Assembly (NCBI GenBank): GCA_944385995.1
Contig: CALWZL010000008.1
Coordinates: forward strand, 1-52,624
Source: an uncultured Faecalibacterium sp.
GTDB taxonomy: Bacteria > Bacillota > Clostridia > Oscillospirales > Ruminococcaceae
Direction: 5' to 3'
DNA length: 52,624 nt
The notes below the pieces were generated by a model that saw only the letters and a program-made list of their open reading frames with translations, had not been told where the DNA came from and searched no databases. This document shows positions 1 through 52,624 of this stretch, one piece after another (position 1 is the first letter of the stretch; every line of letters starts with the position of its first letter). A program made the position numbers and the translations under genes.

Positions 1-2
1 AG

Positions 3-908
3 TTACTGTTTGTCTGCTGCCGGAGTCTCCGCCTGGTTCGGAAGTTCCTTCAGAAGCTGGTTGAGGTCAAAGGTGTACTTGCTGTGACAGAAATGACAGA
101 CCACTTCACAGTGCGGGTCCTCATCCCGGAGTTTTTCCAGTTCCTTGCGGCCCAGGCTCAACAGCATTCCTTTGGTGCGCTCTCTGCTGCAATCGCACCG
201 ATAAGACACCTGACGACGATCCAGCACCGACGGCGCAAACCCATCCAGTGCCTTTTCCATCATGTCTTTGGGGGTAGCGCCGGCCCGCAGCATCTCGGTC
301 ACCGACGGCATCGCGGCAATGTTCTGTTCCAGCCGGGTGATCTCGGCGTCGGTGGCACCGGGCAGAAGCTGCACCAGATATCCGCCTGCACAGTGAATGG
401 TCAAGTCAGGGTCCACCAGAACGCCCAGGGCGCAGACGGTGGGAATCTGTTCACTGTAGGCATAATAAGCAGTCAAATCTTCAGCAATCTCGCCCGACAC
501 CAGCGGCACCTGGCCGACAGTGGGTTCTTTTTGGAGTTTGTTGTCCCGGATCACGGTGAAAACGCCATCCTTGCCCACGGCGCCGCCTACATCCAAATGG
601 CCATCGGCCCGGGGCGGCAGTTCCACCAACGGATGATCGATGCAGCCCTTGACATTGCCGGTTCCATCGGTACAGGCAATCACCAGACCAGCCGGACCGC
701 CCCCGTTCACCCGCAGGGTGATGCTGTCGCGGCTGTCCTTGAGCATTGCGCCCATCAGGGCTGCACCTGTCAAAAGCCGCCCCAAAGCGGCACTGCAAGT
801 GGCGCTTGTCTTGTGAAGTTGTTCTGCTTTACAGACAATATCCGTCGAATCTATGCCGCAAAATACAATGCCTCCATTGTCAGAGAGGCCGCGGATCCAT
901 TCAGCCAT
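3..908 (-). CDS. hslO: Hsp33 redox-regulated chaperone
   Basis: Hsp33 is a cytosolic holdase chaperone switched on by oxidation of a zinc-binding cysteine cluster. The 301-residue protein has the family's usual length and ends with the cluster: CDC at residues 238-240 and CHFC at 271-274, which fits the CxC...CxxC zinc site. The start is placed at the ATG at 906-908 because GGAGGGAG lies just upstream; an earlier in-frame start would add 13 non-conserved residues. The ATG overlaps the stop of the upstream methyltransferase by 8 bases, so the two are translationally coupled at the end of the lon-engB-methyltransferase-hslO operon. The stop codon is only 3 bases from the window edge. Family call is firm from the cysteine pattern and overall sequence. 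Confidence 0.95.
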   Translation of the reverse strand: MAEWIRGLSDNGGIVFCGIDSTDIVCKAEQLHKTSATCSAALGRLLTGAALMGAMLKDSRDSITLRVNGGGPAGLVIACTDGTGNVKGCIDHPLVELPPRADGHLDVGGAVGKDGVFTVIRDNKLQKEPTVGQVPLVSGEIAEDLTAYYAYSEQIPTVCALGVLVDPDLTIHCAGGYLVQLLPGATDAEITRLEQNIAAMPSVTEMLRAGATPKDMMEKALDGFAPSVLDRRQVSYRCDCSRERTKGMLLSLGRKELEKLRDEDPHCEVVCHFCHSKYTFDLNQLLKELPNQAETPAADKQ

Positions 909-1662
909 CTTCTTCTCCCTCCAGCTGTGTGTAGTTCTTGACGGCACAGAAAAAGTACCGCTCGCTGGTCTCAGTCAGCGGACCAAACGTTTCACCGTCG
1001 CAGACCGATTCCAGGGTAAACCCGTGTTTTTCCAGTGCGGCGCGGATCTCGGCCAATTCGTAAGTATACTCGCAGAATTCCTCATGGAAGGTCTCACCGT
1101 TTTCCCGGTCGTTGATGTCCAGCGAAATCCGAACCCGCCGCCCGCCGTCCTCGATCTGGTTGCGCCAGACACATCCGGCTTCTTCCCCTTCAAAGGTGAA
1201 GGTGTTGTTGCCCAGGACGTTCCGATGCTTATACGGTGTGTTCATATCGAACAGGAGCACACCGCCCTTTTCCATAAAGAAACCGGCGTTGGCAATGGCC
1301 GCATCCAAAGCAGGCAGATGATTGAAGGTGTCAAAAGTAGACACGGCTCCCCGGATGGTTCCATACAAATCCAGGTGACACAGATCCTGTTGCAGCAACA
1401 GCAGCTTTCCCGTCAGTTCCAGCTGGTCGGCCTTGTCCCGAACCACACAGAGCATCTCCTCCGACTGGTCTATGGCGATCATATCATAGCCGTCCTGTGC
1501 CAGCATCAGGGTCAGTTCACCGGTGCCGCACCCAAGATCCGCCAAAATCCCGTCCTGAATGCCGTGGGCGCCCAGTTCAGCCCGAATGTGCTGATACAGG
1601 GTGTCATAGTCGGCATCCTCGTTGAAGGAATCGTAGAAATAGGCAAACTCATTATACGCCAT
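901..1662 (-). CDS. Class I SAM-dependent methyltransferase, substrate unknown
   Basis: A 253-residue Rossmann-fold methyltransferase. Motif I, DLGCGTGEL, is at residues 42-50 and binds the SAM methionine and ribose; an acidic residue ending the second strand (AIDQSEEM) follows as expected. The N-terminal YNEFAYFYDSFN segment is typical of small free-standing methyltransferases of Firmicutes. The start at 1660-1662 overlaps the engB stop by 11 bases, and its own stop overlaps hslO, so it sits coupled in the middle of the lon-engB-hslO operon. The substrate cannot be read from the sequence; the neighbourhood of a ribosome-assembly GTPase and chaperones is only suggestive. Confidence 0.88.
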   Translation of the reverse strand: MAYNEFAYFYDSFNEDADYDTLYQHIRAELGAHGIQDGILADLGCGTGELTLMLAQDGYDMIAIDQSEEMLCVVRDKADQLELTGKLLLLQQDLCHLDLYGTIRGAVSTFDTFNHLPALDAAIANAGFFMEKGGVLLFDMNTPYKHRNVLGNNTFTFEGEEAGCVWRNQIEDGGRRVRISLDINDRENGETFHEEFCEYTYELAEIRAALEKHGFTLESVCDGETFGPLTETSERYFFCAVKNYTQLEGEEDG

Positions 1663-2269
1663 CGGTCTGCTCCCCATCTGCCAGCGCGCCGGAGACCGCT
1701 GCATCCAGAACCGCCTGCAGCTCAGGAATGCCGCTGCCGCTTTCTGCACTGGTCAGAATCACCGCCTGACAGCCGTAAGCCAGGCAGACCTTTTCAAAGG
1801 CCTGACGGGTCTGCTCCATCTGGCTTTTCTTGAGTTTGTCGGCTTTGGTCAGAGCCACCACATACGGAATCCGATGATAGTGCAGATACCGCAGCATCTG
1901 CGCATCGTCCGCGCTGATGTCGTGACGGCAGTCAATCAGCTGAACCAGCAAAGTATGCTGGCGGGCCGCATCAAAATAGCTGTTGATGAGCTCATCCCAG
2001 CGCTGGCGGTCGGCGTTGCTGACTTTGGCATAGCCATAGCCCGGCAGGTCCACAAAATAACAGCTGTCCACCTCATAGAAATTGATGGTGGCCGTCTTGC
2101 CCGGCGTACTGGATACACGGGCCAGATTTTTTCGGTTGCAGAGCTTATTGATTAAGCTGGACTTACCCACATTGGACCGGCCCGAAAAACTGATTTCCGG
2201 CCGGTCGCTGTCGGGCAGCTGACTCGAAATGCCATAGCTGGCCAGAAAGGCCGCTTTATGATAGTTCAT
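1652..2269 (-). CDS. engB: Ribosome biogenesis GTP-binding protein EngB/YsxC
   Basis: A 205-residue TrmE-Era-EngA-EngB type GTPase that acts in 50S subunit assembly. G1 is GRSNVGKS at residues 30-37, followed by the conserved TPGKT of G2, DLPGYG of G3 and TKADK of G4. Length and the N-terminal SYGISSQLPD region match the EngB family, which is normally essential. The ATG at 2267-2269 has GAGGAGAG just upstream. It starts 21 bases after the lon stop; the lon-engB pairing is a well-known Firmicutes arrangement. The 3' end overlaps the methyltransferase start. Confidence 0.96.
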   Translation of the reverse strand: MNYHKAAFLASYGISSQLPDSDRPEISFSGRSNVGKSSLINKLCNRKNLARVSSTPGKTATINFYEVDSCYFVDLPGYGYAKVSNADRQRWDELINSYFDAARQHTLLVQLIDCRHDISADDAQMLRYLHYHRIPYVVALTKADKLKKSQMEQTRQAFEKVCLAYGCQAVILTSAESGSGIPELQAVLDAAVSGALADGEQTDGV

Positions 2270-2290
2270 GTTCTCTCCTCATCGGGTCTC

Positions 2291-4744
2291 TCAGCAGACA
2301 ACGCCCGGCTGCGGCGTCTTGTCCGCCGCCGGCGGCAGAATGGCGTCGGTTGTCTTGGGTTTGCGGGCACGGGTGCGCCGTGCGGGCATGGGTTTGGGCG
2401 CCTTCAGCAGGGCGGTATCCAGTACCTGCTCCAGGGTGGAAACCGGCACAAACTGGATATGCTCCTTGACCTCGTCGTCCACATCGTACAGGTCACTCTC
2501 ATTGTCCTTGGGAATCAAAACCAGCTTCATTCCTTCACGATAGGCGGCCATGCTCTTTTCGCGCAGGCCACCGATGGCAAGTACATTGCCGTGGAGGGTA
2601 ATTTCACCGGTCATGGCCACATCCCCCCGCACCGGACGGCCGGACAGGCAGGAAATCAGTGCTGTGGTCAGGGTCACACCGGCCGAAGGGCCGTCCTTGG
2701 GGATGGCACCCTCGGGGGCATGGATGTGCAGATCGCACTTCTTGAGTTTCTCGGTGTCGATGCCATACTCGGCCGCATGAACCCGCGCATAGGTGATGGC
2801 CAGCTGTGCGCTCTCCTTCATCACATCGCCCAGAGAACCGGTGACCGTGATCTTGCCGGCGCCGTCCTCAATGACCTGTACTTCGATGGGCAGAGTCTCA
2901 CCGCCCACGCTGGTCCAGGCCAGGCCGTTGGCAATGCCCACGGCATTGTCCCGGTTGAGGAACTCCGGTTTAATCATCCGGGGTCCCAGCAGTTCTTCCA
3001 ACATCGAGGAAGTCACCGACACACTTTCCACTTCTCCGGCGGCAATCTTGCGGGCACACTTGCGCAGAACACTGGTGATGGTGCGCTCCAGGCTGCGGAC
3101 GCCTGCTTCACGGGTATAGCCATCGATCAGGCCGTACAGCGCTCCCTGGGACATGGTCACCTTGCCGGTCAAACCGCAGAGCTCCAGCTGTTTGGGCAGC
3201 AGGTGCCGGCGGGCAATGTTGTATTTCTCCACCCGGGTATAGCTGGGCAGTTCGATGATATCCATCCGGTCCCGCAGCGGAGCCGGAATGCCGCCCAGAT
3301 CGTTGGCGGTGGTGATGAACAGAACATGACTCAGGTCATAGGGAATATCCAGGAAATGATCCTTGAAGGTATTGTTCTGTTCGGGGTCCAGCGCTTCCAG
3401 CAGAGCTGCCGCCGGGTCACCCCGGAAGTCTCCCGCCAGTTTATCAATTTCGTCCAGCAGGATCAGCGGATTCTGGCTCTTGGCAGTAATCATGGCGCTG
3501 ATGATCTTGCCGGGCATGGCGCCGATATAGGTCCGGCGATGACCGCGGATCTCAGCCTCGTCCCGCACGCCGCCCAGGCTCAGCCGGACATACTTGCGGT
3601 TCAGGCAGGAGGCAATCGACCGTGCAATGCTGGTCTTGCCGACGCCCGGAGGGCCTACCAGACAGATGATCTGGGCCTTGACATCCGGGGCCAGCTTACG
3701 GACGGCCAGCATCTCCAGAATGCGGTCCTTGACCTTCTTCAGACCGTAATGGTCATGATCCAGAATCTGCTGGGCCTTGACGATGTCCAGGTCATCTTCG
3801 GTGAAGGTGTTCCAGGGCAGGTCCAGACAGGTATCCAGATAAGTACGGATGACGGTGGCCTCCTGATTGCTGCCCTGCATTTTGGCCAGGCGGTCCACCT
3901 CTTTCAGGAGCTTCTGCTCGCTGTCAGCTTCCAGATGCAGGGCCAAAATCCGGCGGCGGTAATCATCTGCTTCGGCGTGGGTGTCGTCCCCTTCGCCCAG
4001 CTCGCTGCTGATGATGTTCAGCTGCTCATGCAGGTAGTAATCCCGCTGGTTTTTGTCCATCGACTCGTTGACCTTGTCGCTGATCTCCTTCTCAATCTGC
4101 AGGACCTGGCATTCCCGGCGCAGCAGTTCAATCAGTTTCTCCAGACGGCCGGTCAGGGTGTTTTCATCCATCACCGCCTGCTTGTCCTCATAGCGGAGGA
4201 GCAGATTGGCCGGCATATACTCGCTCAGGAACACCGGGTCATCGCTGGACACAATGGCAAAGACCACATCCTTGGCCAGGCGCTGATTCAAAGACAGGTA
4301 CTCATCAAACACGCTCTTGAGGCTGCGAACCAGGGCGTCGGTCTGCAGGGCATTTTCCTCCTTGGCCCCGCGCACCGGCGCCTGCTGGACAGCGGCCAGC
4401 AGGAATTTGCCGTCGTCATCCAGATCGGTAATCTTGGCGCGGTATTTGCCCTCTACCAGAACCCGGACCAGATCATCCGAGACCCGCAGCACCTGCTTGA
4501 TCTCGGCCACAACGCCATAGGTAAACAGGTCGTCACGGGTGGGCTCGTCGGTGTCCATCTTCTTCTGGGCGACCAGAAATACATTGGAATTGTTGCTCAT
4601 TGCCCACTCAATGGCGGCAATGCTCTTTTCACGGCCCACTTCAAAGTGAACCAGATTGTTTGGGAAGACCACCAGCCCGCGCAGGGCAATGGCAGGAAGA
4701 TGCAGCGTCTGACGCTCCACCTTGATTGTTACTTTCTCAGACAT
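2291..4744 (-). CDS. lon: ATP-dependent endopeptidase La (Lon)
   Basis: An 817-residue LonA protease that degrades misfolded and regulatory proteins in the cytosol. Order: N-terminal substrate-recognition domain (about 1-200), coiled linker, AAA+ module with Walker A GPPGVGKT at 364-371 and Walker B ILLDEIDK, then the proteolytic domain with catalytic Ser687 (in DGPSAG) and Lys730 (in REKS), spaced as in E. coli Lon. The ATG at 4742-4744 follows GGGAGG and gives the conserved [16 protein letters not shown] start. The protein ends in an Arg/Lys/Pro-rich tail of about 35 residues beyond the protease fold, ending in Cys, which is not usual. It heads the operon lon-engB-methyltransferase-hslO. 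Confidence 0.97.
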
Positions 4745-4801
4745 TGTGAACCTCCCAAAGCTGTGCTCCAGTATTGCGGCGGGCACAGCCTTTTGTTCTT
4801 T

Positions 4802-4854
4802 GACAGGGCGCTGCCCTGTCCCTGTATTATAGCCGGTTGCGGCGATGGTTGCAA
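4802..4854 (-). promoter_or_regulatory. lon promoter with palindrome at transcription start
   Basis: Read on the minus strand, TTGCAA (4849-4854) and TATAAT (4826-4831) are separated by exactly 17 bases, an excellent sigma-A promoter about 80 bases before the lon start. The predicted first bases of the transcript form a perfect palindrome, GACAGGGC-AGC-GCCCTGTC (4802-4820). It does not match my recollection of CIRCE (HrcA) or CtsR heptad repeats. It may be an operator or a 5'-end RNA hairpin. Confidence 0.8.
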
Positions 4855-4918
4855 TGGGTCCCACTGCTTTTGCCAGCAAAGCAGAACCGCAAAGATTTTC
4901 CATCCCCCGCAAAACCGC

Positions 4919-5458
4919 TTATTCCTGGTTGCGTTCCCTTATATTATACCCCAACTTGTCCAGTGCCGGCAACAGGGCCCGCAGAATCAAAGCCGTCAGA
5001 GCGCCCATCACCAGACCCATCACCAGCATCGCCGGCGCGTAGTAGAGGGACATCGAAGAGGAAATGATAACCCCTGCTCCCAGCAGCTGCCCCACATTGT
5101 GGGCCAAAGCGCCGCAGACCGACAGGATAAACCAGGTGGGCCGCAGCGGCAGCACATCATACAAAAGCCACATCACCAGCAGGGAGAGCAAACCTCCGCA
5201 GAGCGACAGGAATCCCGCCGTCGGTCCCGACACCAGAAAGACAAAGAGCGCTTTCAGCAGGTCCAGGATGAGGGCCTGTCTGGGCCCCATAAAGAGCAGC
5301 GCGTACATCACCACCACGTTGGCAAGACCCAGCTTCATGCCGGGCAGCAAGCCCGGAATGGTCAAGGTGCCCTCTGCAAAAGAAAGGGCCATCGCCAGGG
5401 CGAAAAGCATCCCCGAAAGGGCAATCTGTCTGGCTTTACTTCTCTGCTGCCTGCGCAT
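4919..5458 (-). CDS. Gx transporter family / heptaprenyl diphosphate synthase component I-like membrane protein
   Basis: A 179-residue integral membrane protein with five or six hydrophobic segments. Phrases such as PGMKLGLANVVVMYALLFMG and the glycine-rich later helices fit the Gx transporter family, which older annotations call heptaprenyl diphosphate synthase component I. A lipid or vitamin-precursor transport role is usual for the fold but the substrate is unknown here. In-frame codons at 5482 (GTG) and 5479 (ATG, overlapping the ABC-F stop) exist, but only the ATG at 5458 has AGGAGG at proper spacing, so it is chosen. It follows the ABC-F gene by 20 bases and is probably cotranscribed. 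Confidence 0.8.
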   Translation of the reverse strand: MRRQQRSKARQIALSGMLFALAMALSFAEGTLTIPGLLPGMKLGLANVVVMYALLFMGPRQALILDLLKALFVFLVSGPTAGFLSLCGGLLSLLVMWLLYDVLPLRPTWFILSVCGALAHNVGQLLGAGVIISSSMSLYYAPAMLVMGLVMGALTALILRALLPALDKLGYNIRERNQE

Positions 5459-5478
5459 GGGCTGCCTCCTGCGGGACA

Positions 5479-7389
5479 TCACGCCCCGGTGTTTTCCGTT
5501 GATTCAAGCGAATGTTCATACTGCTCCTGTTCTTCGACAGCGGCTTCCCAGGCAGCAAAGAGTTCTTCCTGGTGGAAGCGCAGGTCTTCCAGCTCGTCGC
5601 TCTTTTGGCGCAGCAGCTGGGGATCGTTGTAGACCTCCGGAGAATTGATCTCATTGTCCAGTTCCACCTCGCGGGCGCCGCACTTCTCCATCTCCTCCTC
5701 ACAGGATTTGATCTTGGCTCGCAGTTCAGCCCGACGGCGGCGCTGTTCCTTGCCATAGCCGGCTTTGGCGGCAGCATCGGTCTTTTCCGGGGCTGCAGCC
5801 GCGGGAGTCGTACGGCCCATCAGGGCGTCATAGTTGGGATAGAGATTGGCCTTGCCGTTTTCCAGATAGAGAATCGGGCATGCCAGGCTGTTCATCAGAT
5901 GGCGGTCATGGGTAACCAACAACAGGGTGCCGGTGTATGCCATCAGGGCTTCGGTCAGATTTTCACGGGTATAGATGTCCAGGTGGTTGGTGGGCTCATC
6001 CAGAAACAGCAGGTTGGGCCGTTCCAGTACAATCTCCGCAAAGCGGAGGCGGGCCAGCTCACCGCCGGACAGAGAAGCGCAGTCCTTAAAGACTGTTTCT
6101 CCCCGGAATCCAAGCCGTGCCAGATGGCTTCGGACTTCCAGCTCGGTCATCTGGGGGTACTTGTCCCAGATGACATCAATCACCCGGCCCGCGCCGGCCC
6201 GGTGCTGCTGCTGTTCAAAAATGCTGGGGCGGGCGCCGGTGCCCAGTCGGACCATACCGCCCGAGGGACGCCGCCGGCCGTCCAGCACCTGCATCAGGGT
6301 GGACTTGCCCGCGCCATTGGGACCAGCAATCACCAGCCGCTGGCCCCGGCAGACGGTATAGGTGAAAGGCTCCAGCAGGACCCGGTTCCCAATCCGAATG
6401 GTCAGATTTTTCATAATGACCAGCTCGTTCCAGGGCTCCACATCGTATTCAAAGCGGAAATTCAGCTTGTTGGTCTCGTCTTTGGGGGCCTCGGTGATCT
6501 CCAGCTTTTCCAGCTGTTTGCGGCGGCTCTGGGCCATCTTGGTGGTGGAGGCCCGCACCAGGTTGCGGTCAATGTAGTCCTGGAGTTTTTCGGCCAGAGC
6601 TACATCGGCATCGTGCTGTTTCTGGCGCAGGGCGTCGGCGGCCTCCTTCTGGGGCAGATAGGCCGAGAAATTTCCCTTATAGACCGTCATGCTGTGGCCT
6701 GAGACTTCCCAGATCTTGGTACAGACGTTATCCAGAAAATAGCGGTCATGGCTGACCACCAGAACGGCACCGGAATAGCTCTTCAGATAGTTTTCCAGCC
6801 ATTCCATGGTGGTAAAGTCCAGATGGTTGGTGGGCTCGTCCAGGATCAGGATGTCCGGCTTTTCCAGCAGCAGTTTGGCAATCCGCAGCCGGGTCAGCTC
6901 ACCGCCGGACAGAATCCCCACATTCTTTCCCCAGGTGTCCTGGGGAAAGCCCATGCCGCCCAGGACCTTTTTGATGTTTACATCCATATTGTACCCGTCG
7001 GCAGCATCCACCACAGCTTGCAGCGCCGCGTGCTGCTCCAGCAAGGCGGGGTCCGACTGATGGGCGGCCATCTTTTTTTCCACGATCTGCATCTGCGCCA
7101 TCGCTTCCAGCACCGGTGCAAAGGAAGACCGCATTTCCCCGTAGACATCCAATGTATTGTCCAGCTTGGCATTCTGTGCCAGATACCCCAGCGTGACGCC
7201 GTGGGTCAGGCTGAATTCGCCGTTGTAGTCGGTGTATTCACCGGTCAGGATCTTCAGAAGGGTGGTCTTGCCGGCGCCGTTCTGACCCACAATGCCGATC
7301 CGGTCCTCCCGCTCGACACTGGCCGTCACGTTTTCCAGCACGACCTTTTCTCCAAAGCTCTTGCCGATCTGTTCCAGATTCATCAACAT
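5479..7389 (-). CDS. ABC-F family ribosome-associated ATPase (Uup/YdiF type)
   Basis: A 636-residue duplicated ATPase without membrane segments. Domain 1 has Walker A GQNGAGKTT, signature LSGGE and Walker B LILDEPTNHLD; domain 2 has GPNGAGKST, LSGGELARLR and LLFLDEPTNHLD. Between them lies the charged linker of ABC-F proteins, which reaches the ribosomal peptidyl-transferase region in studied members. The C terminus is a charged coiled coil of about 90 residues, as in Uup/YdiF-type proteins. It is more likely a housekeeping translation factor than a resistance protein, since no resistance context is present. The start ATG at 7387-7389 (MLMNLEQIGKSF) has a GGGGAAG upstream; another ATG lies two codons on. 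Confidence 0.93.
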   Translation of the reverse strand: MLMNLEQIGKSFGEKVVLENVTASVEREDRIGIVGQNGAGKTTLLKILTGEYTDYNGEFSLTHGVTLGYLAQNAKLDNTLDVYGEMRSSFAPVLEAMAQMQIVEKKMAAHQSDPALLEQHAALQAVVDAADGYNMDVNIKKVLGGMGFPQDTWGKNVGILSGGELTRLRIAKLLLEKPDILILDEPTNHLDFTTMEWLENYLKSYSGAVLVVSHDRYFLDNVCTKIWEVSGHSMTVYKGNFSAYLPQKEAADALRQKQHDADVALAEKLQDYIDRNLVRASTTKMAQSRRKQLEKLEITEAPKDETNKLNFRFEYDVEPWNELVIMKNLTIRIGNRVLLEPFTYTVCRGQRLVIAGPNGAGKSTLMQVLDGRRRPSGGMVRLGTGARPSIFEQQQHRAGAGRVIDVIWDKYPQMTELEVRSHLARLGFRGETVFKDCASLSGGELARLRFAEIVLERPNLLFLDEPTNHLDIYTRENLTEALMAYTGTLLLVTHDRHLMNSLACPILYLENGKANLYPNYDALMGRTTPAAAAPEKTDAAAKAGYGKEQRRRRAELRAKIKSCEEEMEKCGAREVELDNEINSPEVYNDPQLLRQKSDELEDLRFHQEELFAAWEAAVEEQEQYEHSLESTENTGA

Positions 7390-7444
7390 AGTTTCTTCTT
7401 CCCCACACTCTGCGTCTATCTCCGGGTCTCTGCGTTTTGCATCC

Positions 7445-8185
7445 TCAGACCTGATGACGCCGGTTTTTCTGCCCCACCCGGGCCAGCTCATCCGGTTCCA
7501 TCACAATCGGATACAGCTGTTCCAAAGCGTCGATCTCATAGGTCGGGCTCACCTGACCCGGATTTTCCGTGTGCTCCCGATTGAGCCAGCAGGTATCCAG
7601 TCCGGCATTGATGCCGCCCTGAATGTCGCTGGTCAGGCTGTCGCCTACCACCAGCACATGCTCGCGATTCTCCACGCCCAAGGTCTTGAGGGCGGTATCG
7701 AAAATTTTGCGGTTGGGCTTTTCGCTGTCCGACCGCTCCGAAACAAAAACCTCCTCCATAAAGGCGGCCACACCGGATTCCTTGACCCGGCGGCTCTGGA
7801 CCTTGTCAAAGCCGTTGGTCACAATGGCCATGGTGGCCACCTCGGCCAGCTCATGCAGGACATCCAGAATATTGCCGGGCATCAGGTCGGGATGGGTGGA
7901 CAGCTGATTGAGATAGTAGTGGTTCATCTCTGCGCCATTGCCCGACGCACCAATCTCTTTCAAAAAGCGGGTAAAACGCTCATTCATCAACTTGTCCCGG
8001 CGAATCTGTCCCTTCTCCAGCTGACGCCAGAGTGCCTCATTGATTTCACGGTATTTCTGGACCGTCTCATTGGAAGGCTCAATGTTGTACTGGGTCAGCG
8101 TCTCGATCAGGGCCTTATTCTCGGCCGTATCGAAATCCAGCAGGGTGTTGTCTGCGTCAAACAGAATGCAGTAGTATTTTGCCAT
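7445..8185 (-). CDS. yjjG: YjjG-family HAD pyrimidine nucleotidase
   Basis: A 246-residue HAD phosphatase. Motif I is FDADNTLLDF with the nucleophile and general acid aspartates at residues 10 and 12, motif II is the Thr in IVTNGF, motif III the Lys in SEKPNRKIF, and motif IV is VVGDSLTSDI. These extended motifs and the length match YjjG, a house-cleaning 5'-nucleotidase acting on non-canonical pyrimidine nucleotides. Substrate remains inferred from family. It lies 55 bases before the ABC-F gene on the same strand and its ATG has AGGGAAG upstream. Confidence 0.88.
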   Translation of the reverse strand: MAKYYCILFDADNTLLDFDTAENKALIETLTQYNIEPSNETVQKYREINEALWRQLEKGQIRRDKLMNERFTRFLKEIGASGNGAEMNHYYLNQLSTHPDLMPGNILDVLHELAEVATMAIVTNGFDKVQSRRVKESGVAAFMEEVFVSERSDSEKPNRKIFDTALKTLGVENREHVLVVGDSLTSDIQGGINAGLDTCWLNREHTENPGQVSPTYEIDALEQLYPIVMEPDELARVGQKNRRHQV

Positions 8186-8228
8186 ACGTCTTCCCTCTCT
8201 TCTGTATCAAATTCCTTTACAAGGCAAA

Positions 8229-8254
8229 GCCAGCCCCGTTCACGCAGAGCTGGC
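8229..8254 (-). terminator. Weak hairpin between the small Cys-rich gene and yjjG
   Basis: On the minus strand GCCAGC and GCTGGC pair across a 14-base loop just after the stop at 8264, followed by TTTGCCTT. The stem is short and the T-tract broken, so it would be an inefficient terminator at best. Confidence 0.35.
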
Positions 8255-8263
8255 CCTGTCGTA

Positions 8264-8479
8264 TCACACGTTTATGATCTCATAACCGCCCGCATCGTCG
8301 GTCTGCTGGGGCTGGTTATCCAGGCAGCGGCCGGTGGGTGTATCCCCACCACAGCCGCAATCTGGTTCCTCGATGGGACCCGGGTCTACAACCTCCCAGT
8401 CCATCTCGTAGAAGTCGACGCTGCCATCGGTCACATTGCCGCAGCCGGGCTGGCAGACGACAAACTCTTCCTGCTGCAT
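8264..8479 (-). CDS. Small acidic Cys-rich protein of unknown function
   Basis: A 71-residue acidic protein with no signal peptide or membrane segment. Its cysteines sit in two clusters: CQPGC near the N terminus and CGC about residue 42, with one more near residue 52. This could be a small metal-binding fold, but no known family is recognised. Support for it being real: AGGAGG about 10 bases before the ATG at 8477-8479, location in a same-strand gap between the SGNH hydrolase and yjjG, and no better ORF there. The function is not inferred. Confidence 0.6.
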   Translation of the reverse strand: MQQEEFVVCQPGCGNVTDGSVDFYEMDWEVVDPGPIEEPDCGCGGDTPTGRCLDNQPQQTDDAGGYEIINV

Positions 8480-8585
8480 CTTCAGGTTTCCTCCTCTCTC
8501 CTATAGGGTTCCTCTGGCGGGTGAATGCCATCTGAGGGGATACCCCAGCCTATGCAGGCGGAAGGCAGGAGGTGCCTGGAAACAG

Positions 8586-10523
8586 TTACTCCACGTGGAA
8601 CAGGCCGTCGATCACTTCCCCCAGCGCACCGCTGGAAGCGTCTTCCTCGTCACCGCGGGAAGCGCTGCTGCTGGAAGAACTGGGTTTTTTCGGAGCCTCG
8701 GGGTCATCGTTCACAACCGAGCTGGCATGAGAGCTGGAGCTGGTTCCATGGGAAGAGCTGCTGGATGTGGACGAACTGCCGGAAGCCGGCTTGCTGCTCG
8801 AGCTCGAGGAACTGCTGGACGAAGAGTGATTGCTGCCAGTGGAAGACGAGTTTCCCGTCGAAGAATGATTGCTCGAGGAAGTGGCATCCGAAGAAGAGGA
8901 CGAGCTGCCAGAGCTGCTGGAGCTCGAAGAACTGCTGGTCGAAGGTTTGCTGCTCGAGGAGGAACTGCTGGAGGAAGAAGCGGACGCTTCCTCCGACTCT
9001 TCCTCCTTCTCCGAAGACGAAGAGCTCGAAGAACTGGAGGAACTGCTGGACGAGCTGGAAGAACTCGAGGAGCTGGAAGAGCTGCTGGATTCAGAGCTTA
9101 CACCGCTCTCAAAAGAGACATGCAGGGTGTTGCTGACCACCTGGCTGTCATTGTAGGTGACCACTGCATAGACGCTGTAAGTCTGGTTGGCCAGCACAGG
9201 GTCCACAATGAAGGTAATGGAGGTCTTTCCGGCGGCCTCCTCCGACTCAACACCGTTGACATACCAGTGCAGATTCTCCGCCTTGGCATACTGGCCGCTC
9301 AGCTTGGCCTTGAAGGTGTAGTTCATGCCGAAGATACCGGTGCCCTCGCTGGAAATCTCCACCGATGCGCGGGAGAAAACAGCCGTTACATCCAGATTCT
9401 GTTTAAAGCCGCTGTCGGTACGGGTGCGGGTGGTCACGCCATCGCTCCAGTTGACAAAGAAGTAGCCGTCGGACGGCACAGCGGTCACCGTGACCGACTG
9501 ATCCCCCGTCACATTGAAACGAAGGGAAGTCTCGCCCGAAGCGTCGCCGCTGGTCAGGGTGCCGCCGGTCTGGTCGATGCGGTAGCGGGCCTCATAGGTC
9601 TCACCCTCTGTCACCGTCTCCGAAGAAGAACTGGACGCCACAGGAGCGCTGGGGTTGCTGGTGTATTCCAGGGTGCGGGTGGGGATGTTGCTGGTATCAG
9701 GGCGGCGGTCCTCGGTCTCATAGGCATGGGTGGTCAGGTAGTTCAGGATTGCCTTCAAGCCGCTGCTCTTGAGGTGAATGTCGCCGCTGATATAGTAGTC
9801 ATCCAGACCGAAACCGGTGGAAGAGTCCTTCAGCACCTCGGCGCTGTTGAGGAACTTGACGCCCAGATTCTCACACATGGTCAGAAGGGCCATATTGAAA
9901 TCGTCGATATTTTTCTGGGAGATGGACGGATAATTGGAGTGGTCCTGGGGGATCGGCGGAATGGTATTGACAATGATATCAGTATAGGGGTAGCTGGCCT
10001 GGATGTCCTGAACCAGCTGGGTATAGTAGCCGATGAAGGTCTCCACGTCCATTGCATTGTCATTGGTGCCCAGGGTAATGACCACCCGGCGGGGCTTCAT
10101 CATCGCCACAGCCTGCGCCATGGTGTACCGCTGATCGGTTCCCTTGAAGGTGACCAGCTCTTCCGAGAGAGCATTCTGAATGCCGATGCCCTCTTTGGCG
10201 CAGAACTGCTGCAGGGTAATCAGACCATTGTTGTACAGGCGGACCGTGTTGGAATCGCCCAGGAACAGCGTATCATTGAGGTAGGCTTCCCCTGCGTCGG
10301 CTGTCTCGGTCAGCAGGGCCGCCGACTGGGTGTTGACCTGATAGTGGGTTGCCAGATCGTCCGGCTCCTCCACCTGCGGGACCGTGCCGGCACCCCCGCC
10401 GCCCTTGGTGGCGAGGAGTACATAGGTGACGCTGGCCGTAATCAGAATGGCCAGCGCACAAATGGCACATACAAAAATTGCCTGTTTCTGGATCGGTGTC
10501 ATAGACTGTGAATTTCGACTCAT
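8586..10523 (-). CDS. Membrane-anchored SGNH hydrolase with InlB-like repeat and polyserine tail
   Basis: A 645-residue surface protein. Residues 15-37 form an N-terminal membrane anchor. An SGNH/GDSL esterase domain follows: block I FLGDSN (Ser91 nucleophile), block III TLGTND (152-155) and the C-terminal Asp/His segment SGDIHL (Asp248, His250). After it comes a beta-rich segment resembling an InlB B-repeat, with GYFFVNWSDG, and an Ig-like stretch (about 380-465). Residues from about 470 to 625 are almost pure serine broken by Glu, Thr, His and Asn, ending in a normal short segment GEVIDGLFHVE. There is no LPxTG sorting signal. The likely role is deacylating a cell-envelope glycan or glycolipid outside the membrane. 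The ATG at 10521-10523 lies 21 bases after the upstream HAD gene. Confidence 0.85.
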   Translation of the reverse strand: MSRNSQSMTPIQKQAIFVCAICALAILITASVTYVLLATKGGGGAGTVPQVEEPDDLATHYQVNTQSAALLTETADAGEAYLNDTLFLGDSNTVRLYNNGLITLQQFCAKEGIGIQNALSEELVTFKGTDQRYTMAQAVAMMKPRRVVITLGTNDNAMDVETFIGYYTQLVQDIQASYPYTDIIVNTIPPIPQDHSNYPSISQKNIDDFNMALLTMCENLGVKFLNSAEVLKDSSTGFGLDDYYISGDIHLKSSGLKAILNYLTTHAYETEDRRPDTSNIPTRTLEYTSNPSAPVASSSSSETVTEGETYEARYRIDQTGGTLTSGDASGETSLRFNVTGDQSVTVTAVPSDGYFFVNWSDGVTTRTRTDSGFKQNLDVTAVFSRASVEISSEGTGIFGMNYTFKAKLSGQYAKAENLHWYVNGVESEEAAGKTSITFIVDPVLANQTYSVYAVVTYNDSQVVSNTLHVSFESGVSSESSSSSSSSSSSSSSSSSSSSSSSSSSEKEEESEEASASSSSSSSSSSKPSTSSSSSSSSSGSSSSSSDATSSSNHSSTGNSSSTGSNHSSSSSSSSSSSKPASGSSSTSSSSSHGTSSSSHASSVVNDDPEAPKKPSSSSSSASRGDEEDASSGALGEVIDGLFHVE

Positions 10524-10544
10524 CGTATCTTCCCCATCTCTCCG

Positions 10545-11198
10545 TCAGACCGACTCTCCCAGCAGGAGGTCTGCCAGTTGTTCGCAGCTTGCCACATACA
10601 GCTTCGGGCTGAAGGGTGCAAGCTCTTCCCGGCTGCCATAACCATACAGCACGGCCGCGGCGTCCAGCCCGCAGGCTGCCGCGCCCCGCATATCGTCATG
10701 CCGGTCGCCTACCATCAGGGCACGCTTGCCTTGCAGCAAAGGCTGATCCAGCACATACTGAACCACCTGCGTCTTGGTATCGCGGCTCTTATCCATGGAT
10801 GCACCCGCGATCAGGTCCAGCAGGGGCGCCAGCCCTTGTTCTTCCAAAATCGGGGTCACCACCTGGGTGGGTTTGGATGTCGCAGTGCAGAGGGTCAGGC
10901 CCGCCGCCTTGAGCCGGCGCAGCATCTCTGCTGCACCCGGGTACGGCTTGCACATGTGGCACCCCCGAACTGCATAACTGCTTCGATAAAGCTCTGTGGC
11001 CCGCTCAATCTCGGCCTCGTCGGTGTAGTACTCGGCAAAGGTCTTGCGCAAGGGCGGTCCCACATAGCGCATCAGGTCCACGCCGGTGATATCCGTCCCC
11101 ATGGTGTGGAAGACCTCGCGCAGCGTAGAAAGAATACCCGGGGCGGAATCCAAAAGGGTTCCGTCCACATCAAACAGGACAGCATCGTAGGATAACAA
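10545..11198 (-). CDS. HAD phosphatase, phosphoglycolate phosphatase-like
   Basis: A 217-residue Gph-like HAD hydrolase. Motif I is FDVDGTLLDS, followed by the cap domain, motif II TATSKPT, the conserved Lys region and motif IV MVGDRHDDM. Phosphoglycolate phosphatases and PpaX-type pyrophosphatases share this pattern, so the substrate is open. The start is a TTG at 11196-11198: it has GGAGG eight bases upstream and directly precedes the conserved strand, and no ATG is available nearby. It is the first gene after a good promoter and runs into the SGNH hydrolase gene 21 bases later. Confidence 0.87.
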   Translation of the reverse strand: MLSYDAVLFDVDGTLLDSAPGILSTLREVFHTMGTDITGVDLMRYVGPPLRKTFAEYYTDEAEIERATELYRSSYAVRGCHMCKPYPGAAEMLRRLKAAGLTLCTATSKPTQVVTPILEEQGLAPLLDLIAGASMDKSRDTKTQVVQYVLDQPLLQGKRALMVGDRHDDMRGAAACGLDAAAVLYGYGSREELAPFSPKLYVASCEQLADLLLGESV

Positions 11199-11238
11199 AC
11201 GGCGCTCCTCCTTTTATTGTCATGGATATACAGTAGGT

Positions 11239-11267
11239 AGTATAGCACAATTTGTCCCTGCCGGCAA
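11239..11267 (-). promoter_or_regulatory. Promoter of the HAD-SGNH operon
   Basis: On the minus strand TTGCCG (11262-11267), a 17-base spacer ending in TGTGC, then TATACT (11239-11244). The TGn next to the -10 box makes it an extended -10 promoter. It sits about 40 bases before the TTG start. Confidence 0.75.
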
Positions 11268-11333
11268 TTCCAGGTTGATGATTTAACGAATTTTCCATTT
11301 TTATCCTAAATTCTCACCCGCATTGGACAGCAC

Positions 11334-11363
11334 AAAACGCCCGTCCCAGGCTCTGGGACGGGC
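11334..11363 (-). terminator. Intrinsic terminator of the yerC operon
   Basis: An 11-base-pair perfect stem (GCCCGTCCCAG / CTGGGACGGGC) with a three-base loop, followed on the minus strand by GTTTTG. It lies 35 bases after the stop of the 107-residue gene. Confidence 0.88.
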
Positions 11364-11397
11364 ACCAAATGGAACTTTTTTGCTTCAGCACTGCTTC

Positions 11398-11721
11398 TCA
11401 GCAGACGGGATTCCCGTTCGCCTCACAGCAGCCCTCACCGTCATACGACAGATTGTTGGTCACGAACTCCAGCTTATCCTTGAGCACCAGCTCCAGGTTG
11501 GCAACCGCATGGACCATATTGGTGGCCGAATCGTTGATCTCCAGCAGCTTGCACAGATCGATGCCGTCCATGTTGAGGGCAGTCTTCATCTTCTGGCTCT
11601 CGGCGCAGAGGATGTAGCTCAGCGCGCTCTCCTGCATCGCGATGCTCTCAAACAGGTCCAGAACAACCTGATGCAGCGAACGGGCCTCGATCTTGGGACA
11701 AGTGGTAGTGATGGTGGTCAT
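11398..11721 (-). CDS. Small conserved-looking protein of unknown function
   Basis: A 107-residue soluble protein starting MTTITTTCPKIEARSLHQ. Its middle, VVLDLFESIAMQESALSYILCAESQK, is amphipathic helix and reminds me of short Clostridia proteins that share a QxVLDLxxSIAxxExxLSxIxxAE pattern and are often found near collagen-like or spore-surface genes; that link is from memory and weak. The C terminus is CCEANGNPVC. Start chosen at the ATG 11719-11721, which has GGGAGG upstream; a longer version would run into the yerC coding region. It lies 70 bases after yerC and before a strong terminator, so the two form an operon. Confidence 0.72.
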   Translation of the reverse strand: MTTITTTCPKIEARSLHQVVLDLFESIAMQESALSYILCAESQKMKTALNMDGIDLCKLLEINDSATNMVHAVANLELVLKDKLEFVTNNLSYDGEGCCEANGNPVC

Positions 11722-11791
11722 AGTGGGTATCCTCCCTTTCATCTGTTTTGGATACGCCAGTCTATGCCGCGGCTGTGCCGTGTGTGCGGGG

Positions 11792-12097
11792 TTATTTTGC
11801 CTTTGGCTCCTGGAGCCGTTCAATGATGGTCTGATAACCGCCGGCTCCATACTGAATGCACCGGTTGATCCGGCTGATGGTGGCGGTACTGATCTCTGCC
11901 GACTTGACGATCTGCTCGTAGGTCTTGCCCGCCAGCAGGAGCTTGGCAGCTTCCAGCCGCTGGGACATATCAGAGATCTCCTTTACGGTACACAAATCAT
12001 CAAAAAAACGATAGCACTCTTCCCGGTCCCGTAAACTCAGGATCGCATCAAAAAGGGCATCGGTCAAGGCATTGCGTCTGGGATTTTTATCTGTCAT
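11792..12097 (-). CDS. yerC: YerC/YecD family TrpR-related DNA-binding protein
   Basis: A 101-residue protein of the TrpR superfamily. Residues from about 38 read EISDMSQRLEAAKLLLAGKTYEQIVKSAEISTATISRINRC in pieces, with a helix-turn-helix (KTYEQIVKSAEISTATISRI), nearly the textbook YerC sequence. YerC proteins are widespread in Firmicutes; their ligand is not settled. A perfect palindrome overlaps the -35 box of its own promoter, which suggests autoregulation. Confidence 0.92.
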   Translation of the reverse strand: MTDKNPRRNALTDALFDAILSLRDREECYRFFDDLCTVKEISDMSQRLEAAKLLLAGKTYEQIVKSAEISTATISRINRCIQYGAGGYQTIIERLQEPKAK

Positions 12098-12139
12098 AAG
12101 ACGGCCTCCTCTATCATTCCTGCTGCGTCATTGTCTTTC

Positions 12140-12178
12140 ACTTTAGCACAGGAAAGTGCAAAAGTCAAGAGTCTTGAC
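12140..12178 (-). promoter_or_regulatory. yerC promoter with overlapping palindromic operator candidate
   Basis: On the minus strand TTGACT (12163-12168), 17 bases, TAAAGT (12140-12145), preceded by TGTGC. The -35 hexamer is inside the perfect palindrome GTCAAGA-G-TCTTGAC (12164-12178), the typical position for a repressor site. Confidence 0.78.
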
Positions 12179-12209
12179 CGTCTTTCAGAATTTTTTCACC
12201 CGCCCGGCC

Positions 12210-12246
12210 AAAAAAGAACGCGGCATCGCAAAGGACGCCGCGCTCT
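12210..12246 (-). terminator. rpsB-tsf terminator
   Basis: A 13-base-pair stem with two G-U pairs and a six-base loop (12215-12246), followed on the minus strand by a T-run. T residues also flank the other side, so it may work in both directions. It lies 35 bases after the tsf stop. Confidence 0.92.
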
Positions 12247-12280
12247 TTTTTACATCAATGGATTGTGCCGCAGACCAATC

Positions 12281-13201
12281 TTACTTGACCATGCTGGCGA
12301 CTTCTGCTGCGAAGTCGTCGGAACGCTTCTCCAGGCCCTCGCCCTTCTGGAAGCGGGCAAACTTGACGATCTTGATCTCGCCGCCCAGCTCCTTGGCAAC
12401 CTTGGCAGTGTACTGTGCCACGGACAGATCGCCGTCCTTGACGAACTCCTGGTCAACCAGGCAGTTCTCCTTGTAGTACTTCTTCATCTTGCCTTCGATC
12501 ATCTTGACCTTGACAGCCTCAGGCTTGTTGGCGTTCTTGGGATCGCTGGCCATCTGAACCAGCATGATCTCCTTCTCCTTGTCGACGACCTCGGCGGGAA
12601 CGCTGGCCTCGTCCAGGTAGCTGGGGTTGGCAGCAGCGATCTGCATTGCGATGTCCTTGCCGTAAGCAGCGAACTCAGGCTTTGCAGCGACCTCATCGGA
12701 AGTCTCGAAGTTGACCAGAACAGCGTGGGTGCCGCCGCCGTGCACATAAGCTGCGCAGGGGCCCTCGTAACGGACAAAACGGCGAACCTTGATGTTCTCC
12801 TTGATGACCAGGATCAGCTGCTTCAGAGCCTCGTCCACAGTGCCCTCGCCCATCTTGCAGTTCATCAGAGCCTCGACATCAGCGGGGTTCTGCTGCATGA
12901 TGACCTTGGCGGCTTCCTTGACGAACTCGACGAACTTCTCATTCTTGGCGACGAAGTCGGTCTCAGCGTTGACCTCGATGACAACGCCAACCTTGCATGC
13001 AGGGCAGTAATCAGCGTAGACCATGCCCTCGGCTGCCACACGGCCAGCCTTCTTGGCAGCAGTGGCCAGGCCGCGCTCACGCAGCAGCTCGATGGCCTTG
13101 GCGAAATCGCCGTTGGCATCGGTCAGAGCCTTCTTGCACTCCATCATGCCGCAGTCGGTCTGCTTGCGCAGCTCCATAACTTCCTTTGCAGAAATAGCCA
13201 T
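12281..13201 (-). CDS. tsf: Translation elongation factor Ts
   Basis: EF-Ts, the nucleotide exchange factor for EF-Tu. The 306-residue protein begins with the UBA-like N-terminal domain (KEVMELRKQTDCGMMECKKAL), followed by the conserved TDFVAKNE core at about residue 84 and the dimerisation region. Length is normal. ATG at 13199-13201 has AGGAGAGG upstream. It follows rpsB by 44 bases in the universal rpsB-tsf operon and precedes a strong terminator. Confidence 0.98.
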   Translation of the reverse strand: MAISAKEVMELRKQTDCGMMECKKALTDANGDFAKAIELLRERGLATAAKKAGRVAAEGMVYADYCPACKVGVVIEVNAETDFVAKNEKFVEFVKEAAKVIMQQNPADVEALMNCKMGEGTVDEALKQLILVIKENIKVRRFVRYEGPCAAYVHGGGTHAVLVNFETSDEVAAKPEFAAYGKDIAMQIAAANPSYLDEASVPAEVVDKEKEIMLVQMASDPKNANKPEAVKVKMIEGKMKKYYKENCLVDQEFVKDGDLSVAQYTAKVAKELGGEIKIVKFARFQKGEGLEKRSDDFAAEVASMVK

Positions 13202-13245
13202 TGTAATCCTCTCCTATTCTATCATTGCCTATTATGCCGGAGAAA

Positions 13246-13968
13246 TCAGGCGTTGGCGGCTTCCTCAGCGGGTGCAGCCTCCTGGTTGCCCTGCTTGCCC
13301 TCCAGAACGGCGTCAGCCATAGCGCCAGCAATCAGCTTGACAGCGCGGATGGCGTCGTCGTTGCCGGGGATGACCCAGTCGATCTCGTCGGGGTTGCAGT
13401 TGGTATCAACGATTGCAATGATGGGGATGTGCAGCTTGCGGGCCTCGGAGACAGCGATGCGCTCCTTGTGGGGGTCAACGATGAACAGAGCCTTGGGCAG
13501 GGTCTTCATGTTCTTGACGCCGCCGAGGTACTTGTCCAGCTTCTCCATCTCCAGCTCAAGCTTGGCCACTTCCTTCTTGGGCAGCAGCTCGAAGGTGCCG
13601 TTCTCCTGCATCTTCTTCAGCTGCTCCATCCGGTCGATGCGCTTGCGGATGGTGCGGAAGTTGGTCAGCATGCCGCCCAGCCAGCGGGCGTTGACGTAGT
13701 GCATGCCGCAGCGGGTCGCCTCGTCGCGGATGGACTCCTGCGCCTGCTTCTTGGTGCCGACGAAGAGGATCTCGCCGCCCTCAGCGGCAACTTCCTTGAC
13801 GTAGTTGTAAGCCTCGTCCAGCTTCTTGACGGTCTTCTGCAGGTCGATGATATAGATGCCGTTGCGCTCGGTGAAGATATACTTCGCCATCTTGGGGTTC
13901 CAGCGGCGGGTCTGGTGACCGAAGTGCACGCCTGCTTCGAGAAGCTGCTTCATAGAAATGACTGCCAT
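13246..13968 (-). CDS. rpsB: 30S ribosomal protein S2
   Basis: S2 of 240 residues. The start [27 protein letters not shown] is diagnostic, and the later GGMLTNFRT and DTNCNP segments are conserved. It ends with an Ala/Glu-rich tail ([11 protein letters not shown]). The ATG at 13966-13968 has GGAGG upstream. First gene of rpsB-tsf. Confidence 0.98.
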
Positions 13969-14132
13969 GATACATTACCTCCAAATTGTTTTGACCTCCG
14001 CACACCGTGATCTGCCCTCCCCGCATGGTACAGGGCGGCAGACTGCCCTCCACTTCCTGAGAAGCACAAAAGGGCATAGTGATGCGTGTGTGATGGTGAA
14101 TCGGCGCACCGGCCCGTTTGACCGGACACACC
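13969..14132 (-). promoter_or_regulatory. Long 5' leader of rpsB, candidate S2 autoregulatory RNA
   Basis: From the predicted start near 14132 to the rpsB ATG there are about 165 untranslated bases with several self-complementary stretches, for instance CTGCC and GGGCAG segments around 14025-14065 that can pair. S2 leaders that bind the product are known in several phyla; whether this one belongs to a described class needs a covariance search. Confidence 0.45.
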
Positions 14133-14138
14133 TTTAAT

Positions 14139-14167
14139 ATAATAACACAGCTGCCGGCCGGATGCAA
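14139..14167 (-). promoter_or_regulatory. rpsB-tsf promoter
   Basis: On the minus strand TTGCAT (14162-14167), 17 bases ending TGTGT, then TATTAT (14139-14144). Confidence 0.78.
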
Positions 14168-14195
14168 GACCGATTTTTACTTTCCCGGGCGCTTT

Positions 14196-16139
14196 TTATT
14201 GGTCCTGGTCCAGGGTGATTCCCATCCGGTCCAGCGCATAGCCTTCCCCGAACATCAGGTCATATTGCAGCAGCCAGTGATTGTTCCGCCAGCTCTCCTG
14301 ACGCGAGGTCAGGCTATCGGCAATGGACCCATCCCAGTTGACCGTTTTGCCGGCGGTGCAGCTGCGGTATCCATAGCGAAGCTGCCGGTTCAGATACTGG
14401 AAATAGAGGGGCTGATCCAGACCGAAGATGTCCATCATCACCGGCGACACCTCATAGGCCGCGATGGTGCCCAGGTCCACCTGCGCATTGCTGTAATTGG
14501 ACCACATCAGCAGCGTGGTCTGGTGGAGAGCCGGGTCATAGCTGTCGTCACTGGCATAGCCAGTCTTGGTATAGACATCATAACCCGAATCGATGGGATT
14601 ATAATGGTCGCCCCAAAAGACCAGAATCACCGGCTCGTCCACTTGGGAAAAATAACTCACAAGCTGGCCCAGCAAGGCATCTGCATCCCGTACGCCGGTG
14701 GCAAAGTCCTCCAGAGCTCCGATGGTGCTCTGTTTGAGCCCGGCCGGCGCGCTGGTGATGTGAACGCGTTCCTCGTCGGGATAATTGGCGGCGTTGTAAT
14801 TGGTGTGGTTCTGCATGGTCACCGCGTGCAGGAAAACCGGTGCATCGGAGGATGCCTTCAGGTTCTCGTATTCCTGGATGATCTGCTCTCCCATCGACGC
14901 ATCGGTGACAAGGCCCCCTGTCCAATAATAGCTCCGCACCTTGTCCACACCGTGCATATCTTCCAGACTGATGAAATCATCGAAGCCCAGATTGGGGTAG
15001 GCTGTATTGCGGCTCCAGTACTTGGCGTAATAGCAGTGAACCGCTGCGGTCTGGTAGCCCTGGCTCTTGAGATAGGAGGGCAGCGCAAACATGGGATGGG
15101 TCACATGCTGCTGATAGGGCTTGCAGCCTGAGGGCAGAAAGCCCACCGAATAGCCGGTCAGAGCTTCAAACTCCACGTCGCAGGTTCCGCCGCCAAAACT
15201 GGGGCTGTACACCTTTCCATAGGCACTGGTCTGCTGCAGCGCGTGCAGATTGGGCGACAAATCGGTGTCAAAGGTAACGCCGTATTGTTCCAGCTCGCTC
15301 ACATCCCAGTAAGATTCATCCATCACATAGATGATGGTGGGCGTCTTTTCAATGGCTTCAGGGTCGGTGGTCGCTCCATAGCTGTCGGGAAAGTTGGGGC
15401 CGGACTGGATCTTCTGGGCGGCCTCCACTTCGTCCAACAGGGCATTCACTGCCTCTTCTGAATAGTCATCGGGAGCGTCGATCTCCAGGTTGGTGAGGTT
15501 GGTCATAAATCCGGTGATGACGCCATACCACCGATAATAGCGGTCCTGCATCCATGCGTCCGAATAGATTCCCAGCCACTGGGTCGCTGCCGGCTGCAGG
15601 TAGACACCGAATATCAGCGCCAGCAGAGCTGCCGCCGATGCAGCGATACTGGCCAGCCGCACCGGCAAAACCAGCCTGGGCCGGCGGCGGTACAGGAAAA
15701 AGGCCCCTGCCGTCAATACCACCAACAGAATGCCGGAACAAATCATGCTGGTCTGTACTTTCAGGCCGGCCGCTGCTGCCACGCCAGCCGCCTCTTCCAC
15801 CTGGGTCAGATCCCAGGGCAAAAACGGCTCACCCCGCAGCTGAAGGGTGTAAAAATTCACGGTGGCCGGGAGCAGGCCTGTGCATCCCGTCCAAAAAGTG
15901 GCCAGCGGGGCCAGCCGGGTGACGGTGTCCACCACCATCCAGATCAGAAACAGGAACAGCCAGGACAACAGATAGGACTCCAGATGCGGTTGGATGTACT
16001 CTGTCCAGGTCTTTCCTGTCAGCTCGCCCCGCGCCACCCATTCGGTCAGAATCAAAAAGACCAGCGACGCCGCAGGCGGAAAAATCCCCCGGGCGATCTG
16101 AGCGCCCAGGGAAGCTGTCGTCTGTTGTTTATATTTCAT
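14196..16139 (-). CDS. LTA synthase-like membrane phosphoglycerol transferase (sulfatase fold)
   Basis: A 647-residue protein with about five transmembrane segments in the first 185 residues and an extracellular alkaline-phosphatase/sulfatase-type domain. Active-site features: metal-ligand Glu275 in VMDESYWD, predicted nucleophile Thr319 in GGGTCDVEFEALTG (LtaS proteins have Thr in the same GGxTxxxEFexLtG frame), the YYAKYW substrate region and the WGDHYNP metal ligands. It likely moves glycerol-phosphate from phosphatidylglycerol to a glycan or lipid anchor. ATG at 16139 has GGAG nine bases upstream; a GTG five codons earlier abuts the SD and is not favoured. It is monocistronic behind its own promoter. 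Confidence 0.88.
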   Translation of the reverse strand: MKYKQQTTASLGAQIARGIFPPAASLVFLILTEWVARGELTGKTWTEYIQPHLESYLLSWLFLFLIWMVVDTVTRLAPLATFWTGCTGLLPATVNFYTLQLRGEPFLPWDLTQVEEAAGVAAAAGLKVQTSMICSGILLVVLTAGAFFLYRRRPRLVLPVRLASIAASAAALLALIFGVYLQPAATQWLGIYSDAWMQDRYYRWYGVITGFMTNLTNLEIDAPDDYSEEAVNALLDEVEAAQKIQSGPNFPDSYGATTDPEAIEKTPTIIYVMDESYWDVSELEQYGVTFDTDLSPNLHALQQTSAYGKVYSPSFGGGTCDVEFEALTGYSVGFLPSGCKPYQQHVTHPMFALPSYLKSQGYQTAAVHCYYAKYWSRNTAYPNLGFDDFISLEDMHGVDKVRSYYWTGGLVTDASMGEQIIQEYENLKASSDAPVFLHAVTMQNHTNYNAANYPDEERVHITSAPAGLKQSTIGALEDFATGVRDADALLGQLVSYFSQVDEPVILVFWGDHYNPIDSGYDVYTKTGYASDDSYDPALHQTTLLMWSNYSNAQVDLGTIAAYEVSPVMMDIFGLDQPLYFQYLNRQLRYGYRSCTAGKTVNWDGSIADSLTSRQESWRNNHWLLQYDLMFGEGYALDRMGITLDQDQ

Positions 16140-16205
16140 ACCTACGAACTCCACTTCCTATTTTGGTTTCCATGCGGGCGCCGGCCCGCAAAAAATCCGA
16201 CTCCT

Positions 16206-16233
16206 ATTATAGCGCAATTCGACCCAAAGTCTA
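16206..16233 (-). promoter_or_regulatory. Promoter of the LTA synthase-like gene
   Basis: On the minus strand TAGACT (16228-16233), 16 bases, TATAAT (16206-16211). Perfect -10, moderate -35; about 60 bases before the start. Confidence 0.7.
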
Positions 16234-16270
16234 CTTTTATCTCTGTGAAATTTTACAGCCTCTCTTTTTC

Positions 16271-16564
16271 TCACTTGCCCAGCAGACGCTCCAGCAGACT
16301 CTCCTTCTTTTCCTCCTGGCCGCTGGTTTCCGGCAGCTCGGTGGTGACCAGCAGGGCATCGGCTCCAATTTTCTCGATCTCATCCCACTCGATCACCAAC
16401 GTCTCGCCCCGCCCCAGCAATCCGAACAGTTTGGGCCGGCCCAGCATCAGAAGCTTTTCAATTTTGGCGTGTTCAGGATCAATGACCAGATCGTCAATCT
16501 TGCCCAAACAGGCCCCCTCTTTGAGCTGGACGACTTCTTTCTTGCTCAGTTCACGGAATGTCAC
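16271..16564 (-). CDS. ylmC: YlmC/YmxH family PRC-barrel protein
   Basis: A 97-residue PRC-barrel protein. The phrase KIDDLVIDPEHAKIEKLLMLGRPKLFG, in pieces, is typical of YlmC/YmxH, small proteins common in sporulating Firmicutes and often called sporulation proteins although their role is undefined. The charged C terminus (QEEKKESLLERLLGK) extends beyond the barrel. The start is a GTG at 16562-16564 with AGGGGGAG six bases upstream. Confidence 0.88.
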   Translation of the reverse strand: MTFRELSKKEVVQLKEGACLGKIDDLVIDPEHAKIEKLLMLGRPKLFGLLGRGETLVIEWDEIEKIGADALLVTTELPETSGQEEKKESLLERLLGK

Positions 16565-16644
16565 GGTATGCTCCCCCTTTCAGCCTGCGTTCTCTGTCAA
16601 CCGGCACAGCCTGCAGGCAATGCCCGATTTTGCGGCAAAACCAG

Positions 16645-16674
16645 TGGAAATCACCAGTCCCGATGTGTTATACT
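16645..16674 (+). promoter_or_regulatory. Possible promoter of the YihX-like phosphatase
   Basis: TGGAAA (16645-16650), 18 bases, TATACT (16669-16674), about 60 bases before the ATG. The -35 box is only a 4/6 match. Confidence 0.45.
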
Positions 16675-16735
16675 ATGCAGTACAAAGAAAAACGTGCATT
16701 GCATCCGGCCAACAGCCGGATCAGGAGAGACAATT

Positions 16736-17350
16736 ATGTATAAAAATATCATTTTTGATATCGGCGGCGTCATGGTGGATTTCAACCCCAAGGACTTTTT
16801 GCTGGAACGGTTCTGCAACAGCGCCACCGAAGAAAAGGTCTATGAACTGACCTTCGGCAGCGAGACCTGGAAAAAACTGGACGCCGGTCTCTGCACCCGC
16901 TACGAGGGCAATCAAGCCATGCTGGCTGCGGCCCAGGCCGAGCACTGCACCTTTGAGGTACAGGAAGTGCTGGAAAACTGGACCACCATCCTTCATATGC
17001 GCCGCCGGATGGTGGAGCTGGTCCGCCGTCTGAAAAATCACGGTTACTGTGTCTACTATCTGAGCAACATCCCCGAGGACACCCTGGCCCTCCTGATGGA
17101 GCGCGGACTGGAAGGCGTCTTTGACGGCGGCGTGGCCTCCTGTGATGTCCACATCAACAAGCCCGATCCCCGCATTTACAAGAGCCTTTTGGAAAAGTAC
17201 AAGCTGATCGCCAATGAGTGTGTTTTCATCGATGACAGCCGCGCCAATGTTCAGACTGCTTTCCAGCTGGGTATGAACAGCATCCAGATGAAAGACAGCG
17301 TCGACACCCTGATTCGCAGCCTGGCCACCTGCAACGTCACCCTCCGCTGA
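16736..17350 (+). CDS. YihX-like HAD phosphatase
   Basis: A 204-residue HAD hydrolase. Motif I is FDIGGVMVDF: the nucleophilic Asp is present while the usual second Asp is Gly, as in YihX/GS1-like sugar-phosphate phosphatases. Motif II is YLSNIPEDT, motif III the Lys in INKPDPRIY, motif IV FIDDSRANV. Alpha-glucose-1-phosphatase activity is known for E. coli YihX; the substrate here is not established. ATG at 16736 has AGGAGA seven bases upstream. It is transcribed divergently from ylmC and ends at a bidirectional hairpin. Confidence 0.88.
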   Translation: MYKNIIFDIGGVMVDFNPKDFLLERFCNSATEEKVYELTFGSETWKKLDAGLCTRYEGNQAMLAAAQAEHCTFEVQEVLENWTTILHMRRRMVELVRRLKNHGYCVYYLSNIPEDTLALLMERGLEGVFDGGVASCDVHINKPDPRIYKSLLEKYKLIANECVFIDDSRANVQTAFQLGMNSIQMKDSVDTLIRSLATCNVTLR

Positions 17351-17358
17351 GACAAAGC

Positions 17359-17411
17359 AAAGCTCCCCTGCTACACACCCCTTTGAGGATGCGCGGCGGG
17401 GGAGCTTTTTT
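17359..17411. terminator. Bidirectional terminator between the phosphatase and the DUF1540 gene
   Basis: AAAGCTCCCC (17359-17368) pairs with GGGGAGCTTT (17399-17408), followed on plus by TTTTTT; on minus a weaker TTTGCTTTG follows. It separates two convergent genes. Confidence 0.78.
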
Positions 17412-17420
17412 CAGATGGAG

Positions 17421-17588
17421 TTACTTCTTCTGGTAGCTCTGGCAGAAGTGCGGGGTCTCAACCTGCTGGCTGCCGCAGTTGTCCGCTGCGCAGTGCTCCG
17501 TCACCTTGATCTGGGGCAGATTGCACTTGCAGCAGTCCACATTGTAGCGGCACTCGCCGACATCACAGATAACACCTTTGTTCTCCAT
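17421..17588 (-). CDS. DUF1540 cysteine-rich mini-protein
   Basis: A 55-residue protein with eight cysteines: ICDVGEC, NVDCCKC, EHCAADNC and HFC in order. This spacing is the DUF1540 pattern, which suggests a small metal-binding or disulfide-rich fold; the function is unknown and members are frequent in spore-forming Clostridia. ATG at 17586-17588 has AGAGGTG upstream and the stop is at 17421-17423. It is easily missed because it is so short. Confidence 0.85.
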   Translation of the reverse strand: MENKGVICDVGECRYNVDCCKCNLPQIKVTEHCAADNCGSQQVETPHFCQSYQKK

Positions 17589-17663
17589 TGTTTATCACCT
17601 CTCTCTGCAACCAGTATGCCCACAAATCAAGAGGCCTATGCAGGTCAATCGCTCTGGAAAACT

Positions 17664-18428
17664 TTACCGGGATGCCAGATAGGCGCCCGCCATCAACAAG
17701 CCATAGATGACCGGCTGGTGGAGCAGATACAGCAGCAGCGAGTGCCGGCCCATCCAACCCAGCGACGGGCAAATGGAGCGGCGCAGCGGCTCCATGTTCT
17801 CCCTGCCAACCACCTTGTGAAGAAAAAAGCCCGCCCAGAACAAAAACAGCCACGGAATCAGCGAGAAATAGTCGGTGGAATAAAATCCCGGCTGCGGAAA
17901 GCCCAGGAAGGCGGTCAGGGTATTTGCGTAGAAACCAGCGGGCACCGGCGCCAGCAACAGCCCTTCAAAGCCCAGGAAACCCTGGTTGACATTCCGGGTC
18001 AGGAAAAACAAAGCCGCGCTCACTGCCAATCCAACGCCGGCCGGCACCCGGTCCAACAGAGGCCGAACCAAAGCGGTCAAAAGCATCGCTGAACCCAGAA
18101 AGGTCAGAACGCCAAAGAGCACCAGATCGGCAGGCATCAAAGCCCAGGTCACCAGGGTGACCAGAGCTCCCGCGCCAAAGACTTCCGCACCCCGCCGGGC
18201 TGTTTTGTGACCCAGCGGTACGCAGAAGCCGGACAGAAGGATAAAAATCCAGCAGATGGTCTGCTGCCAAATGTACCCGGGTTTGTCCTGATACCATTGG
18301 ACCGGCAGACCGAACAGAAAGACCAGGTCCCACATGCCGTGATAAAACATCATACTGATGAGATCCAGACCCCTCAGTTCATCCAGCAGCGCATAGCGGC
18401 CGCCCGGCTGTATGGATTGCTTCACCAT
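17664..18428 (-). CDS. DUF1624 / heparan-alpha-glucosaminide N-acetyltransferase-like membrane protein
   Basis: A 254-residue polytopic membrane protein with about seven or eight helices. The N-terminal LLDELRGLDLISMMFYHGMWDL, in pieces, is the DUF1624 (HGSNAT catalytic) signature; related proteins carry acyl groups across the membrane to glycans. Acceptor unknown. Two start codons compete: ATG at 18432-18434 lies one base from AGGAGG, ATG at 18426-18428 lies seven bases from it, so the second is chosen. A candidate promoter (TTGGAT, 18 bases, TAAAGT) lies just upstream. Confidence 0.83.
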   Translation of the reverse strand: MVKQSIQPGGRYALLDELRGLDLISMMFYHGMWDLVFLFGLPVQWYQDKPGYIWQQTICWIFILLSGFCVPLGHKTARRGAEVFGAGALVTLVTWALMPADLVLFGVLTFLGSAMLLTALVRPLLDRVPAGVGLAVSAALFFLTRNVNQGFLGFEGLLLAPVPAGFYANTLTAFLGFPQPGFYSTDYFSLIPWLFLFWAGFFLHKVVGRENMEPLRRSICPSLGWMGRHSLLLYLLHQPVIYGLLMAGAYLASR

Positions 18429-18446
18429 GTACATACCTCCTCTACC

Positions 18447-18476
18447 ACTTTAAAAGATGACCACGCAGAAATCCAA
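18447..18476 (-). promoter_or_regulatory. Possible promoter of the DUF1624 gene
   Basis: On the minus strand TTGGAT (18471-18476), 18 bases, TAAAGT (18447-18452). The leader would be very short, with AGGAGG right after the predicted start. Confidence 0.45.
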
Positions 18477-18503
18477 ACGTTTCAAGCATCTTCGTCTGCA
18501 AAG

Positions 18504-18533
18504 CAAAAGAGCGCTCGGTCAAGCCGAACGCTC
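18504..18533 (-). terminator. tRNA-Leu(UAA) terminator
   Basis: Ten-base-pair stem (18509-18518 with 18524-18533) and five-base loop, followed on the minus strand by TTTTGCTTT, starting 9 bases after the tRNA 3' end. Confidence 0.85.
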
Positions 18534-18541
18534 CTTCGCGA

Positions 18542-18625
18542 TGCCGCCGACGGGGGTCGAACCCGTACTCTGTCTCCAGAAAGGGATTTTAAGTCCCTCG
18601 TGTCTGCCAATTTCACCACAGCGGC
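18542..18625 (-). tRNA. tRNA-Leu (anticodon UAA)
   Basis: An 84-base class II tRNA. Acceptor GCCGCTG pairs with CGGCGGC plus discriminator A; D-loop GGTGAAATTGGCAGACAC, anticodon loop CTTAAAA with TAA, a long variable arm and T-loop GGTTCGACC. CCA is not encoded: the next bases are TCG. Own promoter and terminator flank it. Confidence 0.95.
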
Positions 18626-18673
18626 CCAAACAGCTGCCGCGCAGAATCTGCGCGGCAGCTCCAGACGAACTAT

Positions 18674-18702
18674 ATAATACAATAGGACAGGCTTTTTGTC
18701 AA
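18674..18702 (-). promoter_or_regulatory. tRNA-Leu(UAA) promoter
   Basis: On the minus strand a consensus TTGACA (18697-18702), 17 bases, TATTAT (18674-18679), about 50 bases before the tRNA. Confidence 0.88.
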
Positions 18703-18712
18703 CCAAAATCCA

Positions 18713-20233
18713 TCAGACCCGGCCGCCGTGCAGTTCAGCGTACATCTTTTCACGACAATCAGCCACAGCAGGGGTCATGTTGATATAGTGCTTGTGGGGG
18801 CATTCCAGCCGCAGCTCGCTCTCCCAAACCTCGTAGGTGAGCTGATGGGCCACATACTCCCGCCGCTCACTGATGGAAGGAAGTTCAATGGCCAGCTGGC
18901 CGCCCAGAATATAGGGAACCAACAGCTGTTTGACCGCCGTCGGGGTGAAGGTGATGGTCCGCTCCACTGCGTCGGGGTCCAGGTTGACCATGGTGATGGG
19001 CTTGCCGGCCTCGATCACTTCCCCATCCATAGCGATCAGGTCGCACTGGGCCTGACCATTGGCATCGTACAGACGCCAGGGCATCTTCTTGCCCGGAATG
19101 ATGGCCTTGCTAACGCTGTCCGAACATTTCATCTTGGGCAGATAGCTTCCGTCGGCCTGCTTGACAGCCACCAGCTTATATACACCGCCAAAGACAGGAT
19201 CGGAAGCCGAGGTGATGAGGTTTTCACCGACGCCATAGGAATCAAAGTGGGCATGTTCATACAGCTCCATGTTGGCGATCTTCTTCTCATCCAGCGCATT
19301 GGATGCAACCAGTTTGATGTAGGGCTTGCCGGCTGCATCCAGGGCCTTGCGCAGACGCTTGGAGCCGCGTGCCAGGTCGCCGGAGTCAATCCGGGCCGAC
19401 TTGACCCGCTTGTTGGGATCGTCGGGATACTTCTCGATCAGATAGTCATCCAGCTTAATCAGGTTGGGCAGGCCGCTCTCCATAATATTATAGGTGTCCA
19501 GCAGCAGGCTCACCGAGTCGGGATAGGTATCTGCAAAGGCCTTGAAGGCGTCAAATTCGGTGGGGAAAAACTCAATGAAGCTGTGTGCCACTGTGCCCAC
19601 GGCCTTGACCTCAGCGCCGTATTTCATTTCAGCCAGGCAGTTGGCAGTGCCTATGCAGCCGCCCAGAACGGCCGCATAGGCGCCGTCGTTGCCGGCACTC
19701 TCGCCCTGGGCGCGCCGGGTGCCAAACTCCATGACACTGCGGGGGGTGTGGGTGTTCAGGCCCACCACACGGGTCGCCTTGGTGGCAATCAGGCTGTGGA
19801 AGTTGATGGTCTGAAGCAGATAGGTCTCGATCAGGATTGCGCCCACCATGTCGCACTCAATCCGCACCATCTGAACGTTGGGATAGCAGACGGTTCCCTC
19901 GGGCAAAGCATACATATCGCCCTGCCAGCGATAGGTCCGCAGGTAATCACAGAATTCCTCGCTCATTCCCTTGGTCCGCAGCCACCAGATGTCCTGGGCG
20001 TTGAAGTGGTAGTTGAGCAGGAAGCGGGTCAGTTTGCGCTGGCCTGCGCTGATCGAATAGCCCTGTTCGTCCGGATTTTTGCGGAAGAACATATCAAAGA
20101 CCAGCCGCGTATCCTTATAGCCATTCAGAAACAGGCAGTTGGCCATGGTGAATTCGTAGAAATCCACCACCATGGCAGGATTATCGTAATCTTCATCGGG
20201 AATATACGGGATGACTTCGACTTTATTTTCCAT
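18713..20233 (-). CDS. pncB: Nicotinate phosphoribosyltransferase
   Basis: PncB joins nicotinate and PRPP, with ATP hydrolysis, to form nicotinate mononucleotide in NAD salvage. The 506-residue protein starts with MVVDFYEFTMANCLFLNGY in pieces, the family's N-terminal signature; later come FGTRRAQG with the region around the phosphohistidine site, LLDTYNIMESGLPNLI, RIDSGDLA and the GVGENLITS phosphate-binding loop. It belongs to the longer Firmicutes form. ATG at 20231-20233 has GAGGGGA upstream; a longer reading would add 15 unlikely residues. It has its own promoter with a NiaR-like site upstream. Confidence 0.95.
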   Translation of the reverse strand: MENKVEVIPYIPDEDYDNPAMVVDFYEFTMANCLFLNGYKDTRLVFDMFFRKNPDEQGYSISAGQRKLTRFLLNYHFNAQDIWWLRTKGMSEEFCDYLRTYRWQGDMYALPEGTVCYPNVQMVRIECDMVGAILIETYLLQTINFHSLIATKATRVVGLNTHTPRSVMEFGTRRAQGESAGNDGAYAAVLGGCIGTANCLAEMKYGAEVKAVGTVAHSFIEFFPTEFDAFKAFADTYPDSVSLLLDTYNIMESGLPNLIKLDDYLIEKYPDDPNKRVKSARIDSGDLARGSKRLRKALDAAGKPYIKLVASNALDEKKIANMELYEHAHFDSYGVGENLITSASDPVFGGVYKLVAVKQADGSYLPKMKCSDSVSKAIIPGKKMPWRLYDANGQAQCDLIAMDGEVIEAGKPITMVNLDPDAVERTITFTPTAVKQLLVPYILGGQLAIELPSISERREYVAHQLTYEVWESELRLECPHKHYINMTPAVADCREKMYAELHGGRV

Positions 20234-20313
20234 AGAGCGTTCCCCTCTTCTTGTATCAAAAACGTCCGTTGAATCCATCAGATGCTGCAGGACTTCGCCT
20301 GCGTATTAACGAT

Positions 20314-20342
20314 ATGATAGCATCATTTGCCCCCGGGCGCAA
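20314..20342 (-). promoter_or_regulatory. pncB promoter
   Basis: On the minus strand TTGCGC (20337-20342), 17 bases ending ATGC, TATCAT (20314-20319), an extended -10 type. Confidence 0.7.
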
Positions 20343-20378
20343 GGTTTTTTGCAAAATTCCGGTCAAATCCAGGCAATC

Positions 20379-20395
20379 TGTCTTGACAGGTGTCA
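20379..20395. promoter_or_regulatory. Candidate NiaR (niacin repressor) site upstream of pncB
   Basis: CTGTCTTGACAGGTGTC contains two overlapping inverted repeats, CTGTC-TT-GACAG and TGACA-GG-TGTCA. It fits the core of the streptococcal NiaR operator as I recall it (GTGTMTTKACASST) at 13 of 14 positions. It lies about 40 bases upstream of the pncB -35 box. pncB is a usual NiaR target. Confidence 0.5.
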
Positions 20396-20465
20396 GTTTT
20401 TCGGCATCTTGCTTCCACCTCGGCGCTGTCAGGTCCAGAGATATTGAAACAATCCCATCCAAACA

Positions 20466-20494
20466 CAAAAGGGCCCCGGTCAAGCCGGGGCCCT
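20466..20494 (-). terminator. guaB terminator
   Basis: AGGGCCCCGG / CCGGGGCCCT, a perfect ten-base-pair stem with five-base loop, followed on the minus strand by TTTGTG, 12 bases after the guaB stop. Confidence 0.9.
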
Positions 20495-20506
20495 GCAAAC
20501 AGAGGA

Positions 20507-22021
20507 TTAGCCGTTCATGATATTGGGGGTAGAGTTCTTGAGCAGAACGTCGTGGCTGCCGCCCTCCACAATGGAGGTGGAGGAAACCACCGTCAGCTTG
20601 GCCTTCTCCTGCAGCTCAGGGATGGAGAGGGCGCCGCAGTTGCACATGGTGCTCTTGACCTTATACAGGGTGGTCTGGACACCGTCAGCCAAGGGGCCGG
20701 CGTAGGGCACATAGCTGTCCACGCCTTCCTCAAAGGACAGCTTGGTGGCGCCGCCCAGGTCGTACCGCTGCCAGTTGCGGGCGCGGTTGGAACCCTCGCC
20801 CCAGTACTCCTTCATGTACTGGCCATTGATGCGGACGCGGTTGGAGGGGCTCTCGTCGAAGCGGGCGAAGTAGCGGCCCAGCATCACGAAATCCGCGCCC
20901 ATGGCCAGAGCCAGGGTGATGTGATAGTCGTGGACAATGCCGCCGTCCGAGCAGATGGGGACATAGATGCCGGTCTCCTTATAATATTCGTCGCGGGCCT
21001 TGGCAACCTCGATGACTGCGGTGGCCTGGCCGCGGCCAATGCCCTTGGTCTCGCGGGTGATGCAAATGGAACCGCCGCCGATGCCGATCTTGACGAAGTC
21101 CGCGCCAGCCTCAGCCAGGAAGCGGAAACCGTCCCGATCCACAACATTGCCGGCGCCCACCTTCACCTTGTCGCCGTAGTGCTCGCGAATCCAGCTCAGG
21201 GTGCGGCTCTGCCACTCCGAGAAGCCCTCGGAAGAGTCAATGCACAGAACATCGACGCCGGCCTCCACCAGAGCGGGAACACGCTCGGCATAGTCACGGG
21301 TGTTGATACCAGCGCCCACCACATAGCTCTTGCGGGAATCCAGCAGCTCGTTGGCGTTCTCCTTGTGGGAGTTGTAGTCCTTGCGGAACACAAAATACTT
21401 CAGATGACCCTCGGCATCCACCAGGGGCAGGGTGTTGATCTTGTTGTCCCAGATGATGTTGTTGCAGTCGTGGAGGGAAGTATTCTCGGGAGCGGTGACC
21501 AGCTTGCTCATGGGGGTCATGAAGGTGGTGACCGGTGCATCGTCAGGGGTATGGTTGATCCGGTAGTCACGAGAGGCCACAATGCCCAGCAGCTTGCCGT
21601 TGGCGGTGCCGTCATCGGTGATGGCGATGGTGGAGTGGCCGGTCTTGGCCTTCAACTCCAGCACGTCGTGGAGGGTTGCCTCAGGGGACAGGTTGGAATC
21701 AGATACCACATAGCCGGCCTTGTACATCTTGACGCGGCGAACCATTGCAGCTTCATCTTCGATGCTCTGGGAACCATAGATGAAGGAAACGCCGCCCTGG
21801 CGGGCCAGCGCAATGGCCAGCTTCTCACCCGACACAGACTGCATGATGGCACTGACCATCGGGATGTTCATTTCAAGCGGGCACTTCTCTTCTCCCTTGC
21901 GGTACTTCACCAGCGGGGTCTTCAGACTCACTGCGGTGGGCACATTCTCGGCTGATGAATAGCCGGGCACCAGCAGATATTCGCCGAAAGTACGGGAGGG
22001 TTCTTCATAAAAATATGCCAT
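20507..22021 (-). CDS. guaB: IMP dehydrogenase
   Basis: IMPDH oxidises IMP to XMP, the committed step of GMP synthesis. The 504-residue protein has the catalytic loop [12 protein letters not shown] with Cys320 and Thr322, two CBS domains at about 105-215 inserted in the barrel, SDGGI for phosphate binding, MLGRYFAR and the mobile flap with Arg-Tyr (NWQRYD). The N terminus ([18 protein letters not shown]) and the tail ([14 protein letters not shown]...CNCGALSI) differ from the B. subtilis type and match a divergent branch seen in some Clostridia. ATG at 22019-22021 has AAGGAGA upstream. Monocistronic, with promoter and terminator. Confidence 0.95.
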
Positions 22022-22104
22022 GATCCAATCTCCTTTTCTATGCCACCTGTGAGACGCTGCGGCCACACTTGTTTCGCGCAACGCCGGAAATGATACTTGG
22101 CTAT

Positions 22105-22133
22105 ACTATACCACATTTGCGGCTGGAATACAA
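22105..22133 (-). promoter_or_regulatory. guaB promoter
   Basis: On the minus strand TTGTAT (22128-22133), 17 bases ending TGTGG, TATAGT (22105-22110), about 75 bases before the start. Confidence 0.75.
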
Positions 22134-22257
22134 AATATCCGGTCGACAAAGTTTTACAATCCGCAATGGCAAAAAACAGTCACTTTGCATAGTCAATGGA
22201 TGAAGAACCTGCAACTTATCCACAAAACACCCCTCTCACAGGGTCTCTCCACCCAAA

Positions 22258-22292
22258 CAAAAAAGCCCGTCTCTTGCAAGACGGACTTTTTT
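22258..22292 (-). terminator. Terminator of the small-RNA candidate
   Basis: AGTCCGTC / GACGGGCT, an eight-base-pair stem with one G-T pair and eight-base loop, followed on minus by TTTTTTG and on plus by TTTTTT, so probably bidirectional. Confidence 0.85.
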
Positions 22293-22432
22293 GCACACGA
22301 AGTGAGGTATCGCCTGTGTGGCACAGCCAGACAGCTGAGAAGGAGAACAGCCGGAGGAGGAGTTGGCCGCGCCCGACACCTCAAAAGCAAGAAGAAAAAG
22401 ATTTCACAGTCGCCGTATTGGCTCTCTGCTGT
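22258..22432 (-). ncRNA. Candidate small RNA with C-rich anti-Shine-Dalgarno loops
   Basis: A unit of about 175 bases between a good promoter (22439-22467) and an intrinsic terminator (22258-22292), holding no ORF with a ribosome site. On the minus strand GAGGTGTCG can pair with CGATACCTC over nine pairs, closing a large hairpin. Inside lie CTCCTCCTCC (complement of 22353-22362) and TTCTCCTTCTC (complement of 22337-22347), each able to sit in a loop closed by GGCC/GGCT or GGCTG/CAGCT. Such C-rich loops pair with ribosome binding sites in Gram-positive small RNAs such as FsrA or RsaE. I do not see 6S, SRP, tmRNA, T-box or purine-riboswitch cores. It could instead be a leader with terminator far upstream of guaB, or a long thioesterase 3' UTR. 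Confidence 0.5.
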
Positions 22433-22438
22433 AACTGT

Positions 22439-22467
22439 ATTGTAACTCTTTTGTCTCCAATTTGCAA
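22439..22467 (-). promoter_or_regulatory. Promoter of the small-RNA candidate
   Basis: On the minus strand TTGCAA (22462-22467), exactly 17 bases, TACAAT (22439-22444), in an AT-rich patch after the thioesterase stop. No gene start follows for over 400 bases. Confidence 0.75.
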
Positions 22468-22521
22468 TACCTTTTTGTAACTTTTTTGTAATTTAATCAA
22501 AATTGCTTTCCAGCTGCTCTT

Positions 22522-23256
22522 TTAAAAGCGGCAGAACAGTTCAAACGCTGCTTTGCCTTCCCGACGGCCGGTTACATACCAGCCCGGGCCCTGTTCCCCC
22601 TCTGCCTGGCCGTAAAACAATTCCATTTCCTCTCCAAAGGGGACCTGGCGGTGGTATTTGATGACTGCATACTGCATGGGACCCTGCTCAATGACCTCCT
22701 GGGGCAGAGCGTCACAGACCACGTCCAGATAGGCGGCATTGTTGATGTGACGGTTGGTGTCGCAGATGGAATAGCCGGCACGCCGCACACCCGCCGGGAT
22801 CAGCTCCGGCGCTTTGGGGACTGTCTGCGACAGCTCCCAAGCCACCTCCTCATTCCAGTGGCCCTCCATATCTTCGGGGATATGCCGTATGATCTTGCTG
22901 GAGTCGGTATCCACCAGCGTCCAGCGGGTATCCACCCGGGCAATCTCTTCCCCGCTCCCATTGCAGACCACCATCACCCGCTTATTGGCGGCGCGGCGGC
23001 TCTGTTCCGGGTAGGTGGTCAGGGTCAGGGTGTCCCGCATGGCGGGCACCTTGTAGAACTGGAACGCCTGCCGGCCCACCAGGTAGACCATGTGCCGTGC
23101 GCTGTAAAAAGCCTTGTCCATGCCCAATTCCCAGGCATGGGCTGTGGCCAGATGCTCGGCACAGCGCAGCAGGGCCGAAGGCTTCATCAGGCCGCGAAAG
23201 TCCACATCCCCTTCGTCCAGGGTCATCTGTTCGGTGTAAAAGCTCCGGTATTCCAT
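22522..23256 (-). CDS. Acyl-ACP thioesterase
   Basis: A 244-residue FatA/FatB-type thioesterase with two hot-dog domains. It frees fatty acids from acyl carrier protein in the cytosol. The second half has the catalytic pattern SICDTNRHINNAAYLD, with the Asn-x-His motif (N, H and N two apart) of plant and bacterial acyl-ACP thioesterases; the first half has a MVYLVGRQAFQFYKVP strand. ATG at 23254-23256 has GGAG upstream. It begins 27 bases after potD on the same strand and is probably the last gene of the pot transcription unit, an unusual partner for polyamine transport. Confidence 0.9.
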   Translation of the reverse strand: MEYRSFYTEQMTLDEGDVDFRGLMKPSALLRCAEHLATAHAWELGMDKAFYSARHMVYLVGRQAFQFYKVPAMRDTLTLTTYPEQSRRAANKRVMVVCNGSGEEIARVDTRWTLVDTDSSKIIRHIPEDMEGHWNEEVAWELSQTVPKAPELIPAGVRRAGYSICDTNRHINNAAYLDVVCDALPQEVIEQGPMQYAVIKYHRQVPFGEEMELFYGQAEGEQGPGWYVTGRREGKAAFELFCRF

Positions 23257-23283
23257 CGTGTTCTCCTTTCGGTTGGACGGACA

Positions 23284-24516
23284 TCAGTACATGTTCCGCA
23301 CCTTCCGGCGCATCTTGCGCCAGATATTGAAGCATGCCAGCACAACCATGGCCAGCAGCAACAGCAGGAACAAATACCCGCTGCCGCCCTCGTCATAGCT
23401 CTTCATCTCGCTCCACTTGACATCCAACTCACTGTTGACTTCCTCGCTCAGAGCCGTAAAGACCTGCTCTTTGGCGGCAATTTCTTCCGAGGGATAGGCG
23501 ATTTCGCTGTACTTCAGTTCATCGTCCAGCTGTTCCCAAACGGCAGTGCTGGGCGTGGTGTAACCAATATACTCGGCATTGGCAGTGCCTACGTCCACCT
23601 CACACATGAAGTTGATGAACATCTCTGCCGCTTCCTGGTTCTGACTGGTGGCAGGAATGCACATACAGTCCACCGACAGCACACTCCCCTCTTCCGGGAA
23701 GACCCAGGCCAGGTCGGGGTTGTCTCCAATCATGGTAATGGCATCGCCTGAATAGTATACGCCGATGGCCGCCTCGCCGCCGATCATCTTATCAAAAATT
23801 TCGTCCATCACGTAGGCCTGTACCAGAGGCTTTTGGGTCTTGAGCTGTTCCATCACCTCATCCACTTCGTCGGTGGTCGCAGGGTTGACGCTCTTTCCTT
23901 CCTTAAAGGCTGCGATGGCGTAGGCATCCCGGCTGTTGTTGAACATCAGAATGTTGCCGGCGTATTGCTCATCCCACAGGTCCGCCCAACTGGTGGGTGC
24001 CTGATCCACCATGGTGGTGTTGTAGATGATGCCGGTGGTACAGAGCATATAGGGAACTGTGTAGGCATTCTCGGGGTCATAGTCGGGGTTGCGGTACTGT
24101 TCATCGATCAGAGCAAAGTTGGGAATGTTGTCATAGTTGAGGGGCAGCAGCATCTCCTCATCAATCATCTTGGCTACCATATAGTCAGAAGGAATGATGA
24201 CATCATAGCTGGCTGCACCTGATTTCAGCTTGGCATACATCGACTCATTGGAATCAAAGGTGGTATAGTTCACATGGATGCCGGTCAGTTCTTCAAAGGC
24301 GGCCACCACATCCACGCTGCCATCCGAACCGCTGGAGATGTATTCGCCCCAGTTGTAGACATTCAGGGTGATGTTCTGGCCCGCAAACCGGGTCCAGTCA
24401 TAGTCTCCCGAGACGCTGATATCGTCGGTCACCTGGATGGGTTCCGCGGCCAGGGCGGTCCCGGTGCAGGCTGCCGCCAGCACCAGGGCAGACAGAAATG
24501 CAAACAGACGTTTCAT
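23284..24516 (-). CDS. potD: Spermidine/putrescine-binding protein with C-terminal membrane anchor
   Basis: A 410-residue PotD-like solute-binding protein. Residues 1-24 are a signal peptide (AxA-type end ALAA; a cysteine at 17 lies in only a partial lipobox). The mature part has NVYNWGEYI, the PSDYMVAKMI segment and Asp/Trp/Tyr residues expected to bind the polyamine. Residues about 379-397 form a transmembrane helix followed by a basic end (RKMRRKVRNMY), so the protein is tethered by its C terminus rather than by a lipid. ATG at 24514-24516 has GGGAGGGG upstream. Last of the four pot genes. Confidence 0.92.
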   Translation of the reverse strand: MKRLFAFLSALVLAAACTGTALAAEPIQVTDDISVSGDYDWTRFAGQNITLNVYNWGEYISSGSDGSVDVVAAFEELTGIHVNYTTFDSNESMYAKLKSGAASYDVIIPSDYMVAKMIDEEMLLPLNYDNIPNFALIDEQYRNPDYDPENAYTVPYMLCTTGIIYNTTMVDQAPTSWADLWDEQYAGNILMFNNSRDAYAIAAFKEGKSVNPATTDEVDEVMEQLKTQKPLVQAYVMDEIFDKMIGGEAAIGVYYSGDAITMIGDNPDLAWVFPEEGSVLSVDCMCIPATSQNQEAAEMFINFMCEVDVGTANAEYIGYTTPSTAVWEQLDDELKYSEIAYPSEEIAAKEQVFTALSEEVNSELDVKWSEMKSYDEGGSGYLFLLLLLAMVVLACFNIWRKMRRKVRNMY

Positions 24517-24530
24517 CTTGTCCCCTCCCC

Positions 24531-25367
24531 TCAGCCCTGCTGTGCGTTCAGGTCCCGCTTATAGCGGCGGCCCTCGATGGTGTTGGAAAGCAGAATCACA
24601 GCCAGAATTGCCCCAAACATGATGGTGGACAGGGCGTAGATCTCAGGGCTGACCTTGCGGCGGGTCATCGAGTAAATGGCAATGGGCAGGGTCTCGACGG
24701 TACCGCAGTTGAAATAGGAGATCATAAAGTCGTCGATGGAGTAGGTCAGGCAGATCAGGAAAGACGACAGGATGGCCGGGCTGATTTCCGGCAAAATCAC
24801 CTTGAAGAAAGCCTGTTTGGGGTCGCATCCCAGATCCAGCGCCGCCTCATAGAGATGGATATCCAGCTGGCGCAGCTTGGGGCTGACGTTGAAGATCACA
24901 TAGGGCACGTTAAAAGCCACATGGGCAATCAGCAGGGTGGGCATGCCCATGATGACATCCGGCAGCCAGGACACCCCTGCCGCAAATCGCTGATAAGCCA
25001 CAAACAGCAGCATCAGGGAAATGCCGGTGATGATCTCCGGGTTGACCACCGGGATGTAGGTGATGTTGGTAATCACCAGACGGGAGGTCCGTTTCATACC
25101 GGCAATGCCCAGGGAAGCGGCTGTCCCCAGCACGGTCGCCACCACCGCCGAGACAAGGGCCACTTCCAGCGAGACCACCAGGGCCCGCAGAATGGAGGAA
25201 TTGGTCAAGAGGCTGGCGTACCACTTGGTGGTAAAACCGGTAAACAGGGCGTAGCCCTTGCTCTCGTTGAAGCTGAACAGGATCATATACGCAATGGGCA
25301 GGTACATAAATCCAAAAAACAGGATGACATAGGTCCGCTGCATCAGGCGGAGATGCTTTGTCTTCAT
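24531..25367 (-). CDS. potC: Spermidine/putrescine ABC transporter permease
   Basis: A 278-residue permease with six predicted membrane segments and the cytoplasmic EAA loop (LYEAALDLGCDPKQAFFKVILPEI in pieces) that docks on PotA. Together with PotB it forms the channel. Its ATG and the potB stop share one base (TGATG), giving translational coupling; the potD start follows 14 bases after its stop. Confidence 0.95.
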   Translation of the reverse strand: MKTKHLRLMQRTYVILFFGFMYLPIAYMILFSFNESKGYALFTGFTTKWYASLLTNSSILRALVVSLEVALVSAVVATVLGTAASLGIAGMKRTSRLVITNITYIPVVNPEIITGISLMLLFVAYQRFAAGVSWLPDVIMGMPTLLIAHVAFNVPYVIFNVSPKLRQLDIHLYEAALDLGCDPKQAFFKVILPEISPAILSSFLICLTYSIDDFMISYFNCGTVETLPIAIYSMTRRKVSPEIYALSTIMFGAILAVILLSNTIEGRRYKRDLNAQQG

Positions 25368-26182
25368 CAGGACACCCCCTCCATTTCATCTTCGTCAAAG
25401 CTGGAAGTAAAGCTCATGCAGAGCAGAACGATAATCATCAGGACCAGGCTCATGGCCGAACCGACATTCAGATTGTAGCTGTTGCCCAGGAACTGCATCT
25501 CGATCAGATCGCCGATCAACAGGTTGGAGCCGCCGCCCAGCATACGGCTGATAACAAAGGTGGACACCGCCGGGACAAACACCATGGTAATGCCGGTACA
25601 GATGCCGGGCACGCTCATGGGGATCAGCACCCGGAACAGGGTCTGGGTGGTGTTGGCGCCCAGGTCCTGGGCGGCCTCCACAATGCTCTGGTCAATCTTG
25701 GTCATGCTGGTATAGAGGGGCAAAATCATATAGGGCACATAGTTATAGACCATGCCCAGCACCACCGCTCCCGCAGTATTCAGCATATTGAAAGGTCCGA
25801 GGCCAAACAATCCCAACAGGGTGTTGATGGGGCCGTTGATGCTCAGCAGACCCATCCAGGCATAGGTGCGCAGCAGGAAATTCATCCACATGGGCAGCAT
25901 CACCAGCATCTGCATGATCCGCTGTTTGTTGACCCGCAGACGGGACAGGAAATATCCCACCGGGAAGGCAATCACCAGACAGATGACGGTGGCAATCATG
26001 GCCAGCAGCAGACTGCGGGCAAACACCGAGCCGTATCCGCTGACCGACACCAGATTTGCAAGGGTCAAATGGCCTTCGCCATCGGTCAGCGCATAGTAAC
26101 AGACGATCAGCAGCGGGATGACCGTGAACAGCGCCATCCAAACCAGATAGGGGGCGGCAAGCCGTTTATCATATTGTTTCAT
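25367..26182 (-). CDS. potB: Spermidine/putrescine ABC transporter permease
   Basis: A 271-residue six-helix permease with EAA loop VEAAQDLGANTTQTLFRVLIP in pieces. The first ATG with a well-spaced ribosome site (GGAGGGG eight bases upstream) is at 26180-26182; a GTG three codons earlier touches the SD itself and overlaps the potA stop, so it is less likely. Conserved N-terminal segment KRLAAPYLVWMALFTVIPL follows at once. Confidence 0.95.
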   Translation of the reverse strand: MKQYDKRLAAPYLVWMALFTVIPLLIVCYYALTDGEGHLTLANLVSVSGYGSVFARSLLLAMIATVICLVIAFPVGYFLSRLRVNKQRIMQMLVMLPMWMNFLLRTYAWMGLLSINGPINTLLGLFGLGPFNMLNTAGAVVLGMVYNYVPYMILPLYTSMTKIDQSIVEAAQDLGANTTQTLFRVLIPMSVPGICTGITMVFVPAVSTFVISRMLGGGSNLLIGDLIEMQFLGNSYNLNVGSAMSLVLMIIVLLCMSFTSSFDEDEMEGVS

Positions 26183-26187
26183 CCCGT

Positions 26188-27234
26188 TCACCCCTCCGAC
26201 CGCGCCATAATATGAATTTCATTGGGGCCGATGCACATGCCGATCCGCTCGCCGGGGGTACAGGCACGGGTGGAATGAATCAGCCATTCGCGGCCGTCAC
26301 AGTCCACGTGCATTTCAAAGTGGACGCCCTTGAAGATCACTTCGTTGACGACACCGGTCAGCTGGCCTTCCATCGGAGAGACCACCTCGATATCTTCAGG
26401 CCGAATCACCACCTGGACACTCTGTTCCGGCTTGAAGCCGCGGTCCACACAGGGGAACTGAACCCCCGCAAAGGACACCAGGAAATCCCGGTGCATCACG
26501 CCGTCGATGATGTTGGAATCGCCGATGAAGTCGGCCACAAAGGCGTTCTTGGGCTCGTTGTAAATTTCCTCAGGGGTGCCCACCTGCTGGATGACGCCGC
26601 CGTTCATGACCACCACGGTATCCGACATGGTCAGGGCTTCTTCCTGGTCGTGGGTGACATAAATAAAGGTGATGTTCATCTCCCGCTGCAGGCGCTTGAG
26701 CTCCAGCTGCATCTCCTTGCGCAGCTTGAGATCCAGCGCGCCCAGTGGCTCATCCAAAAGGAGAATCTCGGGCTCATTGACCAGACTGCGCGCAATCGCT
26801 ACCCGCTGCTGCTGACCGCCCGACATCTGGGAGATGCTGCGCCGCTCAAAGCCTTTCAGACCCACAACTTCCAGCATGTCCCGCACCTTGGTGCGGATGG
26901 TGTCCTCATCCATATGCTTGAGCCGCAGTCCAAAGGCCACATTCTCAAACACATTCAGATGCGGAAACAGGGCGTACTTTTGGAACACCGTATTGACCGG
27001 GCGCCGGTAGGGCGGCACACCGGTGATGTTTTTGCCGTGCAGGATGATTTGACCCGCGTTCGGCTCCAGAAAGCCGGCGATCAGCCGCAGCGTGGTGGTT
27101 TTGCCGCAGCCGGACGCGCCCAGCAGCGTCACGAATTCCTTGTCGTGAATGTCCAGATTCAATCCATTCAGGATGCGCTGGCCGTCAAAGTCCACTACGA
27201 TGTCACGCAGGGATACGATTACAGAATTGTCCAT
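26188..27234 (-). CDS. potA: Spermidine/putrescine ABC transporter ATPase
   Basis: A 348-residue ATPase. Walker A GASGCGKTT (about 38-46), Q-loop, signature MSGGQQQR, Walker B ILLLDEPLGALD and the switch His in THDQEEAL, followed by a C-terminal TOBE regulatory domain (from about 240) as in PotA. It powers uptake of spermidine or putrescine through PotB/PotC. First gene of potABCD, behind a consensus promoter; its ATG is 27232-27234. Confidence 0.96.
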   Translation of the reverse strand: MDNSVIVSLRDIVVDFDGQRILNGLNLDIHDKEFVTLLGASGCGKTTTLRLIAGFLEPNAGQIILHGKNITGVPPYRRPVNTVFQKYALFPHLNVFENVAFGLRLKHMDEDTIRTKVRDMLEVVGLKGFERRSISQMSGGQQQRVAIARSLVNEPEILLLDEPLGALDLKLRKEMQLELKRLQREMNITFIYVTHDQEEALTMSDTVVVMNGGVIQQVGTPEEIYNEPKNAFVADFIGDSNIIDGVMHRDFLVSFAGVQFPCVDRGFKPEQSVQVVIRPEDIEVVSPMEGQLTGVVNEVIFKGVHFEMHVDCDGREWLIHSTRACTPGERIGMCIGPNEIHIMARSEG

Positions 27235-27312
27235 TTTCCAGATGAGTCCTCCCCTTGCATGGAATCAATGCGTCACATGCCGGATGCAGAATACAGGCGG
27301 CATACTGCGTCT

Positions 27313-27341
27313 ATCTTAAACAATCGCACAGAAAATGTCAA
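27313..27341 (-). promoter_or_regulatory. potABCD promoter
   Basis: On the minus strand consensus TTGACA (27336-27341), 17 bases, TAAGAT (27313-27318), about 75 bases before potA. Confidence 0.82.
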
Positions 27342-27405
27342 TTCACAAAATCATCATTCCAAATCTGTCGAATGCTTTCCTTTTTAGAAAACAGACGCAG
27401 GCAGC

Positions 27406-27437
27406 ACAAAAGCCCGGACGCGGCATGCGTCCGGGCT
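27406..27437 (-). terminator. Terminator of the Gld-like operon
   Basis: AGCCCGGACGC / GCGTCCGGGCT, a perfect 11-base-pair stem with five-base loop, then TTTGTG on the minus strand, 30 bases after the DUF4340 gene stop. Confidence 0.88.
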
Positions 27438-27466
27438 CTTGGAAAAAATGAAATTTTACTTGCTTT

Positions 27467-28459
27467 TTACGACGCTGCTTTCCACGCTTCGGCGGTGCGG
27501 TGGAAGGCTTCCGGGACGGTGGCATCCACCGTATAAATGGAGCTGTCCCCTTCCACCATCATATAATAGCCGTCGGTGCCGGCGGCATAGGTGAGGCGGT
27601 AGGAATTGTCCCCGTCCGATGCGGTGACAGTGACAAGGGGGGTATCGAAGCCATAGGCGGCGGGGTCTGCGCCGGTGATCTGCCCTGACACATACCCGCC
27701 CAGCGCTGCCAGAAGGTCATTGACGGCATCCTCGTCCAAAGCGGTGTCAGGTGCATCGGTCAGACGCCAGACGGTGGTATAGGTTCCGCTGCCCGAGCTG
27801 TCCGCGGTGTCATCATCGTCAGCGGCCACCGATATGGTTTTGAGGCTGACCGAGAAGTTCTCTTCCCCATTGGAATAGGTGTAGTCGATGGTTTCCAGGC
27901 TGCTGGAGGTGATGCCCGCTGGGTTGAAGGAACCAAACAGATCCGCTTTGCCGTACTCAAAACAGCCGACCTTGGAGGACGAGGCCGTATAGATGGCATC
28001 GTCGCCCTCTTTCTGGAGGTAGATGTCCCCGGTGATGGTATTGGTGTCACCAAAGGCAAAGGTGTTGGTCTCGCCTCCCGCCGTCACTGTGACTGTGACC
28101 AGAGGCGCCGTCATCCCATAGTCTTCCCCTGTCTGGACTTCGATCTGCCGTTTGGCCCGCAGATCCGCCAAATCTGCGGCCATGGTATCACACTTGGTCT
28201 GATCCAGATGGTAATCCGGGTCGTCGGCCAAGGTCCAGGTTTCACCGTCATAGAGCAGAGAAACGGTCTCTCCCTGATAGGTGTATTCGATTTGGGTCAG
28301 GCTGTCCACCGCAAAGGAGGACAGAGAAATGCTTCCCTCTTCTGCTTCGCTGGCCGCCTGTTCCGCTTTCTGATTGGAAAAGGTCAGCAGAGCCAACACA
28401 CCGCCGGCCAAAAGGACCAGAATCACCAGAATCAGGAGTGTGCGCTGTTTTGCTTTCAT
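27467..28459 (-). CDS. DUF4340-type membrane-anchored protein
   Basis: A 330-residue protein with one N-terminal membrane anchor (about residues 7-26, LLILVILVLLAGGVLALL) and a repeated beta-rich exterior. Segments such as YGMTAPLVTVTV and YGFDTPLVTVTA repeat twice, which matches DUF4340 proteins that accompany GldG-type ABC exporters. The function is not known. An Asp-rich loop (ADDDDTADSSGSG) lies between the repeats and may bind cations. ATG at 28457-28459 has GGAGG upstream and lies 13 bases after the gldG-like stop. Confidence 0.8.
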   Translation of the reverse strand: MKAKQRTLLILVILVLLAGGVLALLTFSNQKAEQAASEAEEGSISLSSFAVDSLTQIEYTYQGETVSLLYDGETWTLADDPDYHLDQTKCDTMAADLADLRAKRQIEVQTGEDYGMTAPLVTVTVTAGGETNTFAFGDTNTITGDIYLQKEGDDAIYTASSSKVGCFEYGKADLFGSFNPAGITSSSLETIDYTYSNGEENFSVSLKTISVAADDDDTADSSGSGTYTTVWRLTDAPDTALDEDAVNDLLAALGGYVSGQITGADPAAYGFDTPLVTVTASDGDNSYRLTYAAGTDGYYMMVEGDSSIYTVDATVPEAFHRTAEAWKAAS

Positions 28460-28472
28460 CTCTGCACCTCCC

Positions 28473-29921
28473 TTATCTTCTGCGGCGGCGGATGGTGACC
28501 ACGGCACCTGTGACCAGAAGTCCTACCGGCACCACCAACAGGAAAATCAGTCCCACCGCGGTGGCCGTACCGGCCGGAATGGTAATTTGGTCGGCTTCCA
28601 GCGCCTTGGAGTCGATCAGGATATCACTGGACTGACCGGTCAGCGAGGCAGCACAGCCCACCAGGAAATCGCAGTTGCCGGGCACGCTCATATACAGAGC
28701 CTCGTCGTCCATATTGGAACAGCCGATCCAGATCACCTGGGACCCGGTGTCGTCATTCTGCGCCCAGACCGCTAGATTGAAGGGGCCGTCGATGTCGCCC
28801 TCCTCCTTGTCGACGGTGGTCATCTCATAACCAGCCACCTTGCTGTAGGCTGCGGAAGATGTGGTGAGCAGAGCTTCCGCAGTGACGGTGTCATTTTGGG
28901 TGATCTGAATGCCCTGCGCCATCTGCATCAGCAGATAGGCACTGGTGTCCAGTCCATCGAGAGCCGTACTCTCAGAGGTGACAGCATAGTCCGGCAGCAG
29001 GTAATAACTGTAGCCGTACAGGCTGTGGTTGGCGTCTCCCTCCACAATCAGGCCCTCCACCCGGGACAGCCCGAATTCAGCCATGACGGCGTCCAGATTG
29101 GGGGTGCTGTAATAGGCGTCGGTGGTCAGGAGAATCTTGCCGCCGCCAGACAGATAATCCTCCAGCATTCCGACCTCGTCCACTGCTCCCTCTGCACCCG
29201 TGAAATCATTTGCAGGACAGTTGATAATCAGGAGGGCGCAATCCTCGGGAATGGTGCTGCTCAAAAGATTCAATTCCTGGGTCTGGATGTTCTGGGCCTC
29301 GAGGGCGTCCACCAGGGTGTCAGACAAAGCCCTTTCGCCGTGGTTGGTGGTATAGTAGGCCTGGCTGGCTTCCCCGCTGGTCAGCCGGTAGAGGGCCGCT
29401 GTGATCTGCTGCTCCCCATCAAACCGGATACTGTAGCTATAGTAATCGGAGTAGTCATAGACATAAAAGTCCACCGCGTCCAGCACATCGCTGCCAGTGC
29501 CCGCATCCACAATCAGGCTTCCGCCCGAGACCTGTTCCGCCCCATACTGGGATGCAAAGGTGGGATAGACGGCGGGGTCCTTCTGTTCCCAGTGAATGTG
29601 GCTGCTGGATGCCGCGTATTGGTCCAGCAGGCGGGTGATGATGGCGTCTTCGCTGCCCGTCTCACAGAGATAATAAATGGTCACATCCTGGGTCAGTCCT
29701 TCCGCCACCTGACGGGAGGTATCGCTCAGGGTATAGAGTCCGCCCTCGGACAGGTCAAACTCGGTATATTTGGTGGGAATGGCCTGGACAATCAAATTCA
29801 CAAGGATGACCAGGACCACCGCAGCCGCTAGAATTGCGGTGGAATACAAACCGCTGCGGAAAATTCGCCCGCCATCCGCCGGTGCGGCAAAAAGGCGGCG
29901 CAATTGATGATTGGACTTCAT
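28473..29921 (-). CDS. GldG-like ABC transporter auxiliary protein
   Basis: A 482-residue protein with a membrane helix near residue 27-50, a large exterior domain of the GldG/IFT52-like type (YYTTNHGERAL, LLIINCPANDFTGAE, GGGKILLTTD) and a second helix at the C terminus followed by RRRRR. GldG-type proteins partner with GldA/GldF ABC-2 exporters; in Bacteroidetes they support gliding, but in Clostridia the cargo is unknown. It is 14 bases after the permease gene. Confidence 0.85.
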   Translation of the reverse strand: MKSNHQLRRLFAAPADGGRIFRSGLYSTAILAAAVVLVILVNLIVQAIPTKYTEFDLSEGGLYTLSDTSRQVAEGLTQDVTIYYLCETGSEDAIITRLLDQYAASSSHIHWEQKDPAVYPTFASQYGAEQVSGGSLIVDAGTGSDVLDAVDFYVYDYSDYYSYSIRFDGEQQITAALYRLTSGEASQAYYTTNHGERALSDTLVDALEAQNIQTQELNLLSSTIPEDCALLIINCPANDFTGAEGAVDEVGMLEDYLSGGGKILLTTDAYYSTPNLDAVMAEFGLSRVEGLIVEGDANHSLYGYSYYLLPDYAVTSESTALDGLDTSAYLLMQMAQGIQITQNDTVTAEALLTTSSAAYSKVAGYEMTTVDKEEGDIDGPFNLAVWAQNDDTGSQVIWIGCSNMDDEALYMSVPGNCDFLVGCAASLTGQSSDILIDSKALEADQITIPAGTATAVGLIFLLVVPVGLLVTGAVVTIRRRRR

Positions 29922-29935
29922 TCTTTGGCCCCCTT

Positions 29936-30808
29936 TCAGTTCCAGCGGCGCTTCTCAATTCCCTGCGCCGTAAAGAAGAGGAACAATCCCGCTGCGCTGA
30001 TGTAATACACCAGGGCGGGAATCGAAAAGCTGCCGTTGACAAAGTCCTCAAAGGGGCTGAAGAGAGCCAGCGCTCCCAGGACCGAACTGAACGCCTCAGT
30101 CAGCCAGGCACTGCGGACCGTGAACAGGACCGCAATGCCGACGGCCAGCGCCGCGAACAGAAAGCATCCCAGCGTAAAACTGCGGCTGCGCAGGCCGGCC
30201 CCCAGGGAAGCCGCAGCGGCCAGCACCGTAAAGGCCACCAGTGCCACGACGCTGCCGGCGTTGAACAGGCTTTGCAGGCCGGGCATCAGGTAGGTCAGGA
30301 GAAGGGCACCAAACCCAAGTACCGCCGCGATGATCTGGTTTTCGGTCAGGCTGGAGAGGAACTCACAGATGGCAATGGCCGCACAGCCCAGCAAGTAGTA
30401 GCACAACAAGCTGGAGAAGTTGGACAGAAGGGCAGTATTGGTGCTGCCCAGAGCCCGAAGTACGACGATCAGGACCCCATCTGCCAGGCAGGGCAGGGCA
30501 AAAACCGCGCACATGGCCAGGTATTTGCCCAGAACAATCCCCCAGACCGACACCGGACTGGTCAACAGAAGTTGATCGGTGCGGCTGTGTTTTTCCTCGG
30601 CGAAGCTGCGCATGGCCAACACCGGCACATAAACCAGCAGGACAAACACCGTCTGGTACAGCGTATAATAACCGAAATCGGTCAGGCCAAAACTCAGGTT
30701 ATTGGCGAAGAAATAGAGCGCCGAAGCGGCGGTCAGAAAAGCGGTCAGCAGCCAGCCCATCATACCGGAAAAGCTGCTGCGGAATTCCCGTTTCAGGATA
30801 GCCGTCAT
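29936..30808 (-). CDS. ABC-2 type permease (GldF-like)
   Basis: A 290-residue six-helix ABC-2 permease. It opens with the amphipathic MTAILKREFRSSF and has the loop EEKHSRTDQLLLTSPVS between helices two and three, which is conserved in GldF/NosY-like permeases. It forms the membrane part of the exporter with the ATPase encoded one base upstream. Confidence 0.9.
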   Translation of the reverse strand: MTAILKREFRSSFSGMMGWLLTAFLTAASALYFFANNLSFGLTDFGYYTLYQTVFVLLVYVPVLAMRSFAEEKHSRTDQLLLTSPVSVWGIVLGKYLAMCAVFALPCLADGVLIVVLRALGSTNTALLSNFSSLLCYYLLGCAAIAICEFLSSLTENQIIAAVLGFGALLLTYLMPGLQSLFNAGSVVALVAFTVLAAAASLGAGLRSRSFTLGCFLFAALAVGIAVLFTVRSAWLTEAFSSVLGALALFSPFEDFVNGSFSIPALVYYISAAGLFLFFTAQGIEKRRWN

Positions 30809-30809
30809 C

Positions 30810-31784
30810 TTATTCCTCCTCCCCTGTCGTTTCCTGGTTGTCTGTTTCAGCTTCTTCCGGTTCGGTCAGTTCGAGGAAGATATCCTCCAGGCTGAGGGTT
30901 TCTGCGGTCAGATTCAGCACGGCACAGCCGGCAGCTGCCAGCGCCTGGCTGACCGCGGCCCGCAGATCTTCGCCCGAAGCGCTCCGGGCCGTGAAGGCAA
31001 CTTCCCCGTTTTCTTCGCTCTCCATCTCCACCGACTGAATTCCCTTGACCCGCCGCACAGCGGCAGCCACCGCGCTCCAGCTGCCCAGAGCCGTAGCATG
31101 CAGCACACCGTGGGGGCCAAGCTGGGCGCTCAGTTCCTGGGGCGTGCCCTCGGCCACCAGATGGCCGTGAGACAGAATCAAAACCCTGGTACAGACTGCC
31201 TGCACCTCACTGAGGATATGACTGGAGAAAATCACGGTGTGTCCCTGACCCAGTTCCCGGATCAGGCGCCGGATCTCAATGACCTGGGCCGGGTCCAGCC
31301 CCACCGTGGGCTCATCCAGAATGATGACCTTGGGGTGTCCCAGCAGCGCCTGGGCGATTCCCACCCGCTGACGGTAGCCTTTGGACAGGTTGCGGATCAG
31401 CCGCGGCATCACCTCGGTCAAGCCGGTGCGGCGGGCCGCCTTTTCCACCTGTGCGGTCCGCTCGGCCCGCTTGACACCCTTCAGCTCGGCCGCAAACGTC
31501 AAATATTCCTGCACCGTCATCTCGGGGTAAAGGGGCGGCGTCTCGGGCAGGTAGCCAATACAGGCTTTGGCTGCGTCGGCCTCCTCGGGCAGGGGATGGC
31601 CGTCCACCGTTACCGTTCCGCTGGTGGCGGCCAGATATCCGGTGATGATGTTCATGATGGTCGATTTGCCCGCGCCATTGGGACCCAGCAGGCCATAAAC
31701 CTGGCCATCCTCTACGGTGAAAGACAAATCACTCACCGCCGGACGGCCGCTGTACTCCCTGGTCAGATGCGATACTTCGATCAC
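30810..31784 (-). CDS. ABC-2 exporter ATPase (GldA-like)
   Basis: A 324-residue ATPase. Walker A GPNGAGKST, signature LSKGYRQRVG, Walker B VIILDEPTVGLDP and switch His in SSHILSE, with a C-terminal extension of about 90 residues as in multidrug/GldA-type exporters. The start is set at the GTG 31782-31784, which has AAGGAG nine bases upstream. An in-frame ATG at 31817 lacks a ribosome site and overlaps the predicted -10 box, so it cannot be used from that promoter. Heads the four-gene exporter operon. Confidence 0.9.
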   Translation of the reverse strand: MIEVSHLTREYSGRPAVSDLSFTVEDGQVYGLLGPNGAGKSTIMNIITGYLAATSGTVTVDGHPLPEEADAAKACIGYLPETPPLYPEMTVQEYLTFAAELKGVKRAERTAQVEKAARRTGLTEVMPRLIRNLSKGYRQRVGIAQALLGHPKVIILDEPTVGLDPAQVIEIRRLIRELGQGHTVIFSSHILSEVQAVCTRVLILSHGHLVAEGTPQELSAQLGPHGVLHATALGSWSAVAAAVRRVKGIQSVEMESEENGEVAFTARSASGEDLRAAVSQALAAAGCAVLNLTAETLSLEDIFLELTEPEEAETDNQETTGEEE

Positions 31785-31817
31785 TGGCAGATGCTCCTTT
31801 CTATTGTTTGGAAACAT

Positions 31818-31846
31818 ACAATACTATAGGATGCAAATGTGTTCAA
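31818..31846 (-). promoter_or_regulatory. Promoter of the Gld-like exporter operon
   Basis: On the minus strand TTGAAC (31841-31846), 17 bases, TATTGT (31818-31823), some 35 bases before the chosen GTG start. Confidence 0.6.
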
Positions 31847-31883
31847 ATTAAGGCAGACTGGTGTAAATTCCCGCACACAGCCA

Positions 31884-31919
31884 CAAAAAAACACCGCTCT
31901 CCCATACGAAGAGCGGTGT
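31884..31919 (-). terminator. rpmE terminator
   Basis: ACACCGCTCT / AGAGCGGTGT, a perfect ten-base-pair stem with nine-base loop, followed on minus by seven T, 15 bases after the rpmE stop. Confidence 0.93.
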
Positions 31920-31934
31920 AACAGCTGCAAAAAA

Positions 31935-32135
31935 TTACTTGCGGCCAAAGCGGCGGTTGAAGCGGTCCACACGTCCGCCGGTATCAACCAGCTTCTGCTT
32001 GCCCGTGTAGAAAGGATGGCACTTGGAGCAAACTTCCACGTGGATCTCGGGCTTGGTGGAGCGGGTCTTGATTACGTTGCCGCATGCGCAGGTGATGGTG
32101 CAGTCAACGTAGTTGGGATGGATACCCTGTTTCAT
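31935..32135 (-). CDS. rpmE: 50S ribosomal protein L31, zinc-binding form
   Basis: A 66-residue L31 starting [20 protein letters not shown]. The CxC (residues 16 and 18 by eye) and CSKC cysteines mark the zinc-binding C+ type, and [25 protein letters not shown] in pieces is the conserved end. ATG at 32133-32135 has AGGTG upstream; a GTG three codons earlier is part of the SD. It has its own promoter, a leader of about 110 bases and a strong terminator. Confidence 0.97.
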
Positions 32136-32244
32136 ACAATTCACCTCATTTCTGGTTCTGACAAATAGGGGCCATATTCCATGTATGTGCCCATCACAAC
32201 CTTCAATTTCGGCTACCCCCTCGAGCGGCCTTCGGAACGATTGC
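32136..32244 (-). promoter_or_regulatory. rpmE 5' leader, candidate L31 autoregulatory RNA
   Basis: About 110 untranslated bases. On the minus strand GGGC-A-CATA ... TATG-GCCC (near 32168-32193) forms a bulged hairpin upstream of the SD, and GC-rich bases precede it. L31 leaders are known in Firmicutes; membership needs a covariance search. Confidence 0.4.
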
Positions 32245-32250
32245 TATAGT

Positions 32251-32278
32251 ATTATAGCACGGAATTCGGAAAATGCAA
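32251..32278 (-). promoter_or_regulatory. rpmE promoter
   Basis: On the minus strand TTGCAT (32273-32278), 16 bases ending CGTGC, TATAAT (32251-32256), an extended -10 type. Confidence 0.8.
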
Positions 32279-32439
32279 GGGGAAAATGCCGCCCACAGGC
32301 AGAAATTCTTTCATTTTCTCCCGTTCTGTCCCTCTAAGCCTTCTGTTTCGTTTCATTTTGTGCCGGTTTGCGGCATATTCTGGCAAATTCTGCCAGAATC
32401 ACAACCAGTTTTCCCTTTTTGCTGTCCAAAACAGGGCGT

Positions 32440-32451
32440 GCGTGGTACAAT
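32440..32451 (+). promoter_or_regulatory. Extended -10 promoter of the second small-RNA candidate
   Basis: TGG at 32443-32445 followed directly by TACAAT (32446-32451). The -35 region is poor (GTCCAA at 16 bases), which extended -10 promoters tolerate. Confidence 0.55.
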
Positions 32452-32457
32452 ACAGGC

Positions 32458-32554
32458 AGCAGACCCATTTGTCAAACAGGAACCACCCCCGGCGCTGTAC
32501 TTCGGCGCTGCTGCACTTCCCCGCGGGACCTACCTCCTCCCGCGGGGTCTTTTT
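32458..32554 (+). ncRNA. Candidate small structured RNA on the plus strand
   Basis: About 95 bases from a TGG-TACAAT promoter to a ten-base-pair terminator, with no ORF and no plus-strand gene downstream, so it is not a leader. GCAGCAG near the 5' end pairs with CTGCTGC at about 32509-32515; inside is a small hairpin GGCGC...GCGCT and a single-stranded ACCACCCCC. The terminator loop reads CCTACCTCC, which includes the anti-Shine-Dalgarno core. The genes on both sides (rpmE, spo0A) are on the minus strand. It lacks the SRP core and resembles no class I know. Confidence 0.5.
32519..32554 (+). terminator. Terminator of the second small-RNA candidate
   Basis: CCCCGCGGGA (32519-32528) pairs with TCCCGCGGGG (32538-32547), then TCTTTTT. 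The minus strand has no T-run, so it works for plus-strand transcripts only. Confidence 0.88.
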
Positions 32555-32610
32555 ATGTCCAGCCGGAATCAAACACAGGCCGTCCCCCGCCGGGCGGCCC
32601 GCGCCTGGTT

Positions 32611-33369
32611 TCAGCCAATCCGCTGTTTTTTGTCCAGGCGGATTTTGTCGGCAATCATGGCGATGAACTCACTGTTGGTGGGCTTGCCCCGCATATTGTG
32701 AATGGTATAGCCGAAATAGCGGTTGAGGGTGTCCACGTCGCCCCGGTCCCAGGCCACCTCGATGGCATGCCGGATGGCCCGTTCCACCCGGCTGGCTGTG
32801 GTGGCGTTCTTCTGGGCAATGTCGGGGTAGAGCCGCTTGGTCACCGCGTTGATATAGTCCGGCGTATCCACGGCCATCAGGATGGCTTCCCGCAGGTACT
32901 GGTAACCCTTGATGTGAGCCGGCACGCCGATCTGATGTAGGATCTCGGTCACCGTCACCTCGTCGCTGTCGGCGGTGGTGAAGGGCGTCCGCTGCTCCGG
33001 CTTGGCGGCCGCCTTGAGCACCCGGCTCACCAGCACGCTCTCATCAAAGGGCTTGACAAAATAATAGGAAAAGCCTTCGTCCAGCAGTTCCTGGACCATT
33101 TCTTCACTCTGAAAGGCGCCTGTGACAAAGAACGAAGTGTGCCACTCCCCCGCTGCATTGTACCGCTGCTTGATGGTCAGCGCATCCAGGCCCGGCATAA
33201 ACGCATCCAGAAGCACCACGTTTGGCCGTACCGAGAGCATCTTCTGCAGCACCTTGGTTCCATCTTTTTCCACCACGGTGACATCCACACCCTTTTGCTC
33301 CAGCGCCTCGCGGCACAGCGGCGTGACCTCTGCTCCGGTATCCGACATCAAAAACTTGATCTTGTCCAT
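32611..33369 (-). CDS. spo0A: Sporulation master regulator Spo0A
   Basis: A 252-residue response regulator. Receiver: phospho-acceptor Asp55 ([10 protein letters not shown]), Thr83 and Lys106 (VKPFD). The C-terminal Spo0A domain has the recognition helix [18 protein letters not shown], the family signature. Oddity: the acidic pocket reads SDT at residues 9-11 where B. subtilis has ADD, so one Mg-binding acid is replaced by Thr. ATG at 33367-33369 has GGAGG upstream. Its leader is about 190 bases. Spo0A is kept even in poor or non-sporulating Oscillospiraceae, so sporulation cannot be concluded. Confidence 0.95.
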
Positions 33370-33671
33370 GATTGTTCCTCCCATGCGTAAAATGTACCCA
33401 GTCAAGCCCGCCGCTGCCGACGCACCGGCCGGAAGTTTGCGGTATCATGCAGGGGCGCACAAGAGTCCTGAAACCGGCATTTTTGTGTAAAAGCGCTGTT
33501 TTATGCGTGCTCTCGATCTTTCCCCGGCAGTTTCGGCGAATCAGATGCACCCCGTCCTTGCACTATAGATTTTACCATATTTTACCAGTCTCTTCAACAG
33601 TAAAAATTGCCAGATTTTGGGAATTTTGGCCTGCCGGTCCATCTTTCTGTTCCATCCGCTCGGGTTAGGGG
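33370..33671 (-). promoter_or_regulatory. spo0A promoter and long leader
   Basis: On the minus strand TTGAAG (33592-33597), 17 bases, TAAAAT (33569-33574). GGTAAAAT occurs twice in tandem ten bases apart at the promoter. The following leader of roughly 190 bases has no ORF and no structure I recognise. Between the promoter and the ligA stop only a weak hairpin is visible. Confidence 0.6.
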
Positions 33672-36064
<2,393 letters not shown>

Positions 36065-37039
36065 TCAGATCGAAATGGTATTGCAGACATCGAGCAGAAC
36101 CGGGTCCAGAGACTTGGTCATCTCCAGAGCCTCATCCACCGGATAATCCACCAGGGTCTCACCGCGCATACCGACAATACGGTTGAACTTGCCCTCATCG
36201 ATCAGGCAAACAGCACGATAGCCCATAGCAGAAGCATTGACGCGGTCACGCAGGGTGGGCGAACCGCCGCGCTGGACATGGCCCAGGATGGTGGCACGGG
36301 AATCAATGCCGGTGCGGGCCTGAATCTCATTGGCGATCTCCTGTGCGTGGCCCACGCCCTCGGCGACAATGATGATGAAGTGGTTCTTGCCGGTCTTTTT
36401 GGTCATCTCAATGCGGTCGAGAATGTCGCGCTGCATATCGAACTCATACTCCGGCAGCAGAACAGCCATGGCGCCCGAAGCAATGGCCACGTTCAAAGCG
36501 ATATAACCGGCGTTGCGGCCCATAACCTCGACAACGCTGCAGCGGTCATGGCTCTGGGTGGTATCGCGCAGTTTATCGATCATCTCCATGGCCGTGTTCA
36601 TGGCGGTATCGTAGCCGATGGTGTAATCGGTGCAGGCGATATCATTGTCGATGGTGCCGGGCAGGCCGATCATCGGAACGCCGCGGTGGGCCAGCTCCCG
36701 GGCGCCGCGGTAAGAACCATCGCCGCCGATGACAACCAGCGCATCAATGCCCAGCTCACGGCACTTGGCAGCGCCCTTGTCCTGGCCTTCCTTGGTCTTG
36801 AACTCCAGGCAGCGGGCCGTATACAGGATGGTGCCGCCGTCCTGGATGATGTTCGAGACGCTGCGCAGGTTCATCTCGTAGCACTCGCCGTTCAGCAGGC
36901 CATTGTAACCGCGCTGGATGCCGATCATCCGGTAACCTTTGTGGATGCCAGTACGGACGACTGCACGCACCGCTGCATTCATGCCAGGTGCATCGCCGCC
37001 GCTGGTCAGTACGCCAATGGATTTGATCTGTCTCTCCAT
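36065..37039 (-). CDS. pfkA: ATP-dependent 6-phosphofructokinase
   Basis: PfkA phosphorylates fructose-6-phosphate, the committed step of glycolysis. The 324-residue protein has GGDAPGMN at residues 14-21, GGDGS at about 105, the catalytic PGTIDNDI (TIDND about 129-133), MGRNAGYIAL and GHVQRGGSPT. The Gly in GGDGS next to the ATP site fits the ATP-using rather than PPi-using type. ATG at 37037-37039 has GGGAGG upstream. It follows dnaE and also has its own promoter. Confidence 0.96.
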   Translation of the reverse strand: MERQIKSIGVLTSGGDAPGMNAAVRAVVRTGIHKGYRMIGIQRGYNGLLNGECYEMNLRSVSNIIQDGGTILYTARCLEFKTKEGQDKGAAKCRELGIDALVVIGGDGSYRGARELAHRGVPMIGLPGTIDNDIACTDYTIGYDTAMNTAMEMIDKLRDTTQSHDRCSVVEVMGRNAGYIALNVAIASGAMAVLLPEYEFDMQRDILDRIEMTKKTGKNHFIIIVAEGVGHAQEIANEIQARTGIDSRATILGHVQRGGSPTLRDRVNASAMGYRAVCLIDEGKFNRIVGMRGETLVDYPVDEALEMTKSLDPVLLDVCNTISI

Positions 37040-37211
37040 AGTGGAAATCCTCCCATTCACATATGCCTTTTCCCTTTGATAAATGTTTCAATCCTTCTCA
37101 TTCCCAACGGCTCCTCCCTGCCCTTTCGGGCGGAAAGTCTGCCCAAGCCGGGACCCTGCCGCCCCGACTGCCATGCAGCAAAGACGCATGGGCCCATGCC
37201 GTATTACCAAC

Positions 37212-37240
37212 ATTATAGCACATTTTGTCCACTTTGAAAA
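37212..37240 (-). promoter_or_regulatory. Internal promoter of pfkA
   Basis: On the minus strand TTTTCA (37235-37240), 17 bases ending TGTGC, TATAAT (37212-37217). Perfect extended -10; it allows pfkA expression apart from dnaE. No terminator separates dnaE from it. Confidence 0.75.
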
Positions 37241-37273
37241 CACTGCACCCGGCCCGATTCACTCACATACATG

Positions 37274-40200
37274 TTATTTTGTTGCAACATTTCCTGTGCC
37301 GAGCAGCCGTTCCAGCTCCTGATAGAACAGCGGATGACCCGATGTGTACAGTCTCCGCGGTACAGCGAGCTTTTTCTGTACGTCGCACAAGTACAGAATC
37401 ACCGGGATATTGCCATCGAAAATTTCGAGCAGATTGATGACCTTGTCGTATTCTTTGCATGTCCGGGAGGGCAGCCGGATGTAGATCCGCCTGGGGGCCT
37501 CCCTGAGGGGGTCCGGGTGATATTCTCCCGGAGCTGCCGGGTTATACCGGTCGATGGGGATGATGGACTCCGCCATCAGCTTGGCCGGTTCATCTTCCCG
37601 CACCGACAGCCGTCCGTCAATCACCACAACGGCATTTTCCTGCAGGGAATCCCGGAAGGTATCCAGCACCCGCGGGAACACGATAACCTCCAGCGTGCCG
37701 GTCAGATCCTCCACGCTGGTAAAAGCCATCATGCTGTTGTTCTTGGTGGTCATCATCCGGTTTCGAACGATGGTGCAGACGATCCGCACCTTGGTATTGT
37801 CCAGCTTGTGGGCGTCCTCCCCTGTCAGCATCTTGATGCTGTGGGAAGCATATCGGGCTGATTGCTCCCGGTAGGCATCCAGCGGATGACCGGACAGGTA
37901 CAACCCGCTGACCTCCTTCTCCATTTTAAGCAGATCTCCATGGGGATATTCGGGCAGGTTCTGCAATTGGTATCCGTCCGAGACCGGCTCATTCCCGCCC
38001 GCCATCACCGCGAACAGGTCCAGCTGGCCATCCAGGTTTCGCCGGGCGTCATTTTCAACGCTCTTGAGAATGCCTTCCACCGCTTCCACCTGACTGCGGC
38101 GGGTGGCACCCGTGCAGTCAAAGGCGCCGGCCTTGATGAGGCACTCGACGGCCCGCCGGTTCAGTTCGTTGCCGTGCATCCGCTTGCAGAAGTCGTAGAG
38201 ACTGGAAAACGGTTTTTCTTCACGTTCCCGGACCACATTTTCGATCAGGTTGCGGCCCACGTTTTTGACCGCATTGAGCCCGAAGCGAATCTGGCCCTCG
38301 CCGTCGGCCGTAAAGCCGCCGCCTGAGATATTGATGTCCGGCGGCAGAACGCGGATGCCCAGCCGGGTGCACTCGGCGGTATATTCAATGACCTTGTCGG
38401 TGTTGTCCAAAACGCTGGTCAACAGGGCCGCCATAAACGCGGCCGGATAGTGGCACTTGAGATAAGCAGTCTGGTAAGCCACATAGGCATAGCAGGCCGC
38501 GTGGCTCTTGTTGAACGCATAGGACGCAAAGCTGGACATCTCGTCGTAGATTTCATTCGCCACCTGCTCTGAGATGCCATTGGCCACACAGCCCGGGCAC
38601 TCGTGTCCCGGCTCAGTGCAGCCGTGGATAAAGTGCTCCCGCTCCGCTTCCATAACGTCGTGCTTTTTCTTGCTCATGGCCCGGCGGACGTTGTCGGCCT
38701 GGCCGAACGAAAAGCCCGCCAACTCCCGGAAAATCTGCATCACCTGTTCCTGATAGACGATGCACCCGTTGGTGACATCCAGGATGTGGGCCAGCTGGGG
38801 CGTCTTGTAGCTGATCTTGTCCGGCTCGTGGCGGTTCCGCAGATAGGTGGGGATGGACTCCATGGGCCCCGGCCGGTACAAGCTAATCAGAGCGATGACA
38901 TCTTCCAGATTCTCCGGCTGCAAGCCCATCAGGACCTGACGCATGCCCGAAGATTCCAGCTGGAACACCCCTTCGGTCTCACCGCGGCCCAACATCTGAT
39001 AGGTGGCCTGATCGTCATAATCCAGTTTGGACATGGCGAAATCCGGCTCTTTCTTTTGGATGGCGGTTTCGGCGTCCCGGATGACGGTGAGGGTCCGCAG
39101 ACCCAGAAAGTCCATCTTGAGCAGGCCCAGCTCCTCGATCTCGGTCATATTGAACTGGGTGACCGGCAATCCATCGTTGGTGGCCAGCGGCAGATAATAG
39201 TCCACCGGCTCGGGGGTGATGACGACGCCGGCCGCATGGGTGGAGGCGTGCCGGGGCATTCCTTCCACCTTGGCGGCGGTGTCGATCAACTCCTTGACCT
39301 GGGGGTCAGAGTCGTACATCTTCTTCAGCTCGGTGGATACCTCAAGGGCCCGCTTCAGAGTCATCTTGAGTTCCATCGGGACCTGTTTTGCCACCGTATC
39401 CACGCTTTGATAGGGCAGTCCCATCACCCGGCCAACATCCCGGATGGCGTTGCGGGCCGCCATGGTTCCAAAGGTGACAATCTGGGCCACATGGTCTGAG
39501 CCATACTTCCGGTTAACATAGTCGATGACTTCCTGGCGGCGCTCGTAGCAGAAATCCACGTCGAAATCCGGCATGCTGACCCGTTCCGGGTTGAGGAACC
39601 GCTCAAAAATCAGATTATACCGAATCGGGTCAATGTCGGTGATGCCGACACAATAAGCTGCGATGCTGCCCGCGCCGGAACCGCGTCCCGGACCCACCGG
39701 AATGTTTTGGCTCTTGGCAAAGTTGATGTAGTCAAAGACAATCAGATAGTAGTTGGTGTAGCCCATGGACCGGATCACCCCGATCTCATAGGCCAGGCGT
39801 TCTCTGTTGGCCTGGGGAACATCGGGTCCATACCGGCGTTCCAATCCTTCCCAACACAGTTTTTCAAAATAGGCCTGGTTGTCCATCCCATCAGGCGCCT
39901 TATAGTAGGGAATCTTGGTATGGCCGAAATCAAAGTCAAAATTGCACTGCTCGGCAATCTTGACGGTATTGGCGCAGGCCTCCGGCACCATCGAAAAGAG
40001 ATCGTACATCTCATCGGTGGTTTTCAGATAAAACTCGTCGGTCTGAAATTCCATCTTGTCCGCATCCTGGATGGTTTTGCCGGTCTGGATGCAGAGCAGA
40101 ATTTCCTGGACCCGGGCGTCTTCCTTGCGCAGATAGTGGGCATCATTGGTGGCCGCCATGGGAATCCCGGTATCCCGTGCCAGCTGAATCAGCTGGGGCA

Positions 40201-40777
40201 GGACCGTTTCGTCCTGGGCCAGGCCGTGGTCCTGCAGCTCAATATAGTAGTTGCCCTGTCCAAACAGGTCATTGTACCACAGGGCGGCGGATTTGGCCCG
40301 CTCGTAATCCCCCGCCAGCAATGCCTGGGGGATTTCGCCTGCCAGACAGGCCGACAGACAGATCAGACCTTCGTGGTACTGTTCCAACAGCTGCTTATCA
40401 ATCCGCGGCTTGGAATAAAAGCCCTCGGTGAAAGCAGCCGATACCATTTTGATGAGGTTTTTGTAGCCGGTCTCATTCTTGCACAGCAAGATCAAGTGGT
40501 TGTTGCCGTCGATCTTGCTGACCTTATCAAAGCGGGTGCGTGTGGCTACATAGACTTCACACCCGATGATGGGCTGAATGCCTGCTTTTTTGGCGGCCTT
40601 GTAAAACTGCACACACCCGTACATCACCCCGTGGTCGGTGCAGGCGATGGCCGTCTGGCCGCACTCCTTGACCCGCTCCATCATCTGATCGATGCGGCAG
40701 GCGCCGTCCAACAGGCTGTATTCGGTATGAACATGCAGGTGTACAAAGCCGCGCTGTGCGGCGGTGGTTTCACTCAC
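37274..40777 (-). CDS. dnaE: DNA polymerase III alpha subunit (DnaE)
   Basis: A 1167-residue replicative polymerase of the DnaE type. It opens with the PHP domain (HLHVHTEYSLLDG at about 13-25, with metal-binding histidines), then the polymerase core with catalytic Asp404, Asp406 and probably Asp408 in MPDFDVDFC, a GPGRGSGAGS phosphate-binding loop, helix-hairpin-helix, and a C-terminal OB domain (RIVCTIVRNRMMTTKNNSMMAF). The start is a GTG at 40775-40777 with GGGGGGAG upstream, overlapping the whiA stop by 8 bases. Confidence 0.97.
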   Translation of the reverse strand: MSETTAAQRGFVHLHVHTEYSLLDGACRIDQMMERVKECGQTAIACTDHGVMYGCVQFYKAAKKAGIQPIIGCEVYVATRTRFDKVSKIDGNNHLILLCKNETGYKNLIKMVSAAFTEGFYSKPRIDKQLLEQYHEGLICLSACLAGEIPQALLAGDYERAKSAALWYNDLFGQGNYYIELQDHGLAQDETVLPQLIQLARDTGIPMAATNDAHYLRKEDARVQEILLCIQTGKTIQDADKMEFQTDEFYLKTTDEMYDLFSMVPEACANTVKIAEQCNFDFDFGHTKIPYYKAPDGMDNQAYFEKLCWEGLERRYGPDVPQANRERLAYEIGVIRSMGYTNYYLIVFDYINFAKSQNIPVGPGRGSGAGSIAAYCVGITDIDPIRYNLIFERFLNPERVSMPDFDVDFCYERRQEVIDYVNRKYGSDHVAQIVTFGTMAARNAIRDVGRVMGLPYQSVDTVAKQVPMELKMTLKRALEVSTELKKMYDSDPQVKELIDTAAKVEGMPRHASTHAAGVVITPEPVDYYLPLATNDGLPVTQFNMTEIEELGLLKMDFLGLRTLTVIRDAETAIQKKEPDFAMSKLDYDDQATYQMLGRGETEGVFQLESSGMRQVLMGLQPENLEDVIALISLYRPGPMESIPTYLRNRHEPDKISYKTPQLAHILDVTNGCIVYQEQVMQIFRELAGFSFGQADNVRRAMSKKKHDVMEAEREHFIHGCTEPGHECPGCVANGISEQVANEIYDEMSSFASYAFNKSHAACYAYVAYQTAYLKCHYPAAFMAALLTSVLDNTDKVIEYTAECTRLGIRVLPPDINISGGGFTADGEGQIRFGLNAVKNVGRNLIENVVREREEKPFSSLYDFCKRMHGNELNRRAVECLIKAGAFDCTGATRRSQVEAVEGILKSVENDARRNLDGQLDLFAVMAGGNEPVSDGYQLQNLPEYPHGDLLKMEKEVSGLYLSGHPLDAYREQSARYASHSIKMLTGEDAHKLDNTKVRIVCTIVRNRMMTTKNNSMMAFTSVEDLTGTLEVIVFPRVLDTFRDSLQENAVVVIDGRLSVREDEPAKLMAESIIPIDRYNPAAPGEYHPDPLREAPRRIYIRLPSRTCKEYDKVINLLEIFDGNIPVILYLCDVQKKLAVPRRLYTSGHPLFYQELERLLGTGNVATK

Positions 40778-41702
40778 GGTGTAGTTCTCCCCCCTCCTTC
40801 CGGGCCCGCAGGTCGGCAGACAGCGCCTCCAGCCGTTTCAGCCGATGGGCCAGGCCCGACTTGCTGGGCCGCGGCTCAAAGGTTTCGCAGAGGGCCGACA
40901 GGGACAGCTCGGGATACTGGAGCCGCTTGACGGCCGTTTCCCGCAGCGGCTCGGGCAGTGCCTCCAGCGCATCCTGTTCCTGCAGATAGCGCAGGGCCTT
41001 GATGGCCGACGTATTCGCCCGGACCATCTTGCCCAGATTGGCGGTTTCACAGTTGGTATACCGGTTGACCCGGTTGCGGACCGATTTGACGGCCTGCTCG
41101 GTATTCATCAAACCGGCGGCCTTTTCGGCCCCCATAAAAATCAACAGCGCCTGGATGTTGGCACAGGCTTTCAGATAGATGACGTTGACCCCCTTGCGGC
41201 GGCTGCGCCGGGGCGCAAATTCGTGCTCTGCCAGCAGAGCTTCAAAATCCCGGGCCAAATTGGTGCGCGGAGTGGTAAATTCCAGATGGTAGCCTTTCTG
41301 CGGGTCGGTAACGGTGCCGCAGCTGAGAAAGGCCGCCCCCACATAGGCGCTGACGCTTCCCCGGCTGCGGATCAGAGCCGGGTCAATCTGAAGGCTTGTC
41401 TCGTTGCCGTTGGTCCCAAACAGGGCGTGCATCTGGAGCACCTGATCCGGCTGGCTGATGCTGAATTCATAGACCGCGCCGCTGGCGTGCTCCCGGCAGC
41501 GGATCTCTCCCTGAATGCCGCAGCGCGCAAAACACTGCTGGGCATAATCGGCGGTTTCGGCCTGTTCCGTCTGGAGCACCAGGCCCTTGGTATCAAAATG
41601 TTTTGCAAAGCAGGCCAGCCCATAGCAGGCCGCCCGAACGGTATTGTCTCCGGTGAGCTCCCGTCCTGCGATCTCACATCTGGCCTCGGAGGCAAAGCTC
41701 AT
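40770..41702 (-). CDS. whiA: WhiA-family DNA-binding protein
   Basis: A 310-residue WhiA. The N-terminal two-thirds is the degenerate LAGLIDADG homing-endonuclease-like fold (YVGAAFLSCGTVTDPQKGYHLEF in pieces) and the C terminus a helix-turn-helix (LPEPLRETAVKRLQYPELSLSALCE). WhiA is a sporulation regulator in Actinobacteria and acts on division and chromosome segregation in Bacillus. ATG at 41700-41702 has GGAAGGA upstream. It lies between rapZ and dnaE; rapZ-whiA is a classic Gram-positive pair. Confidence 0.95.
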   Translation of the reverse strand: MSFASEARCEIAGRELTGDNTVRAACYGLACFAKHFDTKGLVLQTEQAETADYAQQCFARCGIQGEIRCREHASGAVYEFSISQPDQVLQMHALFGTNGNETSLQIDPALIRSRGSVSAYVGAAFLSCGTVTDPQKGYHLEFTTPRTNLARDFEALLAEHEFAPRRSRRKGVNVIYLKACANIQALLIFMGAEKAAGLMNTEQAVKSVRNRVNRYTNCETANLGKMVRANTSAIKALRYLQEQDALEALPEPLRETAVKRLQYPELSLSALCETFEPRPSKSGLAHRLKRLEALSADLRARKEGGELHRE

Positions 41703-41730
41703 GCTCTGTTCCTTCCTTTTTATAATAGGG

Positions 41731-42594
41731 TTACCGGGCGGCGTCCCGATGCTGGACGCTGACGGCATATCCCAGCTTTTCACAGTAGGCGGCGATCTTC
41801 CGGGCAAAGGTGATGGAGCGATGCTTGCCGCCGGTGCAGCCCACCGCGATGGTCAGCTCACTCTTTCCCTCTTTTACATAGAGGGGAATCGCATAATCCA
41901 GCAGGTATTCAATCCGGTGCAGCAGTTCCTGGGACTCGGCAAACTTCATCACGTAGTCCACCACTTCCTGATCCATGCCGGTCTTGTGTTTCAGCTCGGG
42001 CACATAGAAGGGATTGGGCAGACACCGGACATCCAGCACCAGATCCGCCTCTCCCGGCAGGCCAAACTTGAACCCGAACGACATGACATTCAGCTTCATG
42101 GCAGCCTTGGCCCCGCCGCCCGGCAAAAACAGATCACAGATCCGCTCCTTGTTCTGGGCGGTGGACAATAGCGTCGTGTCGATGACATAGTCGGCCCGGT
42201 CCAGCAGCGGCTGCAATATTTTCCGTTCCCGGGCCAGCGCCTCGGTGGTGGGGATATCTTCCGCCTGACTGATGGGGTGGCGGCGGCGCGTCTCTTTATA
42301 GCGACGGCACAGGACATCGTCCGACGAATCCAAAAAGAGGATTTTGTAGGGGGTCTGCTGCAGGTCCAGCTGATCCAGCGCTTCCCGGATCTCTTCCTGC
42401 GAGCGGCAGCCCCGCACATCCATCGAGATGGCAACCCGGTCCAGCTGGCTGTCGCCGGCGCGGGAAAACGCCACAATCTTGGGCAGCAGCCAGGCCGGGA
42501 TGTTGTCCATACAGAAATACCCGATATCCTCCAGTGCATTCATCGAGACCGATTTTCCCGAGCCCGAAAGCCCGCTTACGATCAACAGCTCCAT
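41731..42594 (-). CDS. rapZ: RapZ/YvcJ nucleotide-binding protein
   Basis: A 287-residue RapZ. Walker A GLSGSGKS at residues 8-15, a Walker B-like FLDSSDD segment, and the C-terminal conserved GCTGGKHRSI region. In E. coli RapZ binds small RNAs controlling GlmS; in Gram-positives it binds nucleotides and links to metabolism. ATG at 42592-42594 has GGAGG seven bases upstream. Placed between murB and whiA. Confidence 0.96.
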   Translation of the reverse strand: MELLIVSGLSGSGKSVSMNALEDIGYFCMDNIPAWLLPKIVAFSRAGDSQLDRVAISMDVRGCRSQEEIREALDQLDLQQTPYKILFLDSSDDVLCRRYKETRRRHPISQAEDIPTTEALARERKILQPLLDRADYVIDTTLLSTAQNKERICDLFLPGGGAKAAMKLNVMSFGFKFGLPGEADLVLDVRCLPNPFYVPELKHKTGMDQEVVDYVMKFAESQELLHRIEYLLDYAIPLYVKEGKSELTIAVGCTGGKHRSITFARKIAAYCEKLGYAVSVQHRDAAR

Positions 42595-42616
42595 AAAACC
42601 GCCTCCCCCACTTCCT

Positions 42617-43531
42617 TTAACATTCTACGACCCGGATCTCCTTTTCCAGGGTATAGCCGGTCTGTTCCCGCACGATGGTCTGGACTTCCTGACAGAGAGC
42701 CAGCACATCGGCACAGGTCGCCCCGCCCAAATTGACCACAAAACCGCAGTGTTTCTCGCTGATGGCGGCTCCGCCGTGGCGATAGCCCCGCAACCCGCAC
42801 TGGTCAATCAGGGCCCCCGCAAAGGCACCCACCGGGCGCTTGAAGGTGCTTCCGGCACTGGGTTTATCCAGGGGCTGTTTATCGCGGCGGCGGCCCATCA
42901 GGTCGTTCATCTGGTCACTGATCTTCTGGGAATCTCCCGGCGCCAGGCGCACCTTGGCCGAGAGGATGCAGTCGCCGCTTTCCTCGAAGATGCTGTGGCG
43001 GTAGCGCAAATCCAGCGCGTCGGCGGGCGTTTCCACAATCTCCCCGGATGCGTTCAGATGCCGGACCGACACCAATACATCTTTCATTTCCCCGCCGTAG
43101 GCGCCGGCGTTCATATACACCGCGCCGCCCACTGTGCCGGGGATTCCATAGGCAAATTCCAGGCCGGTAAGGCTGGCCCGAAGGGCCGCCATACAGAGCA
43201 TATTCAGGGGCATGCCAGCCGGGGCGGACAAAACATTCCCTTCCTGCCGGACTTCCCCTTTCATGCCGGCCAGGCAGATCACCGCGCCGGACCAGCCTTT
43301 ATCTCCAAAGAGGATATTGCTGCCGTTGCCCAGGAGATAGAAGGGCCCCCCCTGCGCCTTGCACAGGGCGATGGCCCTGCACAGTTCTTCCTCCCGGGTG
43401 GGCTGGACGAAAACCGCGGCGGGGCCGCCGATCTTAAAAGTCGTATGGGCAGTCAGCGGCTCCTGTTCCCGGTACGGGATGCCGGCCGCTTTCAGCCCTT
43501 CTTTCAATGCGTCGATGGTATTCAGCTCCAA
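42617..43531 (-). CDS. murB: UDP-N-acetylenolpyruvoylglucosamine reductase
   Basis: MurB reduces the enolpyruvyl group to give UDP-N-acetylmuramate for peptidoglycan. The 304-residue protein has FAD-binding motifs TTFKIGGPA, LGNGSNILF and YGIPGTVGGAVYMNAGAYGGEM in pieces, the catalytic Ser in AGSTFKRP and a conserved Glu near the end. It is the shorter type II MurB of Firmicutes. The start is a TTG at 43529-43531 with GAGGG seven bases upstream; no ATG or GTG fits. It follows hprK by 12 bases. Confidence 0.95.
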   Translation of the reverse strand: MELNTIDALKEGLKAAGIPYREQEPLTAHTTFKIGGPAAVFVQPTREEELCRAIALCKAQGGPFYLLGNGSNILFGDKGWSGAVICLAGMKGEVRQEGNVLSAPAGMPLNMLCMAALRASLTGLEFAYGIPGTVGGAVYMNAGAYGGEMKDVLVSVRHLNASGEIVETPADALDLRYRHSIFEESGDCILSAKVRLAPGDSQKISDQMNDLMGRRRDKQPLDKPSAGSTFKRPVGAFAGALIDQCGLRGYRHGGAAISEKHCGFVVNLGGATCADVLALCQEVQTIVREQTGYTLEKEIRVVEC

Positions 43532-43543
43532 GATCCTGCCCTC

Positions 43544-44479
43544 TCAGTCTACCGTGTCATCCAGACCCAGACGGATCAGCAGCTCCTTGGCTGCGTTGTA
43601 ACCCATCTTCTTCTGGCGGTTGTTGATGGCGGCAGTCTCCAGCACCACAGCCAGATTGCGTCCCGGGGAAACCGGAATGGCCGTGCTGGGGATCTTGACG
43701 CCCAGAATTTCGTAGTATTCGGTCTCCAGGCCGGTGCGCTGGTAGTTCTTGGTGGGGTCCCAGGCTTCCAGCTGGACCACCAGATCCACCGTCTCATTCA
43801 CCTTGACGGCACCCACGCCATACACCCGGGCCACGTTGACAATACCAATGCCACGCAGCTCGATGAAGTGGCGGATGTTCTCGGGGGCCGTACCCATGAT
43901 CTGGCGGTTGGAAACCTTCCGCAGCTCGACGGCATCGTCGGCCACCAGGCGGTGTCCCCGCTTGACCAGCTCAATGGCCAGCTCACTCTTGCCAATGCCG
44001 CTGTCGCCCAGAATCAGAATGCCCTCGCCGTACACCTCCACCAGGACGCCGTGACGGGTAATCCGGGGGGCCAGGGCCATATTCAAGGTACTGATGAGGC
44101 TGCCCATCAAAACACAGGTCGTCTCGTTGGAGCGCAGCAGGGCCACCTTATATTTCTGGGCCAGCTCCACCATTTCGGGGAAGGGCGTCAGCTCATCGCT
44201 GCGGGAGACAATCACCGCCGGCGGCATCGCCCCAAACAGATGGTCCAGCGCCTCATAACGGCGGTCGGGCGTCTGGACCGAAAGGAAGTTCATCTCGGCC
44301 AGACCCATGATTTGCAGGCGCAGATTGTCAAAATACTCATAATATCCCGCCAGGAACAGGCCCGGGCGGTTGACCTCGGCGATTTCGACGTTGATCTCGC
44401 TCAGCTCACGCGGGGTATAGACCACTTCCATATTGACCCGCTCGGACAGTTTGGCGAGTGATACGGTAAAATTTTCCAT
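43544..44479 (-). CDS. hprK: HPr kinase/phosphorylase
   Basis: HprK phosphorylates and dephosphorylates Ser46 of HPr, the switch for CcpA-type carbon catabolite repression. The 311-residue protein has an N-terminal substrate-like domain, Walker A GDSGIGKS at 158-165, the catalytic VADDAVELRK and the C-terminal signature ELRGIGIVNVARVYGVGAV in pieces. ATG at 44477-44479 has GGGAGG upstream. It heads hprK-murB-rapZ-whiA-dnaE-pfkA behind a good promoter. Confidence 0.97.
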   Translation of the reverse strand: MENFTVSLAKLSERVNMEVVYTPRELSEINVEIAEVNRPGLFLAGYYEYFDNLRLQIMGLAEMNFLSVQTPDRRYEALDHLFGAMPPAVIVSRSDELTPFPEMVELAQKYKVALLRSNETTCVLMGSLISTLNMALAPRITRHGVLVEVYGEGILILGDSGIGKSELAIELVKRGHRLVADDAVELRKVSNRQIMGTAPENIRHFIELRGIGIVNVARVYGVGAVKVNETVDLVVQLEAWDPTKNYQRTGLETEYYEILGVKIPSTAIPVSPGRNLAVVLETAAINNRQKKMGYNAAKELLIRLGLDDTVD

Positions 44480-44567
44480 CCTTATTTCCTCCCTGTGGCG
44501 GCCGCTTCCGGCAGCCGTCCGTTTCGGTCGGGACTTGCAGGCTGTGCGCAAATTTCCCATTTTTTAT

Positions 44568-44596
44568 ATTATAATCAAAACCGTCCGGGATTACAA
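44568..44596 (-). promoter_or_regulatory. hprK operon promoter
   Basis: On the minus strand TTGTAA (44591-44596), 17 bases, TATAAT (44568-44573), about 90 bases before hprK. It is divergent from the nptA promoter. Confidence 0.8.
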
Positions 44597-44677
44597 TTCC
44601 CAGCGAATCATTTTTCCCGTATTGCGCCCCGGAGCATTCTACGGTATACTGTGGAAGGCGGTTTGATTGGAACGGTT

Positions 44678-44774
44678 TATGTAAACTGGTCTTTACGTAT
44701 ATTTTACATTCTGCCGATTTCACATTTTACATTGCCGCACTATACTTAAATCAAGTACAAGTAAAATTCTTGTA
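44678..44774 (+). promoter_or_regulatory. nptA promoter with candidate Pho-box repeats and 5' hairpin
   Basis: TTCACA (44719-44724), 16 bases, TATACT (44741-44746). Around and upstream lie repeats of TTTAC: TTTACG (44692) and TTTACA (44703) exactly 11 bases apart, TTTACA again at 44726, and the palindrome GTTTATGTAAAC at about 44676-44687. Eleven-base-spaced repeats are typical of PhoB/PhoP binding. The transcript begins with an inverted repeat TACAAG-N7-CTTGTA (44756-44774). Confidence 0.6.
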
Positions 44775-44870
44775 AGAAACATCTCAATGCCGAGCACCGC
44801 GCGGGCCAGAGGCATGATACGGCGCTGCTTTCAGTTGAGAACCGGACACACCGCAGAAACGAGGATATGT

Positions 44871-46697
44871 ATGACAATCACAAATCTATTTTCTCTTCTT
44901 GGCGGCCTGGCTCTGTTCCTCTACGGAATGGATCTGATGGGCAAGTCCCTTGAGCGGCAGGCAGGCAGCCAGCTGCAGAAAATCCTGAGCCGTCTGACGG
45001 ACAACCCCCTCAAGGGTTTCCTTCTGGGCCTGGTGGTCACCGCAGTCATCCAGAGTTCCAGCGCTACCACCGTCATGGTGGTCGGCTTCGTCAACAGCGG
45101 CATCATGGAGCTGCACCAGGCCATCGGCATCATCATGGGCAGCAACGTGGGTACCACTGTCACCAGCTGGATTCTGAGTCTGACCGGCCTGGAAGGCGAC
45201 AGCCTGGTGATCCAGCTGCTCAAGCCCTCCACCTTTAGTCCCCTGCTGGCCTTCATCGGCATCCTGCTGTTTATGTTCGGCGGTGAGCGGAAAAAGGGCG
45301 TCGGCGGCATCCTGATTGGCTTCGCCATTCTGATGACCGGCATGACCGCCATGTCCGATTCGGTGGCCCCGCTGGAAAACGAGCCCTGGTTCACCGACCT
45401 GTTTGTCCGCTTCTCCAACCCCATTCTGGGCGTCCTGGTGGGTGCTCTGGTCACTGCCATCATTCAGAGTTCCAGTGCCAGTGTCGGTATCCTGCAGGCT
45501 CTGAGCTCCACCGGCGTCATCACCTTTGGCAGCGCCATCCCCATCATCATGGGTCAGAATATCGGCACCTGTGCCACGGCCCTGATTTCTTCGGTGGGCA
45601 CCAACAAGAACGCCCGCCGTGCGGCCATCGTGCACCTCTACTTCAATATCATTGGCGTGGTGGTATTCCTGACCGCTTTCTACGGCCTGAATGCCGTGCT
45701 GCACTTCTCCTTTATTACCGATGTGATCGAGCCCTGGGGCATCGCCGTGGTGCACTCCGCCTTTAACCTGAGCGCCACCGCCCTGCTGCTCCCCTTCACC
45801 AATCTGCTGGAGCGGCTGGCCTATCTCACCATTCCCGACGATGAGAAAAAAGAGAGCTTTACCCTGCTGGACGAGCGTCTCCTGAACACCCCCTCGGTGG
45901 CCGCAGACCAGGCCCGCACCGTCACCTCCAAGATGGCTGAAACCGCCCGGATCGGTGTGCTGCAGTCCATGAGTCTGACCCGCAAGTGGGACGCCTCCAT
46001 GGCCCAGAAGGTCCGCGACGAGGAAAAACAGGTGGACCGGTACGAGGATGCCCTGGGCACCTATCTGGTCAAGCTCTCCAGCCATGAGCTCAACCACGAC
46101 GACAGCCAGCAGGTCAACACCCTGCTTCACACCATCAGCGATTTTGAACGGATCAGCGATTATTCCATCAACCTGCTGAACTCCGCCCAGGAAATTCACG
46201 ACAAATCCATCACCTTCTCTGTGGATGCCCAGGAAGAACTGAGCGTCCTGGAGGACGTGGTACAGGATCTGCTCAACCGCACCACCGAGGCCTTCCGGCA
46301 GGGCGATCTGCATCTGGCCAGCAAGGTGGAACCGATGGAGTCGGTGGTCAACGAACTGGTCCGCGCCATCAAGGCCCGGCATATCGCCCGTCTGCAGGCC
46401 GGCAGCTGCTCCATCACCTATGGTTTTGTGCTGGATGACCTGCTGACCAGTTATTCCCGGATCAGCGCCCATTGCAGCAACATTGCAGTGGCACAGATCG
46501 AGGTCGCCCAGGACAGCTTTGATACCCATGCGTATCTGTCCGACCTGCGGCACAACCGGGCCGCCGAGGAAAGTGAGGCTTTCCAGCGCAGAGTCGACCG
46601 CTACCGGGCCCGTTACACCTTCCCCGGAGCCAACGAAGATGCAGCTGAAAAGAAGTCTGCAGAGCCCCAAAAGGCTCAAAAGGAGGAAAAAGAATGA
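44871..46697 (+). CDS. nptA: Na+/phosphate cotransporter with PhoU-like domain
   Basis: A 608-residue NptA/YjbB-type transporter. Two inverted halves each carry the QSSSA signature (QSSSATT from residue 61, QSSSASVG near 200) within eight or nine membrane helices; the last 230 residues are a helical PhoU-like cytosolic domain. It likely imports phosphate with sodium. ATG at 44871 has GAGG six bases upstream; a longer reading from 44787 lacks an SD. Its stop overlaps the response-regulator start (ATGA), so the transporter and its probable regulators are coupled. Confidence 0.93.
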   Translation: MTITNLFSLLGGLALFLYGMDLMGKSLERQAGSQLQKILSRLTDNPLKGFLLGLVVTAVIQSSSATTVMVVGFVNSGIMELHQAIGIIMGSNVGTTVTSWILSLTGLEGDSLVIQLLKPSTFSPLLAFIGILLFMFGGERKKGVGGILIGFAILMTGMTAMSDSVAPLENEPWFTDLFVRFSNPILGVLVGALVTAIIQSSSASVGILQALSSTGVITFGSAIPIIMGQNIGTCATALISSVGTNKNARRAAIVHLYFNIIGVVVFLTAFYGLNAVLHFSFITDVIEPWGIAVVHSAFNLSATALLLPFTNLLERLAYLTIPDDEKKESFTLLDERLLNTPSVAADQARTVTSKMAETARIGVLQSMSLTRKWDASMAQKVRDEEKQVDRYEDALGTYLVKLSSHELNHDDSQQVNTLLHTISDFERISDYSINLLNSAQEIHDKSITFSVDAQEELSVLEDVVQDLLNRTTEAFRQGDLHLASKVEPMESVVNELVRAIKARHIARLQAGSCSITYGFVLDDLLTSYSRISAHCSNIAVAQIEVAQDSFDTHAYLSDLRHNRAAEESEAFQRRVDRYRARYTFPGANEDAAEKKSAEPQKAQKEEKE

Positions 46698-47383
46698 TCT
46701 ATATCGTAGAGGACGACGCCTCGATCCGTGAGCTGGAACAATATGCCCTCCAGTCCAGCGGATACGATGTGCGCTCCTTCGAGGAACCGGAGGCTTTCTG
46801 GCACGCCATGCGGGTCTCGGAGCCTGAACTGGTCATTCTGGATGTCATGCTGCCAGGAGAGGACGGCTTTTCGATTCTGAAAAAGCTCCGCAACTCCCCC
46901 ACCCTGCGCCAACTGCCCATCATCATGGTCACGGCCAAGTCCAGCGAGCTGGACACCGTCCGGGGCCTGGACTGCGGCGCCGACGACTATATCACCAAAC
47001 CCTTCGGCATCATGGAGTTTCTCAGCCGGGTCCGGGCGGCCCTTCGCCGCTCGGCACCGCCGGCCAAGCCCAATGTATACTCCTTCCATGAACTGCTGTT
47101 GGACAACGCCCGCCACAGTGTGACGGTAGGCGGGGTGCCGGTAGATCTGACCTACAAGGAATACAGTCTGCTCCGCCTGCTGCTGGAAAACACCAATCTG
47201 GTGGTCACCCGGGAAACCATTTTACAGGTGGTCTGGGGCACCGACATTTCGGTGGAAAGCCGGACCGTCGACATGCACATCCGCACCCTCCGCAAAAAGC
47301 TGGGCAGCGCAGGCAGTTACATTCTCACCGTCCGCAAGGTCGGCTATAAGCTGGCCGACAGCGAGGAGGGCAGCGAGGAATGA
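46694..47383 (+). CDS. OmpR/PhoB-family response regulator
   Basis: A 229-residue regulator. Receiver with acidic pair Glu6/Asp7-Asp8, phospho-acceptor Asp50 (VILDVMLPGEDG), conserved Thr and Lys (ITKPFG), then a winged-helix DNA-binding domain ending RTVDMHIRTLRKKLG. Strong SD AAGGAGG inside the end of nptA. By context it is a PhoB/PhoP-like regulator of phosphate uptake; that is inferred from the neighbour, not from specific residues. Confidence 0.93.
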   Translation: MIYIVEDDASIRELEQYALQSSGYDVRSFEEPEAFWHAMRVSEPELVILDVMLPGEDGFSILKKLRNSPTLRQLPIIMVTAKSSELDTVRGLDCGADDYITKPFGIMEFLSRVRAALRRSAPPAKPNVYSFHELLLDNARHSVTVGGVPVDLTYKEYSLLRLLLENTNLVVTRETILQVVWGTDISVESRTVDMHIRTLRKKLGSAGSYILTVRKVGYKLADSEEGSEE

Positions 47384-48747
47384 AGACCCGCAGCATGGAG
47401 CAGACCATTGGCCGGCGGCTCTACCTGATGGGTTTTGTAAGCCTGGTGCTGGCAGTGGCCGTCTGTGTCTTCATCTTCCACCGGGCTTTCACCATGCAGG
47501 CCTGGCGGGCACTTCAGAATGAATCCGCCATCATTGCCGCCCAGTATCGCTATGATCCCCAAAGCCTGCACACCCTCACCCTTGACAGCATTCGGGTCAC
47601 ACTGATCGCGCCGGACGGCAAGGTCCTCTATGAGTCCACCGACGCCGACGAACAGGACGAGATGGAGAATCATCTCTCCCGCCCTGAAGTGCAGCAGGCT
47701 TTTTCGGGCGGCACCGGCCAGGACATCCGCGCCTCTGTCACCACCGGCTATGAAACCTACTACTATGCGGTCCTTCTGACCGACGGCAACGTCCTGCGGA
47801 CCGCCCAGGAAGCCAAAAACATTTGGTCTCTGTACAACGATGCCCTGCCCGCCATTCTGGTAAGCTGTCTGGTCATTCTGGGAATCGGCGCCCTGCTGGC
47901 CGGTGTGCTGACCCGCCGTCTGGTTCAGCCCATGCTCAACATGGCCCACGACCTGGACCGCATCCAAGAAAATGTCCCCTATTCGGAACTGATTCCCTTT
48001 GCAGATGCGATCTATTCCGACCGCGCCATGCGGGAGAGCAACGAAAAAATGCGTCAGGAGTTCACCGCCAATGTCAGCCACGAACTCAAGACGCCGTTGA
48101 CCAGTATTTCGGGTTATGCCGAGATGATTGAGACCGGGATTGCCCGCCCGGAGGATGTCGCTTCCTTTGGGCAGAAAATCCACAGCGAAGCAAGCCGGAT
48201 GATCCGTCTTGTGAACGACATCATTCAGCTGTCCCACCTGGATTCTTCCAGCAGCACCCACGATTCCCCTGTGATGGAAACTGTGGATCTGTCGGTACTT
48301 GCCAAGGAGTGTGCCGAACGCCTCAAAATGAACGCCCGCCGCGCCTATGTCACCCTCAATTACCGCGGAGACAGCGTTCAGGTTCTGGGCTCCACCAGCT
48401 TGTTGGAGGAGTTGTGCCAAAATCTCTGCGACAACGCCATCCGGTACAACCAGCCGGGCGGCCGGGTCTTACTGGAGACAGGCCGCGACCATGAGGGCCG
48501 CCCCTACCTCTCTGTACAGGACAATGGCATCGGCATTCCCAAAGAGGCCCAGGCCAGCGTCTTTGAGCGGTTCTACCGGGTGGACAAGAGCCGAAGCAAG
48601 GCCACCGGCGGCACCGGTCTGGGTTTGGCCATTGTTAAGCAGATTGCCCGGATTCACGCAGCCCGCATCCATCTGGAAAGCGAGCTGGGAAAAGGGACCA
48701 CCGTCACCATCACTTTCCAGCCGATCTCCCAAAGCCAAAATCAATAA
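47380..48747 (+). CDS. PhoR-like sensor histidine kinase
   Basis: A 455-residue kinase with membrane helices at about 14-33 and 155-176 around a 120-residue extracellular sensor, a short linker, the H-box ANVSHELKTPL with His234, N-box DNAIRYN, G1 DNGIGIPKE and G2 TGGTGLGLAI. It lacks an obvious PAS domain after the second helix, which some PhoR proteins have. Overlaps the regulator gene by ATGA. Its 3' end overlaps the opposing gene by 7 bases. Confidence 0.92.
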   Translation: MKTRSMEQTIGRRLYLMGFVSLVLAVAVCVFIFHRAFTMQAWRALQNESAIIAAQYRYDPQSLHTLTLDSIRVTLIAPDGKVLYESTDADEQDEMENHLSRPEVQQAFSGGTGQDIRASVTTGYETYYYAVLLTDGNVLRTAQEAKNIWSLYNDALPAILVSCLVILGIGALLAGVLTRRLVQPMLNMAHDLDRIQENVPYSELIPFADAIYSDRAMRESNEKMRQEFTANVSHELKTPLTSISGYAEMIETGIARPEDVASFGQKIHSEASRMIRLVNDIIQLSHLDSSSSTHDSPVMETVDLSVLAKECAERLKMNARRAYVTLNYRGDSVQVLGSTSLLEELCQNLCDNAIRYNQPGGRVLLETGRDHEGRPYLSVQDNGIGIPKEAQASVFERFYRVDKSRSKATGGTGLGLAIVKQIARIHAARIHLESELGKGTTVTITFQPISQSQNQ

Positions 48748-49721
48748 ACATCCACGTCTGTCCGCAGCTGCGGGCAGGCGTTTTTTGTTGGTTCCAGCCA
48801 ACCCGCCTCTCCCTGCCGCAGGGCTGCACACGCCCCCAGACCGATCAAATCCTGACCGGCTTCCCAGCGCTCTTGAAGCATCTGATTGCACAGCGCGCTC
48901 AACTGGGCCAGTTCTTCAGGCGTGGGATCGACGCTATCCGCCGCTGTCTGACAGTCCAGGCGAACCGCAAAACAGTTGTCCTCCTCTACCGCCACACTGA
49001 GCAGAGGACGCCGAAGCGTCAGCGGGTGTTCCCCCATCCAAAACACAAATTCTTCTCCCCACCCGGTCAAGAGGCGATAAACGGCTGTCCGCTGGGCATC
49101 CCATGCCACCGATCCTGTTTCCGAGACAAACCATCCTTCCGGCTGGATGGTGAGTGTATCTTCCCGGATGGCCAGCAGGGGCAGCAGCAGGCCCGCATCG
49201 GTTCGCGCCTCATACAGTCGCGGCGCGGCATCCTGCGTCTGTTTGAGAGACTGGAGCAGCGCAGTCAAAAGGTCGCCGCTCTCCTCCGTCGCTTTGGAAA
49301 TCTCCTGACAGGTAAAGTCGCAGGCAGACAGCAAGGCGCTGGTTCGTCCGCACTGACGTGCCAATACCAGAGATTCATACTCTGCCAGTGTCTGCCAGCC
49401 GCTGCCCGGCATCAGAACCAGATAATCACACAGCCGGAAATTGGCGTCCAGAGGCAAAAGGGATGCGGCATTGTTCAGGGCCCGTTCCAGGCTGGGGCCT
49501 TCCGCCGCCGCAAACCCGATGCCGTCTGACACTTCTGAGGAATCCGCTGAGGCCTCCGGCGCCTGGTAGAGAAGCCCCACGGTCCACCCCATCTCCCCCG
49601 GCTCCACCAGAACAGCACGCACCATACTTTTTTCGGTGGTATCGGTGCGGGCAAATGCCAGACAAAATGCCGCCAGCAGTGCGGCAGCCAGATATTTGTA
49701 TATACGGCCACGGCTCGCCAT
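48741..49721 (-). CDS. Ger(x)C-like protein (divergent germinant receptor C subunit homologue)
   Basis: A 326-residue protein with an N-terminal export signal or anchor (residues about 8-25); the Cys at 20 lacks a proper lipobox. The layout recalls Ger(x)C proteins: an opening VRAVLVEPGEMGWTVGLLYQ strand pair, an LERALNNAASLLP helix, DYLVLMPG, and a C-terminal QERWEAGQDLIGLGACAALRQ...W, which matches the family's closing helix plus DxxGxG...W. Similarity is weak and made by eye; no gerA or gerB partner is near. ATG at 49719-49721 has AGGAGG upstream. Confidence 0.55.
   Translation of the reverse strand: MASRGRIYKYLAAALLAAFCLAFARTDTTEKSMVRAVLVEPGEMGWTVGLLYQAPEASADSSEVSDGIGFAAAEGPSLERALNNAASLLPLDANFRLCDYLVLMPGSGWQTLAEYESLVLARQCGRTSALLSACDFTCQEISKATEESGDLLTALLQSLKQTQDAAPRLYEARTDAGLLLPLLAIREDTLTIQPEGWFVSETGSVAWDAQRTAVYRLLTGWGEEFVFWMGEHPLTLRRPLLSVAVEEDNCFAVRLDCQTAADSVDPTPEELAQLSALCNQMLQERWEAGQDLIGLGACAALRQGEAGWLEPTKNACPQLRTDVDVY
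48754..48786 (+). terminator. phoR operon terminator inside the opposing gene
   Basis: ACGTCTGTCCGC / GCGGGCAGGCGT, a 12-base-pair stem with four-base loop, then TTTTTT. It begins 7 bases after the phoR stop and also encodes residues near the C terminus of the minus-strand gene. Confidence 0.9.
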
Positions 49722-49873
49722 CGTCCCCGCCTCCTTATCAAAAAGATCTGCGCCCTTGATTGTACGCCGAAAGCCAGACTTTCAGCCCCTTTCCGGGCGC
49801 AAAACCAGACCACCATAGTATGCGCGGCCAAGGTGCAGAATATGAAATCTTTCCGGCCGTCTCAGGCGCGGCA

Positions 49874-49902
49874 TTGACCCGCCGGGCGCGGTGTGCTACA
49901 CT
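49874..49902 (+). promoter_or_regulatory. Promoter of the MalY-like gene
   Basis: TTGACC (49874-49879), 17 bases ending GTGTGC, TACACT (49897-49902), about 45 bases before the start. Confidence 0.83.
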
Positions 49903-49945
49903 GATACCAAACTCCAAAAAGCATCACCAAAGGAGACGATTTGAC

Positions 49946-51163
49946 ATGCAGTACGATTTCACTTCGATTCTCGACCGGCACGGCAAGGATGCCATCGCGG
50001 TGGACGGTCTGGGCCGCAATCCCGGCTTTTCTCCCGACGCCCCCGGCGAAGGCTTCGATGCCATCCCCATGTGGGTGGCGGATATGAATTTTTCCACCGT
50101 TCCCACCGTCACCGAGGCCCTGGTGGAGCGAGCCAAGCATCCCGCCTATGGATATTTTGCTGCCACCGATGAATATTATGACTCCATCATCCGGTGGCAC
50201 GTCACCCGCAACGGCTGCGATCCGGCCCTGCTGACCCGTGCGTGCATCGGATATGAAAACGGCGTTCTGGGCGGCGTGGTCAGCGCTTTGACCTGCTGCA
50301 CTGCTCCCGGCGACCCGGTTCTGGTTCACAGCCCCACTTACATCGGCTTCACCAAGTCTCTGACCAACAACGGCTATAAAATCGTCCACTCCCCCCTTGT
50401 GAAAGACGCAGACGGCGTTTGGCGGATGGACTACCAGGACATGGACCAGAAGCTGAAAAAATATCACATTCATACAGCTGTTTTTTGCAGCCCCCACAAT
50501 CCTTGCGGCCGCGTTTGGGAGCGCTGGGAACTGGAAAAGGCCATGGAGGTATACAAGGCCAACGACTGCGTGGTGATCTCGGATGAGATTTGGTCCGATA
50601 TCCTTCTGAACGGGCACAAACACATCCCCACCCAGAGCGTCAGCGAGGACGCCCGCAACCGCACCATTGCCCTCTATGCCCCCAGCAAGACCTTTAACCT
50701 GGCCGGTTTGGTGGGCAGCTATCACATCATCTACAACAGCTATCTCCGGGACCGCTGCGTGGCCAAGAGTTCCAAGTGTCACTACAATGACATGAACGTT
50801 TTCTCCATGCACGCCCTGATCGGCGCCTACAAGCCGGAGGGTTATGTCTGGGTGGACGAGCTGTGCCAGGTTCTCTCAGGCAACATCAACTACGCCTGCG
50901 ATTACATCCGGGACCACTTCCAGGGGGTCAGCATCAGCAAGCCGGAGGGCACCTACATGCTCTTTGTGGACTGCACCGACTGGTGCGCCGCTCACGGCAA
51001 AACCATCGAAGATGTGGAAAAGGCCGCCTGGGCCGTGGGCGTTGCCATTCAGGACGGCCGGATGTTCCACGGACCCTGTTCGGTGCGGATGAATCTGGCC
51101 CTGCCCTTCACACGGGTCCAGGAGGCCTTTGACCGGCTGGACCGGTATGTCTTTAACGCCTAA
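49946..51163 (+). CDS. MalY/PatB-family PLP enzyme (cystathionine beta-lyase type)
   Basis: A 405-residue fold-type I PLP enzyme. The opening AIPMWVADMNFSTVPTV is the MalY/PatB signature; CSPHNPCGRVW binds the cofactor and substrate, SDEIWSDILL carries the PLP-binding Asp, and the Lys in PSKTFNLAG forms the Schiff base; the final R in VRMNLALP binds carboxylate. Likely splits C-S bonds of cystathionine or cysteine; family members are also annotated as aminotransferases. ATG at 49946 with AGGAG about ten bases upstream. Confidence 0.9.
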   Translation: MQYDFTSILDRHGKDAIAVDGLGRNPGFSPDAPGEGFDAIPMWVADMNFSTVPTVTEALVERAKHPAYGYFAATDEYYDSIIRWHVTRNGCDPALLTRACIGYENGVLGGVVSALTCCTAPGDPVLVHSPTYIGFTKSLTNNGYKIVHSPLVKDADGVWRMDYQDMDQKLKKYHIHTAVFCSPHNPCGRVWERWELEKAMEVYKANDCVVISDEIWSDILLNGHKHIPTQSVSEDARNRTIALYAPSKTFNLAGLVGSYHIIYNSYLRDRCVAKSSKCHYNDMNVFSMHALIGAYKPEGYVWVDELCQVLSGNINYACDYIRDHFQGVSISKPEGTYMLFVDCTDWCAAHGKTIEDVEKAAWAVGVAIQDGRMFHGPCSVRMNLALPFTRVQEAFDRLDRYVFNA

Positions 51164-51178
51164 TCATTGCGCATAAGC

Positions 51179-51220
51179 AAAACCCGGACCGCTCTCCTGT
51201 TGGAAAGAGGTCCGGGTTTT
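51179..51220. terminator. Shared terminator of the PLP enzyme and tRNA-Leu(UAG)
   Basis: AAAACCCGGACC (51179-51190) pairs with GGTCCGGGTTTT (51209-51220). T-runs occur in both directions, fitting the two convergent transcripts. Confidence 0.92.
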
Positions 51221-51227
51221 CTTGTTT

Positions 51228-51310
51228 TGGTGCGGGAGAAGAGGGTCGAACTCTCACTCTTTCGGAACTGGTGCCTAAAACCAGCGCGTCTGCCATTCCG
51301 CCACTCCCGC
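51228..51310 (-). tRNA. tRNA-Leu (anticodon UAG), CCA encoded
   Basis: Acceptor GCGGGAG pairs with CTCCCGC, then discriminator A and an encoded CCA (51230-51228). D region TGGCGGAATGGCAGACGC, anticodon arm CTGGT-TTTAGGC-ACCAG, a variable arm and T-loop AGTTCGACCC. Unlike tRNA-Leu(UAA) at 18.6 kb it carries its CCA in the gene. Confidence 0.95.
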
Positions 51311-51325
51311 ATAGGATTCTTATTT

Positions 51326-51354
51326 AGTTTACCCGTCTGCCCCGGAATTGTCAA
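51326..51354 (-). promoter_or_regulatory. tRNA-Leu(UAG) promoter
   Basis: On the minus strand consensus TTGACA (51349-51354), 17 bases, TAAACT (51326-51331). Confidence 0.87.
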
Positions 51355-51370
51355 TCTGAAATTTCACGCA

Positions 51371-51407
51371 GAAAAGCGCCCGGCCATCCAAAAGAACGAC
51401 CGGGCGC
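51371..51407 (-). terminator. Terminator of the alpha/beta hydrolase gene
   Basis: GCGCCCGG / CCGGGCGC stem with a 16-base loop, then TTTTC on the minus strand, 13 bases after the stop. Confidence 0.82.
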
Positions 51408-51419
51408 GATTTACCTGTG

Positions 51420-52385
51420 TCAGAGATTTTTCTCGATGTCCTGCCAACAGGGGTTTGTCAGGATCTCGGCATCTTCTCCAAAGAAAGCTTTCCCTGCCTC
51501 AGTATCCCCCTGCAGCCAGTACATAAACCAGGCTGTCATGTAACCGTCGCCCCAGGGCAGCATATCGGCATGATCGGCACCGGTCCGGCGGGCCCGAATT
51601 TTAGGGGTGATGGCCGGAATGCCGCCGTAGTTTTCCTCCTGAGACCACAGCGGTGAGATGGATACCTCCTGTGTGTCCTCTACCACCTCCGGCACCCCTG
51701 CTTCTCCGGCATCCAGCAGCCCTGTGCCTGCCGCCATAAAGTAGGGAATCTCAATTTTGGAGACATCATAGGCCCAACCCAGGGTAGAAGCATACAGGCT
51801 GGAAGGTGTGCTGGCTGTATACAATGCCTTGTAGCGCCATCCGTTCTCCTGGTTGGTTACTCCATTGATGGCCCCAATCGCTCCCTGCGAGTGCCCCGCA
51901 GCGCCGACATTCTCCACGTCCAGCTTCTGATAAAAAATGCTGTCCTGGTCCTGGTTCAGCTCCACCAGAAGATTCAGGGCACCGTCTGAACTGCTGCCAT
52001 TCCAGGAGTTTTGCTGTTCATTGCCGATCACGACAAATCCCCAGGATGCCAGGTGCTGGAAGATCGGCGCATACCGTGAAGCTGCCACACCGGTACCGTT
52101 GGCCATCACCACAACAGGCCACTCCTTGCCGGTTTCCTCTTCCAGCGCTGTGGGATACCAGACTTCATACCGCTCAATCAAAACATCCCGGGCCGGATAA
52201 TCGGTAAAGGATACGTCGTATTCTCCCATGGCGGTGTATTTGGCTTCGATGGTGCCGCCGGTCTGGGTTTGCTCATAATAATCGGTGGTCACCGACGGGA
52301 CATCTTTGGACCAGTCCTGAATGGCGCCTGTCACCGCGACCGCAACCGCAATGGCAATGGCAACCCGCTGGATGGTTTCGATCAT
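51420..52385 (-). CDS. Membrane-anchored alpha/beta hydrolase (chlorophyllase/PET-hydrolase-like)
   Basis: A 320-residue hydrolase. Residues about 6-22 (VAIAIAVAVAVTGAI) are a signal anchor. The fold shows VVVMANGTG (oxyanion strand), HLASWGFVVIG, the nucleophile elbow GHSQG, a likely Asp and the His in TGADHADML. This order fits chlorophyllase-, dienelactone- and cutinase-like esterases; the substrate is unknown. ATG at 52383-52385 has AAGGAG ten bases upstream; a longer reading would add 47 unlikely residues before the anchor. Confidence 0.85.
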   Translation of the reverse strand: MIETIQRVAIAIAVAVAVTGAIQDWSKDVPSVTTDYYEQTQTGGTIEAKYTAMGEYDVSFTDYPARDVLIERYEVWYPTALEEETGKEWPVVVMANGTGVAASRYAPIFQHLASWGFVVIGNEQQNSWNGSSSDGALNLLVELNQDQDSIFYQKLDVENVGAAGHSQGAIGAINGVTNQENGWRYKALYTASTPSSLYASTLGWAYDVSKIEIPYFMAAGTGLLDAGEAGVPEVVEDTQEVSISPLWSQEENYGGIPAITPKIRARRTGADHADMLPWGDGYMTAWFMYWLQGDTEAGKAFFGEDAEILTNPCWQDIEKNL

Positions 52386-52464
52386 GCAAATCAACTCCTT
52401 CTGAGGCCCGGGCCGGCGTTCCTCCCTGCTTTTGCCGGCGGTTTTGGGTCTGTTTTCTGGCTCT

Positions 52465-52493
52465 ATTTTACCATTATCCTGACACCAAGTAAA
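52465..52493 (-). promoter_or_regulatory. Promoter of the alpha/beta hydrolase
   Basis: On the minus strand TTTACT (52488-52493), 17 bases, TAAAAT (52465-52470), about 70 bases before the ATG. Confidence 0.62.
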
Positions 52494-52505
52494 CCTTTTT
52501 GGCAA

Positions 52506-52624
52506 ATGACACAAATATCTGCCCATTTACTTTTGACCACTCTGGCCCCTGTCGTCACCTGGGGCAAATACGAGCTCCAGCAGGGCCGGCTGAAAATGCC
52601 CCTGACCATGAACATCCATCACGC
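52506..52624 (+). CDS. Possible 5' end of a gene cut by the window edge
   Basis: From an ATG at 52506 a plus-strand frame stays open to the window end (39 codons), reading MTQISAHLLLTTLAPVVTWG at the start. It has no clear SD, and a second plus frame is open as well, so this is weak. No family can be named. Confidence 0.25.
   Translation, partial: MTQISAHLLLTTLAPVVTWGKYELQQGRLKMPLTMNIHH

Follow-up and report, generated by a model that had tools for sequence, protein, structure and literature searches.

IMPDH RNA (RF02994) of Faecalibacterium: a conserved small RNA gene often found beside guaB, its wider family and its proposed pairing with translation starts

Between a thioesterase gene and guaB, in a stretch of DNA of 52,624 nucleotides from an uncultured Faecalibacterium sp. 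(the window), lies an element with C-rich motifs that resemble anti-Shine-Dalgarno sequences. Is it a leader of guaB, the tail of the thioesterase operon, a small coding gene or an RNA gene in its own right, and if the last, what would it do? An earlier note, made from the letters alone, had called it an undescribed trans-acting regulator. The word "undescribed" has to go: in an Rfam search the window RNA matches RF02994, "IMPDH RNA", of type sRNA, with 104.2 bits against a gathering cut-off of 95.4, and a match to a known class was among the outcomes that the note itself had named as refuting. The likeness extends to sequence, structure and strand, and the alignment of Faecalibacterium copies reproduces a consensus structure with covariation. 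Besides tRNA, RF02994 alone reached gathering in the window; two tRNA-Leu genes lie on the minus strand at 18542-18625 (anticodon taa) and 51228-51310 (anticodon tag). As for 6S RNA, the window RNA has no RF00013 match, and the 6S match of this genome is elsewhere (C41:8889-9093). Reportedly, the likely source of the family is the 2017 work of Weinberg and colleagues. No function is stated in what was seen of the Rfam entry, and a literature search on IMPDH RNA or RF02994 returned no functional paper. Judged by its sequence, then, the element is a real, conserved, self-standing small RNA gene of a catalogued family; what appears to be new here is the wider family beyond Rfam's model, its minimal form and a start-codon antisense logic.

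The features of the locus are these:

22522..23256, minus strand: acyl-ACP thioesterase gene, the upstream neighbour (Pfam PF01643)
22476..22492, minus strand: upstream direct repeat ATTACA-N5-GTTACA, a possible regulator site (sequence, locus alignment)
22439..22467, minus strand: promoter-like site of the sRNA, -35 TTGCAA at 22467-22462, 17-base spacer, -10 TACAAT at 22444-22439 (promoter scan, conservation)
22258..22433, minus strand: predicted sRNA transcript of ~175 nt (fold; start inferred from the -10 element)
22388..22405, minus strand: conserved U-rich segment GAAATCTTTTTCTTCTTG, candidate 5' pairing segment (alignment)
22280..22387, minus strand: RF02994 IMPDH RNA domain (Rfam match, 104.2 bits)
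22374..22382, minus strand: 5' arm of closing helix P1 (fold, covariation)
22353..22362, minus strand: C-rich internal loop CTCCTCCTCC, predicted anti-Shine-Dalgarno (sequence, fold, conservation)
22337..22347, minus strand: apical loop of P3, TTCTCCTTCTC, predicted anti-Shine-Dalgarno (sequence, fold, conservation)
22304..22312, minus strand: 3' arm of closing helix P1 (fold, covariation)
22258..22293, minus strand: intrinsic terminator, a covarying stem and T-run (fold, covariation)
22105..22133, minus strand: promoter-like site of guaB, TTGTAT-17-TATAGT with TG before the -10, 3' of the sRNA terminator (by eye)
20507..22021, minus strand: guaB (IMP dehydrogenase), the downstream neighbour (Pfam PF00478)

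Much of what had been read from the letters is borne out on the minus strand. TTGCAA-17-TACAAT is followed by about 175 bases without a supported ORF, the ORF list giving only mechanical frames there, and both C-rich motifs and the nine-pair closing helix (GAGGTGTCG/CGATACCTC, 22382-22374 with 22312-22304) are where they were said to be. The terminator stem and T-run are also present, but the stem has 16 pairs in the fold and not eight. The sRNA promoter site is not significant by the scan alone, because one site of the TTGCAA-17-TACAAT type was found and 0.6 are expected in shuffles. The simple terminator scan did not call the sRNA terminator on the minus strand; it called the same hairpin on the plus strand instead, and another at 22244-22229 on the minus strand, so that the terminator rests on fold and alignment. 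The promoter-like site of guaB was not called by the promoter scan. Like C-rich sRNAs that target Shine-Dalgarno sequences, the element thus has, as far as letters can tell, its own promoter and intrinsic terminator, and predicted folds and conservation give it single-stranded C-rich segments.

The structure is supported by fold and alignment. The 181-nt minus strand folds better than its shuffles (z -3.94; 1 of 200 equally good) into a small 5' hairpin, the U-rich segment, a long rod with CTCCTCCTCC as internal loop and TTCTCCTTC as apical loop, and the 16-pair terminator. In alignment A1, which comprises 29 distinct Faecalibacterium transcripts (one identical row left out), 97.1% of the cells pair and 26 of 41 pairs show double-sided changes, against a shuffle mean of 15.2, with none of 500 shuffles reaching 26. 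Sliding the structure along A1 gave 4-11 double-change pairs, a control biased toward the structure because the latter was derived from the same alignment. Over the 34 pairs of P1-P2, P3 and the terminator (a 4-pair and a 3-pair helix were left out), G-U occupies 98 cells on the minus strand and A-C only 5, which identifies the minus strand as the functional RNA strand. We also considered a CACA/UGUG pseudoknot joining the P1-P2 bulge to the segment ahead of the terminator, but dropped it: by eye, GTGTAC variants as well as L006 and L031 break it.

RF02994 is a single-copy gene in 30 of 31 Faecalibacterium genomes, in 25 of the 31 above the cut-off, and the only genome without a match (G317) is 77% complete. 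The -10 TACAAT occurs in all 30 aligned Faecalibacterium loci, the -35 TTGCAA in 29, with TTGCTT in the remaining one. From 5' to 3' the alignment shows the conserved promoter with upstream repeats of the ATTACA-N5-GTTACA type, a variable 5' hairpin, the near-invariant GAAATCTTTTTCTTCTTG, the C-rich loops, a CACAGGC bulge, CTTCGTGTGCAAAA and the covarying terminator. Among 29 sequences, A2 to C12 and T14 of GAAATCTTTTTCTTCTTG are invariant, and few parts of the RNA vary less than the CU-rich single-stranded segments. Promoter and terminator are conserved although the neighbouring genes change. The expected conservation of promoter, loops and terminator is therefore upheld, with strong covariation over 29 distinct copies. 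In one genome (G316, L023:1474-1500) the U-rich 5' segment is partly duplicated, with nine extra bases, as if it were a functional, repeatable unit.

A model of our own, R1, built from the 29 Faecalibacterium copies with terminator, matches the window at 22405-22258 with 160.3 bits, the window's copy being part of R1. Rfam's model stays below gathering in two divergent Faecalibacterium loci (L006, L059), and under strict filters it matched 6 of 297 genomes in a family-wide sample, 5 of them Faecalibacterium. A match of that model in genus g51 (L007, E 9e-4) we took as chance; its sequence looks coding-like by eye. R1 did not find the RNA before guaB in one Faecalibacterium locus (L045). The window's guaB is 98% identical to that of Faecalibacterium strain An122.

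Could the conserved stretch be a small protein gene? Mechanical ORFs do overlap it. However, the alignment varies through compensatory base-pair changes and through differences in length rather than in a codon-like way, the invariant segments are pyrimidine runs, and inspection by eye turned up no start with a ribosome site in the transcript, which makes a coding role scarcely credible.

The name of the family points to IMPDH, and guaB lies at most 1.5 kb downstream in 28 of the 30 Faecalibacterium loci and in 9 of the 15 loci of other genera with examined neighbours, so that "upstream of guaB", as it had been put, describes a frequent arrangement but not a constant one. Both facts would suit a cis-acting guaB leader or attenuator, such as a purine sensor that controls guaB through its terminator. 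Nonetheless, guaB was not found within 1.5 kb in two Faecalibacterium loci (L027, L029; the genes that follow there resemble, by eye, YerC/TrpR and a pcrA helicase), nor in six of other genera (L160, L120, L133-L136), which include all four g26 loci checked. Where it is near, its distance from the RNA varies among Faecalibacterium loci, unlike the constant position in the 5' UTR that a leader or riboswitch would hold. A promoter-like site separates the sRNA terminator from guaB, and a similar one stands before guaB in Gemmiger and Fournierella loci. No alternative antiterminator fold caught our eye in unsystematic inspection. Given the RNA's own terminator, the separate promoter-like site and the genomes in which guaB is not adjacent, we do not take it for a guaB leader, a reading to which we assign a very low probability. 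Near guaB in two relatives there are a glmS ribozyme (L049:7362-7509, truncated where the locus ends) and a T-box leader (L059:6331-6539). Gemmiger loci without the sRNA (L046, L048, L050-L055) have a recurrent block like CAAAGTCATACTTTT...CACAACTTT between the upstream genes and guaB; from its sequence, this is possibly a control site of guaB.

The upstream side needs similar care. Neither inspection nor the scan found a terminator between the thioesterase stop and the sRNA promoter (22468-22522), so the thioesterase operon may run as far as the sRNA terminator, and the RNA could in principle be a stable 3'-UTR product, or just the terminator, of that operon with no regulatory role. Against this, the RNA has its own conserved promoter-like site, strongly conserved single-stranded segments and covariation, and it persists in the 4 of 30 Faecalibacterium loci where no thioesterase was found within 1.5 kb upstream; we consider such an origin very unlikely.

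The family is wider than its Rfam model. Homologues that share UCCUCC (mostly CUCCUCC), a terminator and a closely similar promoter occur in seven other genera (g9, g13, g21, g26, g48, g55 and g59), which makes eight with the window's own; g13 is less certain, resting on pattern and promoter. Their forms range from structured RNAs to unstructured ones of ~85 nt in Gemmiger. We inferred the names g55 (Gemmiger) and g59 (Fournierella) from stretches identical to those of loci with a genus name (L161/L058, L141/L069, L142/L072).

R1 gave a match, correctly placed and oriented, at 17 of the 80 guaB loci searched: 15 are from Faecalibacterium, where some genomes are surely already represented in R1, and 2 are from Fournierella (L069, 37.9 bits; L072, 42.4 bits). 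Among 396 genomes it matched 29, of which 7 are Faecalibacterium; among the others the sRNA was confirmed for L120 (50.5 bits) and L121 (44.1 bits) only, the weaker matches being often terminator-like. The short form came to light when guaB upstream regions were read: four Gemmiger-labelled loci (L058, L061, L063, L065) carry it behind a closely similar promoter. Of the 12 guaB loci that are Gemmiger-labelled or Gemmiger-like, 8 lack it by eye in the 520 bases read, and these eight carry the block described above. A pattern search followed by inspection added g26, g59, g21, further g9 and g55 loci, and g13. This pattern required CTTTTTCATGNGT and TCCTCC, so the invariance of both among the loci it found is by construction; support free of that selection comes from L069, L072, L120 and L121 (R1) and from the four Gemmiger loci that were read. 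The pattern matches 53 of 396 genomes, where short-gap matches are mostly the antisense of ordinary Shine-Dalgarno plus Met-Lys-Lys starts; its rows were inspected in part, and G012 holds a further candidate.

The 22 aligned loci outside Faecalibacterium have TTGACA-17-TACAAT. CAAAA-N2-GTTACAAT is common to the promoters, each base occurring in at least 90% of all 52 loci, but GTTACAAT belonged to the pattern by which those 22 were collected. Folded singly, the 17 structured, non-g55 homologues show by eye the order P1-P2, C-rich internal loop, P3 in 15 cases, but not in L260 (g13) or in L201, whose 3' end was cut too long. Their alignment has double changes in 15 of 27 predicted pairs, and 12 of the 17 carry CCCTCC in the terminator loop.

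For a reciprocal comparison we built two models without promoter or terminator, R3 from Faecalibacterium and R2 from the other genera. R3 finds 15 of the 17 structured homologues in the right place and strand (E 1.8e-5 to 6; L141 and L142 missed); over 47 sources its 17 matches are these 15, the Gemmiger-type L160 and the decoy L145, which at 13.4 bits has 14 homologues above it and L260 below. R2 finds 24 of the 29 Faecalibacterium copies (best E 4.3e-5); 17 of these score higher than the strongest Shine-Dalgarno-antisense decoy (16.7 bits), and the window's copy, at 16.0 bits (E 0.31), falls below it. Because these scores are moderate, homology across genera rests on promoter, gene neighbourhood, motifs and structural scores together. 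The Rfam model remains below gathering in all 8 other-genus loci tested, and its match in the window covers neither the promoter nor the 5' segment and takes in little of the terminator. In the order, a strict promoter-plus-seed pattern matched 2 of 384 genomes, which both belong to the same family; this is no proof of absence elsewhere because the pattern is strict and misses Faecalibacterium itself.

What, then, would such an RNA do? In our opinion the best explanation, to which we give a probability of about 60%, is a trans-acting sRNA that works without Hfq by pairing with the regions where translation starts. This part of the earlier proposal stands, novelty apart: a trans-acting anti-Shine-Dalgarno regulator is the best reading of an independent, non-coding RNA that runs from promoter to terminator and keeps CU-rich segments single-stranded. 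We infer that a sigma-A-type promoter belonging to the RNA itself drives its expression and that transcription stops at the RNA's own terminator. This transcript would consist of the 5' hairpin, the U-rich strand and the P1-P2-P3 rod, whose internal and apical loops would expose CUCCUCCUCC and UUCUCCUUC. These loops would pair with Shine-Dalgarno sequences of target mRNAs and the U-rich segment with the start of the target's coding region; both together would block ribosome loading and so repress the target, in trans and without Hfq. An Hfq-dependent sRNA presupposes Hfq in the genome, and PF17209 was found in none of the 31 Faecalibacterium genomes, the same search being positive in 5 of 14 controls.

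The relatives are the most instructive on this point. Those of other genera carry CUUUUUCAUGUGU, the complement of ACAC-AUG-AAA-AAG, and CUCCUCC, the complement of GGAGGAG, so that CUUUUUCAUGUGU...CUCCUCC is the reverse complement of a Shine-Dalgarno sequence followed by AUG-AAA-AAG. The whole Gemmiger RNA is a short 5' part, CACTTTTTCATGTGTTCTTCTCCTCCTTTC and the terminator, and CACTTTTTCATGTGTTCTTCTCCTCCTTTC is the reverse complement of GAAAGGAGGAGAAGAACACATGAAAAAGTG, a Shine-Dalgarno sequence and then ATG AAA AAG. Structured relatives keep both seed segments with part of the rod in between; Gemmiger retains the seeds but no rod. Faecalibacterium has TCTTTTTCTTCTTG as its 5' segment, the AUG complement being lost (the divergent L006 retains CTTTTTCATGAGTG), and carries a second C-rich loop in apical position.

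It might be objected that the C-rich loops are protein-binding sites, and that the RNA sequesters a protein in the manner of CsrB or 6S. Protein-titrating RNAs of this kind present repeated short motifs in loops, and the repeated loop motifs here do resemble them. But Gemmiger has lost the rod and yet keeps CUCCUCC and CUUUUUCAUGUG, and the motifs complement a Shine-Dalgarno sequence plus a start codon; titration therefore seems unlikely to us, though it deserves more weight than the alternatives above.

If the RNA pairs with mRNAs, which ones? Since the relatives carry CUUUUUCAUGUGU and CUCCUCC as antisense, the sequence suggests that targets lie among mRNAs for lipoproteins and ABC-transporter binding proteins, namely those starting with Met-Lys-Lys. 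Outside the sRNA, exact ACACATGAAAAAG occurs at 15 sites in 19 sRNA-bearing genomes, 10 of them lipoprotein starts by eye; 19 sRNA-less controls, hand-picked from other genera, have 6 sites, 4 at secreted or membrane proteins and none at an evident lipoprotein (by eye). As evidence for targets, this sequence contrast is weak. The 14-mer complement of the Faecalibacterium 5' segment falls mostly in recombinase and other coding interiors. It fits one ABC-permease start, which we rejected as a general target because the site fits in one genome alone (G314), the gene being matched in 17 of 31. Pairing energies indicate that the window's loops pair with any strong Shine-Dalgarno sequence. Nor does guaB appear to be a preferred target: its start region ranks 19th among 40 window ORFs by summed pairing energy, in a ranking without shuffled control whose ORFs were chosen mechanically, some surely in wrong frames. 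The start region of a solute-binding protein gene (23287-24516) ranks 4th of the 40 for pairing with the CU-rich segments. Across 30 loci, the loops showed nothing beyond Shine-Dalgarno pairing with guaB and thioesterase starts, some of the latter being placed roughly.

The promoter may hold a hint as to the signal. TTACA direct repeats with an 11-base period, which resemble response-regulator boxes, lie upstream of the sRNA promoter (22476-22492) and inside it (22430-22446). The pattern DTTACANNNNNDTTACA has 20 sites in 3 Faecalibacterium genomes, 6 of which are sRNA promoters, and 3 of the remaining 14 lie at Na/Pi-cotransporter genes; the reversed pattern, as a control, has 2 sites. Similar TTTACAT repeats occur near Na/Pi-cotransporter genes in G297 and G320 (L172, L178, L181). 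Phosphate control through Pho-box-like repeats is a lead, suggestive only. One may go further and imagine IMPDH RNA as one branch of a master sRNA of gut Oscillospirales (which we take to be the order of the genera sharing the family), repressing nutrient-uptake lipoproteins as a class through antisense to a generic start, GGAGG...AUG-AAA-AAG, in forms from the bare 85-nt RNA of Gemmiger to the two-loop RNA of Faecalibacterium, under one conserved promoter that is maybe under PhoP-like control. We offer this as a speculation, with perhaps one chance in a few of being right.

Faecalibacterium is among the commonest human gut bacteria, and a literature search on its small RNAs returned nothing on the subject by title. 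A single-copy, highly conserved and apparently Hfq-independent sRNA with visible pairing segments would offer a handle on post-transcriptional control in this genus. Structured and bare relatives under one promoter make the essential part testable, and an orphan family, RF02994, gains a testable function.

How does the RNA compare with known systems? GcvB of enterobacteria targets ABC-transporter binding proteins, the target class proposed here; it uses a GU-rich region and Hfq, whereas IMPDH RNA has CU-rich segments and no Hfq was found in its Faecalibacterium hosts. FsrA of Bacillus and RsaE/RoxS of Bacillus and Staphylococcus set a C-rich motif against the Shine-Dalgarno sequence, as IMPDH RNA is proposed to do. 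The P1-P2-P3 rod separates IMPDH RNA from both, and FsrA needs the FbpA-C chaperones. No family named IsrR, FsrA or RsaE was among the window's Rfam matches with E up to 10, a comparison by family name alone. The IsrR report describes an RNA with its own terminator, with C-rich regions in the loops of stem-loops and in one single-stranded stretch, conserved in its genus, whose C-rich regions were modelled against Shine-Dalgarno regions of mRNAs and act on start regions (PMC9410917). The iron/Fur link of IsrR has no counterpart seen for IMPDH RNA, but with its own terminator, loop-borne C-rich regions and genus-wide conservation IsrR is the nearest working parallel. By analogy, IMPDH RNA would be similar in its working to sRNAs of the IsrR, FsrA and RsaE type.
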